A stretch of 51,861 nt of DNA from Desulfuromonadales bacterium. GTDB taxonomy: Bacteria; Desulfobacterota; Desulfuromonadia; Geobacterales; Pseudopelobacteraceae. A program made the position numbers and the translations under genes. The stretch is taken from assembly GCA_013377095.1 (NCBI GenBank), contig JACAAY010000026.1, forward strand, positions 1-51,861, read 5' to 3'. Below are positions 1-51,861 of the stretch, piece after piece (position 1 is the stretch's first letter; each line of letters starts with the position of its first letter). The notes beneath the pieces were generated by a model. It searched no databases. It was not told where the DNA came from and saw only the letters and a list, made by a program, of their open reading frames with translations.

Positions 1-702
1 TCTCAGTACAAATCGGTCAGCTTCTTGTTCTTCGATTCTTCTCCCCATTCCCTTAATGCCAAGCTTTGCCTTTGTCTCTTCAACAAAACCGATGGTGCCA
101 ACTGCAATACTCTCTGTCCAGCAACTTTCTCGTTGATTTTTACCATTGCTGATGGCCTCTTGAACCCACTGCCGGTGCTGCTCTGAAAACTGCTCGGGGT
201 CTGGAAATCCGCAAAGACTCCATAAGTTTGATATGTCAATCACGCCATACCGCTCTGGCGGATTCTGGATTTCGTTAAAGCCACACATATCCCATTCTGA
301 TGGATGGCTTACCACGCCGGCACGGACCATGTTGAGATCGATATAGATAAGGCATCGAATCAGATGTTCGTTTCGCTCAATGGCAGTAGCATGATAGCGG
401 TCTTCCCAGAAAGCTCCCTTTCGTTCTTTGCGTTGATTGAACTCTTGGGCAGTTCTCCCGGCAATCAGTTGAAGGCTTTTTGGAATAACATCCGGCCCGC
501 TATCGATCACCAAAAGGTGGATATGATTGGAGGTGACTACGTAGTTGAGTATTTTCAAGCCAAAGCGTTTCTTGGCTTCAAAGAGCCAGGAATGCCAGCA
601 CCTTCTGTCCTTTGAGAATTTCAGGAGAAATTCCTTTTTGTGGCAACGGTGGGTAATGTGCCATACCTGCCCCGGAATATGATGTCGATTTGCTCTCGCC
701 AT
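1..702 (-). CDS. REP-associated tyrosine (Y1) transposase, C-terminus beyond window
   Basis: The minus-strand frame opens at an ATG at 700-702 and stays open for 234 codons to the left edge. It begins MARANRHHIPGQVWHITHRC and has the family's HIH metal-binding triad (residues SNHIHLL) followed by a downstream region reading YIDLNMVRAG, both typical of the IS200-like/RAYT Y1 transposase family. The enzyme would act on single-stranded repeat ends. The true C-terminus can be read from the remnant second copy at 1387-1546, which is identical over the shared 55 bp. A terminal repeat (GGGGTCGGACCAA on the minus strand) lies upstream at 788-844. An AAGGTG sequence about 9 nt before the ATG may serve as ribosome binding site. 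Family confident; activity unknown. Confidence 0.8.
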   Translation of the reverse strand, partial: MARANRHHIPGQVWHITHRCHKKEFLLKFSKDRRCWHSWLFEAKKRFGLKILNYVVTSNHIHLLVIDSGPDVIPKSLQLIAGRTAQEFNQRKERKGAFWEDRYHATAIERNEHLIRCLIYIDLNMVRAGVVSHPSEWDMCGFNEIQNPPERYGVIDISNLWSLCGFPDPEQFSEQHRQWVQEAISNGKNQRESCWTESIAVGTIGFVEETKAKLGIKGMGRRIEEQEADRFVLR

Positions 703-783
703 TCTTAGAAACACCTTTTTGCCGGCAAAAACGTAGCTCTAAGACTAAAAATAGGCCGAATATGGCCCATTATCTGTGATATA

Positions 784-939
784 TCAGATGGTTAGTTTGG
801 TCCGACCCCAGACCCCAGCCATGGTTAGTTTGGTCCGACCCCAGCCGCCCCCCCCACCAGAGGTTTCTTTGCCCACACCGTCTTCTGATTCTAAGGCTGA
901 CTCCTCGTTTAGAAGTTCGCTCAGTTTTTTGGGGTCCAT
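784..939 (-). pseudogene. Remnant ORF of unknown origin ending in the transposon terminal repeat
   Basis: A 51-codon minus-strand frame starts MDPKKLSELLNEE. Its last third is simply translated terminal repeat (two copies of the residues WGRTKLT), so the original 3' end has been replaced. Immediately upstream, in the same frame, a TGA separates it from another open stretch ending VFDRKLIK. It may therefore be one older gene with a Trp-to-stop change, or two coupled genes. I do not recognise the family. Its truncation exactly at the repeat suggests it was hit by the RAYT element. Confidence 0.3.
788..844. repeat. Two tandem copies of a 24-bp transposon terminal repeat
   Basis: The 24-bp string ATGGTTAGTTTGGTCCGACC plus CCAG occurs at 788-811 and again at 821-844, 33 bp apart and identical. 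On the minus strand it reads GGGGTCGGACCAAACTAACC. An inverted, shorter version is at 1373-1390, just past the stop of the transposase remnant, so the motif appears to mark both ends of the RAYT element as inverted terminal repeats. The doubling suggests a second end or a nested insertion. Confidence 0.7.
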
Positions 940-1011
940 TCACTTGATCAACTTTCTGTCAAAGACCTGTGGGTGAAGCTTCATTATCCGGCTACGGCAC
1001 GGTAATTCTAT

Positions 1012-1083
1012 CGAACCGCCCGGTGCGGACCTGCATGCCGGGTGGTGTGGGGGCTGGGGGAGGAAAACCCCCGGCTACCCGAT
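1012..1083 (+). mobile_element. Probable group II intron 3' end (domains V-VI), no maturase
   Basis: The stretch starts GAACCGCCCGGTGCGG and continues to GCATGCCGGGTGGTGTGG, resembling the domain V stem of bacterial group II introns. It is followed by a GC-rich hairpin (GGGGGAGGAAAACCCCC) and then CTACCCGAT, as at the 3' end of many such introns. No reverse transcriptase/maturase is present upstream, so this would be a 5'-truncated fragment. Orientation is opposite to the gene cassettes to the right. Identification rests on remembered consensus, and no covariance model was run. Confidence 0.5.
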
Positions 1084-1155
1084 TGGGACTTTTGCAGTTT
1101 GTCCTTGTTTTGAAATTTGAAGACACGACTTCTTTCGCTCTCTTTGATTTTCATA

Positions 1156-1372
1156 TTACTTCGTCGGCAAAACAAATAACCCTCCTGCCGATAAGGTAGC
1201 AATGACATCAGGCATGCCGTCGCTAGTAACATCTGTCAGTGCCATTGCCTGATGAGTGAATGTCCCTCCAGCAAACTGAGTCTGTAAATAGAATGTTTTG
1301 AAGGTATTAAAGGAGTGATTTGTTGTCTGAGGTAGTATTTGTATTGTGCTTTGCTCACTCAATATGGCACTT
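1156..1372 (-). pseudogene. FG-GAP/VCBS-repeat protein fragment (3' part)
   Basis: The minus-strand frame is open from the transposon terminal repeat (1373) to a stop at 1156. Near its end it contains DVTSDGMPDVIATLSAGG, which fits the calcium-binding loop of FG-GAP/VCBS beta-propeller repeats (D-x-(T/N)-x-DG-x-x-D). There is no native start, because the frame runs straight into the terminal repeat. It is plausibly the downstream part of the lipoprotein gene whose 5' end lies at 1544-1675 on the same strand, the two halves being separated by the transposase remnant. Confidence 0.5.
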
Positions 1373-1390
1373 GGGGTCGGACCAAGCTAA
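1373..1390. repeat. Transposon terminal repeat, inverted copy
   Basis: GGGGTCGGACCAAGCTAA on the plus strand is the inverted counterpart of the repeats at 788-844. The TAG stop of the transposase remnant (1387-1389) lies inside it, so the element ends within a few bases of its coding region. Confidence 0.65.
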
Positions 1391-1546
1391 AGCGTTGAAT
1401 CTGCACACAAAACATCCCAGAGATAGCTGTTATGCGGGCTTAGACGCTCATTTTCGGGGTCAAAAACGGCACTGTAAGGTTCAGATTCCTCTCTCAGTAC
1501 AAATCGGTCAGCTTCTTGTTCTTCGATTCTTCTCCCCATTCCCTTA
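1387..1546 (-). pseudogene. REP-associated transposase, C-terminal remnant of a second copy
   Basis: The minus-strand frame GMGRRIEEQEADRFVLRE repeats the end of the left-edge transposase: 1492-1546 is identical to 1-55 over 55 bp. It then continues to the natural C-terminus ending DVLCADSTL and a TAG stop. The first roughly 220 codons and the 5' terminal repeat of this copy are missing. It sits between the N-terminal half of a lipoprotein gene and an FG-GAP fragment, so it probably marks an insertion followed by deletion. Confidence 0.75.
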
Positions 1547-1675
1547 GCCTATGCCAGCAGAGAATTGTAGTTGGGTATTCCGCGGTTGTTGATTGTCCAC
1601 TTTTTGCCCTCCACAACTCGATACCAGCATAAAAATGTAAAAAATCCAAAATATTCTAAATAAATAACTTTTCAT
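1544..1675 (-). pseudogene. Lipoprotein gene, 5' part, truncated by the transposase remnant
   Basis: A 43-codon frame begins MKSYLFRIFWIFYIFMLVSS and is followed by Cys21, so it has a hydrophobic signal peptide ending in the lipobox LVSSC. A GAGGAG ribosome binding site lies 8 nt before the ATG. The frame ends at a TAA formed exactly at the junction with the transposase remnant (1544-1546), so the natural protein was longer. The attC-like site at 1738-1800 lies 62 nt upstream, as expected for the first gene of a cassette. The FG-GAP fragment at 1156-1372 is a candidate for the missing remainder. Confidence 0.6.
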
Positions 1676-1737
1676 TATGGTTGCTCCTCTTGCAATGATA
1701 TGTAGATGCTATTCGCTACGGTGTTGATCTATGATGC

Positions 1738-1800
1738 ATCCAACAGCTGAGAGTGCAGCGGCGTTGCGAAGCGGAGTCCGTTTGCCGCGCTTTGTTGGGC
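1738..1800 (-). other. attC recombination site (best match of four)
   Basis: Read on the minus strand, the 63-bp site starts with GCCCAAC (R'', matching RYYYAAC), then AAAGCGCGGC, a central variable stretch, GCCGCTGCA, and ends with GTTGGAT (R', matching GTTRRRY). Both 7-bp cores fit the consensus and the arms form an imperfect stem with unpaired bases, as in folded attC. It begins 11 nt after the stop codon of the lipoprotein gene at 1812-2408 and precedes the truncated lipoprotein gene, which is the arrangement expected between two cassettes. No integrase gene is visible. Confidence 0.75.
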
Positions 1801-1811
1801 ACATCGAAAAC

Positions 1812-2408
1812 TTAGTTAACATTCTTGAGCCCACTTAACAGCATGAATTGGAAGGGAAATGTAATTACGTCCATTGATAAAGTCAGTGGTACGAGGAGAA
1901 ACTTGTAGACTGGAGGAAAACCTAACTCCGACTCAAGATAAAACACCTTTCGCTGAGTATATACTGATTTGGTCATATCAAAACACTCATAGTAGAGTTT
2001 ATGCTGGCATACCCCGTGATCACATTCCTGAACAAGGTAACAACCTTGGCCTACATAGTCTGACTTGAAGTTATTATCAAATCTTTTGAATACCTTGATC
2101 TCGATCCAATCGGCTGCGGGGAAATAATATCCCTCTGATATTTTCGAGCGTTTTACAAAAAACCAGTCTGAGCTGGTGTCAGTTGCCCATTCTTTGCCCA
2201 GATTAATAGTATATTCCGCATTTTCACCCTCTGCGAGAGACCCATTGAGATGAAAAACAAGGTTTTTGTCATTCTCAAAGGCACGAACAAACTCTACTTT
2301 ATCCTGCTTTGGAGTTCCTTTAGTCGCGCCTTTAAGTACGAGCGATGTTACACAGCTGGTACAGCATAGGAACAAAAGTACAAGGAACACGTGAACGATT
2401 ATCTTCAT
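1812..2408 (-). CDS. Hypothetical cassette-borne lipoprotein
   Basis: A 198-residue protein with an N-terminal signal MKIIVHVFLVLLFLCC followed by TSC, a plausible lipobox with Cys19 as the acylated residue. The rest is a soluble domain with several cysteines (GQGCYLVQECDHG region) and an aromatic-rich C-terminus containing a second hydrophobic stretch. I do not recognise a family. The ATG at 2408 is preferred over a TTG four codons earlier because GAGG lies about 6 nt before it. It is flanked by attC-like sites at 2426-2484 and 1738-1800 and would be the gene of one cassette. Confidence 0.65.
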   Translation of the reverse strand: MKIIVHVFLVLLFLCCTSCVTSLVLKGATKGTPKQDKVEFVRAFENDKNLVFHLNGSLAEGENAEYTINLGKEWATDTSSDWFFVKRSKISEGYYFPAADWIEIKVFKRFDNNFKSDYVGQGCYLVQECDHGVCQHKLYYECFDMTKSVYTQRKVFYLESELGFPPVYKFLLVPLTLSMDVITFPFQFMLLSGLKNVN

Positions 2409-2425
2409 TTCATACCTCAATTGCT

Positions 2426-2484
2426 GCTCAACGGTTTGGGAGAACAGCGGCGGTTCTTAGGCCGCTGCTTCTACCTGATTGGAA
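2426..2484 (-). other. attC-like site with hairpin CAGCGGC/GCCGCTG
   Basis: On the minus strand the site runs from TTCCAAT (R'', expected AAC, here AAT) through AGAAGCAGCGGC, a short loop and GCCGCTGTTCT to GTTGAGC (R', fits GTTRRRY). The R' lies 17 nt before the lipoprotein start and nearly complements the R'' that follows the same gene (GCCCAAC, 6 of 7). The site aligns over its length with the site at 3832-3889. Within the stem one G-C pair here is C-G there, a compensatory change. Confidence 0.55.
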
Positions 2485-2585
2485 CCTTTGCCCGCCTCTG
2501 CATTTGCACAATTCTATTATCTGATAAACATTTATGTTGTAACATTTATTGTTGACGTGCGGTATTTTTGTTGTTACGTTAAATC

Positions 2586-2858
2586 ATGATTATCGAGTTT
2601 GATTCTGCGAAAAGAGAAAAAACCCTGTTGGAGCGTGGACTCGATTTTGCTGACTCCGGCAAGGTTTTTGACGGACTTCACTTTGTCGCTCGCGATGATC
2701 GATCTGACTACGGCGAAGAGCGTTTTATAACTGTTGGGCTATTGGACAGTCGCATGGTGGTAATTGTCTGGACTCCAAGAAACGACGCCCGCCGAATTAT
2801 TTCTATGAGGTACGCCAATGACCGTGAAACCAGCCGTTACAAAAAACACCTTGGTTGA
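2586..2858 (+). CDS. brnT: BrnT-family toxin
   Basis: A 90-residue protein of normal BrnT length. It has the family pattern: an FDSAKREKTLLERG start, KVFDG near residue 28, a central GEERFITVG strand, and RRIISMRYANDRE followed by RY near the C-terminus. BrnT is a RelE-fold ribonuclease toxin that inhibits translation and is neutralised by BrnA. The reading frame overlaps brnA by 41 bp (2818-2858), as usual for the pair. Upstream DNA is very AT-rich, with inverted arms GTAACA (2539-2544) and TGTTAC (2572-2577) that could bind the BrnT-BrnA complex; this is only a suggestion. It lies in an array whose other genes are on the minus strand. Confidence 0.85.
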   Translation: MIIEFDSAKREKTLLERGLDFADSGKVFDGLHFVARDDRSDYGEERFITVGLLDSRMVVIVWTPRNDARRIISMRYANDRETSRYKKHLG

Positions 2859-3090
2859 TCCGGATGATGCTCCGGAACTGACCGATACTTGGTTTGAAAA
2901 AGCTGACCTTATGCAAGGTACCAAACTTGTTCGCCGGGGTCGTCCGGCTGGCCAGACGAAAGCTTCGCAAACTGTCCGTTTTGATTTAGATGTCCTCGCA
3001 GCTTTCAAGGCTACGGGTAAAGGGTGGCAGACCCGCATGAACGAGGCTCTAAGGGAGTGGATCAAAGAACATCCGATGAAGCACGTCTGA
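2818..3090 (+). CDS. brnA: BrnA-family antitoxin
   Basis: A 90-residue antitoxin starting inside brnT. The C-terminal half, with RRGRPAGQTKASQTVRFDLD followed by VLAAFKATGKGWQTRMNEAL, is the ribbon-helix-helix DNA-binding domain typical of BrnA. The N-terminal half, rich in acidic and aromatic residues (DDAPELTDTWFEKADL), probably wraps BrnT. The complex normally represses its own promoter. Toxin-first order and overlap match known brnTA operons. A TA pair is a common cargo of cassette arrays, where it can stabilise the array. Confidence 0.85.
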   Translation: MTVKPAVTKNTLVDPDDAPELTDTWFEKADLMQGTKLVRRGRPAGQTKASQTVRFDLDVLAAFKATGKGWQTRMNEALREWIKEHPMKHV

Positions 3091-3138
3091 CCCTTCCGGG
3101 GCATACCAAATACTCCATCATCTTCCTTCTCTTCCCAA

Positions 3139-3363
3139 TTATTTTATGAAGAGCCTTTTTGCGATGCCAAAATATCCGATGCATACTAAGTTTAATAAAA
3201 TTATGAATATAGCCAATTTGTTCTGAATTCCAAAGACAAGTCCAACTGTTACCATTCCGACGAGTCCAAAGAGTAAAGCCACTCCGGCCTTATTAGCTTC
3301 TCTTTTGGATATTGTCGCCCCGCAGAAGCAGACCTTGTAATCGTCTTTATCTGAATGCTTCAT
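3139..3363 (-). CDS. Small membrane protein of unknown function
   Basis: A 74-residue protein: a hydrophilic N-terminus with a CFC motif (KVCFCGATISKREANKAG), then two hydrophobic segments (about residues 31-47 and 50-67) and a basic tail. It may be a two-helix membrane protein with a cysteine pair facing the cytoplasm. The ATG at 3363 is chosen because GAGGAA sits directly upstream; an ATG five codons earlier lies inside the adjacent attC-like site. No family is recognised. It shares a cassette with brnTA, on the opposite strand. Confidence 0.5.
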   Translation of the reverse strand: MKHSDKDDYKVCFCGATISKREANKAGVALLFGLVGMVTVGLVFGIQNKLAIFIILLNLVCIGYFGIAKRLFIK

Positions 3364-3372
3364 TTTTTCCTC

Positions 3373-3430
3373 AGCCATCGGCTCAGGAGATCACCTGCGT
3401 CTTTTGGCCGGCGTATCTCCCTTGTTATCC
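3373..3430 (-). other. attC-like site (third site, diverged stem)
   Basis: Read on the minus strand the site starts with GGATAAC (R'') and ends with GATGGCT (R', GAT in place of GTT). It matches the site at 3832-3889 at roughly three quarters of positions over an ungapped 44-bp stretch, including GGAGA, CACC and GGCCGG. GGAGAT and ATCTCC arms pair. The TAA stop of the upstream membrane-protein gene lies inside R''. Its R'' is the exact complement of the R' (GTTATCC) at the other end of that gene's cassette. Confidence 0.5.
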
Positions 3431-3823
3431 TTTACTTTCTAAGTTCGCAAAGGGGCTGGCCCAAAAGACAAGTGCCGAAACGATCATTGTTATGCATGCG
3501 CCTATAATCACGTCTATATTGCTATCAGGAATAACAAATATGGCAACAATAGTAAGGAGTTGAATCGCAGGATAGGTAATATTCAGTTTCTTACGCCTTA
3601 AAAAGAAATAAAGAATAGGAGAGACAATTAGGGCAATCGGGATTGCAGCAGTGAGGGCTATTGTTATGACAAAAGGATCGAAAATCGATTTGAGAAGTCC
3701 AATCTTATATGCACCATCAGATGGATCTAGTCGGATGTATCTCGCAAGAACGTATGCACATGCTGTTACGATGGCACCAAGAAAGCTAAGCAAGAAAATT
3801 GTCTTAAATCTATTTGTCTTCAT
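3425..3823 (-). CDS. Hypothetical multi-pass membrane protein, cassette gene
   Basis: A 132-residue protein with about four hydrophobic segments: near residues 8-26, 46-72, 85-98 and 102-122. A basic loop (FFLRRKKLN) follows the second. No enzyme motif or family is recognised. The ATG at 3823 has AAAGA just upstream and lies 8 nt after the R' half-site; longer frames would translate the attC-like site itself. The stop lies in R'' of the next site. The gene therefore fills a compact cassette of about 0.4 kb bounded by GTTATCC and GGATAAC. Confidence 0.55.
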   Translation of the reverse strand: MKTNRFKTIFLLSFLGAIVTACAYVLARYIRLDPSDGAYKIGLLKSIFDPFVITIALTAAIPIALIVSPILYFFLRRKKLNITYPAIQLLTIVAIFVIPDSNIDVIIGACITMIVSALVFWASPFANLESKG

Positions 3824-3831
3824 ATCTTTAT

Positions 3832-3889
3832 GGATAACGGTTCGGGAGAACACCGGCGGTTTTAGGCCGGTGTTTCTGCTTGGTTGGAA
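3832..3889 (-). other. attC-like site with hairpin CACCGGC/GCCGGTG
   Basis: On the minus strand it reads TTCCAAC (R'', conserved AAC), CAAGC, AGAAACACCGGC, loop CTAAAACC, GCCGGTGTTCT, CCCGAACC and GTTATCC (R', conserved GTT). Compared with the site at 2426-2484, the hairpin sequence differs by a paired substitution, so structure is conserved rather than just sequence. It sits 8 nt upstream of the membrane-protein start. The RRRY part of R' is not consensus, which lowers confidence for this site alone. Confidence 0.55.
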
Positions 3890-4143
3890 ACTTTTTATTT
3901 TTAGCTTGTTAGCGCTATTTCTGTCAAATCGGTAGGCCTGACACTCTGCTCTGTTTTCTCTGCTCTGTTTTTTGGTCAACTTGTCAATATTGTCTTTGAA
4001 ACAGCATGTTGTTTACGTTGCTCTTCAAGATCTGAGTATTTATAAAGCACCATCAAGTTCTCTTCATCAGTGTAATTGGTTGCCGCATATTCTTTCCGTT
4101 CGCTTCTCGCATCCGCCTTCTTTGTTCCTTTGACCTTTTGCTA

Positions 4144-4392
4144 TCATTGATTTTGTGAAGAAACCACAGCAGGCTTTGCAGTCCCTAGAAGGCCCCTCAG
4201 GTCGGAATCTAACTGCTGGAAGACCTTTTTCAATGATTCTTCAGTCATTCTCACCTTTGTATCAGGCGTGTCGCACCTCATTTTTGCTATCTGCTCTTGA
4301 TGGTGACCTTCGTACGACTTATCCAGGATGGCTATCCCCCAGGAAACCATTCTCTGGAACGTTCCAGCCCAGTTGGTTATCTTGATATGCAA
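4144..4392 (-). CDS. Hypothetical protein downstream of a strong promoter
   Basis: An 82-codon minus-strand frame (TTG start at 4392, weak ribosome binding site; an ATG at 4350 is an alternative). The product is hydrophilic, with a helical segment MTEESLKKVFQQLDSDLRGL, and no family is recognised. The frame ends in tandem stops TGA TAG. The same frame then stays open to a TGA at 3976 (including ARSERKEYAATNYTDEENLM), so this may be a broken longer gene or two small genes. A perfect 14-bp palindrome, CTGGAACGTTCCAG, lies at 4354-4367. The consensus-like promoter at 4423-4451 is the best reason to believe the region is transcribed. Confidence 0.4.
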   Translation of the reverse strand: MHIKITNWAGTFQRMVSWGIAILDKSYEGHHQEQIAKMRCDTPDTKVRMTEESLKKVFQQLDSDLRGLLGTAKPAVVSSQNQ

Positions 4393-4422
4393 TGCAAGAT
4401 AGGCGTGGGTTAATTAGCGGGC

Positions 4423-4451
4423 AATATAGTCTGAAGTAAAAACAATGTCAA
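4423..4451 (-). promoter_or_regulatory. Strong sigma70-type promoter reading into the cassette array
   Basis: On the minus strand, TTGACA (4451-4446) and TATATT (4428-4423) are separated by exactly 17 bp. Transcription would start near 4416 and proceed through the hypothetical gene at 4144-4392 towards the attC-like sites. No integron integrase lies next to it. Confidence 0.7.
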
Positions 4452-4560
4452 AAGAGATTGCATGCTTCTTATTCTGAATGCCGTGTTTACCGGCTATGTT
4501 GCGCATCTCAATACGCGGGGAGCCGAGAAGCCCGCTGGATTTCTGAGTGCGCCACAGACA

Positions 4561-4598
4561 GAAAAAGGGCGGCCGTCATTTAGACAGCCGCCCTTTTG
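4561..4598 (-). terminator. Rho-independent terminator of the galE operon
   Basis: On the minus strand AAAAGGGCGGC pairs with GCCGCCC followed by TTTTTC, just past the galE stop. The hairpin has an extra inner TGTC/GAC pairing. Confidence 0.8.
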
Positions 4599-4619
4599 TG
4601 TGGTGCGCCAGGTGTTTTT

Positions 4620-5612
4620 CTATTTCGCCAGTGCCGCCAGCTTGCTCTCCCATCTCCAGGCGTCGGCGATGATGGTGCGCAGGTCGGCGTGCTGCGGCTG
4701 CCATCCGGTCAGCCTGCCGATTTTGTCGGCCTGCGCCACCAGCGAGGCCGGATCGCCGGGACGGCGCTCATCCTCCACCACCTTGAACTCCACACCGCTC
4801 ACCTCCCTGACCAGATCCAGCACCTGCCGCACCGTGCTTCCACGGCCATAGCCCACATTCATGGCGGTCGGCTCGCCCCCCCGTTCCAGATAGCGCAGGG
4901 CGTAGAGGTGGGCGGAGGCCAGGTCCTCGATATGGATGTAGTCGCGGACGCCGGTGCCGTCCGGAGTGGGATAGTCGGTGCCGTAGATGGCGATACTGTC
5001 GCGCATCCCCAGGGCAGCCTGACAGGCCACCTTGATCAGGTGGGTCGCTTCGGGAGTGCGCTGACCCATGCGGGCCTGGGGATCGGCGCCGGCCACGTTG
5101 AAATAGCGCAGCGCCACGTACTGCATGCCATGGGCAGCGGAGGTGTCCCGCAGCATCCACTCGCTCATCAGCTTGGAGGTGCCGTAGGGGTTGATGGGCG
5201 CCAGGGCGGTCTCTTCGGCTGCCACTCCGCCCTCGGGAAAACCGTAGACCGCTGCGGTGCTGGAAAAGATGAAACGCTTAACGCCATGTTTTGTGCAGGC
5301 TTCCAGCAGCCCCAGGGTGTTGCGGGTGTTGTTGCCGTAGTACTTTAGCGGCAATGAAACCGACTCCGGAGCGATGATGGCGGCGGCAAAGTGCAGTACG
5401 GTGGTACAGCCGTGGCGCTTAAATGCGGCGTCCAGGGCTGCGGCATCGGACAGCTCGCCCACGATCAGTTCCTCGCCATGCACAAGGGCATCGCGGAAAC
5501 CGGTTGAGAGGTTGTCATAGACCACGACATGGCGGCCCGCTTCACTGAGTTGACGGACAACATGGCTGCCGATATAGCCGCAGCCGCCGGTTACGAGGAT
5601 TTTGTCGGACAT
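4620..5612 (-). CDS. galE: UDP-glucose 4-epimerase
   Basis: A 330-residue extended short-chain dehydrogenase that interconverts UDP-glucose and UDP-galactose with bound NAD, supplying galactose for surface polysaccharide. The Rossmann motif GGCGYIG is at residues 9-15. The catalytic set is Ser118 (FSSTAAVYG), Tyr143 and Lys147 (NPYGTSK), followed by the substrate segment RYFNVAGA. Length is normal for GalE. AAGGA lies 6 nt before the ATG. It is the last gene of a three-gene minus-strand run (K+ channel, TIM-barrel protein, galE) ending at a good terminator, and it marks the border between core genome and the accessory island. Confidence 0.93.
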   Translation of the reverse strand: MSDKILVTGGCGYIGSHVVRQLSEAGRHVVVYDNLSTGFRDALVHGEELIVGELSDAAALDAAFKRHGCTTVLHFAAAIIAPESVSLPLKYYGNNTRNTLGLLEACTKHGVKRFIFSSTAAVYGFPEGGVAAEETALAPINPYGTSKLMSEWMLRDTSAAHGMQYVALRYFNVAGADPQARMGQRTPEATHLIKVACQAALGMRDSIAIYGTDYPTPDGTGVRDYIHIEDLASAHLYALRYLERGGEPTAMNVGYGRGSTVRQVLDLVREVSGVEFKVVEDERRPGDPASLVAQADKIGRLTGWQPQHADLRTIIADAWRWESKLAALAK

Positions 5613-5674
5613 GGGGGTTCCTTAAGGTGGGATAGCCTCTTGTACATAAAGAGGCCTCAATTCTTTGATAAGAA

Positions 5675-6442
5675 CTACAGGTATTTTTTGATGTTTTCCA
5701 GCGCCCGCTCCAGTCTCTCGTTGGAGTGGGCTTCGATGGTCCAGACCGCTTCCGGGGCGAAGCGCCTGACCAGGTTGAAGAGCAGGTCGAAGTTGATCTG
5801 CCCTTCACCCAGCGGCAGGTGCTCGTCCGTCTGGCCATGGTTGTCATGCAGGTGGATTTCGGCCATGTGTGATCCCATCTCGGTGAACCACTCCTCCAGC
5901 CCTGTGCTCGCGAACATGTTCCAGTGACCAACATCAAAGCAGTGGCGCAGGGCCGGATCATCGATTGCTTCCAGAAGATCGCGCAGAGACGAAGGCTCTT
6001 TTTCGAAGATGTTCTCCACGGCAATGGTGCAACCGATATCCGTGGCGCGGGGCAGGAAATCGCGCCAGAAGCGGATGCTGTTTTCCAGCCAGGGTTTGCG
6101 CTCGTTTCCATGGCGCACTTCATCGAGACCGGGGTGGACGACAATGATTCGCGGCTTGAGGATTTCAGCTGCCTGAAAAACCTGTTCGAATCGTTTGCGG
6201 GTCGCATCGCGGATGGTGGCGTCCAGCGCGCCGGGGTTCAGGTCCATGAATGCGGCGTGGATGGTTGTTGCCAGACCGGCGTCCCGCAGCAGTCGGGCTG
6301 AGGTGGACAGGCGTTCATGGGTGAAGGTGTCGAGCGCTTCGGATGAAAAATAGATCTCCGGGTTAATGCGCTCCCGGAGAATGTACTCCATGTTTTCAAA
6401 CAGGCGCAGGTAGGGAACGTGGGCGTGTATCGTGCTATTCAT
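5675..6442 (-). CDS. Sugar phosphate isomerase/epimerase-like TIM-barrel protein
   Basis: A 255-residue protein of the xylose-isomerase-like (AP endonuclease 2) superfamily. Metal-ligand strands are visible in barrel order: IIVVHPGLDE, IAVENIFE, HCFDVGHWNMF, IHLHDNHGQTDEHLPLGEGQ and VWTIEAH. The His and Glu residues in these would hold a divalent metal. The substrate cannot be told from sequence, though a sugar or endonuclease-type role is possible. Its ATG overlaps the 3' end of the K+ channel gene by 8 bp (ATGAATAG), so translation is probably coupled, and galE follows after 62 bp. Confidence 0.75.
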   Translation of the reverse strand: MNSTIHAHVPYLRLFENMEYILRERINPEIYFSSEALDTFTHERLSTSARLLRDAGLATTIHAAFMDLNPGALDATIRDATRKRFEQVFQAAEILKPRIIVVHPGLDEVRHGNERKPWLENSIRFWRDFLPRATDIGCTIAVENIFEKEPSSLRDLLEAIDDPALRHCFDVGHWNMFASTGLEEWFTEMGSHMAEIHLHDNHGQTDEHLPLGEGQINFDLLFNLVRRFAPEAVWTIEAHSNERLERALENIKKYL

Positions 6443-7484
6443 GGTGACTGTGGCCTTTGTGCTGTTGTTTGGCGGCGACCGGTCCGTGGTGCAGTATCAG
6501 GTTTTTCAGTTTGGAAACGGACTCGGGGTTTCCCAGGACAATCAGGGTGTCGCTGGCGTCGATTCTGGTCTGGGAATCGGGGTTGAATACCATCTTGCCA
6601 TGGGATTTCTTGATGCCGATGATGATCACCCCGGTTTCCTTGCGGAACCCGGAACTGACCAGGGTTTCTCCGGAAAAGAGCGAGTGGGAGGGGATGTTTA
6701 TCTCCTCCATCTGCAGATCGAGATGGCCGCTGCCGGTGGCGATCTCTATGAAATCGATCACATTGGGACGAAGGATTGACTGAGCCATTCTGGTGCCGCC
6801 AATGATGTAGGGGGAGATGACTTTTGATGCACCGGCCCGCTTCAGCTTGATGTCTGATCCATCCTCGCTGGAACGGGCCAGGATGAAGAGGTCGGCGTTG
6901 AGGCCACGGGCGGTCAAGGTGATGTAGACGTTTTCCGAGTCCGAGGTGACCACCGATATCAACCCTTTGGCCCGTTTGATGCCGGCTTTGAGCAGGGTTT
7001 CGTCCTGGGTGGCGTCCCCCTTCATGTGGAGATAACCGTCTTCGTCAATCTTTTCGATTGTATCCATGTTTTTTTCCACTACCACGAAGGGGAGCTTGTG
7101 GGAAAAAAATTCCTTGCAAATCAGCGAACCGATCCGGCCAAAACCGCAGATGATGTAGTGGCCATGGAGAGCATCGATTTTTTTTTCCACTTTTTTTCTC
7201 CCGATTACCCGCTGAATCTGACCTTCAAACATGATTTGGGCCAAGCTGCCCACGATATAACCCAGTACGCTGACACCAACCACGATCAACGTCATGGTAA
7301 AGACCTTGCCGGTGTCAGACAAATCATGGACCTCCTTGAAACCAACGGTTCCAAGGGTGATGACCGTCATGTACAGGGCATCGAGAAAGCGCCAGTGCTC
7401 GATGGTCACAAAACCGACCGTGCCGGCAGAAACCAGCAGCAGAAGGATGATCACGGATATTTTCAGGTGTCTAACTGGATCCAC
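6435..7484 (-). CDS. Potassium channel with RCK (TrkA-N/TrkA-C) domains
   Basis: A 349-residue ligand-gated K+ channel subunit of the MthK/Kch type. Two transmembrane helices (about 8-27 and 60-85) flank a pore with filter TLGTVGF at 43-49, in which Phe replaces the usual Tyr. A regulatory NAD/Ca-type Rossmann domain begins at YIICGFGRIG (about residue 109) and a TrkA-C domain covers about 245-335. The tail is His-rich (HKGHSHHE). The start is GTG with GAGG 5 nt upstream. It would sit in the inner membrane and control K+ flux. It opens the operon with the TIM-barrel protein and galE. Confidence 0.87.
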   Translation of the reverse strand: MDPVRHLKISVIILLLLVSAGTVGFVTIEHWRFLDALYMTVITLGTVGFKEVHDLSDTGKVFTMTLIVVGVSVLGYIVGSLAQIMFEGQIQRVIGRKKVEKKIDALHGHYIICGFGRIGSLICKEFFSHKLPFVVVEKNMDTIEKIDEDGYLHMKGDATQDETLLKAGIKRAKGLISVVTSDSENVYITLTARGLNADLFILARSSEDGSDIKLKRAGASKVISPYIIGGTRMAQSILRPNVIDFIEIATGSGHLDLQMEEINIPSHSLFSGETLVSSGFRKETGVIIIGIKKSHGKMVFNPDSQTRIDASDTLIVLGNPESVSKLKNLILHHGPVAAKQQHKGHSHHE

Positions 7485-7645
7485 AGGCGCCTCTAATGAT
7501 TCGTAAGAGTACCTGCTGATGCGTTAAAATTCAAGAATTGAATATCTGTCATGCAAGTTTGGGGCGGTGCGCTCCTCCGGAACGGAAAATAATAAACAAC
7601 GGCCGATTGTGTTTCAAAAAATCTTTCAAATACAAAATGTTAGAG

Positions 7646-7673
7646 TTGACAAATTTTGCATACAGTATACAAT
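7646..7673 (+). promoter_or_regulatory. Promoter and possible autoregulatory operator of the GntR gene
   Basis: TTGACA (7646-7651) and TACAAT (7668-7673) are 16 bp apart. The -10 region is embedded in GCATACAGTATACAAT, which has the GTATAC core often bound by FCD-type GntR regulators, so self-repression is plausible but unproven. Confidence 0.55.
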
Positions 7674-7704
7674 AGCCAAAAATTTTACCGGAGAGACACG
7701 GACT

Positions 7705-8394
7705 ATGCCAAAGCCGATTGAAAAGCATCCCACGTTGCGTGAAAAGATCCTTGAGAACATTCGTGACGCCATTATCTCCGGATCGCTCAAAGCCGGCTGC
7801 AAGGTGTCTGAGCCGGAACTGGCCGAGCGCTTCGGCATCAGCCGCACACCGATCCGCGAGGCATTCCGCCAGCTTGAGTCTGAAGGATACCTGACCGTCA
7901 TTCCCCGCAGAGGCGCTGTGGTCAGCGAATTCAATCTGAAAGAGGTGGAGGATTTCTACGCAATCAAGAGCATTCTTGAGGGGTATGCCGCCCGACAAGC
8001 TTGCGAGAGACTTACCGACAGGGAGCTTGAGCGTCTTCAGTCAATCAACACCCGCCTCGCCGAGCTGGCTGATCAGAATGACGTCAAGGGGTTTTTTAAG
8101 CTCCATGACGAATTCCACGCCATCTTTATCAATGCCTCCGATAACGAGAAGCTGAAGGAAATGATCTACAGTTTGATCACCCGCTTCCAGCGCCTGCGAC
8201 ACATGTCGCTCAGCCTGCCCGGCAGGATGAAGGTCTCGGTGCAGGAACATGACAAGATTCTGGATGCGTTTCAGAGAAAAGATGCCGATACCGCGGCGAA
8301 CCTGGTGCAGAAAAATGCCGAATATGGCGGCAGAGTACTGATCGATGGTGGGGTCACCGCCTCCCTGGCTGCGGAATTCAAGGTGTGCCGCTAA
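7705..8394 (+). CDS. GntR-family transcriptional regulator, FCD domain
   Basis: A 229-residue regulator. The N-terminal winged helix-turn-helix spans about residues 10-75 (REKILENIRDAIISG, then ELAERFGISRTPIREAFRQL and the wing GYLTVIPRRGAVV). The C-terminal all-helical FCD domain, residues 80-210, carries Asp/His ligand positions (HDEFHAIFI, QEHDKILDAF) that usually bind a metal and a small organic acid. The ATG at 7705 is chosen for GGAGAG 9 nt upstream; the longer frame lacks a site. The effector is unknown. selA starts 8 nt after its stop, so it may co-regulate the selA operon. Confidence 0.87.
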   Translation: MPKPIEKHPTLREKILENIRDAIISGSLKAGCKVSEPELAERFGISRTPIREAFRQLESEGYLTVIPRRGAVVSEFNLKEVEDFYAIKSILEGYAARQACERLTDRELERLQSINTRLAELADQNDVKGFFKLHDEFHAIFINASDNEKLKEMIYSLITRFQRLRHMSLSLPGRMKVSVQEHDKILDAFQRKDADTAANLVQKNAEYGGRVLIDGGVTASLAAEFKVCR

Positions 8395-8402
8395 GGGCAC
8401 GT

Positions 8403-9818
8403 GTGTCGGTTCAGGTGCTTCTGAAACAGATTCCCAAGGTTGACCGTGTTCTGGGGTGGCCGGAGATAGCCCCGCTTTTGGAGCAATTCCCGCGTTCCGA
8501 GCTGCTGAGGGCTATCCGGACCTGCCTCGATCGTTTCAGGGAGCAGCTTATAACGGGCGACTCGCAGAGTGCGCCCGAACCACATCTGATTGTTGCCGTT
8601 GTCAGGGACGAACTGTCACGACGAAAACGCATGAACCTGCAACCGGTGATCAACGGCACCGGTGTGGTTATTCACACAAACCTGGGGCGTTCTCCCCTTG
8701 CATCGCTGGCGGAGGAGGCCATTCACTCCGTATCCCAGGGCTACTCCAACCTGGAATACAATCTTGCCAACGGAGATCGGGGTGGACGAACCACCCATGT
8801 GGAAGGGCTGATCCGCGAACTGACCGGCGCTGAGGTGGCTCTGGTGGTAAACAACAACGCAGCCGCGGTCATGCTTGCGCTCTCGACGCTGGCTGTCAAC
8901 CGCGAGGTGATCGTCTCCCGGGGCGAGCTGGTTGAAATCGGCGGCTCGTTTCGCATCCCCGATGTCATGCGGCACAGTGGCGCTACCCTGGTGGAAGTCG
9001 GCGCCACCAACCGCACCCATGTCAGCGACTATCATGCCGCGCTTTCCGATTCAACAGCACTGCTGCTCAAGGTTCATGCCAGCAATTTTGCCATTGTCGG
9101 GTTCACCGCCGAGGTCACGCTTGACGAACTGGTTATCATTGGCCGCGAAAGGGGCATACCGGTCATGTTTGACGCCGGCAGCGGCTGTCTGGTTGATCTG
9201 ACTCCCCATGGCATTCGCGGTGAACCGACCGTCAGCCAGCTTCTCGCCCAGGGCGCCGATATTGTCACTTTCAGCGGGGATAAGCTGTTGGGCGGTCCTC
9301 AGGCCGGAATTATTGCCGGCAGACGTGATCTGCTGGAGCCTATGAAACGGCATCCGCTCATGCGCGCTTTCCGGGCGGACAAACTCTCCCTGGCAGCCCT
9401 GGAGGCTACCCTGAGGTTGTACCGCGACGAGTACCTCGCACTGCGTGAAGTTCCGACTCTGCGGATGCTTACCATGACTCGGGATGAGTTGTCCCGGTGG
9501 GCCGGCCTGATCATTCGCCGTCTTAAACGCTTGATTCCAGCTGAAGTAATGTTTTACAAACAGAAGGGAGAGTCAAGTGCAGGTGGTGGTTCCGTACCGC
9601 TGCTGCAGCTGCCGACAACGCTGATCGAAATCAGGATTCAGGATGTTTCACCATCGCAGATTGAAGCTGCTTTGCGGCGGGCGGCAACGCCGGTCATTGG
9701 CCGCATCCATCAGAACCGTTTTCTGCTGGACGTGCGAACCATAGCTGACCGTGATATACTCGCTCTGACCGCTTCCATCCGCGAAGCGGTCACAGCGCTC
9801 ACAAGGAAAGATCAATGA
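8403..9818 (+). CDS. selA: L-seryl-tRNA(Sec) selenium transferase
   Basis: A 471-residue PLP enzyme that converts seryl-tRNA(Sec) to selenocysteinyl-tRNA(Sec) using selenophosphate. The hallmark segment [12 protein letters not shown] has the PLP lysine at about residue 294, close to its position in E. coli SelA. Other family segments are [17 protein letters not shown] and [11 protein letters not shown]. The GTG at 8403 is preferred because AAGGG lies 5 nt upstream, after the gntR stop. The gene implies selenoprotein synthesis; selB, selD and tRNA-Sec are not in the window. It overlaps ispD by 4 bp (ATGA). Confidence 0.95.
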
Positions 9819-10531
9819 CCGCTTTTAAGGCCTTTGCGCTGATACCCGCCGCAGGCATGGGCAAACGCATGGGCGCATCCATTAATAAACAGTACCTGCA
9901 GCTGGGTGGCCGTCCCATACTGGCCCACACCCTTTCTGTTTTTGAGCAATCTCCCGATATTGACGGCATCTGCCTGGTGATACCGGCGGACGAGATCTCT
10001 TTTTGCCGTGAACAGGTGGTGGAGGCAGGTGGTTTCAGGAAGGTGATCGAGATCGTTCCCGGGGGCAGGGAACGTCAGAATTCGGTCATGAATGGGCTAA
10101 AAGCCCTGAAACGCGTCATGTCCCCAGACGACGTGGTGCTGATCCACGATGGTGTACGGCCGCTCATATCACCCACATTGCTGCGCGAGTCCATAGCGGT
10201 TGCGCGGGAACATGACGGCGCTCTGGTGGCGGTGCCGGCCAAGGACACCATCAAAACGGTGTGCAACGGCGTTGTCACCGATACACCGGACCGGGAAACC
10301 CTCTGGCAGGCACAGACCCCGCAGGCGTTTCGTTTCAATGTTATTTACCAGGCCCATTGCAGTGCCGAAGAAGCCGGCTTCAGCGGCACCGATGACTCCT
10401 CACTGGTGGAGCGGTGCAACGGACAGGTCCGGATCGTGAAGGGCGATTACCGCAACATAAAAATAACAACTCCCGAAGACCTGATACTGGCTGAGGCTTT
10501 TCTTTCAGCTGCCCGGCAGGAGACTACATGA
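9815..10531 (+). CDS. ispD: 2-C-methyl-D-erythritol 4-phosphate cytidylyltransferase
   Basis: A 238-residue nucleotidyltransferase of the MEP isoprenoid pathway that joins MEP to CTP. It has the N-terminal signature [20 protein letters not shown] (CTP-binding glycine/arginine loop), the HDGVRPL motif in the middle, and the [15 protein letters not shown] ending. Start and stop both overlap neighbours by ATGA, indicating translational coupling with selA and the downstream sensor gene. IspF is not adjacent, unlike in many bacteria. Confidence 0.95.
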
Positions 10532-11712
10532 CCGCTCGAAAAGCTGATAGAATTCTGATTGTTGATGACGAGGAACTGGTTGCAAAGGTTCTGGAGATAC
10601 ACCTGGAGGAGTCCGGGTATCAGGCTGACTGGGCTTCTAGCGGCGAGGATTGCCTGAACCGGATAGCTGCGCAGCCCTATTCCCTGGTGTTGCTGGATAT
10701 CTGGATGCCCCGCATGAGCGGGGTGGAAGTGCTGGAACAGATCCGGAAATCACACCAGGATGTCTCCGTAATCATGATGAGCGGCCATGGCAGCGAAAGC
10801 ATGGCGGTGACCTGTATGAAAACCGGTGCCGTCGATTACGTCACCAAACCCTTTGACCTGACGGATGTGCTTCAGCGGGTTGAGCAGGCGCTGATGAACC
10901 GCACGACGCTTCTGGAAAAACAGCGTCTGGAGCGGGAAAAAGACGATTTTGTGTCCATGCTCTCCCATGACATGAAAAACCCGCTCACGGCAGTGATCGG
11001 ATCCATCGATATCATGCGTGAGGGACGCCTGGGGCCGGTTAACGTCGAGCAGGTCGAATATCTCCAGTCTGCCATTGACAGCTGCAATGAAGTGGTGTCC
11101 ATGATTGACAATCTGCTGGACATCTATCGTTTCGAGGCGGGGCATATGACTTTGGCGATTCAGCCCTGCGACCCGGAGAATATCCTGGCTTCCCTCGTTA
11201 CCAGGTTCAGCCTGCTGGCCGGACGTGAGGGGCTCAGGTTGTCGGCGGATCTGGACCGGAACCTGCCGGAGATTAGCGTTGATCGAAGCGCCTTTTTACG
11301 GACCATGGGCAATCTGCTCGGTAATGCCCTGAAATTTTCTCCGGAGGGTGGTGAAATCACCCTTTCCTGTCACCCACTTGCTCGAGAAACCGCCATGGAG
11401 ATGGCCATCCCCGCCTATGCGGCCAGCCAGTCAGAGCAGATGTTCAGCGAACATGCGCGGTTTGTGCTGTTGAGCGTCCGGGATACGGGCAACGGCATTC
11501 CTCTGGAAGATCAGGAAAGAATCTTTGAACGCTTCGTCCAGTCCCAGCGGGGCAACAAAAACTATGGGGGGGCGGGGCTGGGTCTGGCATACTGTAAATT
11601 GACCGTCGAGAGTTTTGGTGGTGCCATCTGGGTGGTGAGTTCACCGGGGCAGGGCAGCGAATTCTTCATTCTGCTCCCCGCAGTTGAAGAGGGTGTTTCC
11701 GATGGCGAGTAG
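10528..11712 (+). CDS. Hybrid response regulator/histidine kinase
   Basis: A 394-residue soluble signalling protein with receiver-first order. The receiver domain (about 8-125) has acidic pocket DD at 13-14, phospho-acceptor Asp57 and Lys107. A short coiled linker leads to a dimerisation/phospho-acceptor domain with His147 ([10 protein letters not shown]). The ATPase domain (about 250-385) has N-box [15 protein letters not shown] and [11 protein letters not shown]. There is no transmembrane segment, so input arrives through the receiver from another kinase. It is fused in operon with selA-ispD by a 4-bp overlap. The target is unknown. Confidence 0.9.
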
Positions 11713-12220
11713 GGTGGGAAATTGCGGGCGCGTCATCAAGGGCTGCTTCATCTGTGCGGCACTGTTGCTGGTGATCGTTCTTGGGTGTGCGGCGCCGCTT
11801 GTCGCAGGGGAGATTGATTTTTCAAAAGCGGTGCGGATCGGTTCAGGACCCAAAACAGTGGTGGAGTTCACCGATCCGGATTGTCCCTTCTGTCGTCAGG
11901 CTTCCCACTATCTGGACAACCGTGCGGATGTGACCCGCTATGTCTTCTTTTACCCGCTGGCCCGCCACCCCAAGGCCAGGGAAAAAGTTCAGTACATTCT
12001 CTCCCAATCCGACAGGGCGCGGGCATACCACGAGGTCATGGCCGGGAAAATGGACAGTGCCACGCTGTTCACCACCACAGCCAAGGGTATCAGGCTTCAA
12101 CAGGAGCAGTTCGAGATTGCCACCAGGGCCAAGGTGGATTCCACACCGTCCTTCATGATATTTGGGCGGGTTTTTTCCGGGTTTGATGTGAAAAAATTCG
12201 ATGAGCTGCTGGGCAAGTGA
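11702..12220 (+). CDS. Periplasmic thioredoxin-fold disulfide protein (DsbC/DsbG-like)
   Basis: A 172-residue exported protein. The hydrophobic segment at residues 15-35 ends near VLGC (Cys29, possible lipobox) or LVAG. A thioredoxin fold follows with redox motif CPFC at 61-64 in VEFTDPDCPFC, and a cis-Pro loop STPSF near residue 150. It lacks the N-terminal dimerisation domain of classical DsbC, so it resembles the short catalytic-domain-only proteins. The ATG at 11702 overlaps the kinase gene by 11 bp and has AGAGGG about 9 nt upstream. It would isomerise or reduce periplasmic disulfides. Confidence 0.75.
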   Translation: MASRVGNCGRVIKGCFICAALLLVIVLGCAAPLVAGEIDFSKAVRIGSGPKTVVEFTDPDCPFCRQASHYLDNRADVTRYVFFYPLARHPKAREKVQYILSQSDRARAYHEVMAGKMDSATLFTTTAKGIRLQQEQFEIATRAKVDSTPSFMIFGRVFSGFDVKKFDELLGK

Positions 12221-12226
12221 GGGGCG

Positions 12227-13537
12227 TTATTTTGCTGATCGCGACAGTGCTTTGATGGCGCGGTAGCAGCCCTGGGGAGTGGCGTCAAAGACCACGACCC
12301 GGCAACCGAGGCGTTGGCCCAGTTCCTCAAGTGATACATCATCCAGAAAGAGCCCTTCCCCCTCCTTGATCATGACATCCGGCAACAGCAAGGCCTGGCC
12401 GATCTCCTTTCCCGCAAGCTCCGCAGCAATGTCGTTACCCGCCACAAGGCCGCTGACGGTGACGCTCTCTCCGAACAGGCGGTTTTCCACCGCCACCAGC
12501 ACAATATCAACACCGGTTTTATTGCCCAGCTCCTTTAGGAAGTCAGCCACGAATCCGTAGGCGGAAACGCCGGTCACCACCGTCACCCGGTATGAACCCA
12601 GCTTTCGAGCCGTACGCAGCGTCCGGCCGGCATCACGCAGAAAGAGCGGAACCATGCCGACGCCGTTTTCAATCTGGGGCAGGTCGCCGTAGGTTTTGAG
12701 GGGCGGAAAGGGGAGGGCGGCTTTGAGATAGAACTCGTCCGCAAGGAAAAGAAATGGCTGGCCGAGACGCTTGTTGAGCTTCATGGCCCGTGTTTCCCAG
12801 CGCGATATGAACTCACGGGCGTAGTCGTTGTCCACCGCTCTGAGGAGTGGCAGATGCAGGCGGTGTCTGGTCAACCCCAGCGGCACCACTGCCAGGGATT
12901 GGACTGCCGGATAGAGTGCCGCCAGGTCACTGACAGTCCGCTCCAGTTCCTGGCCGTCATTGAGGCCGGGGCAGAGCACCACCTGGGTGTGCAGGATGAT
13001 GCGGGCATTGACCAGCTCCCGGAGCTGCCCCAGGATGGGCGGCAGGCCCTGTTTTCCCAGCAACAGTTCGCGGAGCGCGGGGTCGGTGCTGTGCACCGAG
13101 ATGTAGAGCGGCGAGAGACGTTGGCTGACGATGCGTTTGAGCTCGGCCGGTTTCAGGTTTGCCAGGGTAACGTAGTTGCCGTTGAGGAAGGAGAGCCGAT
13201 AATCCTCGTCCTTGACGTAGAGCGGTTTGCGCAGCCCCTTGGGGAGTTGATGGACAAAACAGAAAACGCAGTTGTTCCGGCAACGGGCCGGATCAGGCGC
13301 GGCAAAGACGAGCCCCAGGGGCTGATCCTGCTCACGCTCGATCTCCAGTTCCCAAATCTCATGATCCGGTTTGCTTACCTCCAACAACAACTCTTCTTCT
13401 CCGGAGGTCTGGAAGCTGTAGTCGATGATATCCCTTAACCCGTGGCCGTTGACTTTCAGCAGGAGGTCACCGGCTGCAAGACCCATCTCATGGGCGATGG
13501 AACCGGGCACGACGCTCTCGATCCGGAGTCCTTTCAT
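12227..13537 (-). CDS. PDZ-containing radical SAM-like protein (DUF512 family)
   Basis: A 436-residue protein. The first 60 residues form a PDZ-like domain (SVVPGSIAHEMGLAAGDLLL). A CxxxCxxC cluster motif follows (CRNNCVFCF, Cys86/90/93) as in radical SAM enzymes, then HQLPKGLRKPLYVKDEDYR and a C-terminal DUF512 region. The substrate of this widespread family is unknown. The ATG shares one base with the stop of the upstream permease gene (TGATG) and has GGGGAG about 4 nt upstream. It is the last gene of the mutL-miaA-hfq run and converges with the disulfide protein gene. Confidence 0.85.
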   Translation of the reverse strand: MKGLRIESVVPGSIAHEMGLAAGDLLLKVNGHGLRDIIDYSFQTSGEEELLLEVSKPDHEIWELEIEREQDQPLGLVFAAPDPARCRNNCVFCFVHQLPKGLRKPLYVKDEDYRLSFLNGNYVTLANLKPAELKRIVSQRLSPLYISVHSTDPALRELLLGKQGLPPILGQLRELVNARIILHTQVVLCPGLNDGQELERTVSDLAALYPAVQSLAVVPLGLTRHRLHLPLLRAVDNDYAREFISRWETRAMKLNKRLGQPFLFLADEFYLKAALPFPPLKTYGDLPQIENGVGMVPLFLRDAGRTLRTARKLGSYRVTVVTGVSAYGFVADFLKELGNKTGVDIVLVAVENRLFGESVTVSGLVAGNDIAAELAGKEIGQALLLPDVMIKEGEGLFLDDVSLEELGQRLGCRVVVFDATPQGCYRAIKALSRSAK

Positions 13538-14610
13538 CAAACTCCCCGATAGAATTCGGAATCGCGGTAATAGTCGGCCAGGGAGCGCAGAAAGACCTGC
13601 AGTACGGCGGTGACCGGCACTGCCAGCAACATGCCCAACAGTCCGAACAGCTGGCCGCCGATCAGCAGGGCCACGATGGTTACCAGCGGATGCAGGCCGA
13701 TACTGTTGCCGACCACCCGCGGGGTGATGACCATCCCCTCAAGAGACTGAACGATACCGAACCACCCCAGGCAGAGCAGTGGGTGCAGCATGTCCTGGAA
13801 CTTGAGCAGGGCCATTGCCACGGAGAGTACCATGCCGATGATGGTGCCCACATAGGGGATGATAAAGGTAATGCCGGCCAGAACGCCGATGGCGATGGCC
13901 AGATCAATACCGATGAAATAGAGTCCGATGCTGTAGAGCAGCGCCAGGATTGCGCAGACCAGGAGCTGGCCGCGGATGAACCCGGAGAGTACGCTGTCAA
14001 CTTGGTTGAGTTTTTCGCCGAAGATACCTCGATAGCGATCAGGTATGAAGGATTCCAGGAACAGCTTCAGTTGTGGCAGGTCAGCCAGCAGGTAGAAGAG
14101 GTAGACCGGTATGATCAGGTAACCCAGAAATGCCAGGATCAGGGCAACGGTGGAACTGAACGCCTGTCGGATCACGTTCAGAACCGGTTTGAGCAGATCG
14201 GGCGAGGCGGAGCGGGCTTGCTGGATCAGCTCGTTCAGTCGCAGGGAGAGCCTGTCCGGCGTTTCTATGCCCAGGTGGGACTTGAGCGTGGCCGGGGCAA
14301 TCTCGTACAGATGGTGGGCATAGCCGGGCAGGTTGAGCTGGACATTGGAGAGTTCGCCGCTGATGGAAACCACCAGAAAGATCGTAAATCCCATACCCAG
14401 AAGAATGGCTGCACAGAAAACGATCAGAATGCCGAAGATTCGTCCGATCCCCCGTTTCTCCAGCTGCAGTACGGCCGGGTTGAGTATGTAGGCCAGTGCC
14501 AGGGCAATAAAGAGTTGCAGCAGGACGGAGGATGCCTGGGTGAGTATGATCGCGGCCAGGATCAGCAGCGGCAGGACAATTGCCAGCAGAATTTTTGTGC
14601 TTTTGCGCAT
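13537..14610 (-). CDS. AI-2E family transporter (PerM-like permease)
   Basis: A 357-residue inner-membrane protein with about eight hydrophobic helices in the family's 2+6 pattern: a pair at the N-terminus (ILLAIVLPLLILAAIILT onward), a long amphipathic middle, then clustered helices. The conserved GITFIIPYVGTIIGM and a later GNSIGLHPLVTIVALLIGG are typical. The substrate is uncertain; family members have been linked to AI-2 export, Na+/H+ exchange or other small molecules. ATG 14610 is chosen; a GTG-initiated form 13 codons longer is possible. It overlaps the radical SAM gene by one base. Confidence 0.85.
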   Translation of the reverse strand: MRKSTKILLAIVLPLLILAAIILTQASSVLLQLFIALALAYILNPAVLQLEKRGIGRIFGILIVFCAAILLGMGFTIFLVVSISGELSNVQLNLPGYAHHLYEIAPATLKSHLGIETPDRLSLRLNELIQQARSASPDLLKPVLNVIRQAFSSTVALILAFLGYLIIPVYLFYLLADLPQLKLFLESFIPDRYRGIFGEKLNQVDSVLSGFIRGQLLVCAILALLYSIGLYFIGIDLAIAIGVLAGITFIIPYVGTIIGMVLSVAMALLKFQDMLHPLLCLGWFGIVQSLEGMVITPRVVGNSIGLHPLVTIVALLIGGQLFGLLGMLLAVPVTAVLQVFLRSLADYYRDSEFYRGV

Positions 14611-14675
14611 GGGGACCTGGGAGGCGGCAGAGGCCTGCCCGGCGCACACGCCACGCAGGCCCTGATGGGGGTTGA

Positions 14676-14900
14676 TTACTGATGCAGCCGGAAAGCGCCG
14701 TCGGCCGAGGTGATGGTGGATATGGCGTGCTTGTAGATCAGGACATCACTGTTCAGATCCAGCAGAACGGAAAAGTTGTCAAATGACTTGATGTGTCCCT
14801 CAAGCTTGTCCCCCGACATCATGGTTACAACAACCTTGACGCGCTCTTTACGGGATTGGTTGAGATACTGATCCTGAATGTTGAACGGTGCTTTTGCCAT
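14676..14900 (-). CDS. hfq: RNA chaperone Hfq
   Basis: A 74-residue Sm-like protein forming a hexameric ring that pairs small RNAs with mRNAs. Both Sm motifs are present: Sm1 around VVVTMMSGDKLEGHIKSFDN and Sm2 around LIYKHAISTI (the YKHA form typical of bacterial Hfq). The short acidic tail of enterobacterial Hfq is absent. A GGAGGGAGG site precedes the ATG. It follows miaA directly, the same miaA-hfq order as in enterobacteria. Confidence 0.96.
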   Translation of the reverse strand: MAKAPFNIQDQYLNQSRKERVKVVVTMMSGDKLEGHIKSFDNFSVLLDLNSDVLIYKHAISTITSADGAFRLHQ

Positions 14901-14924
14901 GGTGTGCCTCCCTCCTGTTTTTAT

Positions 14925-15851
14925 TCAAAAAAATTCAATGCAATGTCGCAAAATAGTAGCAAACTTTTCGGGATATTCAAGCCATATAATATTCGGATCT
15001 GCATTGAACCAGGTTGATTGACGCTTCGCATAACGGCGGCTGTTCCGTTTGATCAGCAGCGTGGTCTCTTCCAGGCTCTGCTCGCCTGCCAGAAAGGAGC
15101 AGGTTTCCCGGTAGCCGATTGAACGCATGGCCTTCAACTCCGGACCGAAGCCGTTCATCAACAGCTCCTGAACCTCATCCAGCAGCCCCATGGAGAGCAT
15201 CCGCTCAACACGCTTTTCAATGCGGTCGTACAGCTCTTGTCGCTCTACATGGATGCCGATCTGCAGACACCGGTAACGCTGCTGGCTAAAGCCGTGTTCC
15301 CGCTGAAAGTGGGAAAGCGGGATGCCGGTCAGTCGGTACACCTCCAGGCCGCGGATAATGCGCACCAGATTGTTGGGGTGAATGCCGGAGGCCAGTTCAG
15401 GATCCACCGTGCGCAGCTGCTCCAGCATGGCCTGATTTCCCCGCTCCTGAGCCTCTGCCTGCAGCTCTCGGCGGACTTCACCGGCGCCACTGGGAGAATC
15501 CACCAGACCGTGCAGCAGGGCGCGGATGTAGAGACCGGTGCCGCCAACCACAATGGGGCGTTTTGCCCGGCCTGTGATGTCTGAGATTATGTGTGAGGCA
15601 GCGGCAGAAAAATCGGCCGCCGAGAAGGGCTGGTCTGGATCGGCCACATCCAGCAGGTGGTGGGGGATGCCGTCCCGTTCACCGTAGGCTGGTTTGGCCG
15701 TGCCGATATCCATACCCCGATAGATCTGCATGGAGTCGGCGTTGACGATCTCTCCCTCGAGCTCCTGGGCCAGGCGCACCGCCAGCTCGCTCTTGCCAGA
15801 AGCGGTGGGGCCGCAGATGACCAGTATTTTTGGTGGGGCTGTGGAGGTCAT
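14925..15851 (-). CDS. miaA: tRNA dimethylallyltransferase
   Basis: A 308-residue enzyme adding a dimethylallyl group to N6 of A37 in tRNAs reading UNN codons. The P-loop ICGPTASGKSELA is at residues 12-24, NADSMQIYRGMDIGTAKP is the substrate region, and VGGTGLYIRALL and the RRYAKRQSTWF tail are conserved. Its ATGA start overlaps the mutL stop. Length is normal. Confidence 0.96.
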   Translation of the reverse strand: MTSTAPPKILVICGPTASGKSELAVRLAQELEGEIVNADSMQIYRGMDIGTAKPAYGERDGIPHHLLDVADPDQPFSAADFSAAASHIISDITGRAKRPIVVGGTGLYIRALLHGLVDSPSGAGEVRRELQAEAQERGNQAMLEQLRTVDPELASGIHPNNLVRIIRGLEVYRLTGIPLSHFQREHGFSQQRYRCLQIGIHVERQELYDRIEKRVERMLSMGLLDEVQELLMNGFGPELKAMRSIGYRETCSFLAGEQSLEETTLLIKRNSRRYAKRQSTWFNADPNIIWLEYPEKFATILRHCIEFF

Positions 15852-17668
15852 GTCCGTTTGAAGGTTTTTTCCAGCTCGGCCAGGGTAATGACGTGTGAAA
15901 CCGGCCGGCCGTGGGGGCAGCTGGCAATGAAGTCGGTTTCATCCATGCTGCGCAACAGTTCATTGATCTGGCTGAACTCCAGATGGCGTACACCCCGAAC
16001 GACACTGTGGCAGGCGATGCGGGAGAGCAGGGCGTCCCGTGCGTCGAGAAAGGCTGAGCTGGAGCCGAGCTGGGTTAGTTCTGCCAGGATATCCCTGACA
16101 AGGCCTGTTCCGTCATGGGTGGCGTTCAGGCGGGGGAGTGCGGTGACAATGACCGTATTGCCGCCAAAAGGCTCCAGCTCCAGGCCGATGCTGACCAACT
16201 CGTTTTGGAATCGCTTGGCCGCGGCCGCTTCCGCAAATGACAGTTCCAGCGTCTCGGGAAAGAGCAGTCGCTGGGATTCCACCGCATTGTTTTCGAACTG
16301 CCTCCGCAGGCGCTGGTAGGCAACCCGTTCGCTGGCTGCGTGCTGGTCGATGATAACCAGTTCATCGCCGGACTGGCAGAGGAGGTATTCGGCGTGGAAC
16401 TGGCCGATGATTCTCAGGGCTGAAAAATACCCTTCCGTAACCGAAGGAGCCGGATTCGGGTGGAATGAAGCCTCTGCTTCCCGGACGACAGGCGTTTCGG
16501 CTCGGGAAGGTCCGGTCGAGGCCGATTCCGTCACACCGGCTGGGTAATGCCGGGGGGGGGCGGGTTGCCGGGCAATGCCGAGTGAAGCCTGCGCCGCCGC
16601 TGCAATCCGTTCCCGGTAGGCTTGGCTGGTTGTTGGAGCTGGTGGAGCTGTGGGCGGGGAGGGCTGGTGAGTCAGCCAGGGGGACCCGCGCAGCACTTCT
16701 TCCAGTGCCCCCTGCAGCGTGTCATGCACCACGGCTTGACGCCGGAAACGCACCTCGTGTTTGGTGGGGTGGACATTCACATCCACTTCGCCGGGGAGCA
16801 GCTGCAGAAACAGGGCCACCACCGGATATCGTCCCCGGTCCATGACCCCGCGGTAGGCCTGCATGATGGCGTGTTGGATAACCCGGTCCCGCACAAAGCG
16901 GCCATTGATGTAGGTGAACATGGCGTTGGTGGTGGAGCGACAGGCGGAGGGAGCTGAAACAAAGCCGTTGATGGTGATCCCGTTGTCGGAAAATGATATT
17001 TCGTGCAAGTGTGCCGAGGTGTTTTTGCCCAGGGCTTGGGACAGACGGCGCAGCAGGTCACTGCGCTGCACCCGCAGCAGCTCACGGCCATCACTGTTGC
17101 AGGCAAAGGCAACGTCGGGGCGTGAGATGGCCATGCGGGTCAAGGTGTCGCCCACGTGGCCGGCCTCGGTTTCGGCGCTGCGCAGGAATTTTTGCCGGGC
17201 CGGAGTGTTGAAAAAGAGCTGTTCGGCGGTGATGACCGTGCCGGGTGCCATGCCGCAGGCCTTTACTTCCTTGACCCGGCCCCCCTCGACGATGATTTCG
17301 GTCCCCTCCTGGCTGCCTGGTTCGCGGGTGGCCAGGCGAAAGCGGGTGACCGAGGCGATGGAGGGGAGCGCTTCGCCGCGGAAACCGAGGGTGCTGATAC
17401 CGTCCAGGTCACTGTCGCTTCTGATCTTGCTGGTTGCGTGCCGCTCCAGCGACAACAGGGCGTCCTCGCGGGACATGCCGTGGCCGTTGTCCGTAATTTT
17501 GATCAGCCGTCTGCCCCCGGCCGTGATCTCCACAACAATATCCGTGGCGTCGGCATCCAGGGCATTCTCGATCAATTCTTTGATAACCGATGCCGGACGT
17601 TCGACCACTTCGCCGGCGGCAATTTTGTTGGTAATGATTTCGGGAAGGATGGCGATGCGTTGGGACAC
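15848..17668 (-). CDS. mutL: DNA mismatch repair protein MutL
   Basis: A 606-residue GHKL ATPase with the N-terminal motifs ELIENALDADA, DNGHGM, ATSKI and TLGFRGEALPSI. A Pro/Ala-rich linker lies at about 345-415, followed by the C-terminal dimerisation/endonuclease domain. That domain keeps CPHGRP near the end and a metal-site motif DQHAASERVAYQ, where the last position of the usual DQHA-x2-E-x4-E is Gln. The start is GTG with AGGAG 7 nt upstream. It cooperates with MutS (not in the window). It leads the mutL-miaA-hfq-permease-radical SAM run. Confidence 0.95.
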   Translation of the reverse strand: MSQRIAILPEIITNKIAAGEVVERPASVIKELIENALDADATDIVVEITAGGRRLIKITDNGHGMSREDALLSLERHATSKIRSDSDLDGISTLGFRGEALPSIASVTRFRLATREPGSQEGTEIIVEGGRVKEVKACGMAPGTVITAEQLFFNTPARQKFLRSAETEAGHVGDTLTRMAISRPDVAFACNSDGRELLRVQRSDLLRRLSQALGKNTSAHLHEISFSDNGITINGFVSAPSACRSTTNAMFTYINGRFVRDRVIQHAIMQAYRGVMDRGRYPVVALFLQLLPGEVDVNVHPTKHEVRFRRQAVVHDTLQGALEEVLRGSPWLTHQPSPPTAPPAPTTSQAYRERIAAAAQASLGIARQPAPPRHYPAGVTESASTGPSRAETPVVREAEASFHPNPAPSVTEGYFSALRIIGQFHAEYLLCQSGDELVIIDQHAASERVAYQRLRRQFENNAVESQRLLFPETLELSFAEAAAAKRFQNELVSIGLELEPFGGNTVIVTALPRLNATHDGTGLVRDILAELTQLGSSSAFLDARDALLSRIACHSVVRGVRHLEFSQINELLRSMDETDFIASCPHGRPVSHVITLAELEKTFKRT

Positions 17669-17697
17669 TACAGTTCTCCTGGGAACGATGGGCTAAC

Positions 17698-17723
17698 AAA
17701 AAAGAGCGGGTTGCCCCGCTCTT
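17698..17723 (-). terminator. Rho-independent terminator after the zinc-ribbon gene
   Basis: On the minus strand AAGAGCGGG and CCCGCTCTT pair around a short loop and run into TTTTTTG. It separates the prmA-rsmE-zinc ribbon unit from mutL. Confidence 0.85.
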
Positions 17724-17747
17724 CTGAAGAAACGTGTAAACAGGGGA

Positions 17748-18335
17748 TTATTTTTTTATGGAGCCTTCAATGTCGCCGAAGAGACTGTCAAAGTCATCAA
17801 CCGGTTTTTTTGCGCCACTCACGGCAGTATCTGGGGTGTCATCCCACGAGAAGTTGGACAGGTCGTATTCTCCCTGGACAGTTGTTTGTTGAGATGACGA
17901 TAATGTGGATTCGGAAGTCCCGTGGTGCGTTGTCGTCTCCAGCAGATTTTCAAAAACTCCGGCGGATTTGTGTGCGTCCAGCGTATGTTCGTTATCAATG
18001 GAAAATGTGCCCATACTATCGGGGTTTGGAGTGGCCGGCTTTTCGCTGAAGCTGAAGTGGTCATCCTTAGCGGCCTCATCCTTGGTGGCGGCGGCCGGCT
18101 CATCGTCCGGGAGGTCAAATGAAAACAGATCCACCGGTTGCTCAGCCGGTTGTTCGGGTGCGGCTGCCGCCGCGGTTTCGGTCGCCAGAGCAGCGGCCAT
18201 GGCGGCGCGGATCTCTTTCTGGAACACGATCGGTTTGAGTCCGTAGTTCATTTTGTGGGCGGTCAGATCGTGTGAACATTTGATACAGCTATCGTAGCAC
18301 TCGAAGCTGTTATACCCGCATTTTGGACATTTCAT
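17748..18335 (-). CDS. Zinc-ribbon protein with acidic, low-complexity tail
   Basis: A 195-residue protein. The first 30 residues carry two CxxC pairs (MKCPKCGYNSFECYDSCIKC), a zinc-ribbon-like site with extra cysteines. The rest is Ala/Glu/Asp/Thr-rich and likely disordered, with repeated DLFSFDLP/DLSNFSW-type and DDFDSLFGD short motifs that could be docking sites. No enzyme domain is seen. The ATG at 18335 has AGGAG upstream; the longer frame does not. It follows rsmE by 14 bp and ends at a clear terminator. The role is unknown. Confidence 0.7.
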   Translation of the reverse strand: MKCPKCGYNSFECYDSCIKCSHDLTAHKMNYGLKPIVFQKEIRAAMAAALATETAAAAAPEQPAEQPVDLFSFDLPDDEPAAATKDEAAKDDHFSFSEKPATPNPDSMGTFSIDNEHTLDAHKSAGVFENLLETTTHHGTSESTLSSSQQTTVQGEYDLSNFSWDDTPDTAVSGAKKPVDDFDSLFGDIEGSIKK

Positions 18336-18349
18336 CGCCGACTCCTGTT

Positions 18350-19096
18350 CTAGATTTTTTCCCAAATATACTGCAATATTGAGGTAATGGCAAGTGTTGC
18401 CGTCTCTGCCCGCAGAATTCTCTCTCCCAGGGTGATCGGAAGAAATCCATGATCAATAAAACAGCGTACTTCACCAGGGTCAAAGCCCCCTTCGGGACCA
18501 ATCGCTACGATGGCCGAAGCGGGGCAGGGAACGTCGGTCAGGGCGCTCTTCAGGTTTCGGGCCTGTTCCTCTTCCCAGAGCAGCAGACGCAGATCATGGG
18601 TTGAACAGCTCACCGCTTCGGCAGCTCCGGGAAACCAGCAAACTCCAGGTATGCTGCGTCTGCCGCACTGGCGGGCCGCTTCTGCCGTGACCCTGTTCCA
18701 GCGCTGGAGTTTTCCGGCCTGTTGTTCTTCGCGGATGCGGGGCACCGAGCGTCGGCCGCCAAACAGCAGGAAATCATGCACACCCAGTTCAGTGCCCTTC
18801 TGTAGAATCAGCTCTGTTTTCTCGCCCTTGGGAAGCGCCTGACAGATGGTGAGCCGCGGGGTATCGTCGGATGAATCCGTTGCAGCCAGGGATGAATTCA
18901 CCCTGACAATGACCCGTTCCCTGTGCACCTGTTCGATAACTCCCCTGTGTTCGAACCCTTTTTCATCCACCAGGATCAGCGGTGCGCCGGGTTCCATGCG
19001 CAGTACTCGTACGATGTGGTTGAAAAGATCTCCGCCAAGGGTAGCATGGCCGTCAAGCATGCTGTTTGAGTCGATCATGAAGCGCCGTATGCTCAT
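18350..19096 (-). CDS. rsmE: 16S rRNA (uracil-1498-N3)-methyltransferase
   Basis: A 248-residue SPOUT-class methyltransferase. The N-terminal PUA-like part includes HIVRVLRMEPGAPLILVD. The C-terminal trefoil knot has ALPKGEKTELILQKGTELGV, then IGPEGGFDPGEV and LGERILRAETA, which form the SAM pocket in RsmE. The ATG at 19096 overlaps the prmA stop (ATGA), so the longer frame from 19132 is rejected. Confidence 0.94.
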   Translation of the reverse strand: MSIRRFMIDSNSMLDGHATLGGDLFNHIVRVLRMEPGAPLILVDEKGFEHRGVIEQVHRERVIVRVNSSLAATDSSDDTPRLTICQALPKGEKTELILQKGTELGVHDFLLFGGRRSVPRIREEQQAGKLQRWNRVTAEAARQCGRRSIPGVCWFPGAAEAVSCSTHDLRLLLWEEEQARNLKSALTDVPCPASAIVAIGPEGGFDPGEVRCFIDHGFLPITLGERILRAETATLAITSILQYIWEKI

Positions 19097-20022
19097 GGCG
19101 CGGCGACTCGTTTGAAGAGCAGCGCCACCCACTCGCCGTCGCGGCGTGTTTCCCGGTATTCAAGTGCAGTTTGTGAAAAGCCGTTGCGTACGAAAGCCTC
19201 TTTTTCAGCCAGGATGCCGGAAAGTACCAACATTCCCCCACTTTTCAGACGCTCGATCAGCTGCGTGGCCATGCGCACCAGTTCCTCGGCCAGAATGTTG
19301 GCCAGGATAATGTCGAAGGTTTCGATCAACGCCTCCAGGGGAGTGGTGCTGCATTCAACCTGATCAGCAAGATCGTTGACGACAAGATTCTCCCGGGCGA
19401 CCTCTATGGCCTGGGGGTCAATGTCCACGGCACACACCCGGCCGGCGCCAAGCCTGACAGCCGCCATGGCGAGGATGCCCGAGCCGGTGCCCAGATCCAG
19501 TACGGAAGGTATCAGCAAGGTTGGCAGGTCATCCATGATGCCTTCCAGAAGTTCCAGACAGAGACGGGTTGTCTCGTGACCGCCCGTGCCGAAAGCCATG
19601 CCCGGATCCAGTCGCAACACGATGTCATCGGAGCTGGGCGGCACCTCTTCCCAGGTCGGCACGATCATCAGACGCCGCCCGACACGCAATGGTTTGAAGT
19701 TGGCTTTCCAGCTGGTACTCCAGTCTTCGCTGCTCACAGACGACATGACCGGCATTGCCAGGCAGAGCCCCGGATTCCGGAATTCAAGCTCGTGAAGGAA
19801 CTGCTCGATTTCCCTGAGTCGTGCGTCAACATCCTCTTCATCGCTAAAATACGCCTTGACCGTTTTGATCGGGGAATGATCGATTTCAGCGTGGGAAAAT
19901 GCATCCACATTCAGATTTTCAATACAAACGCCGGTGCCGGAGAGATCGCTCAAATATGCCGCTACAACGTCAACAAAAGCGGCGGGGATGTCGCAGGCTA
20001 TTTCAAGCCAGGTGGTTGTCAT
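19093..20022 (-). CDS. prmA: Ribosomal protein L11 methyltransferase
   Basis: A 309-residue SAM-dependent methyltransferase that trimethylates ribosomal protein L11. SAM motif I is VLDLGTGSGILAMAA, followed by VDIDPQA, and the catalytic-site motif is ILANILAEELV. The N-terminal substrate-recognition domain covers about residues 1-100. PrmA-RsmE pairing is common. It is the first gene of the unit, with a promoter at 20063-20091. Confidence 0.94.
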   Translation of the reverse strand: MTTTWLEIACDIPAAFVDVVAAYLSDLSGTGVCIENLNVDAFSHAEIDHSPIKTVKAYFSDEEDVDARLREIEQFLHELEFRNPGLCLAMPVMSSVSSEDWSTSWKANFKPLRVGRRLMIVPTWEEVPPSSDDIVLRLDPGMAFGTGGHETTRLCLELLEGIMDDLPTLLIPSVLDLGTGSGILAMAAVRLGAGRVCAVDIDPQAIEVARENLVVNDLADQVECSTTPLEALIETFDIILANILAEELVRMATQLIERLKSGGMLVLSGILAEKEAFVRNGFSQTALEYRETRRDGEWVALLFKRVAAP

Positions 20023-20062
20023 GGGTACCGCCAGGAGAGGTTATTTTGTTCATGAGATCGAT

Positions 20063-20091
20063 ATGTTAGCAGTACGAAAGATTAGTGGCAA
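20063..20091 (-). promoter_or_regulatory. Promoter of the prmA-rsmE unit
   Basis: On the minus strand TTGCCA (20091-20086) and TAACAT (20068-20063) lie 17 bp apart, about 40 bp before the prmA ATG. Confidence 0.55.
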
Positions 20092-20099
20092 CAAAAACC

Positions 20100-20128
20100 T
20101 TGACAAATAGTATGTTTCTAATTAGAAA
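20100..20128 (+). promoter_or_regulatory. TTGACA box with a 14-bp perfect palindrome
   Basis: TTGACA (20100-20105) precedes TTTCTAATTAGAAA (20115-20128), a perfect palindrome lying where the spacer and -10 region would be. It could be an operator for the following gene. No good -10 is evident at 17 bp, so an activator-dependent or other sigma-factor promoter is possible. Confidence 0.4.
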
Positions 20129-20169
20129 TATAACAGTGCGTTAATAAGCCAGGAGCGTTGATTTCAGTC

Positions 20170-20985
20170 ATGAAAATTATTTATGTTATATCCGATGCAA
20201 CCGGTGAAACAGCAGAGCGGGTCATTAAGGCAGCCCTTTCCCAATTCTACTATGAAGAGGTAAAGGTGGTACGTCTGTGCCAGATTCATAATGACAGTGA
20301 TGTTCAGCAGGCCATGACGGTCGTTTCCCACGACCCGGGCATGATTGCCTATACACTGGTGGACCCGGCCCTGTCCCAGATGGTCGGACAGATGGCTGAA
20401 GAACGTGGCCTGTACGCGGTTGATCTGTTGAGTGGTCTGATCTACAGCCTTTCCTGTTTTCTGGGGGCCACCTCGCAGGCAAAGCCCGGACTGCTGCACC
20501 GTATCGATACCGATTACTTCAAACGGATGGAAGCGGTCAACTTCACGGTGACCCACGACGATGGCCAGGAGACGCAGTATCTGCACAAGGCCGATCTTGT
20601 GCTGGTGGGCGCCTCACGTTCATCCAAAACGCCGCTTTCCATGTATCTGGCACACAAGGGTTATAAAGTGGCCAACGTACCGCTGGTTATGGGAATCGAA
20701 CCGCCCGAGGAGCTGTTTCAGATCGATCAGGAGAAAATTGTCGGCTTGCTGATTGATCCCAAACGGCTGGTTGAAATCCGAACGTCACGCTTGATCAGCA
20801 TGCGGCAGAGCCCTCGTGGAAACTATGCGGACTATAACCAGGTTGAGGATGAAATTACCTTCTGCAGGCGGCTCTATCGGCAGCATCCCGAGTGGATGGT
20901 TATTGATGTGACCAATAAATCGGTGGAAGAATCATGTTCGGAAATCCTGAGAAAAATGGTTGCACGTGAAAAACGAAACACCTAA
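20170..20985 (+). CDS. PEP synthase/PPDK regulatory kinase-phosphorylase (DUF299)
   Basis: A 271-residue bifunctional enzyme that uses ADP to phosphorylate, and phosphate to reactivate, PEP synthase or pyruvate phosphate dikinase, thus switching gluconeogenic PEP formation. It starts IIYVISDATGETAERV as the family does. The nucleotide site is GASRSSKTPLSMYLA and the conserved QSPRGNYADYNQV (missing only the leading R) follows. Whether PPSA or PPDK is the partner cannot be told. The ATG at 20170 is 14 nt from AGGAG, an unusual spacing; a TTG at 20158 is too close. It is probably co-transcribed with the regulator at 21017. Confidence 0.9.
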   Translation: MKIIYVISDATGETAERVIKAALSQFYYEEVKVVRLCQIHNDSDVQQAMTVVSHDPGMIAYTLVDPALSQMVGQMAEERGLYAVDLLSGLIYSLSCFLGATSQAKPGLLHRIDTDYFKRMEAVNFTVTHDDGQETQYLHKADLVLVGASRSSKTPLSMYLAHKGYKVANVPLVMGIEPPEELFQIDQEKIVGLLIDPKRLVEIRTSRLISMRQSPRGNYADYNQVEDEITFCRRLYRQHPEWMVIDVTNKSVEESCSEILRKMVAREKRNT

Positions 20986-21016
20986 CACCACACCTAAACT
21001 AAAAAGGAGAGTCATC

Positions 21017-21688
21017 ATGAGAATTCTTGTTGTTGAAGACGAAAAAAAAGTTGCCGGTTTTATCAAACGCGGCCTTGAAGAAGACGATTATCAGGTCACG
21101 ATCGTCCATGATGGTGTGGAAGGCCTTAAGCAGGCTCTTACGGGTGAATTCAGCCTGGTGATTCTGGACGTCATGGTTCCCAAAAAGGATGGCCTGACCG
21201 TCATCAAGGAACTGCGCGAAACCGGCAGTCACGTTCCGGTGCTGATGTTGACCGCCCGCGGCACGACCGAGGATATTGTTTCCGGTCTGGAGGCCGGCTC
21301 CGACGACTACCTGACCAAGCCGTTCGCCTTTGCCGAGTTGTTGGCCCGCGTCAGGGCGCTGCTTCGCCGTAGTGAGCAGGATCGCGGCGCCGAGATTTTC
21401 TTTGCCGATCTTCGACTTGACCCGGTTTCCCACAAGGTCTGGCGCAGTGGAAATGAAATCGATCTGACCGCCAAGGAGTATGGACTGCTGGAATATATGG
21501 TGCGCAACCCCAATACCGTCCTGTCCCGCGCCATGATTGCAGAGCATGTCTGGGACTACGCTTTTGACAGCTTTACCAATATCATCGATGTGTATGTCAA
21601 CTATCTGCGCAAGAAAGTTGATAAGGATTATTCCACCAAGCTGATCCACACCGTTCGTGGTCAGGGCTATATCCTCCGCGAAGGGTAA
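21017..21688 (+). CDS. OmpR/CusR-type response regulator (no adjacent kinase)
   Basis: A 223-residue two-domain regulator. The receiver has E7/D8, phospho-acceptor Asp51, Thr in MLTARG and Lys in YLTKPF. The C-terminal winged helix (about 125-223) has LTAKEYGLLEYMVRNPN and VHTVRGQGY-like IHTVRGQGYILR. Sequence resembles the CusR/CopR group. It has a strong AAGGAG site. No histidine kinase gene lies next to it. The next gene is an HtrA protease, which suggests an envelope-stress link by context only. Confidence 0.92.
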   Translation: MRILVVEDEKKVAGFIKRGLEEDDYQVTIVHDGVEGLKQALTGEFSLVILDVMVPKKDGLTVIKELRETGSHVPVLMLTARGTTEDIVSGLEAGSDDYLTKPFAFAELLARVRALLRRSEQDRGAEIFFADLRLDPVSHKVWRSGNEIDLTAKEYGLLEYMVRNPNTVLSRAMIAEHVWDYAFDSFTNIIDVYVNYLRKKVDKDYSTKLIHTVRGQGYILREG

Positions 21689-21697
21689 CGGCCGGGA

Positions 21698-21727
21698 TTG
21701 ATTTATTCAGAGGCGCTATGCTATAGT
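21698..21727 (+). promoter_or_regulatory. Promoter of the HtrA protease gene
   Basis: TTGATT (21698-21703) and TATAGT (21722-21727) are spaced 18 bp apart, giving a leader of about 90 nt before the protease ATG. Confidence 0.5.
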
Positions 21728-21746
21728 GCCTGCATCAAACAATGCA

Positions 21747-21782
21747 AGGGGCGGCGTCGTGAGGTAAGTGCGACCCGCCCCT
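21747..21782 (+). promoter_or_regulatory. Stable hairpin in the htrA leader
   Basis: AGGGGCGG and GTCG pair with CGAC and CCGCCCCT around an 11-nt loop (one bulged C). No U tract follows, so it is more likely a structured 5' leader or mRNA stabiliser than a terminator of the preceding regulator gene. Confidence 0.5.
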
Positions 21783-21822
21783 CGTTGTTCAATTTACATC
21801 GTATTCAGGGAGGTTGGATTTC

Positions 21823-23244
21823 ATGTCAACAGCAATTCTGTCTTCGGTGCGTTTCATGGTTGCAGTGGTGGTTCTTGCCGTTTCATTTCCGGCGCTCTCA
21901 GTCGCCAAAACGATCAGCCCCGATTTTGTGGAGCTGTCCAAAAAACTGACCCCAACCGTGGTCAATATCCGCACCGTAAAAAACATCAAACCGGCGCAAC
22001 GGTCGCGTCGCACTCCGTCCCAGAATCAGCAGGATAAATTCTTCGAAGAATTTTTCGGCCGCTTTTTCGATGAGATGCCCCAGCAGCGTCCCCGTCGTGA
22101 GCAGAGTCTGGGTACCGGGTTTATCATCAGCCAAGAGGGTTTTATTCTCACCAATAATCACGTGGTCAACAATGCCGACGAGGTTATGGTTAAACTCTCC
22201 GACGGCCGCGAACTCAAGGGCGAGATCAAGGGGATAGATGAAAAGCTGGACCTGGCCCTGATCAAGATCAGCGACAAGAAGCCGTTCCCCTTTGCCGAAC
22301 TGGGTGATAGCGATGCCCTTGAAGTTGGCGAATGGGTCATGGCCATCGGCAATCCGTTTGGCCTGGCCCATACCGTGACTGCCGGTATTGTCAGCGCCAA
22401 GGGACGTGTCATCGGCAGCGGACCCTATGACGACTTCATTCAGACCGATGCCTCCATCAACCCGGGTAACTCCGGCGGACCGCTCTTCAATGCCGGCGGC
22501 AAGGTGATCGGCATCAACACCGCCATCATAGCCGGTGGTGGCGGCGGCATCGGTTTTGCCATTCCGGTCAATATCGCCAGATCTACCGTGACCCAGTTGC
22601 GTGACAACGGCAAGGTGACCCGCGGTTACCTGGGTGTTCGCTTCCAGCCGCTGACTGCCGATCTGGCCAAGTCCTTTAGCCTGGATTCCGACAAGGGCGC
22701 GCTGATTGCCAGTGTTGAAAAAGACGGGCCGGCGGAAAAGGCCGGGCTCAAGGCCGGTGACGTTATTCTTGAATTCGATGGCAAACCGGTCAATGAGGGG
22801 AGTGAGCTGCCCCGCTATGTGGCCGTGACTCCGGTGGACAAGAAGGTCAAGTTGGTGATTTTCCGGGACGGCAAACGCCAGAGCCTGAATGTTGTCATCG
22901 GCAAACTCAAGGATGGCGAGTCGTCAGCAGCAGTTGATGGTGACAGCGCAGCCGAGAGCGAAAAAATCGGCATCACCGTTCAGGAGCTGAACAAGGAACT
23001 GTCCAGCCGGCTCGGCATCAAGGAAACCAAGGGATTGGTGGTGACGGAGGTCAAGCCGGGTTCACCCGCCGATGACGCCGGCGTCACCCAGGGCGCCCTG
23101 ATCATCGAGGTCAATGGCCAGCGTCCCGAAACGCTTCAGAAATTCAATGCTGCGCTGGCTACCGTCAAAAAAGGCGATATTGTGCGGCTGTTGCTGCGCC
23201 GCTCCGACGGCAGCATCCAGTACGTGGGTATGAAGGCGGAATAG
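21823..23244 (+). CDS. htrA: Do-family periplasmic serine protease (HtrA/DegP-like)
   Basis: A 473-residue envelope protease-chaperone. The signal sequence occupies residues 8-28 (cleavage near SVAK). The trypsin-like domain has His113 (LTNNHVV), Asp in KLDLALIKI, and the catalytic Ser in NPGNSGGPLFN. Two PDZ domains follow: one around GYLGVRFQPL to ILEFDGKPV, the second with LGIKETKGLVVTEV to NGQRPE. It would degrade or refold misfolded periplasmic proteins. The ATG at 21823 has GGGAGGT 8 nt upstream. A GC hairpin follows the stop. Confidence 0.95.
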   Translation: MSTAILSSVRFMVAVVVLAVSFPALSVAKTISPDFVELSKKLTPTVVNIRTVKNIKPAQRSRRTPSQNQQDKFFEEFFGRFFDEMPQQRPRREQSLGTGFIISQEGFILTNNHVVNNADEVMVKLSDGRELKGEIKGIDEKLDLALIKISDKKPFPFAELGDSDALEVGEWVMAIGNPFGLAHTVTAGIVSAKGRVIGSGPYDDFIQTDASINPGNSGGPLFNAGGKVIGINTAIIAGGGGGIGFAIPVNIARSTVTQLRDNGKVTRGYLGVRFQPLTADLAKSFSLDSDKGALIASVEKDGPAEKAGLKAGDVILEFDGKPVNEGSELPRYVAVTPVDKKVKLVIFRDGKRQSLNVVIGKLKDGESSAAVDGDSAAESEKIGITVQELNKELSSRLGIKETKGLVVTEVKPGSPADDAGVTQGALIIEVNGQRPETLQKFNAALATVKKGDIVRLLLRRSDGSIQYVGMKAE

Positions 23245-23250
23245 TTCTCC

Positions 23251-23280
23251 ATGGGGGGCGGGTTCAGGCCCGCCCCCCAT
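23251..23280 (+). terminator. Terminator-like perfect hairpin after htrA
   Basis: ATGGGGGGCGGG and CCCGCCCCCCAT pair perfectly over 12 bp around TTCAGG. There is no U run, so it may work as a stability hairpin or weak terminator. Confidence 0.55.
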
Positions 23281-23374
23281 GTGGCCACCGCTACCATCTG
23301 CCACCCACCTGCTTTATTCACGGGCTGCAACGCCTTATCTCCGTTCCAACCGATTTTGAAAGGAAACAAGCTTC

Positions 23375-24544
23375 ATGGGCGTTTATGCCAATACCGTCAG
23401 TATTACCCAGTTCACCATAAGCGGTGATCTTCCCGCGCAGGATGAGTTTGCCTGGTTTTCAGGGAAACTGGCCGGCCGCGCCTTCCAGTCCATCGAAAAC
23501 TCCAGCGACGAACTTTCAGAGGGGTGGGCAGAGATTGATCATCCCGATGACGCCGAATTCCAGGTCCCCTCGGCTTTCTGGCGTGACAACTATCTGGTGT
23601 TCTCCCTGCGCCGCGATCAGCGCAAGATACCGGCTGCCGTACTCAAATCACACACAGCCCGCGAAGAGGGGCTTTTTCTGGCCCAGCACCCCAACCTGCG
23701 TCGAGCGCCGAAAGACAAGCGCACGGAGATCAAGGAGCAGGTTCAGCTGCGTCTCCTGGTCCGCTGTCTGCCAATACCTTCCATGGTGGATGTGGTCTGG
23801 GACCGGAAGAGCGGTGTGCTGACCCTGTTCAGCCTGGGCAGCAAGGTAGTGGAGCGTTTCGAGGATATCTTTCGGAAAACCTTTGAAGGCCTGCATCCGC
23901 TGGCGATTCACCCCTTTGCCCGGGCGCGCATGCTGCTGGAGGGGGATATGCTGGAGAGGCTGGAAAAGGCCAACCAGGCCAATTCCGACTCGGCCATTGC
24001 GCTGATCCGCGACAACCAGTGGTTGGGGTGGGATTTCATGCTCTGGCTGCTGCAGCGTGGTCTGAACGGAGAGGGAGACTTCAGGATCGTCCGTCCCGGT
24101 AACTTTGCCACCGCTGAGGGATTCACGGCCTGGATCGATGACCGCATCCAGCTTCAGGGGGGCGGCGAAGAGGGGGGCATCCAGAAGGTGTCGGTGTCCG
24201 GCTCCCAGGACAGCTACCTGGAGGCGATCTCGGCCATCAAGGGGGGCAAGAAGATCACCAGCGCCACCATCTGCATGGAGAAGGATGAAAACCTCTGGAA
24301 ACTGACCTTGAAAGGTGAAACCTTCGGTTTTGCCTCGTTCAAGTGTCCCCAGGTGCGCATCGAACGCGACAATACCGTGGAGGAGGTCAGTGAGCGGGAG
24401 GCGGCCTTCTACGAGCGTATGTACCTGCTGGAACAGGGGCAGCAGCTGTTCGACAGCCTGTTCGTGGCATTCCTGCAGGAACGGCTGACAGACGCCTGGA
24501 ACGACCGCTTGCTGGCTATTCAGGAGTGGCTGGAGTCGAAGTAG
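23375..24544 (+). CDS. RdgC-like recombination-associated protein
   Basis: A 389-residue protein. In its first 190 residues the arrangement resembles RdgC: an N-terminal strand region, a 'KIPAAVLKSHTAREE' helix, a basic KDKRTEIKEQVQLRLL helix, WDRKSGVLTLFSLGSK, then LHPLAIHPF. RdgC is a ring-shaped DNA-binding protein that limits RecA filament activity in beta/gamma-proteobacteria. The C-terminal half (including KISVSGSQ-like and KGETFGFASFKCP strands) ends in an acidic helix. AAAGGAAAC precedes the ATG. Family assignment is by eye and moderately sure. Confidence 0.6.
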   Translation: MGVYANTVSITQFTISGDLPAQDEFAWFSGKLAGRAFQSIENSSDELSEGWAEIDHPDDAEFQVPSAFWRDNYLVFSLRRDQRKIPAAVLKSHTAREEGLFLAQHPNLRRAPKDKRTEIKEQVQLRLLVRCLPIPSMVDVVWDRKSGVLTLFSLGSKVVERFEDIFRKTFEGLHPLAIHPFARARMLLEGDMLERLEKANQANSDSAIALIRDNQWLGWDFMLWLLQRGLNGEGDFRIVRPGNFATAEGFTAWIDDRIQLQGGGEEGGIQKVSVSGSQDSYLEAISAIKGGKKITSATICMEKDENLWKLTLKGETFGFASFKCPQVRIERDNTVEEVSEREAAFYERMYLLEQGQQLFDSLFVAFLQERLTDAWNDRLLAIQEWLESK

Positions 24545-24552
24545 TAAAACCG

Positions 24553-24782
24553 ACTCACCCAGAGATACGAGGCATGAAACAGTCAATAGCCTTCTGTCGC
24601 ACACAAAGGCACGAAGCACACGAAGGTTAACAACAAAATCAGCAGGGTAGATCAATAAACCGCAACCCTGATTTTCACCCGCTTCCGGTTCTCTCCGTGC
24701 TCTTCGTGGCTTCGCGTGAGATTGCTTTTCGGGGGGGGTAAACATTTGACTCGCAGCCGTGGCTTCATGGCTCTCTGTGAGT
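24553..24782. repeat. MITE-like imperfect inverted-repeat element (about 230 bp)
   Basis: The outer arms are related in inverse orientation: ACTCACCCAGAGA...GGCATGAAAC (24553-24580) against the complement of GGCTTCATGGCTCTCTGTGA at the right end. An inner pair also matches: CACAAAGGCACGAAGCACAC on the left against the complement of GCTCTTCGTGGCTTCGCGTG on the right. No ORF is inside. It fills the rdgC-obgE gap and resembles the 'cacgaag...cacgaagg' repeats scattered in many genomes. Confidence 0.5.
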
Positions 24783-24809
24783 AAAGTGGTACGTAAAAGG
24801 AATGTATCC

Positions 24810-25826
24810 GTGAAATTTATCGATGAAGTAACCCTGTTTGCCTCTTCCGGCCATGGCGGTGCTGGTTGTATCGCCTTTCGCCGCGAGAAGTTCATTGAGT
24901 TCGGTGGTCCCAACGGTGGAGATGGCGGCAAGGGGGGCGACGTGATCTTTCTGGCCAGCGTCGGTCTGTCAAACCTGCTGGAGTTGCGTCACCGTCCGCA
25001 TCAGAAGGCAGAGAAGGGGCATAATGGGCAGGGCAAGAACCGCCATGGCGCTTCCGGCAATGATCTGGTCATCAAAGTTCCGGTTGGTACGGTTGTCAGC
25101 GACGCCGAGACCGGCGAGCTGTTGGCCGACCTGACCGAGAATGGACAGCAGGTCGTGCTGCTCAAGGGAGGACGCGGCGGACAGGGTAATGCCCGTTTTG
25201 CATCCGCAACCCATAAGACCCCCCGCTTTGCCCAGCCTGGTGAAGAGGGTCAGGATCGCAAGCTGCGGCTGGAACTGAAGCTGATGGCGGAAGTGGGGCT
25301 GCTGGGTCTGCCCAACGCCGGCAAGTCATCGCTGATCAGCAAGATTTCCGCGGCCCGTCCCAAGATAGCCGATTACCCCTTTACAACCATCAAACCCTCC
25401 CTGGGGGTGGTGCCCTACAAGAACGGACGCTCCTTTGTCATGGCCGACATACCGGGCATCATCGAGGGCGCCCATGAGGGGGCCGGACTGGGGCACCGTT
25501 TTCTGAAACACCTGGAGCGTTCCGGAATACTGCTGCACCTGGTGGACATCTCCTGGATGCCGGAGCGCGATCCGCTGGCCGAGTACGAGGCTGTCACCCG
25601 CGAGTTGACCCTGTTCAGCCCCGAGTTGGCGGTTAAGGAACAGGTGGTGGTGATCACCAAACTGGACCTGCCCCAGACCCGTGAACATCTGCCGGACATC
25701 AAGGCCTGGTTCGAGGGACGCGGTATCAAGGTCTTTCCACTTTCCTCAGCCACTGGCGAGGGTGTCCCCGATCTGCTGGATGAGATCGCCCGACGTTTGT
25801 GGGGCAAGCTTGAAGAGGAGTGGTAA
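24810..25826 (+). CDS. obgE: Obg GTPase
   Basis: A 338-residue essential ribosome-assembly/stress GTPase. The glycine-rich Obg fold covers about 1-158 ([20 protein letters not shown] with [10 protein letters not shown]). The G domain follows with P-loop [11 protein letters not shown], switch [31 protein letters not shown] and SATGEG. No C-terminal OCT domain beyond the short acidic tail. The start is GTG at 24810 with AAAGG 9 nt upstream. It overlaps proB by one base. Confidence 0.96.
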
Positions 25827-26947
25827 TGCGTCGGGAGCTTTTCAAAAAAATCAAGCGGGTGGTGGTCAAGATCGGCAGCCGGGTGCTGACCGATGACGAC
25901 GGCGCCCTGGATATGCGGGTCATCGGACGGATCTGTGACGACATCGCCGTGCTGCGGCGGCAGGGGCGGCAGGTGGTGGTGGTTTCCTCCGGCGCCATAG
26001 CCGCCGGACGCAGCGAGCTGGGGATGACGGAAAAGCCGAAGACCATACCGCACAAGCAGGCGGCGGCCGCCATCGGCCAGACGCGGCTGATGCGGGCCTA
26101 CGAAGAAGCCCTGGCCGTCCATGGCCTCAAGGTGGCCCAGGTGCTGCTGACCAGCGAAGACCTGACCAGCCGCCAGCGCTTCCTGAATGCCCGCGCCACC
26201 CTGGATGCCCTGCTGGGGTTCGGCATCATCCCGGTCATCAATGAGAACGATACGGTTGTGGTGGAAGAGATCAAGTTCGGTGACAATGATAACCTGTCGG
26301 CCCTGGTGACCAACGTGGCGGAAGCGGGATTGCTGGTGATCCTGACCGACATTGAGGGCTTCTACAGCTCCGACCCGCGCAGCAATCCGGATGCGGTGCT
26401 GATTCCGCTGGTCAGGGGCATCACCCGCGAGGTGGAGCGCGCCGCGGGTGGTTCCGGTTCCACCGTCGGCACCGGCGGCATGGCCACCAAGGTGGCGGCG
26501 GCCAAAAAAGCCGGCAAGAACGGTGTCCCGACCATCATCGTGCCGGGCAAGCATGAGGGGGTTATCACAGCACTGATGCGTGGCGAGGAGGTCGGCACCC
26601 TGTTTCTCCCGGCCGACGCCGGTCTGAACCGCCGCAAGCACTGGATCGCCTATACCCTCAAGCCAGCCGGCCGGATCTTCGTGGATGACGGCGCCCGCGA
26701 GGTGCTGCTGAAAAAGGGAAAAAGCCTGCTGCCTTCCGGTGTGGTGCGGGTGGAGGGGCGTTTCGAGCGGGGCTCCAGCGTGCGGATCTGCGGAGCGGAC
26801 GAACTGGAATTTGCCCGGGGGCTGTCGGATTATTCAAGCAGCGAAATAACCCGCCTGGCTGGTCACAAGAGCAGCCAGATCGAGGATGTGCTCGGCTACC
26901 GCTATGCCGATGTGATTGTTCACCGGGATAACCTGGTTGTTCTGTAA
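25826..26947 (+). CDS. proB: Glutamate 5-kinase with PUA domain
   Basis: A 373-residue enzyme catalysing the first step of proline synthesis. The amino-acid kinase domain (about 1-260) has [42 protein letters not shown] and [12 protein letters not shown]. The PUA domain spans about 280-360 ([14 protein letters not shown] and [11 protein letters not shown]). The kinase is usually feedback-inhibited by proline. The ATG shares an A with the obgE stop, with GAGGAG upstream. The usual partner proA is not adjacent. Confidence 0.95.
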
Positions 26948-26967
26948 CGATATATTTTGTCTGTTTC

Positions 26968-27005
26968 AACGGAAAATGGCCTGCTTTTGCAGGCCATTTT
27001 CCGTT
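26968..27005. terminator. Bidirectional terminator between proB and the SDR gene
   Basis: AACGGAAAATGGCCTGC and GCAGGCCATTTTCCGTT pair perfectly over 17 bp around TTTT. Convergent genes on both sides make a two-way terminator likely. Confidence 0.8.
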
Positions 27006-27050
27006 TCAGGGTAGCATATGGAAGTCCCGGTCTGATCGGTAACCTCTCAA

Positions 27051-27812
27051 CTATTTTTTGCGATGGATGGCAAACGGTCCCCAGGCTTGATCCACGGACA
27101 TCAGTTCCAGCGTATTGATGTTGACATGTTCGGGACGGTTGACCACCCAGTGGATAGTTTCGGCGATATCCTCGGCCGTCAGCGCTTCGGTCCCGCTGTA
27201 GACCTGTGCCGCCTTTTTGTCATCACCCTTGAACCTGACCTTGGAGAACTCGGTCTCGGCCATGCCGGGCTGGATACAGGTCACCCGCACCCTGGTTCCC
27301 AGCAGGTCGCAGCGCAGGTTGAGTGAGAACTGTTCCACAAAGGCCTTGGTGCCGCCATAGGCGTTACCCCCGGGATAGGGCCAGGAGCCGGCCACCGAAC
27401 CCAGGTTGATGATGTGGCCGCGGTTGCGCTCCACCATGCCGGGAAGGATCAGGCGGGTGCAATACATCAGCCCCTTGATGTTGGTGTCCACCATGGTTTC
27501 CCAGTCATCCAGGTCAACCTTGTGGGCCGGTTCCAGCCCCAGGGCCAGGCCGGCGTTGTTGATCAGCACGTCGATATCGCGGAACGGCGCAGGCAGGGAT
27601 TCCACCGCCCGGGCTACCGCCTGGCGGTCGCGCACATCCAGCGACATAACGTGGACTTCTGCCTTTTCCGCCAGTTCCCGTTGCAGTGCCAGCAGCGGGT
27701 CGCTGCGGCGGGCTGTCAAAACCAGGCGGTTTCCCGTTTCGGCAAAGATGCTGGCGCAGGCAGCGCCGAAACCGGCCGAAGCGCCGGTGATAAAGAACGT
27801 TTTTCCCTTCAT
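27051..27812 (-). CDS. SDR-family oxidoreductase (YdfG-like)
   Basis: A 253-residue classical short-chain dehydrogenase. The cofactor motif TGASAGFGAACA starts at about residue 9 and TARRSD suggests NADP preference. NNAGLALG, the catalytic Ser in NLGSVAGSWPYPG, and Tyr/Lys in YGGTKAFVEQ are all present. The closest functional relatives by pattern are 3-hydroxy acid/serine dehydrogenases (YdfG group). It overlaps the RluA-family gene by 4 bp (ATGA). Confidence 0.88.
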   Translation of the reverse strand: MKGKTFFITGASAGFGAACASIFAETGNRLVLTARRSDPLLALQRELAEKAEVHVMSLDVRDRQAVARAVESLPAPFRDIDVLINNAGLALGLEPAHKVDLDDWETMVDTNIKGLMYCTRLILPGMVERNRGHIINLGSVAGSWPYPGGNAYGGTKAFVEQFSLNLRCDLLGTRVRVTCIQPGMAETEFSKVRFKGDDKKAAQVYSGTEALTAEDIAETIHWVVNRPEHVNINTLELMSVDQAWGPFAIHRKK

Positions 27813-28714
27813 TCTGTTTCCCCCTTGTTGTGTTCTTCCGCGATCAGGCCCAGAGCAGCCAGAAGCGAGTCTGTCCGGATACCTCCCCGTTCGCAGAGCG
27901 TCAGCAGTTCCCCCGATAAGGGCGCGCAGACCACCAGTCGTTCCCCGTTCGGCATGATCAGGGCGGTTTTGAAGGAGTGCAATGCAAACCCGGCCAGTTC
28001 CCCGATCTCGTCGCCGCCGTAGCGCCGGTCCCCCAGCACCGGATGACCGATCATCTCCAGGTGTCGCCTGATCTGGTGCATGCGGCCACTGAGCGGAATA
28101 ACCTCCAGAAGAGAACAGCCTGAACCCTCAGTTAGGATCCGGTAGCGGGTCTCCGATTCCTTGCCATCCAGGGCCGCGTTGATCACACCGCTTCCATCGG
28201 GCCGTCCGGCCACCAGCGCCAGGTAGAGTTTGTCCAGCCCGGTCTCCTTAACCTGTCTGCCAAACATGCCGGCTGCGGAGGAGCTCTTGGCCATGATTAC
28301 CGCGCCGGAGGTGCCGCGATCAAGCCGGTTGACCGGATAGAGTTTGCAGGTGGTTTTGCGCCAAGCCATGAACTCCATGCCCCGTTCCACCAGGTTGGTC
28401 TCCAGTTCGGCGGTACGATGCATGGCCAGACCGGATGGTTTGTTGACGATGACGATACTGTCGTCTTCGTAGAGGATATCCAGGTTGAGAGCGGCGTCGG
28501 AGAGCAGCGCTGTCAACGCGGAGCTTTCCTTGACGGTCACCTGATCATTGATGAACAGCAGGCTATCGGGTGTGGCGTCGGCGTTGTTGAGCTTGACCGC
28601 ACCGTTTTTGATCAGCTTGCGGGGGTAGGCAAAGGAGGCCGACGGCAGGAGGGCGCGCAGAAAACTCTCCAGGCGGCGGCAGTGGTCATGGGGTGTGATG
28701 GAAAAGTTCAGCAT
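27809..28714 (-). CDS. RluA-family RNA pseudouridine synthase
   Basis: A 301-residue enzyme isomerising uridines in rRNA or tRNA. An S4-like N-terminal domain (RKLIKNGAVKLNN) is followed by the catalytic domain with ILYEDDSIVIVNKPSGLAMH and the catalytic Asp in NRLDRGTSGAVIMAK (Asn replaces the usual first His). The GRMHQIRRHLEMIGHPVLGD segment is conserved. Which position it modifies is not predictable. It is coupled to the downstream SDR gene by overlap. Confidence 0.9.
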   Translation of the reverse strand: MLNFSITPHDHCRRLESFLRALLPSASFAYPRKLIKNGAVKLNNADATPDSLLFINDQVTVKESSALTALLSDAALNLDILYEDDSIVIVNKPSGLAMHRTAELETNLVERGMEFMAWRKTTCKLYPVNRLDRGTSGAVIMAKSSSAAGMFGRQVKETGLDKLYLALVAGRPDGSGVINAALDGKESETRYRILTEGSGCSLLEVIPLSGRMHQIRRHLEMIGHPVLGDRRYGGDEIGELAGFALHSFKTALIMPNGERLVVCAPLSGELLTLCERGGIRTDSLLAALGLIAEEHNKGETE

Positions 28715-28738
28715 GGTTTCCCGGATGTGGTGTCATGT

Positions 28739-28933
28739 CTACGAGATCTTGCGGTCGCGCATCAGGTTGGACAGGGAGCGGTCGTAGCTTTTCTCGCCAG
28801 CCGGCGTGAACATGCAGCCGGTGGCTTCGCCCCGTTCGCGGTGATAGGCGACGCACTTGCAGCAGTTGCCGCGGTTGGAACAGGCCGGTGTATAGGTGCA
28901 ACGGCAGCCGGCTCCGGTTGGTACGCATTCCAT
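28739..28933 (-). CDS. Small cysteine-rich protein (DUF6485-like)
   Basis: A 64-residue protein with a dense cysteine pattern: MECVPTGAGCRCTYTPAC, then NRGNCCKCVAYHRERGEATG followed by a final Cys. This matches small cytosolic Cys-rich proteins of anaerobes (DUF6485) that probably bind zinc or another metal. The ATG at 28933 has AAGGAG upstream; the nine-codon longer frame does not. It precedes the RluA-family gene. Function is unknown. Confidence 0.75.
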   Translation of the reverse strand: MECVPTGAGCRCTYTPACSNRGNCCKCVAYHRERGEATGCMFTPAGEKSYDRSLSNLMRDRKIS

Positions 28934-29029
28934 GGTCGATCTCCTTGGAGTATTCTTCATTAAGCCATAGCAGTCTATCCCATTTCCCCTGTCAGCTCCA
29001 GCTCAAAAAACGTCAGGTTCCCAATGGTG

Positions 29030-31015
29030 CTACTTTCCGAAGATCCGCTCCAATCCCCGATCCAGCAGCTGCTGTTCAGGCTTTTGCGTCCCCTGCTGTC
29101 CCTGTTTCCCTTTAAAGATGCGGTTGCCCAGCTCTTCCCGCAGCTTGTCCTTCAGGTGTGCTCCAGCCAGAGCTGCGTCGAGGGAAAAGGTGGGGGAAGC
29201 GATAGTGCCGCTGACCTTGAGTGGGATAACCCCCCAGCCCTGGCTGTCGGTCAGAAAACGCCCCAGCTCTCCCCGGGCGGCCTGACTGGTGATCGCCGGT
29301 GACATCCGCGTATCCAGGGACATGTTGAGGCGCTTCTCAAAATCGACGGTTCCGGAGCTCTTGATGCGGGCATCGCTCCCGTTCAGCTCCGAGTTCACAG
29401 ACACAACGGCCCCCTTGATCCCAAAGGTGCCGTTGTAGCGGCTGAAACGAAGTACCCGCAGCTGATCCGCTTTCAGGAACCCTGCCAGCCCTTGCATGAA
29501 CCCACTGCCGGTCAGCTTGCCATCGCTGATGGCAAAATTGCCCTGTCCGCTCAGGTTGCGTTTGATCGACTCGGGCAACGTTCCGCTCCCCTGGAACTGG
29601 GCCGTGAACCCCAGACTGCCGAAAACCGAACCGGTAGCCTTGGGTGCCAAGGCGGACACCAACTGGTCTGCCTGGACACCCTGGGCGCTGAGCTGGCTGC
29701 TGTAACCGTACCCCTTGACCCCCAGATTGACCCTGGCGCTTTCACTGAAGCTGCCGCCGGCCAGATTACCTTTCAGGCTGTCAAGGGTAAAGACATTATC
29801 AGCCAGCTTCCAGGCCATGGACAGGTTATTGAAGGTCAGGGTGCGGTAGAGCACACTGTTCACTCTGACCGTACCACTGGCTGTCAGGGGCAGATTCATG
29901 GGGTCCGGTTCCGCCTTTGCCGCAGACGCCGGGATTGCCGGTGCGGCAGACTTTGCCGTGGACGGGGGCAGCAGCTGGTTCAGATCCAGTTTGTCTCCCT
30001 GAATCGCCAGGGACAGCACGGCCGGTTTGCCCAGCAGGTTGGTACCCTTCAGGCCGATACCGAGCTGTTGCCCGGCGATGGTGGCCTTCAGCTCCTTTGA
30101 TTCGATGCTGTCTTTGCCAAGGATCAAAAGACCGGAGAGGGATGGTCGTGTCCCGCCGGCGGTCAACTGGATGCTGTTCAGCTTGATCTCTCCACTCTGC
30201 AAGAGCTGTTTGGGCGTTTTTGTCTCACCAGCCACTTTCAGGCGCAGTTCCAAACCACCGGCAAGGGCCAGCGTACGCGTCTTTTCCGTTACCGCGGTTG
30301 GCAATCCGGCCACCAGCTTGGCAAGGTCTTTGGCGATCAAGGTCGTTGTCAGTACGATGGAGGGCGCACTACCCACCCTGGCGGCTGTGCCGGCAATGTC
30401 GATGGTTGCGCCACCCGGCAGGTTGGCCTGCAGGGAAACCGGGAAATCACCATTCATTGAAATGTTCTTGGCAGCCATCTGCAGGTTGTTGATCTCGGTT
30501 ACATACGGCTTGCCCCCCAGCCCTTGGCGGTCATCAAAGATCATCGTGCCGTTGGTTAGGGTGAACTGGGAAACAGCCAGATCGATGGGGCTCTTGACCG
30601 TCGGCGTTGGCTGCTCCTTCTTGGCCGTCAGGTCGCTGAAGTTGAAGCTTCCGTCAGTATAGCGGACGACCCGCAGCAGAGGCGACTCAAGACGGATCTC
30701 CGTTATCTCGACCCGTTTGCGCAGCAGGGGCCAGAAGCGGTACTCAAGCCGCAGGGCGCCCGCCTTCACAAACGGCTGAGTGCCCTCCCTGTCCTGGATA
30801 ACCAGGTCATGGAGCCGGATACCGGAAAAGATACTTACCGATACATCTCCCAGGCTGACCTGACGGTTCATGGCCGCGGAAATCCTGGGCAGGATGGTTT
30901 TTTTTACCTGTTCGGGCGAAATCACCACCCTGATCAGGATGCTCAAGGCAACCAGCAGAACAATCACGATCCCTGCGCAAATGGTGGTTATTTTGAGGAG
31001 CTTTTGACGATTCAT
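29030..31015 (-). CDS. AsmA-family envelope protein
   Basis: A 661-residue protein with one N-terminal membrane helix (residues 8-32) and a long periplasmic body. The start (VKKTILPRISAAMNRQVSLGDVSVS) and the C-terminal AsmA-2-like region (ISDGKLTGSGFMQGLAG to DTRMSPAI) mark the family. AsmA-like proteins form bridge-like beta-grooves moving phospholipids between inner and outer membrane. GGAG lies before the ATG, and a promoter at 31280-31308 gives a leader of about 260 nt. Confidence 0.87.
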   Translation of the reverse strand: MNRQKLLKITTICAGIVIVLLVALSILIRVVISPEQVKKTILPRISAAMNRQVSLGDVSVSIFSGIRLHDLVIQDREGTQPFVKAGALRLEYRFWPLLRKRVEITEIRLESPLLRVVRYTDGSFNFSDLTAKKEQPTPTVKSPIDLAVSQFTLTNGTMIFDDRQGLGGKPYVTEINNLQMAAKNISMNGDFPVSLQANLPGGATIDIAGTAARVGSAPSIVLTTTLIAKDLAKLVAGLPTAVTEKTRTLALAGGLELRLKVAGETKTPKQLLQSGEIKLNSIQLTAGGTRPSLSGLLILGKDSIESKELKATIAGQQLGIGLKGTNLLGKPAVLSLAIQGDKLDLNQLLPPSTAKSAAPAIPASAAKAEPDPMNLPLTASGTVRVNSVLYRTLTFNNLSMAWKLADNVFTLDSLKGNLAGGSFSESARVNLGVKGYGYSSQLSAQGVQADQLVSALAPKATGSVFGSLGFTAQFQGSGTLPESIKRNLSGQGNFAISDGKLTGSGFMQGLAGFLKADQLRVLRFSRYNGTFGIKGAVVSVNSELNGSDARIKSSGTVDFEKRLNMSLDTRMSPAITSQAARGELGRFLTDSQGWGVIPLKVSGTIASPTFSLDAALAGAHLKDKLREELGNRIFKGKQGQQGTQKPEQQLLDRGLERIFGK

Positions 31016-31050
31016 GCAATTCTCCTTGCTATGTAAAAACTACTGTTGGT

Positions 31051-31085
31051 GTGACCTGCGAGGATTCCAAAACTTCGCAGGTCAC
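31051..31085 (-). promoter_or_regulatory. Perfect hairpin in the asmA leader
   Basis: GTGACCTGCGA (31051-31061) and TCGCAGGTCAC (31075-31085) pair over 11 bp, about 35 nt before the asmA-like start codon, just ahead of the ribosome binding site. It may affect translation; a terminator role is unlikely because no U tract follows it on the minus strand. The rest of 31086-31390 holds no convincing gene. Confidence 0.45.
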
Positions 31086-31279
31086 GCAAAAAATGACCGT
31101 TTGAATGCAATCTGGAATTACTTAACCGCGCAATGGTTGATACTGCTATCGCAAGTGCATATCCCCTGGTAATTTCCGATCTCAACATTCTTGGGCCGAA
31201 CGCCACGCTTCTTTTTTTCCGTAAATGGGCTGAGGGGCGTTTTGCCCGTATCTCATTTAACTTGCTAAAATATCACAGA

Positions 31280-31308
31280 ACTATACGCATTCCCCGATGA
31301 ACTGTAAA
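31280..31308 (-). promoter_or_regulatory. Promoter upstream of the AsmA-family gene
   Basis: On the minus strand TTTACA (31308-31303) and TATAGT (31285-31280) are 17 bp apart. Transcription would start near 31273, leaving a leader of about 260 nt before the ATG at 31015. Confidence 0.5.
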
Positions 31309-31390
31309 ATAATTTCAACGAACGGGTTGAAATATCGGTTTGTCATTGATTTCGCGGGTGCAATTGGCATTCACCCTGTCCCTGTTGAAA

Positions 31391-31429
31391 TAAAAAACCC
31401 CTCCCAACCGTAAAACGGTCGGGAGGGGT
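31391..31429 (-). terminator. Rho-independent terminator after the gene at 31466-31825
   Basis: On the minus strand ACCCCTCCC-GACCGT pairs with ACGGT-TGGGAGGGGT and is followed by TTTTTTA. Confidence 0.85.
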
Positions 31430-31465
31430 ATGGGGTAAGAAATTGTCCCGGATATTCAGGAAAAA

Positions 31466-31825
31466 TTAGAGCTCCAGCAGACTTCGGATCTGTTGCAGCA
31501 GCCTGCCCTCTTTTGAATCAATGCCATCTGCCTCAAGCACTCGTTTGATTCTGTCAAAGCATACTTTCTTTGATTCAGCATCCGGGAACTGTGAACATTG
31601 GACCGTGAGAAATTGAAGCTTTGTTTCTTCTGCGGCAAGCGCTTTTCTGACATCAGCAGTTGCACCCTGCAGAAACAGATCGGGATCGGTGGAATCCCAC
31701 GGCAATGCTTGCAACTGTTTCTGGAATTCGTCTTCTTCCTGCAAGGTCAGCTTGCAATCTTCAAATCGAGCAGCCAACATGAGCCTCACAAGCGCCTCAC
31801 TCTGTTTCAGTCTGTCTGTACTCAT
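31466..31825 (-). CDS. Hypothetical helical protein (possibly TerB-like)
   Basis: A 119-residue, mostly helical, acidic protein. The C-terminal segment RIKRVLEADGIDSKEGRLLQ recalls the 'ADG-x-x-x-x-E' helices of TerB-like domains, and an N-terminal helix LVRLMLAARFEDCKLTLQEE has a similar shape. This likeness is weak. The ATG at 31825 has GGAGG 7 nt upstream. It stands between the hisG end and the AsmA gene and has its own terminator. Confidence 0.55.
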   Translation of the reverse strand: MSTDRLKQSEALVRLMLAARFEDCKLTLQEEDEFQKQLQALPWDSTDPDLFLQGATADVRKALAAEETKLQFLTVQCSQFPDAESKKVCFDRIKRVLEADGIDSKEGRLLQQIRSLLEL

Positions 31826-31899
31826 TTTCAAGCCTCCATTTGTCATAAAAGTTGAAAGAAGTGGATCGACGCTTTTCAAGGCACGCTATGCCTGCAGAC

Positions 31900-32775
31900 T
31901 CAGATGATTTTGCTGAGCGGGTACTCGATGATCCCCTCGGCCCCCAGTTTGATCAGCTCGGGGATAATGCGGCGCACATCCTTCTCGGACATGACGCTCT
32001 CGATGGAGAGCCAGTCGGAGTTGTAGAGGTGGGAGACGGTGGCGTTTTTCAGGCTTGGCAGCACGCTGGTGATGGCCTCGACCCGGTCGCCGGGTGCATT
32101 CATCTTGAGACCGACCATGTTTTCAGCTGCCAGGGATGACTTGAGCAGGGTGGCGATCTGTTCGATCTTCTCCCGTTTCCAGGGATCAGCCCAGGAAGCC
32201 TTGTTGGCGATCAGCACCGGCACCGATTCCATCAACTCGCAGACGATACGCAGGCCATTGGCTTTGATGGTGGAGCCGGTTTCGGTGACTTCCACGATGG
32301 CGTCGCACAGGCCATCCACCACCTTGGCTTCGGTGGCGCCCCAGGAAAATTCCACATTGACCGGAATGTTGCGCTCGGCAAAGTAGCGTTTGGTGAAACC
32401 GACCAGTTCGGTGGAGATGGTGGCGCCGGCCAGATCCTCAGGCCCCTTGACCGTTGAATCGCCGTTGACCACAAGCACCCAGCGGGCCGGGCGGCGCGAA
32501 ACCTTGGAATAGACCATCTCGCACACTTCGACCACGTCGGACTCGTTTTCACGGACCCAGTCGCGGCCGGCGATGCCGGCGTCAATGGTGGCGCGTTCCA
32601 CATAGCGTCCCATCTCCTGGGGGCGGATCAGTTTGCAGTTCATCTCATCATCGTCAATTCCGGGAAAATAGCTGCGTGACGAGATGCTTACCTGCCAGCC
32701 GGATTTCTTGAACAGCTCAACGGTGGCGTTTTCAAGGCTCCCCTTGGGGATGCCGAATTTCAATAGGTTGCTCAT
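31900..32775 (-). CDS. hisG: ATP phosphoribosyltransferase (long form)
   Basis: A 291-residue enzyme for the committed step of histidine synthesis, joining ATP and PRPP. It begins [16 protein letters not shown] and has [10 protein letters not shown] and [13 protein letters not shown] (PRPP-binding loop region). About 75 C-terminal residues ([20 protein letters not shown] onward) form the ACT-like regulatory domain of HisG-long enzymes, so HisZ is not needed and histidine feedback is expected. It starts 10 bp after hisI. Confidence 0.95.
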
Positions 32776-32785
32776 TGTCTCTCCC

Positions 32786-33163
32786 TTACTTCTTATAGAC
32801 CTGGGCCGGATCGAACAGGGGGTTGGAGTGCTCCACCCACTGGCCGTCTTCCCATTTCACATAGAAACAGCTGCGGTTGCCGGTATGACAGGCAGCCGGG
32901 CCATTCTGTTTGACCTTGATCACCACGGTGTCGGCATCGCAATCGGTCAAGACCTCCACAACCTCCTGGGTGTTGCCCGACTCCTCACCCTTCATCCAGT
33001 ACTTGTTGCGGGTGCGGCTGAAGAACCAGGTCTTTCCGGTTTCCAGGGTCAGGTTGAGGGTCTTCTCGTCCATATAGGCCACCATCAATACTTCGCCGCT
33101 CTGATGGTCCTGGATGACGGCCGGAATCAGCCCACCCATCTTGTTGAAATCGATCTGAATCAC
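32786..33163 (-). CDS. hisI: Phosphoribosyl-AMP cyclohydrolase
   Basis: A 125-residue HisI without a fused HisE domain, opening the adenine ring of PR-AMP. Metal-binding residues are visible in [23 protein letters not shown] order: DCDAD, then the zinc cysteines in [31 protein letters not shown] is typical. It is paired with hisG behind the promoter at 33202-33230. The rest of the pathway must lie elsewhere. Confidence 0.95.
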
Positions 33164-33201
33164 ATTCGTCTCCTTGCTGAATAGGTGTTACGGAAACGGC
33201 A

Positions 33202-33230
33202 AGTATAGGTAGTGCGGGAGAAAAATGCAA
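33202..33230 (-). promoter_or_regulatory. Promoter of hisI-hisG
   Basis: On the minus strand TTGCAT (33230-33225) and TATACT (33207-33202) are 17 bp apart, about 35 bp before hisI. No his leader peptide or attenuator is seen in the short leader. Confidence 0.65.
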
Positions 33231-33258
33231 GAACGTCGGTGCCGGTTGGTAACAATTA

Positions 33259-34407
33259 TCACGGAACGCGCCGTACGTTCAGCAGCCTTCCCAGTACAAT
33301 TGCTGCCAGCGCACATCCGGCGCTGAGCAGTGCTCCCATTTTGGCAGCTCCCTGGATTGCCGGATCCGAAAAGGCCTCGCCTGCGACGAACAGGGCCACG
33401 GTCATGCCGATTCCCGCAATCAAACCTACCAGCAGCAGCTCTTTAGCCCTGACCCTTGCGGGCAAGGGAAAACCCAGGAGCTGGCCTAACCGCCCCATGG
33501 CAAAGATTCCGCCGGTTTTTCCGATGACGAGAGCTGCCAGCACCAGCCAGGTGGCATCTCCGATCGAGGTGAAACGAACACCGGCATTGGCAAGCCCAAA
33601 CATGAACAGGCCGAAATCAGCCACCACCTTCCACTCGTGTTCAAAGCGGGACATGGTGGTATGATCCGCCGGGTTACCCTCGAAGATATGCTTGGTTTCC
33701 CTGCGGGGGTGGGGAAGGAAGGGCACGATGAACGCCAGCGACAGGGCCGGATGCAGGTGAGCCCTGAACAGACCGATCCAGCTGAGGAGACCGCCTGCCA
33801 GCAGGTAGGGCCAGTAGCTCTGTACCCTGAAACGGCGCAGCGCAAAGGCGATCCCCATACCTCCGGCAGTCAGCAGCAGCCAGAGTGGTTGGGCCGGATG
33901 GGCCGGGTCGGGATAGAAGATGGCAATGATGGCCAGGCCTACGGCGTCATCGGCAATGGCCAGCAGCAGCAGAAAGGAGATAGCCGGGTGGCTGGCGCCG
34001 AAGACGATGCGGGCCGCGAGCCAGGCCAGGGCGATGTCGGTGGCTGTGGGAATACCCCAGCCCCTGTCGAGCGACGGGTCGCCGATCAGGGCATTTAGCC
34101 CGAGGTAGACCAGCACCGGTCCAATCACGCCTCCCAACGTAGCCAGCAGCGGGTTGATGGCCCGGTTGAGCGGGTGGAGATCACCACCCGGCAGACAGCT
34201 CTGGGTGATTTCGGCGGCGGCGATACCGAAAAACAGCACCATGAAGATATCGTTGGTCAGGAAGTGGAAACTGAGAGAGCCGATCAGCGGATCATGGTTG
34301 AAGTGATGGTAGCTGGCGGGAAAAAAGTTGGACCAGACCAGCGCCACCACGATCCCGCTGATCAGTGGGATGGAAAACTCTCGTAACATGTTAATTCGTT
34401 GACGCAC
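33259..34407 (-). CDS. nhaA: Na+/H+ antiporter NhaA
   Basis: A 382-residue inner-membrane antiporter with about 11-12 helices. The family signatures PTATDIALAWLAARI and the ion-binding Asp pair in LAIADDAVGLAIIAIFY (equivalent to D163/D164 in E. coli) are present. The GTG at 34407 is chosen because GGAGAG lies 7 nt upstream; the ATG six codons later has no ribosome binding site and the longer frame is not hydrophobic at its start. It would expel Na+ at alkaline pH. Confidence 0.93.
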   Translation of the reverse strand: MRQRINMLREFSIPLISGIVVALVWSNFFPASYHHFNHDPLIGSLSFHFLTNDIFMVLFFGIAAAEITQSCLPGGDLHPLNRAINPLLATLGGVIGPVLVYLGLNALIGDPSLDRGWGIPTATDIALAWLAARIVFGASHPAISFLLLLAIADDAVGLAIIAIFYPDPAHPAQPLWLLLTAGGMGIAFALRRFRVQSYWPYLLAGGLLSWIGLFRAHLHPALSLAFIVPFLPHPRRETKHIFEGNPADHTTMSRFEHEWKVVADFGLFMFGLANAGVRFTSIGDATWLVLAALVIGKTGGIFAMGRLGQLLGFPLPARVRAKELLLVGLIAGIGMTVALFVAGEAFSDPAIQGAAKMGALLSAGCALAAIVLGRLLNVRRVP

Positions 34408-34465
34408 GGCTCTTCTCTCCGGCGATGACCTGTTAAAGCAGGTTATGATAATTGCAGTCCCGCGG

Positions 34466-34825
34466 TTATTGTACGATCCGTCTGCCCAATACCCTTGAGG
34501 CATTCTCCAGTGTCTCCAGGTTGGAAAGGTTCTGATATCCCGATTTTTTCAGGAAACCCACGGCCAGCGCCGTTCTTCTGCCGGTTCGGCAGTAGAGATA
34601 GATGGCTGCCTTTTTATCAACAACTACCTTTGAAATGCCGGTCTCTATCCGGTCATGGGGGATCAGTATGGCGCCTTCCAGATGTCCCGCGTTCCACTCC
34701 GCCTCTGTTCGAACATCTATAATGAACGTGTCCGCTGAACTGACGCTGTTTGCTGCGATCGCGGACGTGATCGGCAAAACAAGCAAAAGCAGCTGAATCA
34801 AAATTTTCTTTGTTGCGTTGAACAT
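34466..34825 (-). CDS. Periplasmic single-domain rhodanese
   Basis: A 119-residue exported protein. The signal peptide is about residues 1-24 (LLLLVLPITSAIA, cleavage before ANSV). The rhodanese fold follows with FIIDVRTEAEWNAGHLEGA and the active-site loop YCRTGRRTA, whose Cys would carry the persulfide. Size and location resemble PspE. It is upstream of nhaA on the same strand and divergent from the sirohaem protein, so a shared sulfur role is possible but not shown. Confidence 0.85.
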   Translation of the reverse strand: MFNATKKILIQLLLLVLPITSAIAANSVSSADTFIIDVRTEAEWNAGHLEGAILIPHDRIETGISKVVVDKKAAIYLYCRTGRRTALAVGFLKKSGYQNLSNLETLENASRVLGRRIVQ

Positions 34826-35042
34826 TGGAGTAACCTCGACTCTTCCTGGTCTGATGGTGATGTGTGATTTCAGTTGCCAGACTCATGGAAACAGTGCAAC
34901 CGTTGCTTTGATTGCCATCGGCAATGTGCTACCATGCCATCGCGTGAGCCTAACGGTAATTCCGGATGCGTACAGTGACAATTTTACGCCCGGTGTAATG
35001 CTGGCTCATGTCTAGGCCAGTGTACCGTTCATGGAGGAAATA

Positions 35043-35702
35043 ATGAAGAAAGATATCGTGGAAAAGGGCGCCATCCTGCAGCGGGATCGCGAGACCTATG
35101 CCATTGCGCCGCATATCCCCGGCGGGCTTACCGATACCGCGACCCTTCGCAAGCTCTGCGATGTTGCGGACAAATACCGGTTGCAGCTGAAATTGACCTC
35201 GGCCCAGCGGATTATGCTGATCGGGGTTAAAGAACAGGATCTGGATACCATCTGGGCCGAACTGGCCCAAAAGCCCGGCGCGGCCATCGGGCTGTGCGTG
35301 CGCAGTATCAAGATCTGTCCCGGAACGACCTACTGCAAGCGGGGCGTGCAGGACTCCATCTCCCTGGGACTGAAACTGGATGCGCGCTATCACGCCATGG
35401 TCCTGCCCAACAAGATGAAAATGGGGGTCTCCGGTTGCATGGTTTCCTGCGCCGAATCGGGACTGAAGGATATCGGTGTGATTGCAACCGCTAAAGGGTG
35501 GCGGATTCTGGTGGGAGGCAACGCCGGGGCGCGGCCGCGCCTGGCGGACACGCTGATTGATGTTACGTCCGATGAGGATCAGGTGCTGGTCATCATTGAT
35601 AAAATAGTAACCTGGTACCGAAACTCGGGCCGCGAGGTGCGCCTGGGGAAGCTTGTGGAGGAGATGGGTATCGACAACTTCCGGGAAGAGATTCTTGCTT
35701 AA
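35043..35702 (+). CDS. Small sirohaem/4Fe-4S sulfite or nitrite reductase-like protein
   Basis: A 219-residue single-module protein of the nitrite/sulfite reductase family. A ferredoxin-like half (TYAIAPHIPGGLTD to LTSAQRIMLIG) is followed by the cluster/sirohaem site CPGTTYC (Cys-x5-Cys) and GCMVSC (Cys-x3-Cys). Length matches the low-molecular-weight, low-spin sulfite reductases known from Desulfovibrio and Desulfuromonas. It lacks the duplicated module of normal enzymes and any extra ferredoxin domain. The ATG at 35043 has GGAGG upstream. Substrate not determinable. Confidence 0.83.
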   Translation: MKKDIVEKGAILQRDRETYAIAPHIPGGLTDTATLRKLCDVADKYRLQLKLTSAQRIMLIGVKEQDLDTIWAELAQKPGAAIGLCVRSIKICPGTTYCKRGVQDSISLGLKLDARYHAMVLPNKMKMGVSGCMVSCAESGLKDIGVIATAKGWRILVGGNAGARPRLADTLIDVTSDEDQVLVIIDKIVTWYRNSGREVRLGKLVEEMGIDNFREEILA

Positions 35703-35746
35703 ACCGATGGTGGTCTGCTTACTCTGCATGTGAGCAGACCACTACC

Positions 35747-36640
35747 TCAGTAGTCATCGGACGATCCGCCGCCGTCAAAACCGCCACCCCCTCCGGAAAA
35801 GCCGCCGTCATCACCCGACGAACCACCGCCCCCGCCTCCGAAGAAGCCGCCCCCCCAGCCGCCACCGTAATACCCGCCTCCGCCTCCCCCAAACATGCCG
35901 GAAAAGAGCAGGCTGAGCAGCAACCCACCCGCGAAACCAGCAAGGGCGAGTATCAGCAGCAGCATCACTCCGGCGCCGGGAAAGGCAAGGTAGGTTGCCA
36001 GGGGCAGGCCCGCCGCGCCGGCCATGCCACCCAGGTAGCGCGAAAAGGAACCCAGAATGACGGCTGCAACAGCCGTCAGCAAAAAGAAGGTAGCAGGCGA
36101 TGTTGATTTTCGGTGAGTTTTTCTGTTCGCATCCTGGGGGGAGGCTTTGAATTCACCCCTGGTGGCGGCCATGATACCATCCACCCCGGCGGCTATACCT
36201 CGGTCAAAATCACCCGCTTTCAGGTGGGGGCGCATCAGCTCCCGAATGATCCTGCTGGCAGTAATGTCCGGTAGAACCCCCTGCAGCCCCATGCCGACCT
36301 CGATGCGCACCTTGCGTTCGTCCCTGGCCAGGATCAGCAGCACACCGTTGTCCTTGCCCTTCTGGCCTATTTTCCAGGCATCTGCCACCCGGATCGAAAA
36401 CTGATCGATGTCGTCACCCTGTAGGGTGGGAATAGTCAACACGACGATCTGGGTTGACTGGTCGCGCTCGAATCCGGCCAGTTTCTGTTCCAGCGCGGTC
36501 ACCGCTCCGGGTGTGAGCAGGCCGGCGCGGTCATTGACACGCCCGCTCAGCTGGGGCACGTCCAATGCATGCAGTGGTAGCGGTAACAGCGTCAGGAACA
36601 GCAGCAGAAACAGGCCTTTCATGTGCTGGAAGTGATTCAT
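35747..36640 (-). CDS. TPM-domain membrane protein (YgcG-like)
   Basis: A 297-residue protein. After a signal peptide (about 7-25) comes a TPM domain (about 30-160: GRVNDRAGLLTPGAVTALEQ, IQVVVLTIPTL-like core, GVLPDITASRII). Two to three membrane helices (184-245) follow, then a long Gly/Ser/Tyr-rich tail (GGGGGGYYGGGWGGG and similar) ending DDY. TPM domains are periplasmic folds with hydrolase-like or binding roles in envelope or photosystem maintenance. lemA ends 10 bp upstream; this lemA-TPM pair is conserved in many bacteria. Confidence 0.88.
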   Translation of the reverse strand: MNHFQHMKGLFLLLFLTLLPLPLHALDVPQLSGRVNDRAGLLTPGAVTALEQKLAGFERDQSTQIVVLTIPTLQGDDIDQFSIRVADAWKIGQKGKDNGVLLILARDERKVRIEVGMGLQGVLPDITASRIIRELMRPHLKAGDFDRGIAAGVDGIMAATRGEFKASPQDANRKTHRKSTSPATFFLLTAVAAVILGSFSRYLGGMAGAAGLPLATYLAFPGAGVMLLLILALAGFAGGLLLSLLFSGMFGGGGGGYYGGGWGGGFFGGGGGGSSGDDGGFSGGGGGFDGGGSSDDY

Positions 36641-36650
36641 GGCGAGTCTT

Positions 36651-37235
36651 TCAGAACTTTATCTTGGGCGCCACCTTGGCGCCTTCCTCGGCCTTGAAGG
36701 CTTCCTTGCGCTGCAGATGCAGCAGCAGTGAGTTGGTCAGGGAGTTGGGGAAGGTGCGGATGCTGGTATTGAAGGTTTGTACCGTGCCATTGTACCGTTC
36801 GCGGGCGACATTGATGCGGTTCTCCGTACCTTCAAGCTGTTTCTGCAGATCCATGAAATTCTGGTTGGCCTTCAGGTCGGGGTATTTTTCAACCACCACC
36901 ATCAAACGGGAGAGGGCTCCGGAGAGCTGGCCCTGGGCCTGTTGGAACTTGTTCAGGCTTTCAGGGTTGTTGAGGATGTCTTTCGAAACCTGCATGGAAC
37001 CGACCTTGGCACGGGCTTCGGTTACAGCTATGAGTGTGTCTGACTCGTGTTTGGCGTAGCCTTTGACCACTTCAACCAGGTTGGGAACCAGATCGGCCCG
37101 GCGCTGGTAGGACGATTCCACATTGCCCCAGGCCGCAATCACCGCCTCCTCATTGGCCTGCATACTGTTGTAGCCGCAGCCGGACATGAGAGCGAGCGTG
37201 AGCAGGAGCGATATTCGTGTGACAAATCTTTTCAT
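36651..37235 (-). CDS. lemA: LemA family lipoprotein
   Basis: A 194-residue helical protein with a lipobox signal (LLTLALMSGC, Cys20). The LemA core follows: YNSMQANEEAVIAAWGNVES, YQRRADLVPNLVEVVKGYAKHE and FMDLQKQLEGTENRINVARERYN. LemA proteins form membrane-anchored four-helix bundles of unknown biochemical function. It is the first gene of the lemA-TPM pair, with GGAGGC before the ATG. Confidence 0.93.
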   Translation of the reverse strand: MKRFVTRISLLLTLALMSGCGYNSMQANEEAVIAAWGNVESSYQRRADLVPNLVEVVKGYAKHESDTLIAVTEARAKVGSMQVSKDILNNPESLNKFQQAQGQLSGALSRLMVVVEKYPDLKANQNFMDLQKQLEGTENRINVARERYNGTVQTFNTSIRTFPNSLTNSLLLHLQRKEAFKAEEGAKVAPKIKF

Positions 37236-37279
37236 GGGTAAGCCTCCATTTTGTGGAATATGTGGTTACGTCGCCGTCA

Positions 37280-37543
37280 TCAGGCGGAACTTCTGTCAAA
37301 ATACAGTTTCATGCCGACCAGCAGGATGTTGCAGAGCAGCGGAATAATATTGGCCAGTATCAGCGGCTGGTCGTGGATAAGGATACCGTAAACCATCCAG
37401 AGCGCAACCCCGATGGCGAGCAGCAGCGGTTGCCAGATGGAGATGTCCCTGGCATGGCGGGTCCGCAGGGTTTTTATGACCTGGGGAATCGCGGCGATAC
37501 TGGTGATGCTGCCCGCCACCAAGCCGATGGTAGTCGGATTCAA
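37280..37543 (-). CDS. SemiSWEET sugar transporter
   Basis: An 87-residue three-helix protein (helices about 5-20, 35-55 and 60-80) with the PQ-loop motif IAAIPQVIKTLRTRHARDIS, Trp in SIWQPLLLAIGVALWMVYG and an Asn in ILANIIPLLCN, as in bacterial SemiSWEETs that dimerise to move mono- or disaccharides. The start is taken as the TTG at 37543, which overlaps the trmJ stop (TTGA) and has AGGA upstream; this gives the usual family length. Confidence 0.87.
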   Translation of the reverse strand: MNPTTIGLVAGSITSIAAIPQVIKTLRTRHARDISIWQPLLLAIGVALWMVYGILIHDQPLILANIIPLLCNILLVGMKLYFDRSSA

Positions 37544-38283
37544 GGTCGTTTCCTGCCGTCGAAATCTGAGCTGGCCCAATCGATCTGGGTCAGCATGCCT
37601 CTCAGGATGGCAACTTCACGGTTATCCAGTTCCGAGCGGAAGAAGAGCCGGCGCAGTGACCGCATGATATGCCCCGGGTTCTGTTCGTTGAGAAAACCGA
37701 TTTTTTGCAGACAGGTGTCCATCTGGGAAAAGAGCGACTCCATCTCAAGCGACGTTGCCAACTGCTCGATTCTGCCTCCGCCGGGAGAGTCCGTTGCCTT
37801 GCCCAGTTCATAGCAGAAAATCAGGACGGCCTGGGACAGATTAAGCGAACCGTATTCGGTTGACGAAGGAATGGTGGCGTGCCAGCGGCAGAGTGAGAGC
37901 TCATCGGTGGTCAGGCCATTGTCTTCACGGCCGAAGACGATGGCGGCATGGCAACCGGGTGCGGCGTGCGACTTGAGGAGCGTGGCTACTTCCGGCGGGG
38001 AGAGGATTTCCTGACGGTACTTACCGTGGCGCCGGGTGGTCCCCACGGTCAGGGTGCAATCTGACAGGGCAGAGGGAAGGTCGTCAAACAGTTCGGCGCG
38101 CTCCAACAGGTCTTTGGCCGAGACGGCGAATTTGAGCGATTCGGGGTGAAAGCGATCGCACCCCTTGACCAGCCTCAAGCGGGACAGGCCCATGTTCTTC
38201 ATGGCGCGGCAGACCATACCGATGTTGCCGGGCGACTGGGGTTCAACCATGACAATGGAGATGTTGTCAACTGCTCTATTCAT
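37540..38283 (-). CDS. trmJ: tRNA (cytidine/uridine-2'-O)-methyltransferase TrmJ
   Basis: A 247-residue SPOUT methyltransferase that 2'-O-methylates position 32 of tRNAs. It begins IVMVEPQSPGNIGMVCRAMKNMG. SAM-knot motifs IVFGREDNGLT and IPSSTEYGSLNLSQAV follow, and a C-terminal helical extension distinguishes TrmJ from shorter TrmH-group proteins. It overlaps the dedA gene (ATGA) upstream and the SemiSWEET gene (TTGA) downstream. Confidence 0.9.
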   Translation of the reverse strand: MNRAVDNISIVMVEPQSPGNIGMVCRAMKNMGLSRLRLVKGCDRFHPESLKFAVSAKDLLERAELFDDLPSALSDCTLTVGTTRRHGKYRQEILSPPEVATLLKSHAAPGCHAAIVFGREDNGLTTDELSLCRWHATIPSSTEYGSLNLSQAVLIFCYELGKATDSPGGGRIEQLATSLEMESLFSQMDTCLQKIGFLNEQNPGHIMRSLRRLFFRSELDNREVAILRGMLTQIDWASSDFDGRKRP

Positions 38284-38915
38284 TGTTGTAAGCTCCGCGC
38301 GGCCCGTAATGCGCGTATTCTGGCAAGACGGTCACGAGCCGGTTTTTTTGTATTCCAGGCATGATACAGGTGGACCAGCCAGGCGGTCATGACGAATCCC
38401 ATCAGAACCAGCATCAGAGTCCGTTCGTACTTGCCCACATCTTCAAGAAAGAGCGAAGCGCTTTTGCCGAACAGGTAGCCAGCCAGCGAGAATGTCACAG
38501 CCCATGAAAGGGCGCTGGCCATGTTTATCCAGAGAAACGTTCGCGGCGGGAGGGAGGTTACGCCAAGTATTATGGGAAGTACGATACGTAGCCCGTACGT
38601 GTAGCGTGAAAAAAAAGCCACCAGTGCGCCGTACTTTTCAATCAGACGCAGGGCTTGACGAAATTTGCGTGCGATGGGGTGAAATCGACGCAACAGGGAT
38701 TTCCCTCTGAAATATCCGAGATAATAAAAGAACTGGTCACCGAGAAATGAGCCGGCACATGCCGTCACAATGATGCCTGCAAGGTCAAGATAGCCTTGAA
38801 AGGCGAGAAAACCCGCCATGATCAGGACCGCTTCTCCTTCGAGAAAGGTGCCGATGAACAGCACCCAGTAACCGTAAAGCTGCAGGTACTCCCTGAGATA
38901 GTGCTGGAGATGCAT
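38280..38915 (-). CDS. DedA family membrane protein
   Basis: A 211-residue integral membrane protein with the DedA/VTT pattern: GTFLEGEAVLIMAGFLAFQG, GSFLGDQFFYYLGYFRGKSL, FFSRYTYGLRIVLPIILG and a C-terminal long helix. The Arg and Glu/Asp residues within these are required in E. coli DedA proteins. The family scrambles or flips polyprenyl-phosphate and phospholipids. It has its own promoter (38959-38987) and leads the dedA-trmJ-SemiSWEET unit. Confidence 0.9.
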   Translation of the reverse strand: MHLQHYLREYLQLYGYWVLFIGTFLEGEAVLIMAGFLAFQGYLDLAGIIVTACAGSFLGDQFFYYLGYFRGKSLLRRFHPIARKFRQALRLIEKYGALVAFFSRYTYGLRIVLPIILGVTSLPPRTFLWINMASALSWAVTFSLAGYLFGKSASLFLEDVGKYERTLMLVLMGFVMTAWLVHLYHAWNTKKPARDRLARIRALRAARSLQQ

Positions 38916-38958
38916 GTGATGTAAACCCCACCGTTTCAGCTCATATCTGAGGAGGGTA

Positions 38959-38987
38959 ACCCTAGTTCATTTTACGGGTCGTGTCAA
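38959..38987 (-). promoter_or_regulatory. Promoter of the dedA-trmJ unit
   Basis: On the minus strand TTGACA (38987-38982) and TAGGGT (38964-38959) are 17 bp apart; the -10 is weak. Confidence 0.45.
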
Positions 38988-39046
38988 AAACAATCAAAAC
39001 CAGTGATACCACCAGGAAAAACACTAATAGAGCCGCCTTATTATGC

Positions 39047-39076
39047 TTGACATATCTTACATGTTACGATTATTTT
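39047..39076 (+). promoter_or_regulatory. Promoter of the TPR-protein gene
   Basis: TTGACA (39047-39052) and TATTTT (39071-39076) are separated by 18 bp, about 70 bp before the GTG start. Confidence 0.5.
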
Positions 39077-39147
39077 TGTAGCTGTTTTAATGGATCAGCA
39101 GTTTTAATGCGTTTGAGGTGCCCTGTAGTGGAAAGGATCGGATAGCA

Positions 39148-40998
39148 GTGAGTTCAAAGAAGGATAAACTCATAGAAGACGCTCAGCGGTTTGCACTCCG
39201 TGGCCAGTTGGATAAGGCCATCAAGTCCTACCAGCAGGTGATTGCGCTTGACCCCTCTGCCATCAATCAGCGCCAGAGACTGGCCGAACTTCTTGTCAAG
39301 GCAGGCCGTATTGAGGATGCCCGGAGTGAATTCGAGGCCATCGGGAAATACTACTCCTCCAATGGATACTACCTTAAAGCGATTGCCGTTTATAAAAAGT
39401 TGCAGGTCATGTCCCCCGGCGGCATTGACATAACACTGACCCTGGCTGAATTAAATGAAAAACATGGTCTTGCGGCAAATGCTCTGGCTGAATACAAACA
39501 GGTTTACGACTACTATGAGAAAAACGCGGAGAGCGAAGAGGCGCTGAAAATACTTGAAAAAATGCACGCAGTTGATCAGCAGAATGTCGGAATCAAGCTG
39601 AAACTGGCCGAAGCCTATTTTCAGGCCGACAGGAAAGATGAATCATACTCGCTTTTTGGCCGCCTGGCTTCGATGCTCCAGGAGCGTGGCGACGGTATGG
39701 GGCTCAGTAAACTCAATAGCCGTATGCAGCAGCTTTTTCCCGATAAAACCGAGTTCATGCTTGATGTATTGGCGGAACAGGTCCGGGGGGACGCTGGCAG
39801 TACCCTCAATGCGGTCAGTGGTATTCAGGCTCTGCTGAGAAATAATCCCCAGGACAAGCGTGTCTGGGATCTTATAATCGAAGCCTATCAACGGCTTAAT
39901 CAACCGCAACGTGTCAAACTCGCCTATCAGCACTACCTCAAGTTTTTTCAGGACGATCTGTCGGCTCAGAAGGGTTTGATTGAATGCGTGATTGCCGAGA
40001 GGGACGTGACGGGCGCTCTTCAGCTGCTTGATCAGTATGAACAGCAATTTATCGCTAACTCCGCAGCCGATGAACTCCTCAGGATATATCAATCACTGGA
40101 TCTTGTTGACCCAATAAATATTCGAGTATTGCAGGGTCTCAAACGATCATTTGAATTGATTGGCGACGAGGAAGCTGTCGTTGCCATGGGGCATAAAATT
40201 GAATCGCTGCAATCGTTTTCGGGAAAATATGCCGTGCAGCCGGATATTCCCGCTGCCGATAGTGATTTCGGGCAGCAGAGCGAATCCCTATCCGGTATCG
40301 AATGCGATCAAAGGGAACTCGGCGCGGCAGAGGAAGCGGAAAATACCCAGTTTGAAGACGTTATCATTCCTGAAAAACCAGCTGCTTTTGATTTTTCGGA
40401 GCCGGAAGAATTCGAGATCGAAATCGAGCTTGATGACGATGAAGCCAGTCCTTTTGCCACAATGCCCCAGGATGGCACTGCGGATGGGGCGGCTGCGGAT
40501 GCCTGGCTCAATTCGGTTGATGATGTTTTTGATTCCACCGCGACATCACCACGAAGTGTAAAGTTTGGTGATGATGTGGATATATCGGATGCCCAGTCCC
40601 ATTATGATCTTGGAGTTGCTTTTAAAGAAATGGGGCTCTTCGATGAGGCAATCAGTGAGCTTCGTCAGGCTGCCGATGATCCGGCGCGGAGGATGGCGTG
40701 CCTGATTCTGCAGGGAACCTGCCTTTGCGAAAAAGGGACCCCGGAAGCGGCTGAACATTTATTGCGATCTCTGTTGAGATCTGGTCTGGGGAGTGAGGAT
40801 AGCTGTTTGGTGAAATATGAATTGGCGCTTATCTGTGAAGCAACTGGCAAGAGCGGAGAAGCGGCCGGGTTGCTGGCCGAGATAGATGCCGAAAACCCTG
40901 GTTTTCGTGATGTTCGAACTCGCCTTAATTCTTCCTCCGGGGAGACGGCGACCCTTGATTTTTCAGATGAAGAGTTGAAGGGCTTTGATCTGAAATAA
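39148..40998 (+). CDS. Large tetratricopeptide-repeat protein
   Basis: A 616-residue protein without signal or membrane segment. TPR-like helices run from residue 3 (AQRFALRGQLDKAIKSYQQV) through about 330. A strongly acidic low-complexity segment (about 385-450, e.g. EEFEIEIELDDDEASPF) follows, and a second TPR block (about 475-585: AQSHYDLGVAFKEMGLFDEAI, RSLLRSGLGSEDSCLVKYEL) precedes an end motif TLDFSDEELKGFDLK. Likely a scaffold; a related architecture is common in Geobacter and myxobacteria. The GTG at 39148 is preferred, since the ten codons upstream look non-coding. Confidence 0.75.
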   Translation: MSSKKDKLIEDAQRFALRGQLDKAIKSYQQVIALDPSAINQRQRLAELLVKAGRIEDARSEFEAIGKYYSSNGYYLKAIAVYKKLQVMSPGGIDITLTLAELNEKHGLAANALAEYKQVYDYYEKNAESEEALKILEKMHAVDQQNVGIKLKLAEAYFQADRKDESYSLFGRLASMLQERGDGMGLSKLNSRMQQLFPDKTEFMLDVLAEQVRGDAGSTLNAVSGIQALLRNNPQDKRVWDLIIEAYQRLNQPQRVKLAYQHYLKFFQDDLSAQKGLIECVIAERDVTGALQLLDQYEQQFIANSAADELLRIYQSLDLVDPINIRVLQGLKRSFELIGDEEAVVAMGHKIESLQSFSGKYAVQPDIPAADSDFGQQSESLSGIECDQRELGAAEEAENTQFEDVIIPEKPAAFDFSEPEEFEIEIELDDDEASPFATMPQDGTADGAAADAWLNSVDDVFDSTATSPRSVKFGDDVDISDAQSHYDLGVAFKEMGLFDEAISELRQAADDPARRMACLILQGTCLCEKGTPEAAEHLLRSLLRSGLGSEDSCLVKYELALICEATGKSGEAAGLLAEIDAENPGFRDVRTRLNSSSGETATLDFSDEELKGFDLK

Positions 40999-41091
40999 CC
41001 CACGTGCCCCAAACACGCCGCACGCCCAACAAAATCCTCTAACTGTTGCAAACCTTCTGGCGTGGGAAGCGTTGCTCACGCTCCGCATTCC

Positions 41092-41805
41092 TCACCGGTC
41101 ACCCTGTCCACCGCCGAACTCCCCCGGATGCTCAAATGCTGTCTCCACCTGATTTCGGGCACGTACCAATTCCCATATTTTCTGTGTGTCGATTATTTCA
41201 AGCAGATCTATTTCCATGACAGCCTCTTCTCCCTGGTTTGCAAAGAGATCAACCCTGGCGCCGGGGAGAGATGCGATCCGCTGGGACTCACTGGCGCTGG
41301 TTTCCATGTCGAAAGAGCCGTCATGGAAGAACCCGAGCGGGTTGCCATCATTGTAGAAGATCAGCGACGACCTGTCATCGGTGTAGGCGCGCAGGCAGCC
41401 GCTGATCCGGTCTTCCTTGATTTTTTCCAATAGCGACCGCATGTTGAGCGCCTTCAGTTCCTCCCCCCGATACAGGGCTTCGCCGCGGAGAAGTGCACGG
41501 ACACGGGCGCAGAGTTCCTTGGAAAGTTTGTAGGCGCTCATGGTGTTGTTGTCCGATGACTGCATCCGTCCGGCAAGTGTAATCAGTGCGTCAAGACTTG
41601 CCAGACATACGCCACTCTGCTCTTCAAGGCGAACCAGCAGTAGTTGGCCTGTTTCAAATACCATCAGGGTTGTGAACGAAGTAAACACGAAAATGGCATA
41701 GCCGGTAAAATCCGTTGAGCCCAGTTTGTCGAGAATATCCGGCAGCCTCCGTTTTGAAACGTCGATATTTTCAAAAAGGGGCGTTCCTTTGGGAAGAAAA
41801 AACAT
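41092..41805 (-). CDS. Hypothetical protein, possible signalling partner
   Basis: A 237-residue soluble protein: an N-terminal alpha/beta region (FENIDVSKRRLPDILDKLGS, then FTGYAIFVFTSFTTLMVFET), a helical middle, and a second beta region SGCLRAYTDDRSSLIFYNDG. The two 'function-as-effector' style beta hairpins resemble duplicated DUF4388-like units, but I cannot assign a family. The ATG at 41805 has GGAGG 5 nt upstream. It converges with the TPR gene and lies downstream of the cytochrome gene. Confidence 0.6.
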   Translation of the reverse strand: MFFLPKGTPLFENIDVSKRRLPDILDKLGSTDFTGYAIFVFTSFTTLMVFETGQLLLVRLEEQSGVCLASLDALITLAGRMQSSDNNTMSAYKLSKELCARVRALLRGEALYRGEELKALNMRSLLEKIKEDRISGCLRAYTDDRSSLIFYNDGNPLGFFHDGSFDMETSASESQRIASLPGARVDLFANQGEEAVMEIDLLEIIDTQKIWELVRARNQVETAFEHPGEFGGGQGDR

Positions 41806-41892
41806 CGCTGCCTCCATGGTCAAATGGCTTCGTTACAATCAACGGCATTAGCATGCAACGCCCAGCTTAGCTATACTAAAAGCTGAACCACG

Positions 41893-42918
41893 TTACATCT
41901 TGTGACACCTGGCGCAGTCGTCCTGCACCGGAAAGGCATCCTTGCCCTTGTTGTGACAAGCGCCACAGGATTTGCCCTGTTCCATCTCCGCCATGGAGGT
42001 CTTCTGTACTCCAGTCTTATAGGGGAACAGCTTTGTGTGGCAGTCGCCGCATTTGTAGTTTTGCACGTGGTTCTCATGACTGAAGGTCGCATCGCCGGCT
42101 TCCGTTTTGAAAGTGATGCCGGGAGGCTTAAACCCCCGGTGACATTTTTCGCACTCCCCGGAAGAAGAAAAAACATCAGTACCGTTATGGCAGGCGCCAC
42201 AGGATTTGCCCTTGGCCATGTCGTTCATGGTGGTTTTGCCAACCACAACCTGATAGGGGAACAGCTTTGTGTGGCACTCCTTGCAGGTAAATGATTGGGT
42301 GTGGATAGAATGACCAAAGGTTGCCGGAGCGACTCCCTTCAGCTTGAAGCTGATATCTCCGGGTTTCATCCCCTTGTGGCAGCGATCGCAGTTGGCGGAG
42401 ACGGTGAAGGTGGCTTTGCCGTTATGGCAAGCACCGCATCTTTGCCCCTTCTCCATTTCAGCCATGGTCACGGCTTTGCCTTTGCCGGTTATGACCGTGC
42501 CGTTGTGGCAGCTTTTGCAGGCTCCTTTTGTAGCGATAAGATGGTTGGCATGGCTGAAGACGGTTTCGCCTGTCCCCTTAATTTTGTAGGTTACGTTGCG
42601 GACCTTGCCCCTGTGGCAGAGAACACAATCCTTTTCCGAAGCGACGCTGAAGGCTTTGACCCCACTGTGGCAGGCTCCGCAGGATTTTGTCTTTTCCATC
42701 TCGGCCATGGTGTAGTGGCGCCGTTCCCTGAGGTTGAAGATTGCATCGTGGCATAATTTGCAGTTGTTATTGTACTGACTGAGATGGGAGGCATGGCTGA
42801 AGACGACAGGGGCTGCATGCTTGAAGCTGAAACGGATATCTTTTATATCAGCTGCAATGACTTGGACAACCACCAGTAATAGAATCGTAACGGTCAGGAG
42901 GGGAATCCTCTGTACCAT
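41893..42918 (-). CDS. Dodecahaem c7-type cytochrome
   Basis: A 341-residue exported cytochrome with 12 CxxCH haem sites (CKLCH, CGACH, CVLCH, CKSCH, CGACH, CDRCH, CKECH, CGACH, CEKCH, CGDCH, CGACH, CARCH). They fall into four triplets, each with a repeated SH.NH/MAEMEKGxSCGACHNG layout, so it is four fused trihaem c7 domains. A signal peptide (PLLTVTILLLVVVQVIAA) directs it to the periplasm, where it could act as an electron wire or capacitor in metal respiration, as in GSU1996-type proteins of Geobacter. The ATG at 42918 has GGGAG upstream. Confidence 0.93.
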   Translation of the reverse strand: MVQRIPLLTVTILLLVVVQVIAADIKDIRFSFKHAAPVVFSHASHLSQYNNNCKLCHDAIFNLRERRHYTMAEMEKTKSCGACHSGVKAFSVASEKDCVLCHRGKVRNVTYKIKGTGETVFSHANHLIATKGACKSCHNGTVITGKGKAVTMAEMEKGQRCGACHNGKATFTVSANCDRCHKGMKPGDISFKLKGVAPATFGHSIHTQSFTCKECHTKLFPYQVVVGKTTMNDMAKGKSCGACHNGTDVFSSSGECEKCHRGFKPPGITFKTEAGDATFSHENHVQNYKCGDCHTKLFPYKTGVQKTSMAEMEQGKSCGACHNKGKDAFPVQDDCARCHKM

Positions 42919-42958
42919 GTTGGCGCTCCCTTGTGACGATGGAATCTTCATCAAAAGA

Positions 42959-42986
42959 AAATTACAATATCAGCACCGCTTGTCAA
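42959..42986 (-). promoter_or_regulatory. Promoter of the cytochrome gene
   Basis: On the minus strand TTGACA (42986-42981) and TAATTT (42964-42959) are 16 bp apart; an alternative TTGACC/TATTGT pair overlaps it. Confidence 0.5.
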
Positions 42987-43042
42987 AGGTCAAATTTAAT
43001 CTGCCCTGGACTGCGATGCTGTTCCATGTACTGGTTTTGCGG

Positions 43043-43071
43043 TTGATACACCCCCTCTCCTGTGGTATACA
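43043..43071 (+). promoter_or_regulatory. Promoter of nadC
   Basis: TTGATA (43043-43048) and TATACA (43066-43071) are 17 bp apart, placing the start about 22 nt before the nadC ATG. Confidence 0.65.
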
Positions 43072-43100
43072 GGGACACATTTCGACACCAGGCGGACAAC

Positions 43101-43925
43101 ATGCTGACACTTGACCGAATTATCGACGCTGCCCTGCGCGAAGACATCCATACGGGTGATATCACCACCCAGGCCCTGAGTTTGGGGAAACGATCTGCTA
43201 TTGCTCGCCTGGTTGCCAAGGAAGATTTTGTTCTGGCTGGCATCTGTGTTGCCGAGCGAGTTTTTCATTACCTCAACCCCGGAACAACCTTTACTGCCTG
43301 TAGCACCGACGGTTCTCGCGTCACGAAGGGGAGTGTGATTGCCACTGTGCAGGGAGATGCGGCCGACCTGCTCATGGGTGAACGGGTCGCTCTCAACCTG
43401 TTGCAGCGACTTTCGGGGATTGCAACTGTCACCGCTTGCTTTGTTGAAACGGTACGGGGAACAAAGGCGCGCATTGTGGATACCCGCAAAACCACACCGG
43501 GGCTGCGGGAGCTGGAAAAATACGCAGTCAGGGTCGGTGGTGGCAGGAACCATCGCACCGGTCTGTACGACGGTGTTCTCATTAAGGAAAATCATATCGC
43601 TGCTGCCGGCGGTATTGCCGAGGCGGTCAGCAGGACCAGGGCCTATATTCCCCACACGTTAAAAATAGAAGTTGAGACCGAGACATTGGCGCAGGTTGAG
43701 GAGGCGCTGGCCAGCGGGGCCGATGTTATCATGCTGGATAACATGAGCCTGGCCGAGATGCGCACGGCTGTGGCGCTCGTATCCGGTCGTGTTCCGCTGG
43801 AGGCGTCGGGAGGAGTCAATTTGGAAACGGTGCGAGCCATCGCCGAAACAGGGGTTGACATTATCTCGGTCGGCGCTCTAACGCATTCACCGAGAGCCAT
43901 GGATATATCGATGTTGCTTGAATAG
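43101..43925 (+). CDS. nadC: Nicotinate-nucleotide pyrophosphorylase (QPRTase)
   Basis: A 274-residue enzyme making nicotinate mononucleotide from quinolinate and PRPP in NAD synthesis. It has EDIHTGDITTQAL at the N-terminus, the DTRKTTPGLRELEKYAVRVGGG substrate loop, and LKIEVETETL, MLDNMSL and LEASGGVN barrel motifs. The stop lies inside a terminator hairpin. ATG 43101 is chosen; the upstream codons overlap the promoter. Confidence 0.95.
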   Translation: MLTLDRIIDAALREDIHTGDITTQALSLGKRSAIARLVAKEDFVLAGICVAERVFHYLNPGTTFTACSTDGSRVTKGSVIATVQGDAADLLMGERVALNLLQRLSGIATVTACFVETVRGTKARIVDTRKTTPGLRELEKYAVRVGGGRNHRTGLYDGVLIKENHIAAAGGIAEAVSRTRAYIPHTLKIEVETETLAQVEEALASGADVIMLDNMSLAEMRTAVALVSGRVPLEASGGVNLETVRAIAETGVDIISVGALTHSPRAMDISMLLE

Positions 43926-43956
43926 CCCGGATAGTCGTACAAGCCGGGCTTATTTT
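43924..43956 (+). terminator. Terminator between nadC and birA
   Basis: AGCCCGG and CCGGGCT pair around a 13-nt loop, followed by TATTTT. birA starts 20 bp later, so termination may be partial. Confidence 0.6.
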
Positions 43957-43976
43957 ATGTTCAGGGAGATCAGGTC

Positions 43977-44954
43977 GTGACCACCGCATCCGGCGCCATA
44001 CTCCGTCTGTTTCGTGAACAGGATGGCTTTGTCTCGGGTGAGACGATCAGCCGGGAGTTGCACGTATCCCGCACCGCCATCTGGAAACAGATCAATGGTC
44101 TGCGCAAGCTTGGCTATGTGATCGAGGCGGTTCCGTCTCGTGGCTATTATCTGAAGTCGGCTCCGGATGTGCTGAGCGTAGAGGAAATTGCGGCTCATCT
44201 AAATGCAGCGACTATCGGCAAGCATATTATTTGTCTTGGGGAAGCTGCCTCAACCAACAGTGATGCCTTTCGTCTGGCGGAACAGGGCGCGGATGAGGGC
44301 ACAGTGGTTCTGGCCGACAGCCAGCGTAGTGGTAAGGGGCGCATGGGGCGGGTCTGGTCGTCCCCGGCCGGGGTTAATCTGTACTGTTCGATCATCCTGC
44401 GGCCGGGTGGCATGCCCAACGAGGCGCCACAGCTGACCTTTCTCTCCGCGGTTGCCGTAGCGCGGGCGATAGAGCAGGTCAGTGGTCTCAATCCGGAGAT
44501 AAAGTGGCCCAATGACGTTTTGATAAATGGCAACAAGGTGGCCGGATTGCTGAACGAGATGAGCGCTGAGACCGATGGTATCAATTTTGTGATTCTCGGC
44601 ATCGGTGTGAACTTGAATATGACCGTCGAACAGTTTCCGGCAGATCTGCGCAATCCGGCCACATCGCTGTTGCTGGAGACGGGGCGACCGGTCAGTCGGG
44701 CCGCTTTCACCGCGGTCATGCTGAACGAACTGGACCGGCTTTACAGAGATTTTATCAGCCATGGCTTTGCTCCGGTGCGAGAGGAGTGGCAGCGGCGCTG
44801 TAACGCACATGGTCGCCAACTTACGGTGAGTGACGGCGGAACGGAGATCGCCAGGGGAATATTCGCCGGTATTGATGGATCCGGCGCCCTGCTGGTTCAG
44901 GAAACTGATGGGACCATCAACAGAATTCTCAGCGGAGATGTGAGGGTACTTTGA
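43977..44954 (+). CDS. birA: Biotin-protein ligase / biotin operon repressor
   Basis: A 325-residue class II BirA. An N-terminal helix-turn-helix ([20 protein letters not shown]) lies before the ligase domain, which has [21 protein letters not shown] (biotinyl-AMP loop; GRG is GKG here) and [16 protein letters not shown]. The C-terminal SH3-like domain is at about 278-325. It biotinylates acetyl-CoA carboxylase and likely represses bio genes. GTG start with GGGAG upstream. coaX begins one base after its stop. Confidence 0.93.
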
Positions 44955-44955
44955 A

Positions 44956-45720
44956 ATGCTTCTGGTAATCGATGTCGGCAACAGCAATATTGTTCTGGGA
45001 ACCTACGATGGAGCGCAGCTTATCCGCAACTGGCGTCTTTCCACCGACAAGTCACGCACCTCCGACGAATACGCGGTGCTTCTGCACAGCCTGTTTGCCG
45101 CGGCCGGGCTCGCTTTTGACACCATCCACGCCGCCATTATCTCCTCGGTTGTCCCGCCGCTCACCGGTGTGATGGAGGCCATCGCCCGTGATTTTTTCAA
45201 TCTGACCCCCTATGTGGTCGGGCCGGGCATCAAGACCGGTATGCCGATCCATTACGACAACCCCCGTGAAGTCGGGGCCGACCGCATCGTCAACGCGGTG
45301 GCCGGGTTTGAAAAACATAAATGTTCCCTGGTTATCGTTGATTTCGGAACCGCCACAACCTTTGATTACGTCAACGCAAAAGGTGAGTACTGTGGCGGAG
45401 CCATTGCACCTGGTGTGGCCATCTCGTTGGAGGCGTTGTTCCAGCGCGCCAGCAAACTCCCGCGGGTGGATATTGCCAAACCACCCCAGATTATTGCCCG
45501 CAATACGGTCAATTCCATGCAAGCCGGGATTTTCTACGGCTATGTGGGACTGGTTGATGAGATCGTCAACCGCATCAAGGCCGAGAGTAAGGATACACCC
45601 AAGGTTATTGCAACCGGAGGGCTTGCCAAACTGATTGCCCCCGAATCGCGCACCATTGTCGAGGTAGATGATTTTCTGACCCTGGACGGTTTGCGGATTT
45701 TGTATGAGAGGAACCGGTAA
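44956..45720 (+). CDS. coaX: Type III pantothenate kinase
   Basis: A 254-residue ASKHA-fold kinase for the first step of CoA synthesis. The phosphate-1 motif [18 protein letters not shown] is at the N-terminus. [16 protein letters not shown] (catalytic Asp), [13 protein letters not shown] and [11 protein letters not shown] follow. CoaX enzymes use monovalent cations and resist CoA feedback. The tight birA-coaX junction matches many genomes. Confidence 0.95.
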
Positions 45721-45834
45721 GGATTTTTCGAGAGCGGCACCGAGTCGTGTTGGGTTAATGCGGTTGCGACAGGGTGTCATTCCCGTGGAAACGTTGGTGC
45801 ACCGATTTTATTTCATTCCAAAGGAGGAATCTTA

Positions 45835-47913
45835 ATGGGACGGTATGACACGAGCAAGATCCGCAATCTGGGCATCATTGCGCATGGTGGCGCCGGCAAG
45901 ACTTCGCTGGCTGAGGCAATTCTCTTTGACACAAAGATGATCGACCGGTTGGGGAGGGTTGACGATGGCACGGCAACCATGGATTTCGAACCGGAGGAAA
46001 TCAAACGCAAAATTTCCATAACATCGGCTTTGGACCATTGCGAGTGGAATGGCCATTCCATTCACATCGTGGATACCCCCGGTTATGGCAATTTCATCGC
46101 TGACACCCGCGCCTGCATGCGTGCTCTGGATTGCGCAGTGGTGATCCTTTCCGCCATCTCCGGTGTCAAAGCCCAGACCGAAGAAGTCTGGAACTGGGCC
46201 AATGAATTTGAAATCCCTCGCATAGCCTTTGTAAACAAGATGGACCGGGAACGAGCCAGCTTCCTGCGCGCCATCGATGACATGGAGAAGGCCCTGGGAG
46301 CCCGGGGAGTGCCCATTCAGATGCCGATCGGCGCCGAGGCGGATTTCGAGGGCGTCATCGACCTGATTGCCATGAAAGCCTACTTCTATGCCAAGGATGG
46401 CTCGGGGAGCTTCAACGAGGGAGAGATCCCCGTCGACTGTCTTGATGAGGCCAATCGCCTGCGGGAGCACCTGGTTGAAACGGTGGCTGAGGCCTATGAC
46501 GCCCTGACGGAAAAATATCTGGAAGCCGGGGAGTTGACCGAGGAGGAGATCGTGGACGGCCTGCGGGTCGGCACCATGAGAAACACCTTCACTGCCGTGC
46601 TGTGCGGTTCCGCCACCTCAAATATCGGTGTGGCTCATCTTCTGGATGCCATCTGCGCCTATCTTCCCTCTCCGTTGGACCGCACCAAAGCGGTGGGCAC
46701 AAGCCCAAAGAGCGGTGAAGTCATCGAACGCAGCCCCGATGAGACGGAGCCTTTTTCTGCGCTGGTCTTCAAAACTACGTCTGATCCCTACACCGGCAAG
46801 ATAACCATCCTGCGGGTCTATTCCGGTGTGCTCAATTCCGACTCGACGATCTACAACTCCAGCAAGGATGTGGATGAACGCATTGGTCAGCTGTATGAGC
46901 TTGAGGGGAAGAAACAGCATCCCATCAAGCAAGCAGTGGCCGGCGATATCGTGGCGGTTGCCAAGCTGAAGGAAACCGTTACCGGTGATACGCTCTGCGC
47001 ATCTGCCAAGCCAATCATCTACGAACCGGCCAAACAATTGCTTCCGGTAATTTCCTACGCCATCGAGCCGAAAACAAAGGCTGACGAGGACAAAATCCAC
47101 AGCGCCCTGCACCGTATGATTGAGGAAGAACCCACCCTGCAGTCGCACCGTGACGCTAAGACCCATGAAATGATAGTTTCCGGCATGGGCCAGGTACACC
47201 TCGAAGTAATTGTTGAGAAACTGAAGCGCAAATTTGGCGTGGACGTGGTTCTCAAAACTCCCAAGGTCCCCTATCTGGAAACCATACGCGGCTCGGCCAA
47301 GGTGCAGGGCAAGTACAAGAAACAGTCCGGTGGCCGTGGACAGTACGGTGATTGCTGGATTGAAATGTCACCAACGGCTCGCGGCGAGGGCTATATCTTC
47401 GAAGACAAGATCGTGGGCGGAGTCATTCCGCGCCAGTACATCCCTGCCGTTGACAAAGGTATCGCTGATGCCTCACAGGAAGGGTTTTTGGCGGGATATC
47501 CGGTTATTGACTTCAGGGTTGCGCTCTATGACGGCTCTTTCCACACGGTGGATTCCTCCGAGATGGCCTTCAAAGTGGCCGGTTCCATGGCCTTCAAGAA
47601 GGCGATGGAGGTTTGCAAGCCGGTACTGCTTGAGCCGATCATGAATCTCAAGGTGACCGTGCCGGACGAAAACATGGGGGATGTGATCGGCGACCTGAAC
47701 TCCCGTCGCGGCAAGGTCGTGGGCGTTGAACCCAAGGCCAACTCCCAGATTATACGGGCGGTGGTGCCCATGTCTGAAGTGCTGGCCTACTCCAATGACC
47801 TGAAATCCATGACCAGCGACCGGGGCATGTTCAGTGTTGAGTTTTCCCACTATGAAGAGTTGCCGACGCATCTGGCCCAGAAGGTTGTCGCGGATGCAAA
47901 TGCGGCAAAATAA
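45835..47913 (+). CDS. fusA: Elongation factor G-like GTPase (divergent paralogue)
   Basis: A 692-residue five-domain translational GTPase. The G1 loop is AHGGAGKTS (residues 16-24) instead of the usual AHIDAGKTT. DTPGYGNF, NKMDRE and the later domains (GMGQVHLEVIVEKLKRKFGV, GRGQYGDCWIEM, EPIMNLKVTVPDENMGDVIGDLNSRRGKV) are standard. It is not in a str operon, so it is probably the EF-G2-type accessory copy acting in recycling or under special conditions; the main fusA would be elsewhere. AAGGAGG precedes the ATG. Confidence 0.88.
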   Translation: MGRYDTSKIRNLGIIAHGGAGKTSLAEAILFDTKMIDRLGRVDDGTATMDFEPEEIKRKISITSALDHCEWNGHSIHIVDTPGYGNFIADTRACMRALDCAVVILSAISGVKAQTEEVWNWANEFEIPRIAFVNKMDRERASFLRAIDDMEKALGARGVPIQMPIGAEADFEGVIDLIAMKAYFYAKDGSGSFNEGEIPVDCLDEANRLREHLVETVAEAYDALTEKYLEAGELTEEEIVDGLRVGTMRNTFTAVLCGSATSNIGVAHLLDAICAYLPSPLDRTKAVGTSPKSGEVIERSPDETEPFSALVFKTTSDPYTGKITILRVYSGVLNSDSTIYNSSKDVDERIGQLYELEGKKQHPIKQAVAGDIVAVAKLKETVTGDTLCASAKPIIYEPAKQLLPVISYAIEPKTKADEDKIHSALHRMIEEEPTLQSHRDAKTHEMIVSGMGQVHLEVIVEKLKRKFGVDVVLKTPKVPYLETIRGSAKVQGKYKKQSGGRGQYGDCWIEMSPTARGEGYIFEDKIVGGVIPRQYIPAVDKGIADASQEGFLAGYPVIDFRVALYDGSFHTVDSSEMAFKVAGSMAFKKAMEVCKPVLLEPIMNLKVTVPDENMGDVIGDLNSRRGKVVGVEPKANSQIIRAVVPMSEVLAYSNDLKSMTSDRGMFSVEFSHYEELPTHLAQKVVADANAAK

Positions 47914-47935
47914 ATCGAATCGCCCGGCGATGTAG

Positions 47936-47973
47936 TACCAATCCGGCAGAGCTGAAAAGCTGCCGGATTGGTA
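47936..47973 (+). terminator. Terminator-like hairpin after the EF-G gene
   Basis: TACCAATCCGGCAG and CTGCCGGATTGGTA pair over 14 bp around a loop. No clear U tract follows, so efficiency is uncertain. Confidence 0.55.
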
Positions 47974-47996
47974 TGAATGAATACTGGAGGTTTTAT

Positions 47997-49058
47997 ATGT
48001 GTATCAGGCGCGTTTCAGGTGGCACAGGTTGGCTGGCACTCTCTTCGAATAGGCGCGGACATGCTCCATTTGCCATGATCTTTTTGTGTCTATTGCTGAT
48101 GACGGGAGTATGCTCCTGCGATCTGTATAAACCGCAGCAGGAGCAGAAACCTGCTGAACAACCTACTCAGCAGGTAAAAAAGCTGCCGCTGCCGCAACGT
48201 GGCGCTCAAACCCCGAGCGAGAGTTCCGCAGTCCCTGTGGATAAAAAAGAAGCAACTCCGGCTGCTGCCGTGGCAGCCAAACCTGATCAATCCACTGCGC
48301 CCGTAGCTCCGGTTGCAAAGCCTGCCCCCAAACCGACGGAGACGATCAAAAAAGCATCTACCCCGCCATCCGCTGAAAAAATGGCCTTGCCAGCCCATAC
48401 TGGAGCCAAGGAGCAAAAAGCTGTTGCTGCAAAGGGCGAGTTGAAGGGCATTCCGCAGGTGAAAAAAGATCAACCACCAGCCGCAGATAAAAAACCCCTG
48501 CCTGTCAACGGAACACCAAAAACGGCAGCAGTTATCAAAAAACAGGATCAAAAAGTAAAGTCAGCTGCGGTGCCTGAAAAGCAAAAAACTCTGCCGGCAT
48601 CTACCCGCAACTGGACTGTCGTTGCAGGTCCGTATCTGCTGGAAGAAACACTTGCCAATGACCTGGCCAAGGTCAAAAAAGCTGGAATTACCGCTACTGT
48701 CCAGCAGGGCAGTCGCAGGAAGAGTGCCATGCACCGCCTGTTTCTGGCCCAGTTCGATGACCGGGCAGCGGCTCAGGGTGAGCTGGATAAGCTCAACAAG
48801 CTTACTTCGGATGCGTTTATCCTCGAGCATGGCGGAAAACACACCGTCTATGCCGGTTCGTATCTCCTGGACAGCCGCGCCGCATCTGAAAAAGAACGTT
48901 TGGCAGCGGCCGGTTTTGCTCTGACCATCAAAAAAGCCGATGTGGCGATCCCTTCCAAGCGGTTATGTGCCGGTATCTACCATGATAAGTCTGCGGCGGA
49001 TGCAGCAGCAAAAAAACTGAAAAACGCGGGAATCAAGGATGTTCTGGTGCATCAGTAA
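47997..49058 (+). CDS. SPOR-domain protein with Lys/Pro/Ala-rich linker (probable lipoprotein)
   Basis: A 353-residue envelope protein. A basic start leads to a hydrophobic segment (about 27-40) ending in GVCSC, a possible lipobox. Residues about 45-200 are a Pro/Ala/Lys-rich linker. Two SPOR repeats follow: one starting at NWTVVAGPYLLEETLANDLA and the other at HTVYAGSYLLDSRAASEKER, the second ending AGIKDVLVHQ. SPOR domains bind glycan strands stripped of peptides at division septa. The ATG at 47997 has GGAGG 6 nt upstream. It is followed at short spacing by two genes ending in an MglA-like GTPase. Confidence 0.75.
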   Translation: MCIRRVSGGTGWLALSSNRRGHAPFAMIFLCLLLMTGVCSCDLYKPQQEQKPAEQPTQQVKKLPLPQRGAQTPSESSAVPVDKKEATPAAAVAAKPDQSTAPVAPVAKPAPKPTETIKKASTPPSAEKMALPAHTGAKEQKAVAAKGELKGIPQVKKDQPPAADKKPLPVNGTPKTAAVIKKQDQKVKSAAVPEKQKTLPASTRNWTVVAGPYLLEETLANDLAKVKKAGITATVQQGSRRKSAMHRLFLAQFDDRAAAQGELDKLNKLTSDAFILEHGGKHTVYAGSYLLDSRAASEKERLAAAGFALTIKKADVAIPSKRLCAGIYHDKSAADAAAKKLKNAGIKDVLVHQ

Positions 49059-49064
49059 GATTGT

Positions 49065-49970
49065 ATGTCAGGCAAGATAAAGCTGAGAATTTCTCCTGGT
49101 GTGGCGGCATTTGTCAAGCCGGGAGTGCCGAACGATGAAAAACTGCGCGGACTTGAAATCGCCGGTTCCATGATACCGGTTGATCAGGTGACGCTTCTGT
49201 TCTGTTTGATGCGGGACCCGGTCAGCCTTGTCAAAGATGCTGCCGCTGTTGCGTTTGGCCTGTTGTCTGCAGAAAGCCTGTTGACCTGTCTGGCTACGCC
49301 TGAATTGCATCCGTCACTTCTCGACGCCATTGCACGTGTCCACTATACGACTCCGGTTGTTATTGCAGCACTTCTGAGGTGTCCGGAGCTTTCTCCGGCT
49401 GCTGGCGAGTTCCTCAGAAGTGTTGCTGGCGTGGGAGATGCTCCGGATCTTGGCGAGGTTGATGACCGGCAGAGTAGTGGTGAGATCGGGACATGCGATG
49501 AACCGGATGGGGTTGATAGCGAAGGTCTGGAAGAAACCCCTGTTGATGGCGATGATGAGTACCTCAGTAAGTATCAGATGATACAGACGATGGGGATTAG
49601 CGAAAAGATAAAAATGGCGCTTACCGGTGACAAGGAGTGGCGTTCCATTCTGATCAATGACAATAACAAGCTGGTATCGGGCAGTGTTATCAAAAATCCC
49701 CGCATAACCGATGGCGAAATCCTTAAGATCCTCAAGGTTGGTGTGCAGAATGATGAAATAGTCCGCTTGATCTGCGCCAACAAGGAATGGGTCAAAAACT
49801 ACACTATCCGTAAGGCGTTGGTGGATTGCCCCAAAACCCCACTACCGCTCGCCCTCCGCTTTCTTTCATCCCTCAATGAAAAGGAAATTGCCGGATACGC
49901 CAAGAGTAAGAATATTTCGTCGGTAATTTCAACCCAGGCCAAGCGAATCATTCTGGCGAGAAAACGATAA
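49065..49970 (+). CDS. Hypothetical repeat-like protein preceding an MglA-like GTPase
   Basis: A 301-residue soluble protein. The N-terminal half (about 1-130) is helical and HEAT-like, with repeated 'LL-x-CLxTPEL / ALLRCPELSP' patterns. A long acidic linker (130-170) joins a conserved-looking C-terminal half: KIKMALTGDKEWRSILINDN, KNPRITDGEILKILK, ICANKEWVKNYTIRKALV and TPLPLALRFLSSL. This resembles hypothetical proteins of Geobacter and myxobacteria found near GTPase genes; no biochemical function is known to me. It starts 6 bp after the SPOR gene, with a weak ribosome binding site. Confidence 0.65.
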   Translation: MSGKIKLRISPGVAAFVKPGVPNDEKLRGLEIAGSMIPVDQVTLLFCLMRDPVSLVKDAAAVAFGLLSAESLLTCLATPELHPSLLDAIARVHYTTPVVIAALLRCPELSPAAGEFLRSVAGVGDAPDLGEVDDRQSSGEIGTCDEPDGVDSEGLEETPVDGDDEYLSKYQMIQTMGISEKIKMALTGDKEWRSILINDNNKLVSGSVIKNPRITDGEILKILKVGVQNDEIVRLICANKEWVKNYTIRKALVDCPKTPLPLALRFLSSLNEKEIAGYAKSKNISSVISTQAKRIILARKR

Positions 49971-49987
49971 TCTGCCCAGGAGTCGGG

Positions 49988-50881
49988 ATGCCGCTTGTCA
50001 ATCACGTCAAGAAGGAAATACATGCGAAAATTGTCTACTACGGCCCGGAAGGGGTAGGGAAGTCCACGTCGCTGCGCTATGTTTTCAGCAGGATTAGGCC
50101 GCATCTGCGTGGAGAACTGAAGAGCGTGCCCGCCACTGGGTCCTCATCATTGTTTTTCGATTTCAGTCCCTTTGAACAACCACTTTTTGGTGGCTACCGT
50201 CTCCGCCTTCACCTCTATACTCTCCAGGGGCGGGTAGTCAACCCTGCTGCCTGGAAGATGATTCTCAAGGGGATTGATGGCCTGATGATCGTTTCAGATG
50301 CCTCACCGGGAGGGATTCTCTCGGATCAGCAAAGTCTGACACAGTTGCGGGATCTGATCGGCAGCTATGGTGTTAGTTTGGATGGCATCCCCACCGTGCT
50401 CCAGCTTAATAAATACGATCTTCCAGCCCGGATTTCCGTCGAAAACGCGGCCAGGGAACTGGGGTTGGAGAGTTGTCGAGCCTGCTCGACATCAGCTTTA
50501 AACGGAAAAGGTGTGTTGGAAACGCTGACAGCCCTTTCACATCTTGTTATTGGGAGAATTGCAGAACGGGATGATGTCCCGCGAGATCGCACTGCAGATG
50601 CCGACGTCAGGACGGGGGAGACAGCTTTGGAAGATGTCCCTACGCCCGTCGCAGGGAGTAATGACGAAGTATTCTGGAATGTGTCCCGGGGGGACAAGCA
50701 TCATCAATCGGTTTCGTCAGAAGATTCGTTCAGATCCACTACCGGTGAGGTTAGCGTTGCAGACGATGGCGTGCGTGTTGAGGGGGGAACGGTGATGATA
50801 CCGTTGGATATACTCACTCCCTCTGGGGGGCGGCAGCGTTTTGTGGTGACGGTTGTGGTTGCTCTGGACGAGAAGCGCTGA
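49988..50881 (+). CDS. MglA-like small GTPase with C-terminal extension (Gln to Arg at 82)
   Basis: A 297-residue protein. The first 190 residues form an MglA-type Ras-like G domain: P-loop GPEGVGKST at 19-27, the LHLYTLQGRV strand at 74-83, ILKGIDGLMIVSDAS and NKYD at 141-144. In Myxococcus MglA the matching site is TVPGQ with Thr78 and catalytic Gln82; here Thr78 is kept but residue 82 is Arg. About 100 extra residues follow, with a charged linker and a terminal beta-rich piece (GGRQRFVVTVVVALDEKR). It likely acts in polarity or envelope positioning. It starts 17 bp after the previous gene. Confidence 0.8.
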   Translation: MPLVNHVKKEIHAKIVYYGPEGVGKSTSLRYVFSRIRPHLRGELKSVPATGSSSLFFDFSPFEQPLFGGYRLRLHLYTLQGRVVNPAAWKMILKGIDGLMIVSDASPGGILSDQQSLTQLRDLIGSYGVSLDGIPTVLQLNKYDLPARISVENAARELGLESCRACSTSALNGKGVLETLTALSHLVIGRIAERDDVPRDRTADADVRTGETALEDVPTPVAGSNDEVFWNVSRGDKHHQSVSSEDSFRSTTGEVSVADDGVRVEGGTVMIPLDILTPSGGRQRFVVTVVVALDEKR

Positions 50882-51019
50882 AAGCAATCCATTTGATTTT
50901 GCAGCACAGGCGACGAGCGAATGAAAATATCAAAGATTGTGAAGCGGAGAATGGATGTTGCGCAGTATTCCGGAACGGACTCATCACGTTTTGAGGCGCA
51001 GCCGTGTAGCATTACAAAC

Positions 51020-51048
51020 TTGTAAGCTCAACCGCTACGTGGTATATA
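51020..51048 (+). promoter_or_regulatory. Promoter of the cytidylate-kinase-like gene
   Basis: TTGTAA (51020-51025) and TATATA (51043-51048) are 17 bp apart, giving a start near 51055 and a short leader with AGGGAGGG. A 34-codon frame at 50921-51025 upstream has no good ribosome binding site and is not called. Confidence 0.6.
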
Positions 51049-51088
51049 GCGCAGCAATGTAGTGTAATCATGCAGGGAGGGTTGTTTT

Positions 51089-51861
51089 ATGGCGATCATC
51101 ACAATATCACGGCAAATGGGAACCGGGGCTTATCAAATAGCCACTGAAGTTGCCAAAAAACTAAAGTTTACGTTTGTTGATGGCGAACTTATCGGCTCCT
51201 GCGCTGCTAAATACGGTCTTACCCCTGAAATGCTCCAGATGGTGGATGAGAAGCCCCCTTCATACAACACATCAGAGGATCGCAAGCGAGCCGCGGCCCT
51301 CAATACTCTTGAACTGATACTTCTTGATTTTGCCCGCAAGGGAAACGTAATTCTGTACGGCCGTGGCTGTCAATACCTGCTGAAGGAGTGTGGCAATGTG
51401 CTGCGGCTGAGAATTATTGCTGATTTTAATGACCGGGTGGAGCGCTTTGCCGAACGGGAATGGATCGACCCCGATCTGGCGCGCTCCATGACACGCCGTA
51501 GCGACCACCAACGGGAAGGTTTTATTCATTTTTATTTCAATCGTTCCTGGGACGACCCACTTGGCTATGATATTACTTTCAACACTTCGCGACTTTCTCC
51601 TGAATCCGTTGTGGAGAGCATCGTGGTCGCGGCCAAGGACCCCTATCTGAAAGAGGCTGAGCCGGGTGTTACCCGGTTGATCGATAATGCCATTCTGACA
51701 AATAAAATAAAAATTGCCTTGCTGAATACCGACGAGCTTGATTACCGCCCTTTTAAAATTGTTGTCAAAAATGGGAATATTCATCTGAGCGGTTATATTA
51801 CCTCAGATGAAGAGAAGAATAAGGCCCTGAGAATCGTAAAGTCAGTTACAGGGGTAAAGAG
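51089..51861 (+). CDS. Cytidylate-kinase-like protein fused to a BON domain (3' end beyond window)
   Basis: An ATG at 51089 with GGGAGGG upstream opens a frame that runs 257 codons to the right edge. The N-terminal 190 residues resemble the cytidylate-kinase-like family (ITISRQMGTGAYQIATEVAK with a P-loop-like start, FVDGELI, ILYGRGCQYLL, MTRRSDHQREGF). From about residue 202 (RLIDNAILTNKIKIALLNTD, then FKIVVKNGNIHLSGYITSDE and VKSVTGVK) it reads as a BON domain. Such fusions could tie nucleotide sensing or phosphoryl transfer to membrane or ligand binding. The C-terminus is not seen. Confidence 0.8.
   Translation, partial: MAIITISRQMGTGAYQIATEVAKKLKFTFVDGELIGSCAAKYGLTPEMLQMVDEKPPSYNTSEDRKRAAALNTLELILLDFARKGNVILYGRGCQYLLKECGNVLRLRIIADFNDRVERFAEREWIDPDLARSMTRRSDHQREGFIHFYFNRSWDDPLGYDITFNTSRLSPESVVESIVVAAKDPYLKEAEPGVTRLIDNAILTNKIKIALLNTDELDYRPFKIVVKNGNIHLSGYITSDEEKNKALRIVKSVTGVK

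Follow-up and report, generated by a model that had tools for sequence, protein, structure and literature searches.

A contig of 51,861 nucleotides from a Desulfuromonadales bacterium, analysed over its whole length and referred to as the window, carries four attC-like sites within 2.2 kb, and the question raised by this locus is whether an integron left these sites behind or whether the cluster formed away from any integron. Three hypotheses on the origin of CALINs are set out in the accessible text of PMC8618304, namely insertion at off-target positions, the disappearance of a recognisable intI gene and rearrangement. A preliminary description of the region had proposed four co-oriented sites, had seen no intI and had suggested a CALIN-type cluster. 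The array comprises the following elements, given in the order of their coordinates:

1738-1801, minus strand: attC site s1; model R3, 65.1 bits, E 1.9e-21; both cores in full consensus, GCCCAAC / GTTGGAT
1812..2408, minus strand: ORF of cassette C, 198 aa, with a lipoprotein-like start by eye
2426-2487, minus strand: attC site s2; model R2, 74.6 bits; model R3, 29.7 bits; R'' core with AAT for AAC
2586..2858, plus strand: BrnT, an RNase toxin from a type II toxin-antitoxin system, in cassette B; Pfam PF04365, E 7.1e-23
2818..3090, plus strand: BrnA antitoxin in cassette B; Pfam PF14384, E 4.5e-25
3139..3378, minus strand: small ORF of cassette B, 79 aa, hydrophobic by eye
3373-3433, minus strand: attC site s3; model R2, 46.5 bits, E 5.1e-11; degenerate R' core with GAT for GTT
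3425..3823, minus strand: ORF of cassette A, 132 aa, hydrophobic and membrane-protein-like by eye
3832-3892, minus strand: attC site s4; model R2, 77.7 bits, E 7.5e-20

The sites were examined with two covariance models, R2 and R3, which were built solely from sites of other genomes and with which the whole window was searched; the scores are not fully independent, since the training sites had been picked by similarity to those of the window. All four sites were found where they had been placed before, all on the minus strand, and all were scored by the models, whereas a search scoring none of them had been named as one of two results that would refute the reading as a cassette array. Beyond s1 to s4, neither model yielded a significant match in the 51.9-kb window, and the next-best matches of these foreign-trained models, at E 0.29 and 0.36, indicate that the four sites are not a product of chance. 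The sites s2, s3 and s4 form one homologous family and s1 belongs to a second attC family; an initial view of s1 as unrelated, based on the lack of a BLAST copy in its own genome, was dropped after the relatives had revealed its family. Plasmid DNA similar to s1 was not detected at E 1. With the core consensus taken as RYYYAAC for R'' and GTTRRRY for R', the window sites were counted as attC, with the R''/R' triplets AAC/GTT at s4, AAT/GTT at s2 and AAC/GAT at s3; s2 and s3 each carry one drifted triplet, and s3 and s4 match the RYYY/RRRY letters beside the triplets incompletely, whereas s1 is a full match. Folding of single sites provides weaker support for attC identity than the covariance scores: compared with shuffles, the fold is better for s2 and s4 alone (z -3.1 and -2.9), and no clear gain was seen for s1 and s3 (z -1.4 and -1.0). 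The consensus fold of nine sites from the own genome contains an unpaired base between two helices, as in the imperfect hairpin of attC, and 2 of its 13 pairs are changed on both sides.

The statement that no intI is visible holds for an intact gene, but a relic of the gene had been overlooked between the array and galE. The elements of this part of the locus, in which G001 denotes a genome of the same genus, are:

4329..4444, no strand assigned: conserved segment upstream of intI; both G001 copies are homologous as far as about 4329
4423..4451, minus strand: promoter-like sequence TTGACA-17-TATATT, a candidate Pc facing the cassettes, 11 of 12 positions
4445..4519, plus strand: 5' remnant of intI, the first ~25 codons, frameshifted, by DNA and protein match
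4520..4546, plus strand: 3' remnant of intI, the last 8 codons and the stop, 25/27 bases identical to the gene end in G001
4563..4597, no strand assigned: hairpin on the downstream side of galE; over 31 bp, its conservation in G001 is 90%
4620..5612, minus strand: galE, the chromosomal neighbour, TIGR01179 447 bits

The whole relic (4445-4546, plus strand, 102 bp) consists of the start of intI joined to its end, with about 33 codons left and GA, 2 bp of shared sequence, where the pieces join; in the G001 gene about 1,320 bp lie between the counterparts of the two pieces. Positions 4328-4521 share 85.6% DNA identity over 195 bp with L044, a same-genus IntI gene with its upstream region, and the protein match of the 5' remnant covers residues 6-28 at 78% (E 5.4e-4). 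The relic occupies the canonical divergent position, separated from the galE end by 73 bp and from the first site by less than 0.6 kb, and the four sites share one orientation divergent from it. The preliminary description had proposed a search of the genome for intI; with TIGR02249 it gave no match over the cut-off in the 241-contig assembly and none at E 0.001 on the window contig, so that the relic is invisible to an intI profile search. An intact IntI of the same genus scores 357 bits against the family cut-off of 265 bits, which was exceeded in 30 of the 57 genomes searched, the window's genome being among the 57 and outside the 30. In place of the functional intI of a complete integron the window has the relic alone, and the CALIN reading, which calls for at least two close attC sites, is borne out by four of them with no functional intI beside the array or elsewhere in the assembly.

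The three cassettes, the four co-oriented attC sites and the intI remnant, from which a middle part of about 1.3 kb was likely deleted, very probably represent a dead chromosomal integron, as predicted from these data. Since the array still lies beside the collapsed intI and the conserved upstream segment, it is best seen as integron remains rather than as a cluster that arose away from an integron, and the CALIN was most likely formed by intI deletion. Among the matches listed for the relatives, 51 of the 51 entered sites of the same two families, located beside 15 genes or gene fragments of integron integrases, show the canonical side and strand. This count covers contigs with an intI match and sites at most 22 kb from intI, entered by hand; matches at E ~0.05 or more were dropped, including two weak ones of G022 with non-canonical orientation (L181 12513 and 13949, E 0.20 and 0.19), as were L172 16882, which coincides with L055 1882, and L198 993, and it leaves out a canonical BLAST match on G049:C6 and farther sites on the same chromosomes, the orientation of which was unscored.

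The putative attI of the relatives G001, G006 and G004 was not found in the window, where merely chance-like matches of 9-13 bases occurred, and a GTTAGAT upstream at roughly the right distance was rejected as attI owing to its different spacing and its poor pairing with the R'' of s4. Since, in addition, no origin was identified for positions 3893-4328, between the relic and the first attC, it is unproven that array and relic were joined from the outset. A rearrangement in which a piece of an integron platform, made up of the relic and its upstream segment, became attached at about 4329 to a cassette cluster of separate origin is considered unlikely. In its favour, the homology ends at 4328-4329 in both G001 copies, short of the putative attI of the relatives, and G001 lacks a shared flank downstream of intI, its galE lying elsewhere. 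However, order and orientation are those of one integron, and a deletion of attI plus some cassettes accounts equally well for the break. The comparison at galE that had been suggested before revealed that the array is not fixed downstream of this gene in relatives, so that the second refuting result named in the preliminary description did not occur either: none of 19 non-own galE loci has an intI match within the flanks of at most 1.5 kb inspected, some of these loci encoding GalE paralogues of ~50% identity, and a comparison of window positions 1-4619 with the 19 loci at E 1e-3 gave a match to G001 only, over the 31-bp hairpin. As the G001 integron is not at galE, the location of the platform differs between the two species.

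An off-target insertion by an IntI encoded elsewhere in the genome, with the neighbouring relic being coincidental or derived from another event, is improbable. The missing attI between relic and array would fit such a seeding, as would the 12 sites of the family with E up to 0.0062 in the own genome, which are spread over 8 contigs and some of which are solitary within the reach of the model. However, the relic lies close to the first site, with strand and side as at 15/15 entered integrase genes or fragments, and no intact IntI is left in the assembly to act from afar. A misjoin of relic or array from another contig or strain is conceivable, given an assembly of 241 contigs with 5.56% contamination, a window that is a contig start with a 55-bp repeat, and family sites at the very ends of the contigs C180 and C199; such an artefact is nevertheless regarded as very improbable, because the relic lies inside a continuous contig next to galE and two places in the same-genus genome match its upstream region at 86-90% identity.

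The preliminary description had further claimed that the R' core at the start of a cassette complements the R'' core behind its gene. This was confirmed at 7 of 7 positions across the cassette with the gene at 3425-3823 and at 6 of 7 across that with the gene at 1812-2408; the middle cassette, a pair absent from that description, reaches just 3 of 7 owing to drift in both cores, which read GAT and AAT where GTT and AAC would be expected. Such complementarity is general beyond the window: in 20 neighbouring-site pairs 2.5 of 4 variable core bases are shared, compared with 1.52 in shuffles, and none of 20,000 shuffles reached this value. These pairs are neighbours as found by the model, so that some may skip an unseen site, and they include two pairs of the window itself. 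The within-site control gave 1.31 and covered 86 of the 92 sites; omitted were the first copy L082 and five duplicates of loci that occur under two ids. That the hairpins are a dispersed repeat, such as a terminator or palindromic element with chance AAC/GTT ends, is hardly credible, for despite the solitary copies in the own genome, the occurrence of sites in genomes without intI over the cut-off (for example G008, G015, G030, G038 and G041, among the matches listed) and a terminator scan marking one short plus-strand stem inside s4 (4 in the region versus 3.7 expected), the YYYAAC and GTTRRRY cores (R''/R') emerge in relatives, and these cores, the cassette-wise complementarity and the canonical orientation of all entered sites among the matches listed speak against the terminator reading, which was rejected.

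The sites had been described as separating minus-strand ORFs, which applies to cassettes A and C, whereas the middle cassette contains the plus-strand brnT and brnA genes besides its minus-strand ORF, to which they lie antisense. The protein of cassette A has 17 database homologues with 58-92% identity, and among viral contigs 16 stretches fitted a pattern, none of which represents a relative. For the small ORF of cassette B 38 database matches were obtained, the window's own among them; G052 (two), G006 and G045 have homologues on contigs that also bear intI. A database search with the cassette C protein returned only the protein itself, and NCBIfam provided no family for BrnT, BrnA or any of the cassette ORFs (A, B and C).

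According to the dead-integron reading, IntI from the then-complete gene would, by analogy with integron biology, have recombined the folded single-stranded attC of circular cassettes with attI, and the cassettes would have been inserted successively in minus orientation, which is proposed to account for the pairing of the leading R' with the trailing R'' of each cassette. One internal deletion, with GA at its junction, would have removed the middle of intI, and a second break at about 4329 would have taken away attI. The cassettes may still be transcribed from the retained promoter-like sequence, the BrnTA pair may maintain the array, and mobility would depend on IntI supplied in trans. The region 1000-4700 contains 7 promoter-like matches, compared with 6.1 expected by shuffling, and TTGACA-17-TATATT scores best. 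Its hexamers are common to G001 and G006, G004 has TTGACA-16-TATATA, and none of the other ten relatives in the alignment showed them; since the sequence partly overlaps intI codons, its conservation may be due to coding. G001 has a second intI relic, 43 codons long, upstream of which lie two attC sites in the canonical orientation. It is a tentative idea, and a doubtful one at present, that the genus repeatedly freezes integrons by cutting intI to its first few dozen, promoter-overlapping codons and keeping cassettes and promoter as a fixed, expressed operon, with the window and the second G001 locus as independent cases.

The locus is of a known kind, a CALIN, and a well-documented instance of it. 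It resembles other CALINs in its closely spaced co-oriented sites, the lack of a functional intI and an ordinary cargo including a toxin-antitoxin pair, and differs in keeping an intI relic, the intI-upstream segment and a promoter-like sequence. The attC families and the divergent layout are those of the sedentary chromosomal integrons with long IntI of Geobacterales, in contrast to which intI has collapsed and attI was not found. In the part of PMC2426708 concerned (Nemergut et al. 2008), deltaproteobacterial clade 15 is characterised by long IntI proteins, longer by ~120 aa, and the G001 IntI (474 aa) fits this length and would presumably belong to the clade. Pseudo-integrons with truncated or frameshifted intI are described in passages of PMC2426708 and, for Xanthomonas, of PMC12444791; as in these cases, the integrase has been lost and the cassettes retained, but unlike the examples in those passages the window keeps both ends of intI with nearly all of the middle gone. 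Because both ends are kept, the route of loss can be read from the sequence at this locus, and short intI relics beside other CALINs could tell how many of them are dead integrons.

One further element lies beyond the array:

1014..1083, plus strand: 3'-terminal piece of an IIC-attC-like group II intron; Rfam RF00029 44.1 bits; opposite to the cassettes

The integron of G045 contains a full intron, the end of which is 82% identical over 87 bp to the intron 3' end of the window. The position of this 3' end on the strand opposite to the cassettes, and the T-GGG following it, as an insertion at TTGT/T would leave, agree with the group IIC-attC introns in the portion of PMC7923331 that covers them, from which it differs in that the 3' end stands alone, the 5' exon is missing and the attC is not recognisable in the window; it may mark a further, interrupted attC. 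Two attC models that can be used for Geobacterales also came out of the analysis, together with a toxin-antitoxin cassette of composite make-up common to two genera, since the middle cassette recurs as a unit in another genus with 86% identity over 842 bp.

The four minus-strand attC sites postulated in the preliminary description (s1 to s4, at 1738-1801, 2426-2487, 3373-3433 and 3832-3892) were all recovered with covariance models built from other genomes only. Applied to the entire window, the model R2, derived from 50 sites, assigned 77.7 bits to s4, 74.6 bits to s2 and 46.5 bits to s3, with the next best match at 12.0 bits (E 0.29). The model R3, derived from 11 sites of the second family, to which s1 belongs, yielded 65.1 bits for s1, followed by s2 (29.7 bits) and s4 (20.9 bits) and then by a match of 11.4 bits (E 0.36). 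Since the training sites had been found via their similarity to those of the window, this test is strong but not wholly independent.

Further copies of the site, a search for which the preliminary description had proposed, were detected in the same assembly with the model R1, created from nine of its sites: twelve places on eight contigs had E values of 0.0062 or less, nine of them being the training sites and s2, s3 and s4 being included, and relatives of s4 are present on other contigs. A sequence search of this genome revealed no second copy of s1, the family of which was found in relatives (matches at E 0.1 in 25 of 57 genomes, own counted, the weakest possibly due to chance). R1 matched at least 47 of the 57 genomes, own counted, at E 0.01. 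Reading 92 collected R1 matches as sequences yielded the cores YYYAAC (R'') and GTTRRRY (R'), flanking the conserved imperfect hairpin CAGGMAGAAGCASCGGCC-TAAAA-CCGCCGSTGTTCTCCC, the stem of which varies in a paired manner (CAGCGGC/GCCGCTG versus CACCGGC/GCCGGTG; AGAA/TTCT versus AGAT/ATCT). Of the 31 stretches that a pattern scan of named genomes returned, 29 belong to Geobacter, Geobacteraceae, Trichlorobacter, Geomonas, Pelobacter, Desulfuromonad- and Deltaproteobacteria and two to others; together with its relatives, this distribution suggests that the organism of the window is a member of the Geobacterales too. Two attC sites located at the ends of C180 and C199, both contigs of this assembly (L019:1-110 and L021:6397-6457), have a common upstream flank and different downstream flanks, a pattern that a duplicated or recombined cassette end would produce.

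Two further tests, on orientation and on cassette logic, lean less on similarity to the window sites than the R2 and R3 scores. In relatives, 51 of 51 entered sites have the arrangement of an integron with respect to 15 integrase genes or fragments, being located upstream of the integrase and on the strand opposite to it. Sites within 22 kb of an intI match were entered and matches with E values of about 0.05 or more were dropped, including two weak opposite-orientation matches in the genome G022 (L181 12513 and 13949; E 0.20 and 0.19), as were L172 16882, which is the same place as L055 1882, and L198 993; a canonical BLAST match on contig C6 of G049 and more distant sites on the same chromosomes were left out. 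Among 20 neighbouring pairs, the leading R' and the trailing R'' agree in 2.5 of four variable positions, compared with 1.52 after shuffling, where none of 20,000 rounds attained the observed value, and with 1.31 inside single sites as control. Full agreement (7 of 7) was observed in seven of the 20 pairs, including six of the seven spaced by less than 800 bp. The core complementarity claimed for two cassettes of the window was borne out, its three cassettes scoring 7, 3 and 6 of 7 in array order.

Cassette A (3425-3823) carries an ORF of 132 aa that is membrane-protein-like and has 17 homologues, and the 198-aa protein of cassette C (1812-2408) had no known relatives in the homologue search. 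Cassette B specifies BrnT and BrnA on the plus strand; the ORF antisense to them encodes 79 aa and gave 38 database hits, its own copy among them. Of 141 genomes of the order, 10 contain homologues of this ORF, own counted; those in G006, G045 and G052 (two of its three) are located no more than 13 kb from the integrase, on contigs that carry intI. The entire cassette B unit is present in G066, a member of another genus, with 93% identity for BrnT, 93% for BrnA and 76% for the ORF, and 86% DNA identity over 842 bp. The alignment ends within about 50 bp of the ends of the window cassette, as whole-cassette transfer predicts. In G066, R2 detected a weak attC match just in front of the ORF (20.7 bits, E 0.0024) and none at the opposite end of the unit. 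Toxin-antitoxin cassettes are commonly held to stabilise arrays. Additional BrnTA pairs, 79-91% identical to that of the window, were found at L078:1501-2123 and L116:1271-1827, the former about 50 bp from an attC site and antisense to it.

The preliminary description saw no intI at this locus. This holds insofar as a profile search of the own genome detected no integron integrase above the curated cut-off, the best matches being tyrosine recombinases without the middle of the profile, which we take to be XerC/XerD, along with short C-terminal pieces from the contigs C164 and C177; an intI relic is nevertheless present at 4445-4546, between the array and galE. Over 195 bp, the region 4328-4521 shows 85.6% identity to G001, a genome of the same genus, where the matching DNA comprises the beginning of an intact integrase gene (474 aa, 357 bits versus a cut-off of 265) and the sequence preceding it. 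Beginning at 4445 and carrying a frameshift, the relic passes at 4520 into the final 27 bases of the gene, 25 of which are the same as in G001; in the G001 gene, these two pieces are separated by 1,320 bp. The relic is directed away from the cassettes, as expected of intI, with 73 bp between its stop and the galE end.

A promoter-like sequence directed toward the cassettes (TTGACA-17-TATATT, 4451-4423) is the best of seven such matches in the region, the chance expectation being 6.1. In G001, both the hexamers and the spacer are retained, in G006 the hexamers are retained and the spacer differs, and G004 deviates by one base and by one position in the spacer; the ten other aligned relatives have a different sequence upstream of intI that lacks the hexamers. 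As the first hexamer overlaps intI codons, conservation alone is no proof of a promoter. The intI-upstream regions of G001, G006 and G004 have in common, at a distance of about 210-265 bp from the start of intI, a segment that ends in GTTRG and is likely to be attI. Sequence comparison did not reveal this putative attI in the window, the homology of which to both G001 copies ends at 4328-4329. Ten of the 13 aligned relatives with a long integrase have a small conserved ORF (MKTR...LKPGQ.GTK...YGD), apparently divergent between intI and the first cassette; one copy was translated and nine were read from aligned DNA, in which the ORF was not apparent for the window or for the three counterparts nearest to it. 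The translated copy is:

L055:5237-5596, small conserved ORF, 119 aa, DUF5710 match below cut-off

The galE neighbourhood was compared as the preliminary description had proposed, and 19 non-own loci with GalE contained no intI within their flanks of up to 1.5 kb each, some of these loci being paralogues. In G001, another gene comes after galE, and 0.4 Mb lie between galE and the integrase; the hairpin downstream of galE is common to the window and G001.

The G001 genome also has a 43-codon relic, upstream of which two attC sites lie in canonical orientation, a G066 contig matches integrase residues 7-228 in one frame and 420-474 in another, the intervening part being missing or unalignable, and the own contig C195 has an additional stretch 76% identical to window 4400-4500. 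The loss of intI therefore seems to have occurred repeatedly in this group, which agrees with the shares of inactive intI given in two publications, nearly one third (PMC2426708) and 43-46% (PMC3108266). PMC8618304 names three possible routes to CALINs, attC clusters without intI, among them the loss of a recognisable intI, and PMC12444791 describes truncated intI and CALINs in Xanthomonas. No paper on this locus was found in the open-licence PMC literature by titles and abstract starts; the locus is thus a further case of an already known kind, with an unusually readable history.

In many relatives, the long IntI is one open frame of 450-500 aa, which fits PMC2426708, a report on Geobacter integrases and on a deltaproteobacterial clade in which one group of proteins is about 120 aa longer. 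In G045, the long IntI is split between two adjacent ORFs (L055:5685-7051), with 138 aa in the N-terminal piece and 316 aa in the core. The same genome contains a complete group II intron that includes a reverse transcriptase (L172:14610-16404), located opposite to the cassettes in an array of about 15 attC sites and having an attC-like sequence on its 5' side.

At the start of the window, a perfect 55-bp direct repeat (1-55 and 1492-1546) has its first copy at the contig start, and the contig probably broke at this repeat. A broken transposase-like gene on the minus strand (about 1-703) presumably resembles the REP-associated Y1 type, and a 19-bp TTAGTTTGGTCCGACCCCA-type repeat occurs three times, once inverted, at 792-843 and 1372-1390.
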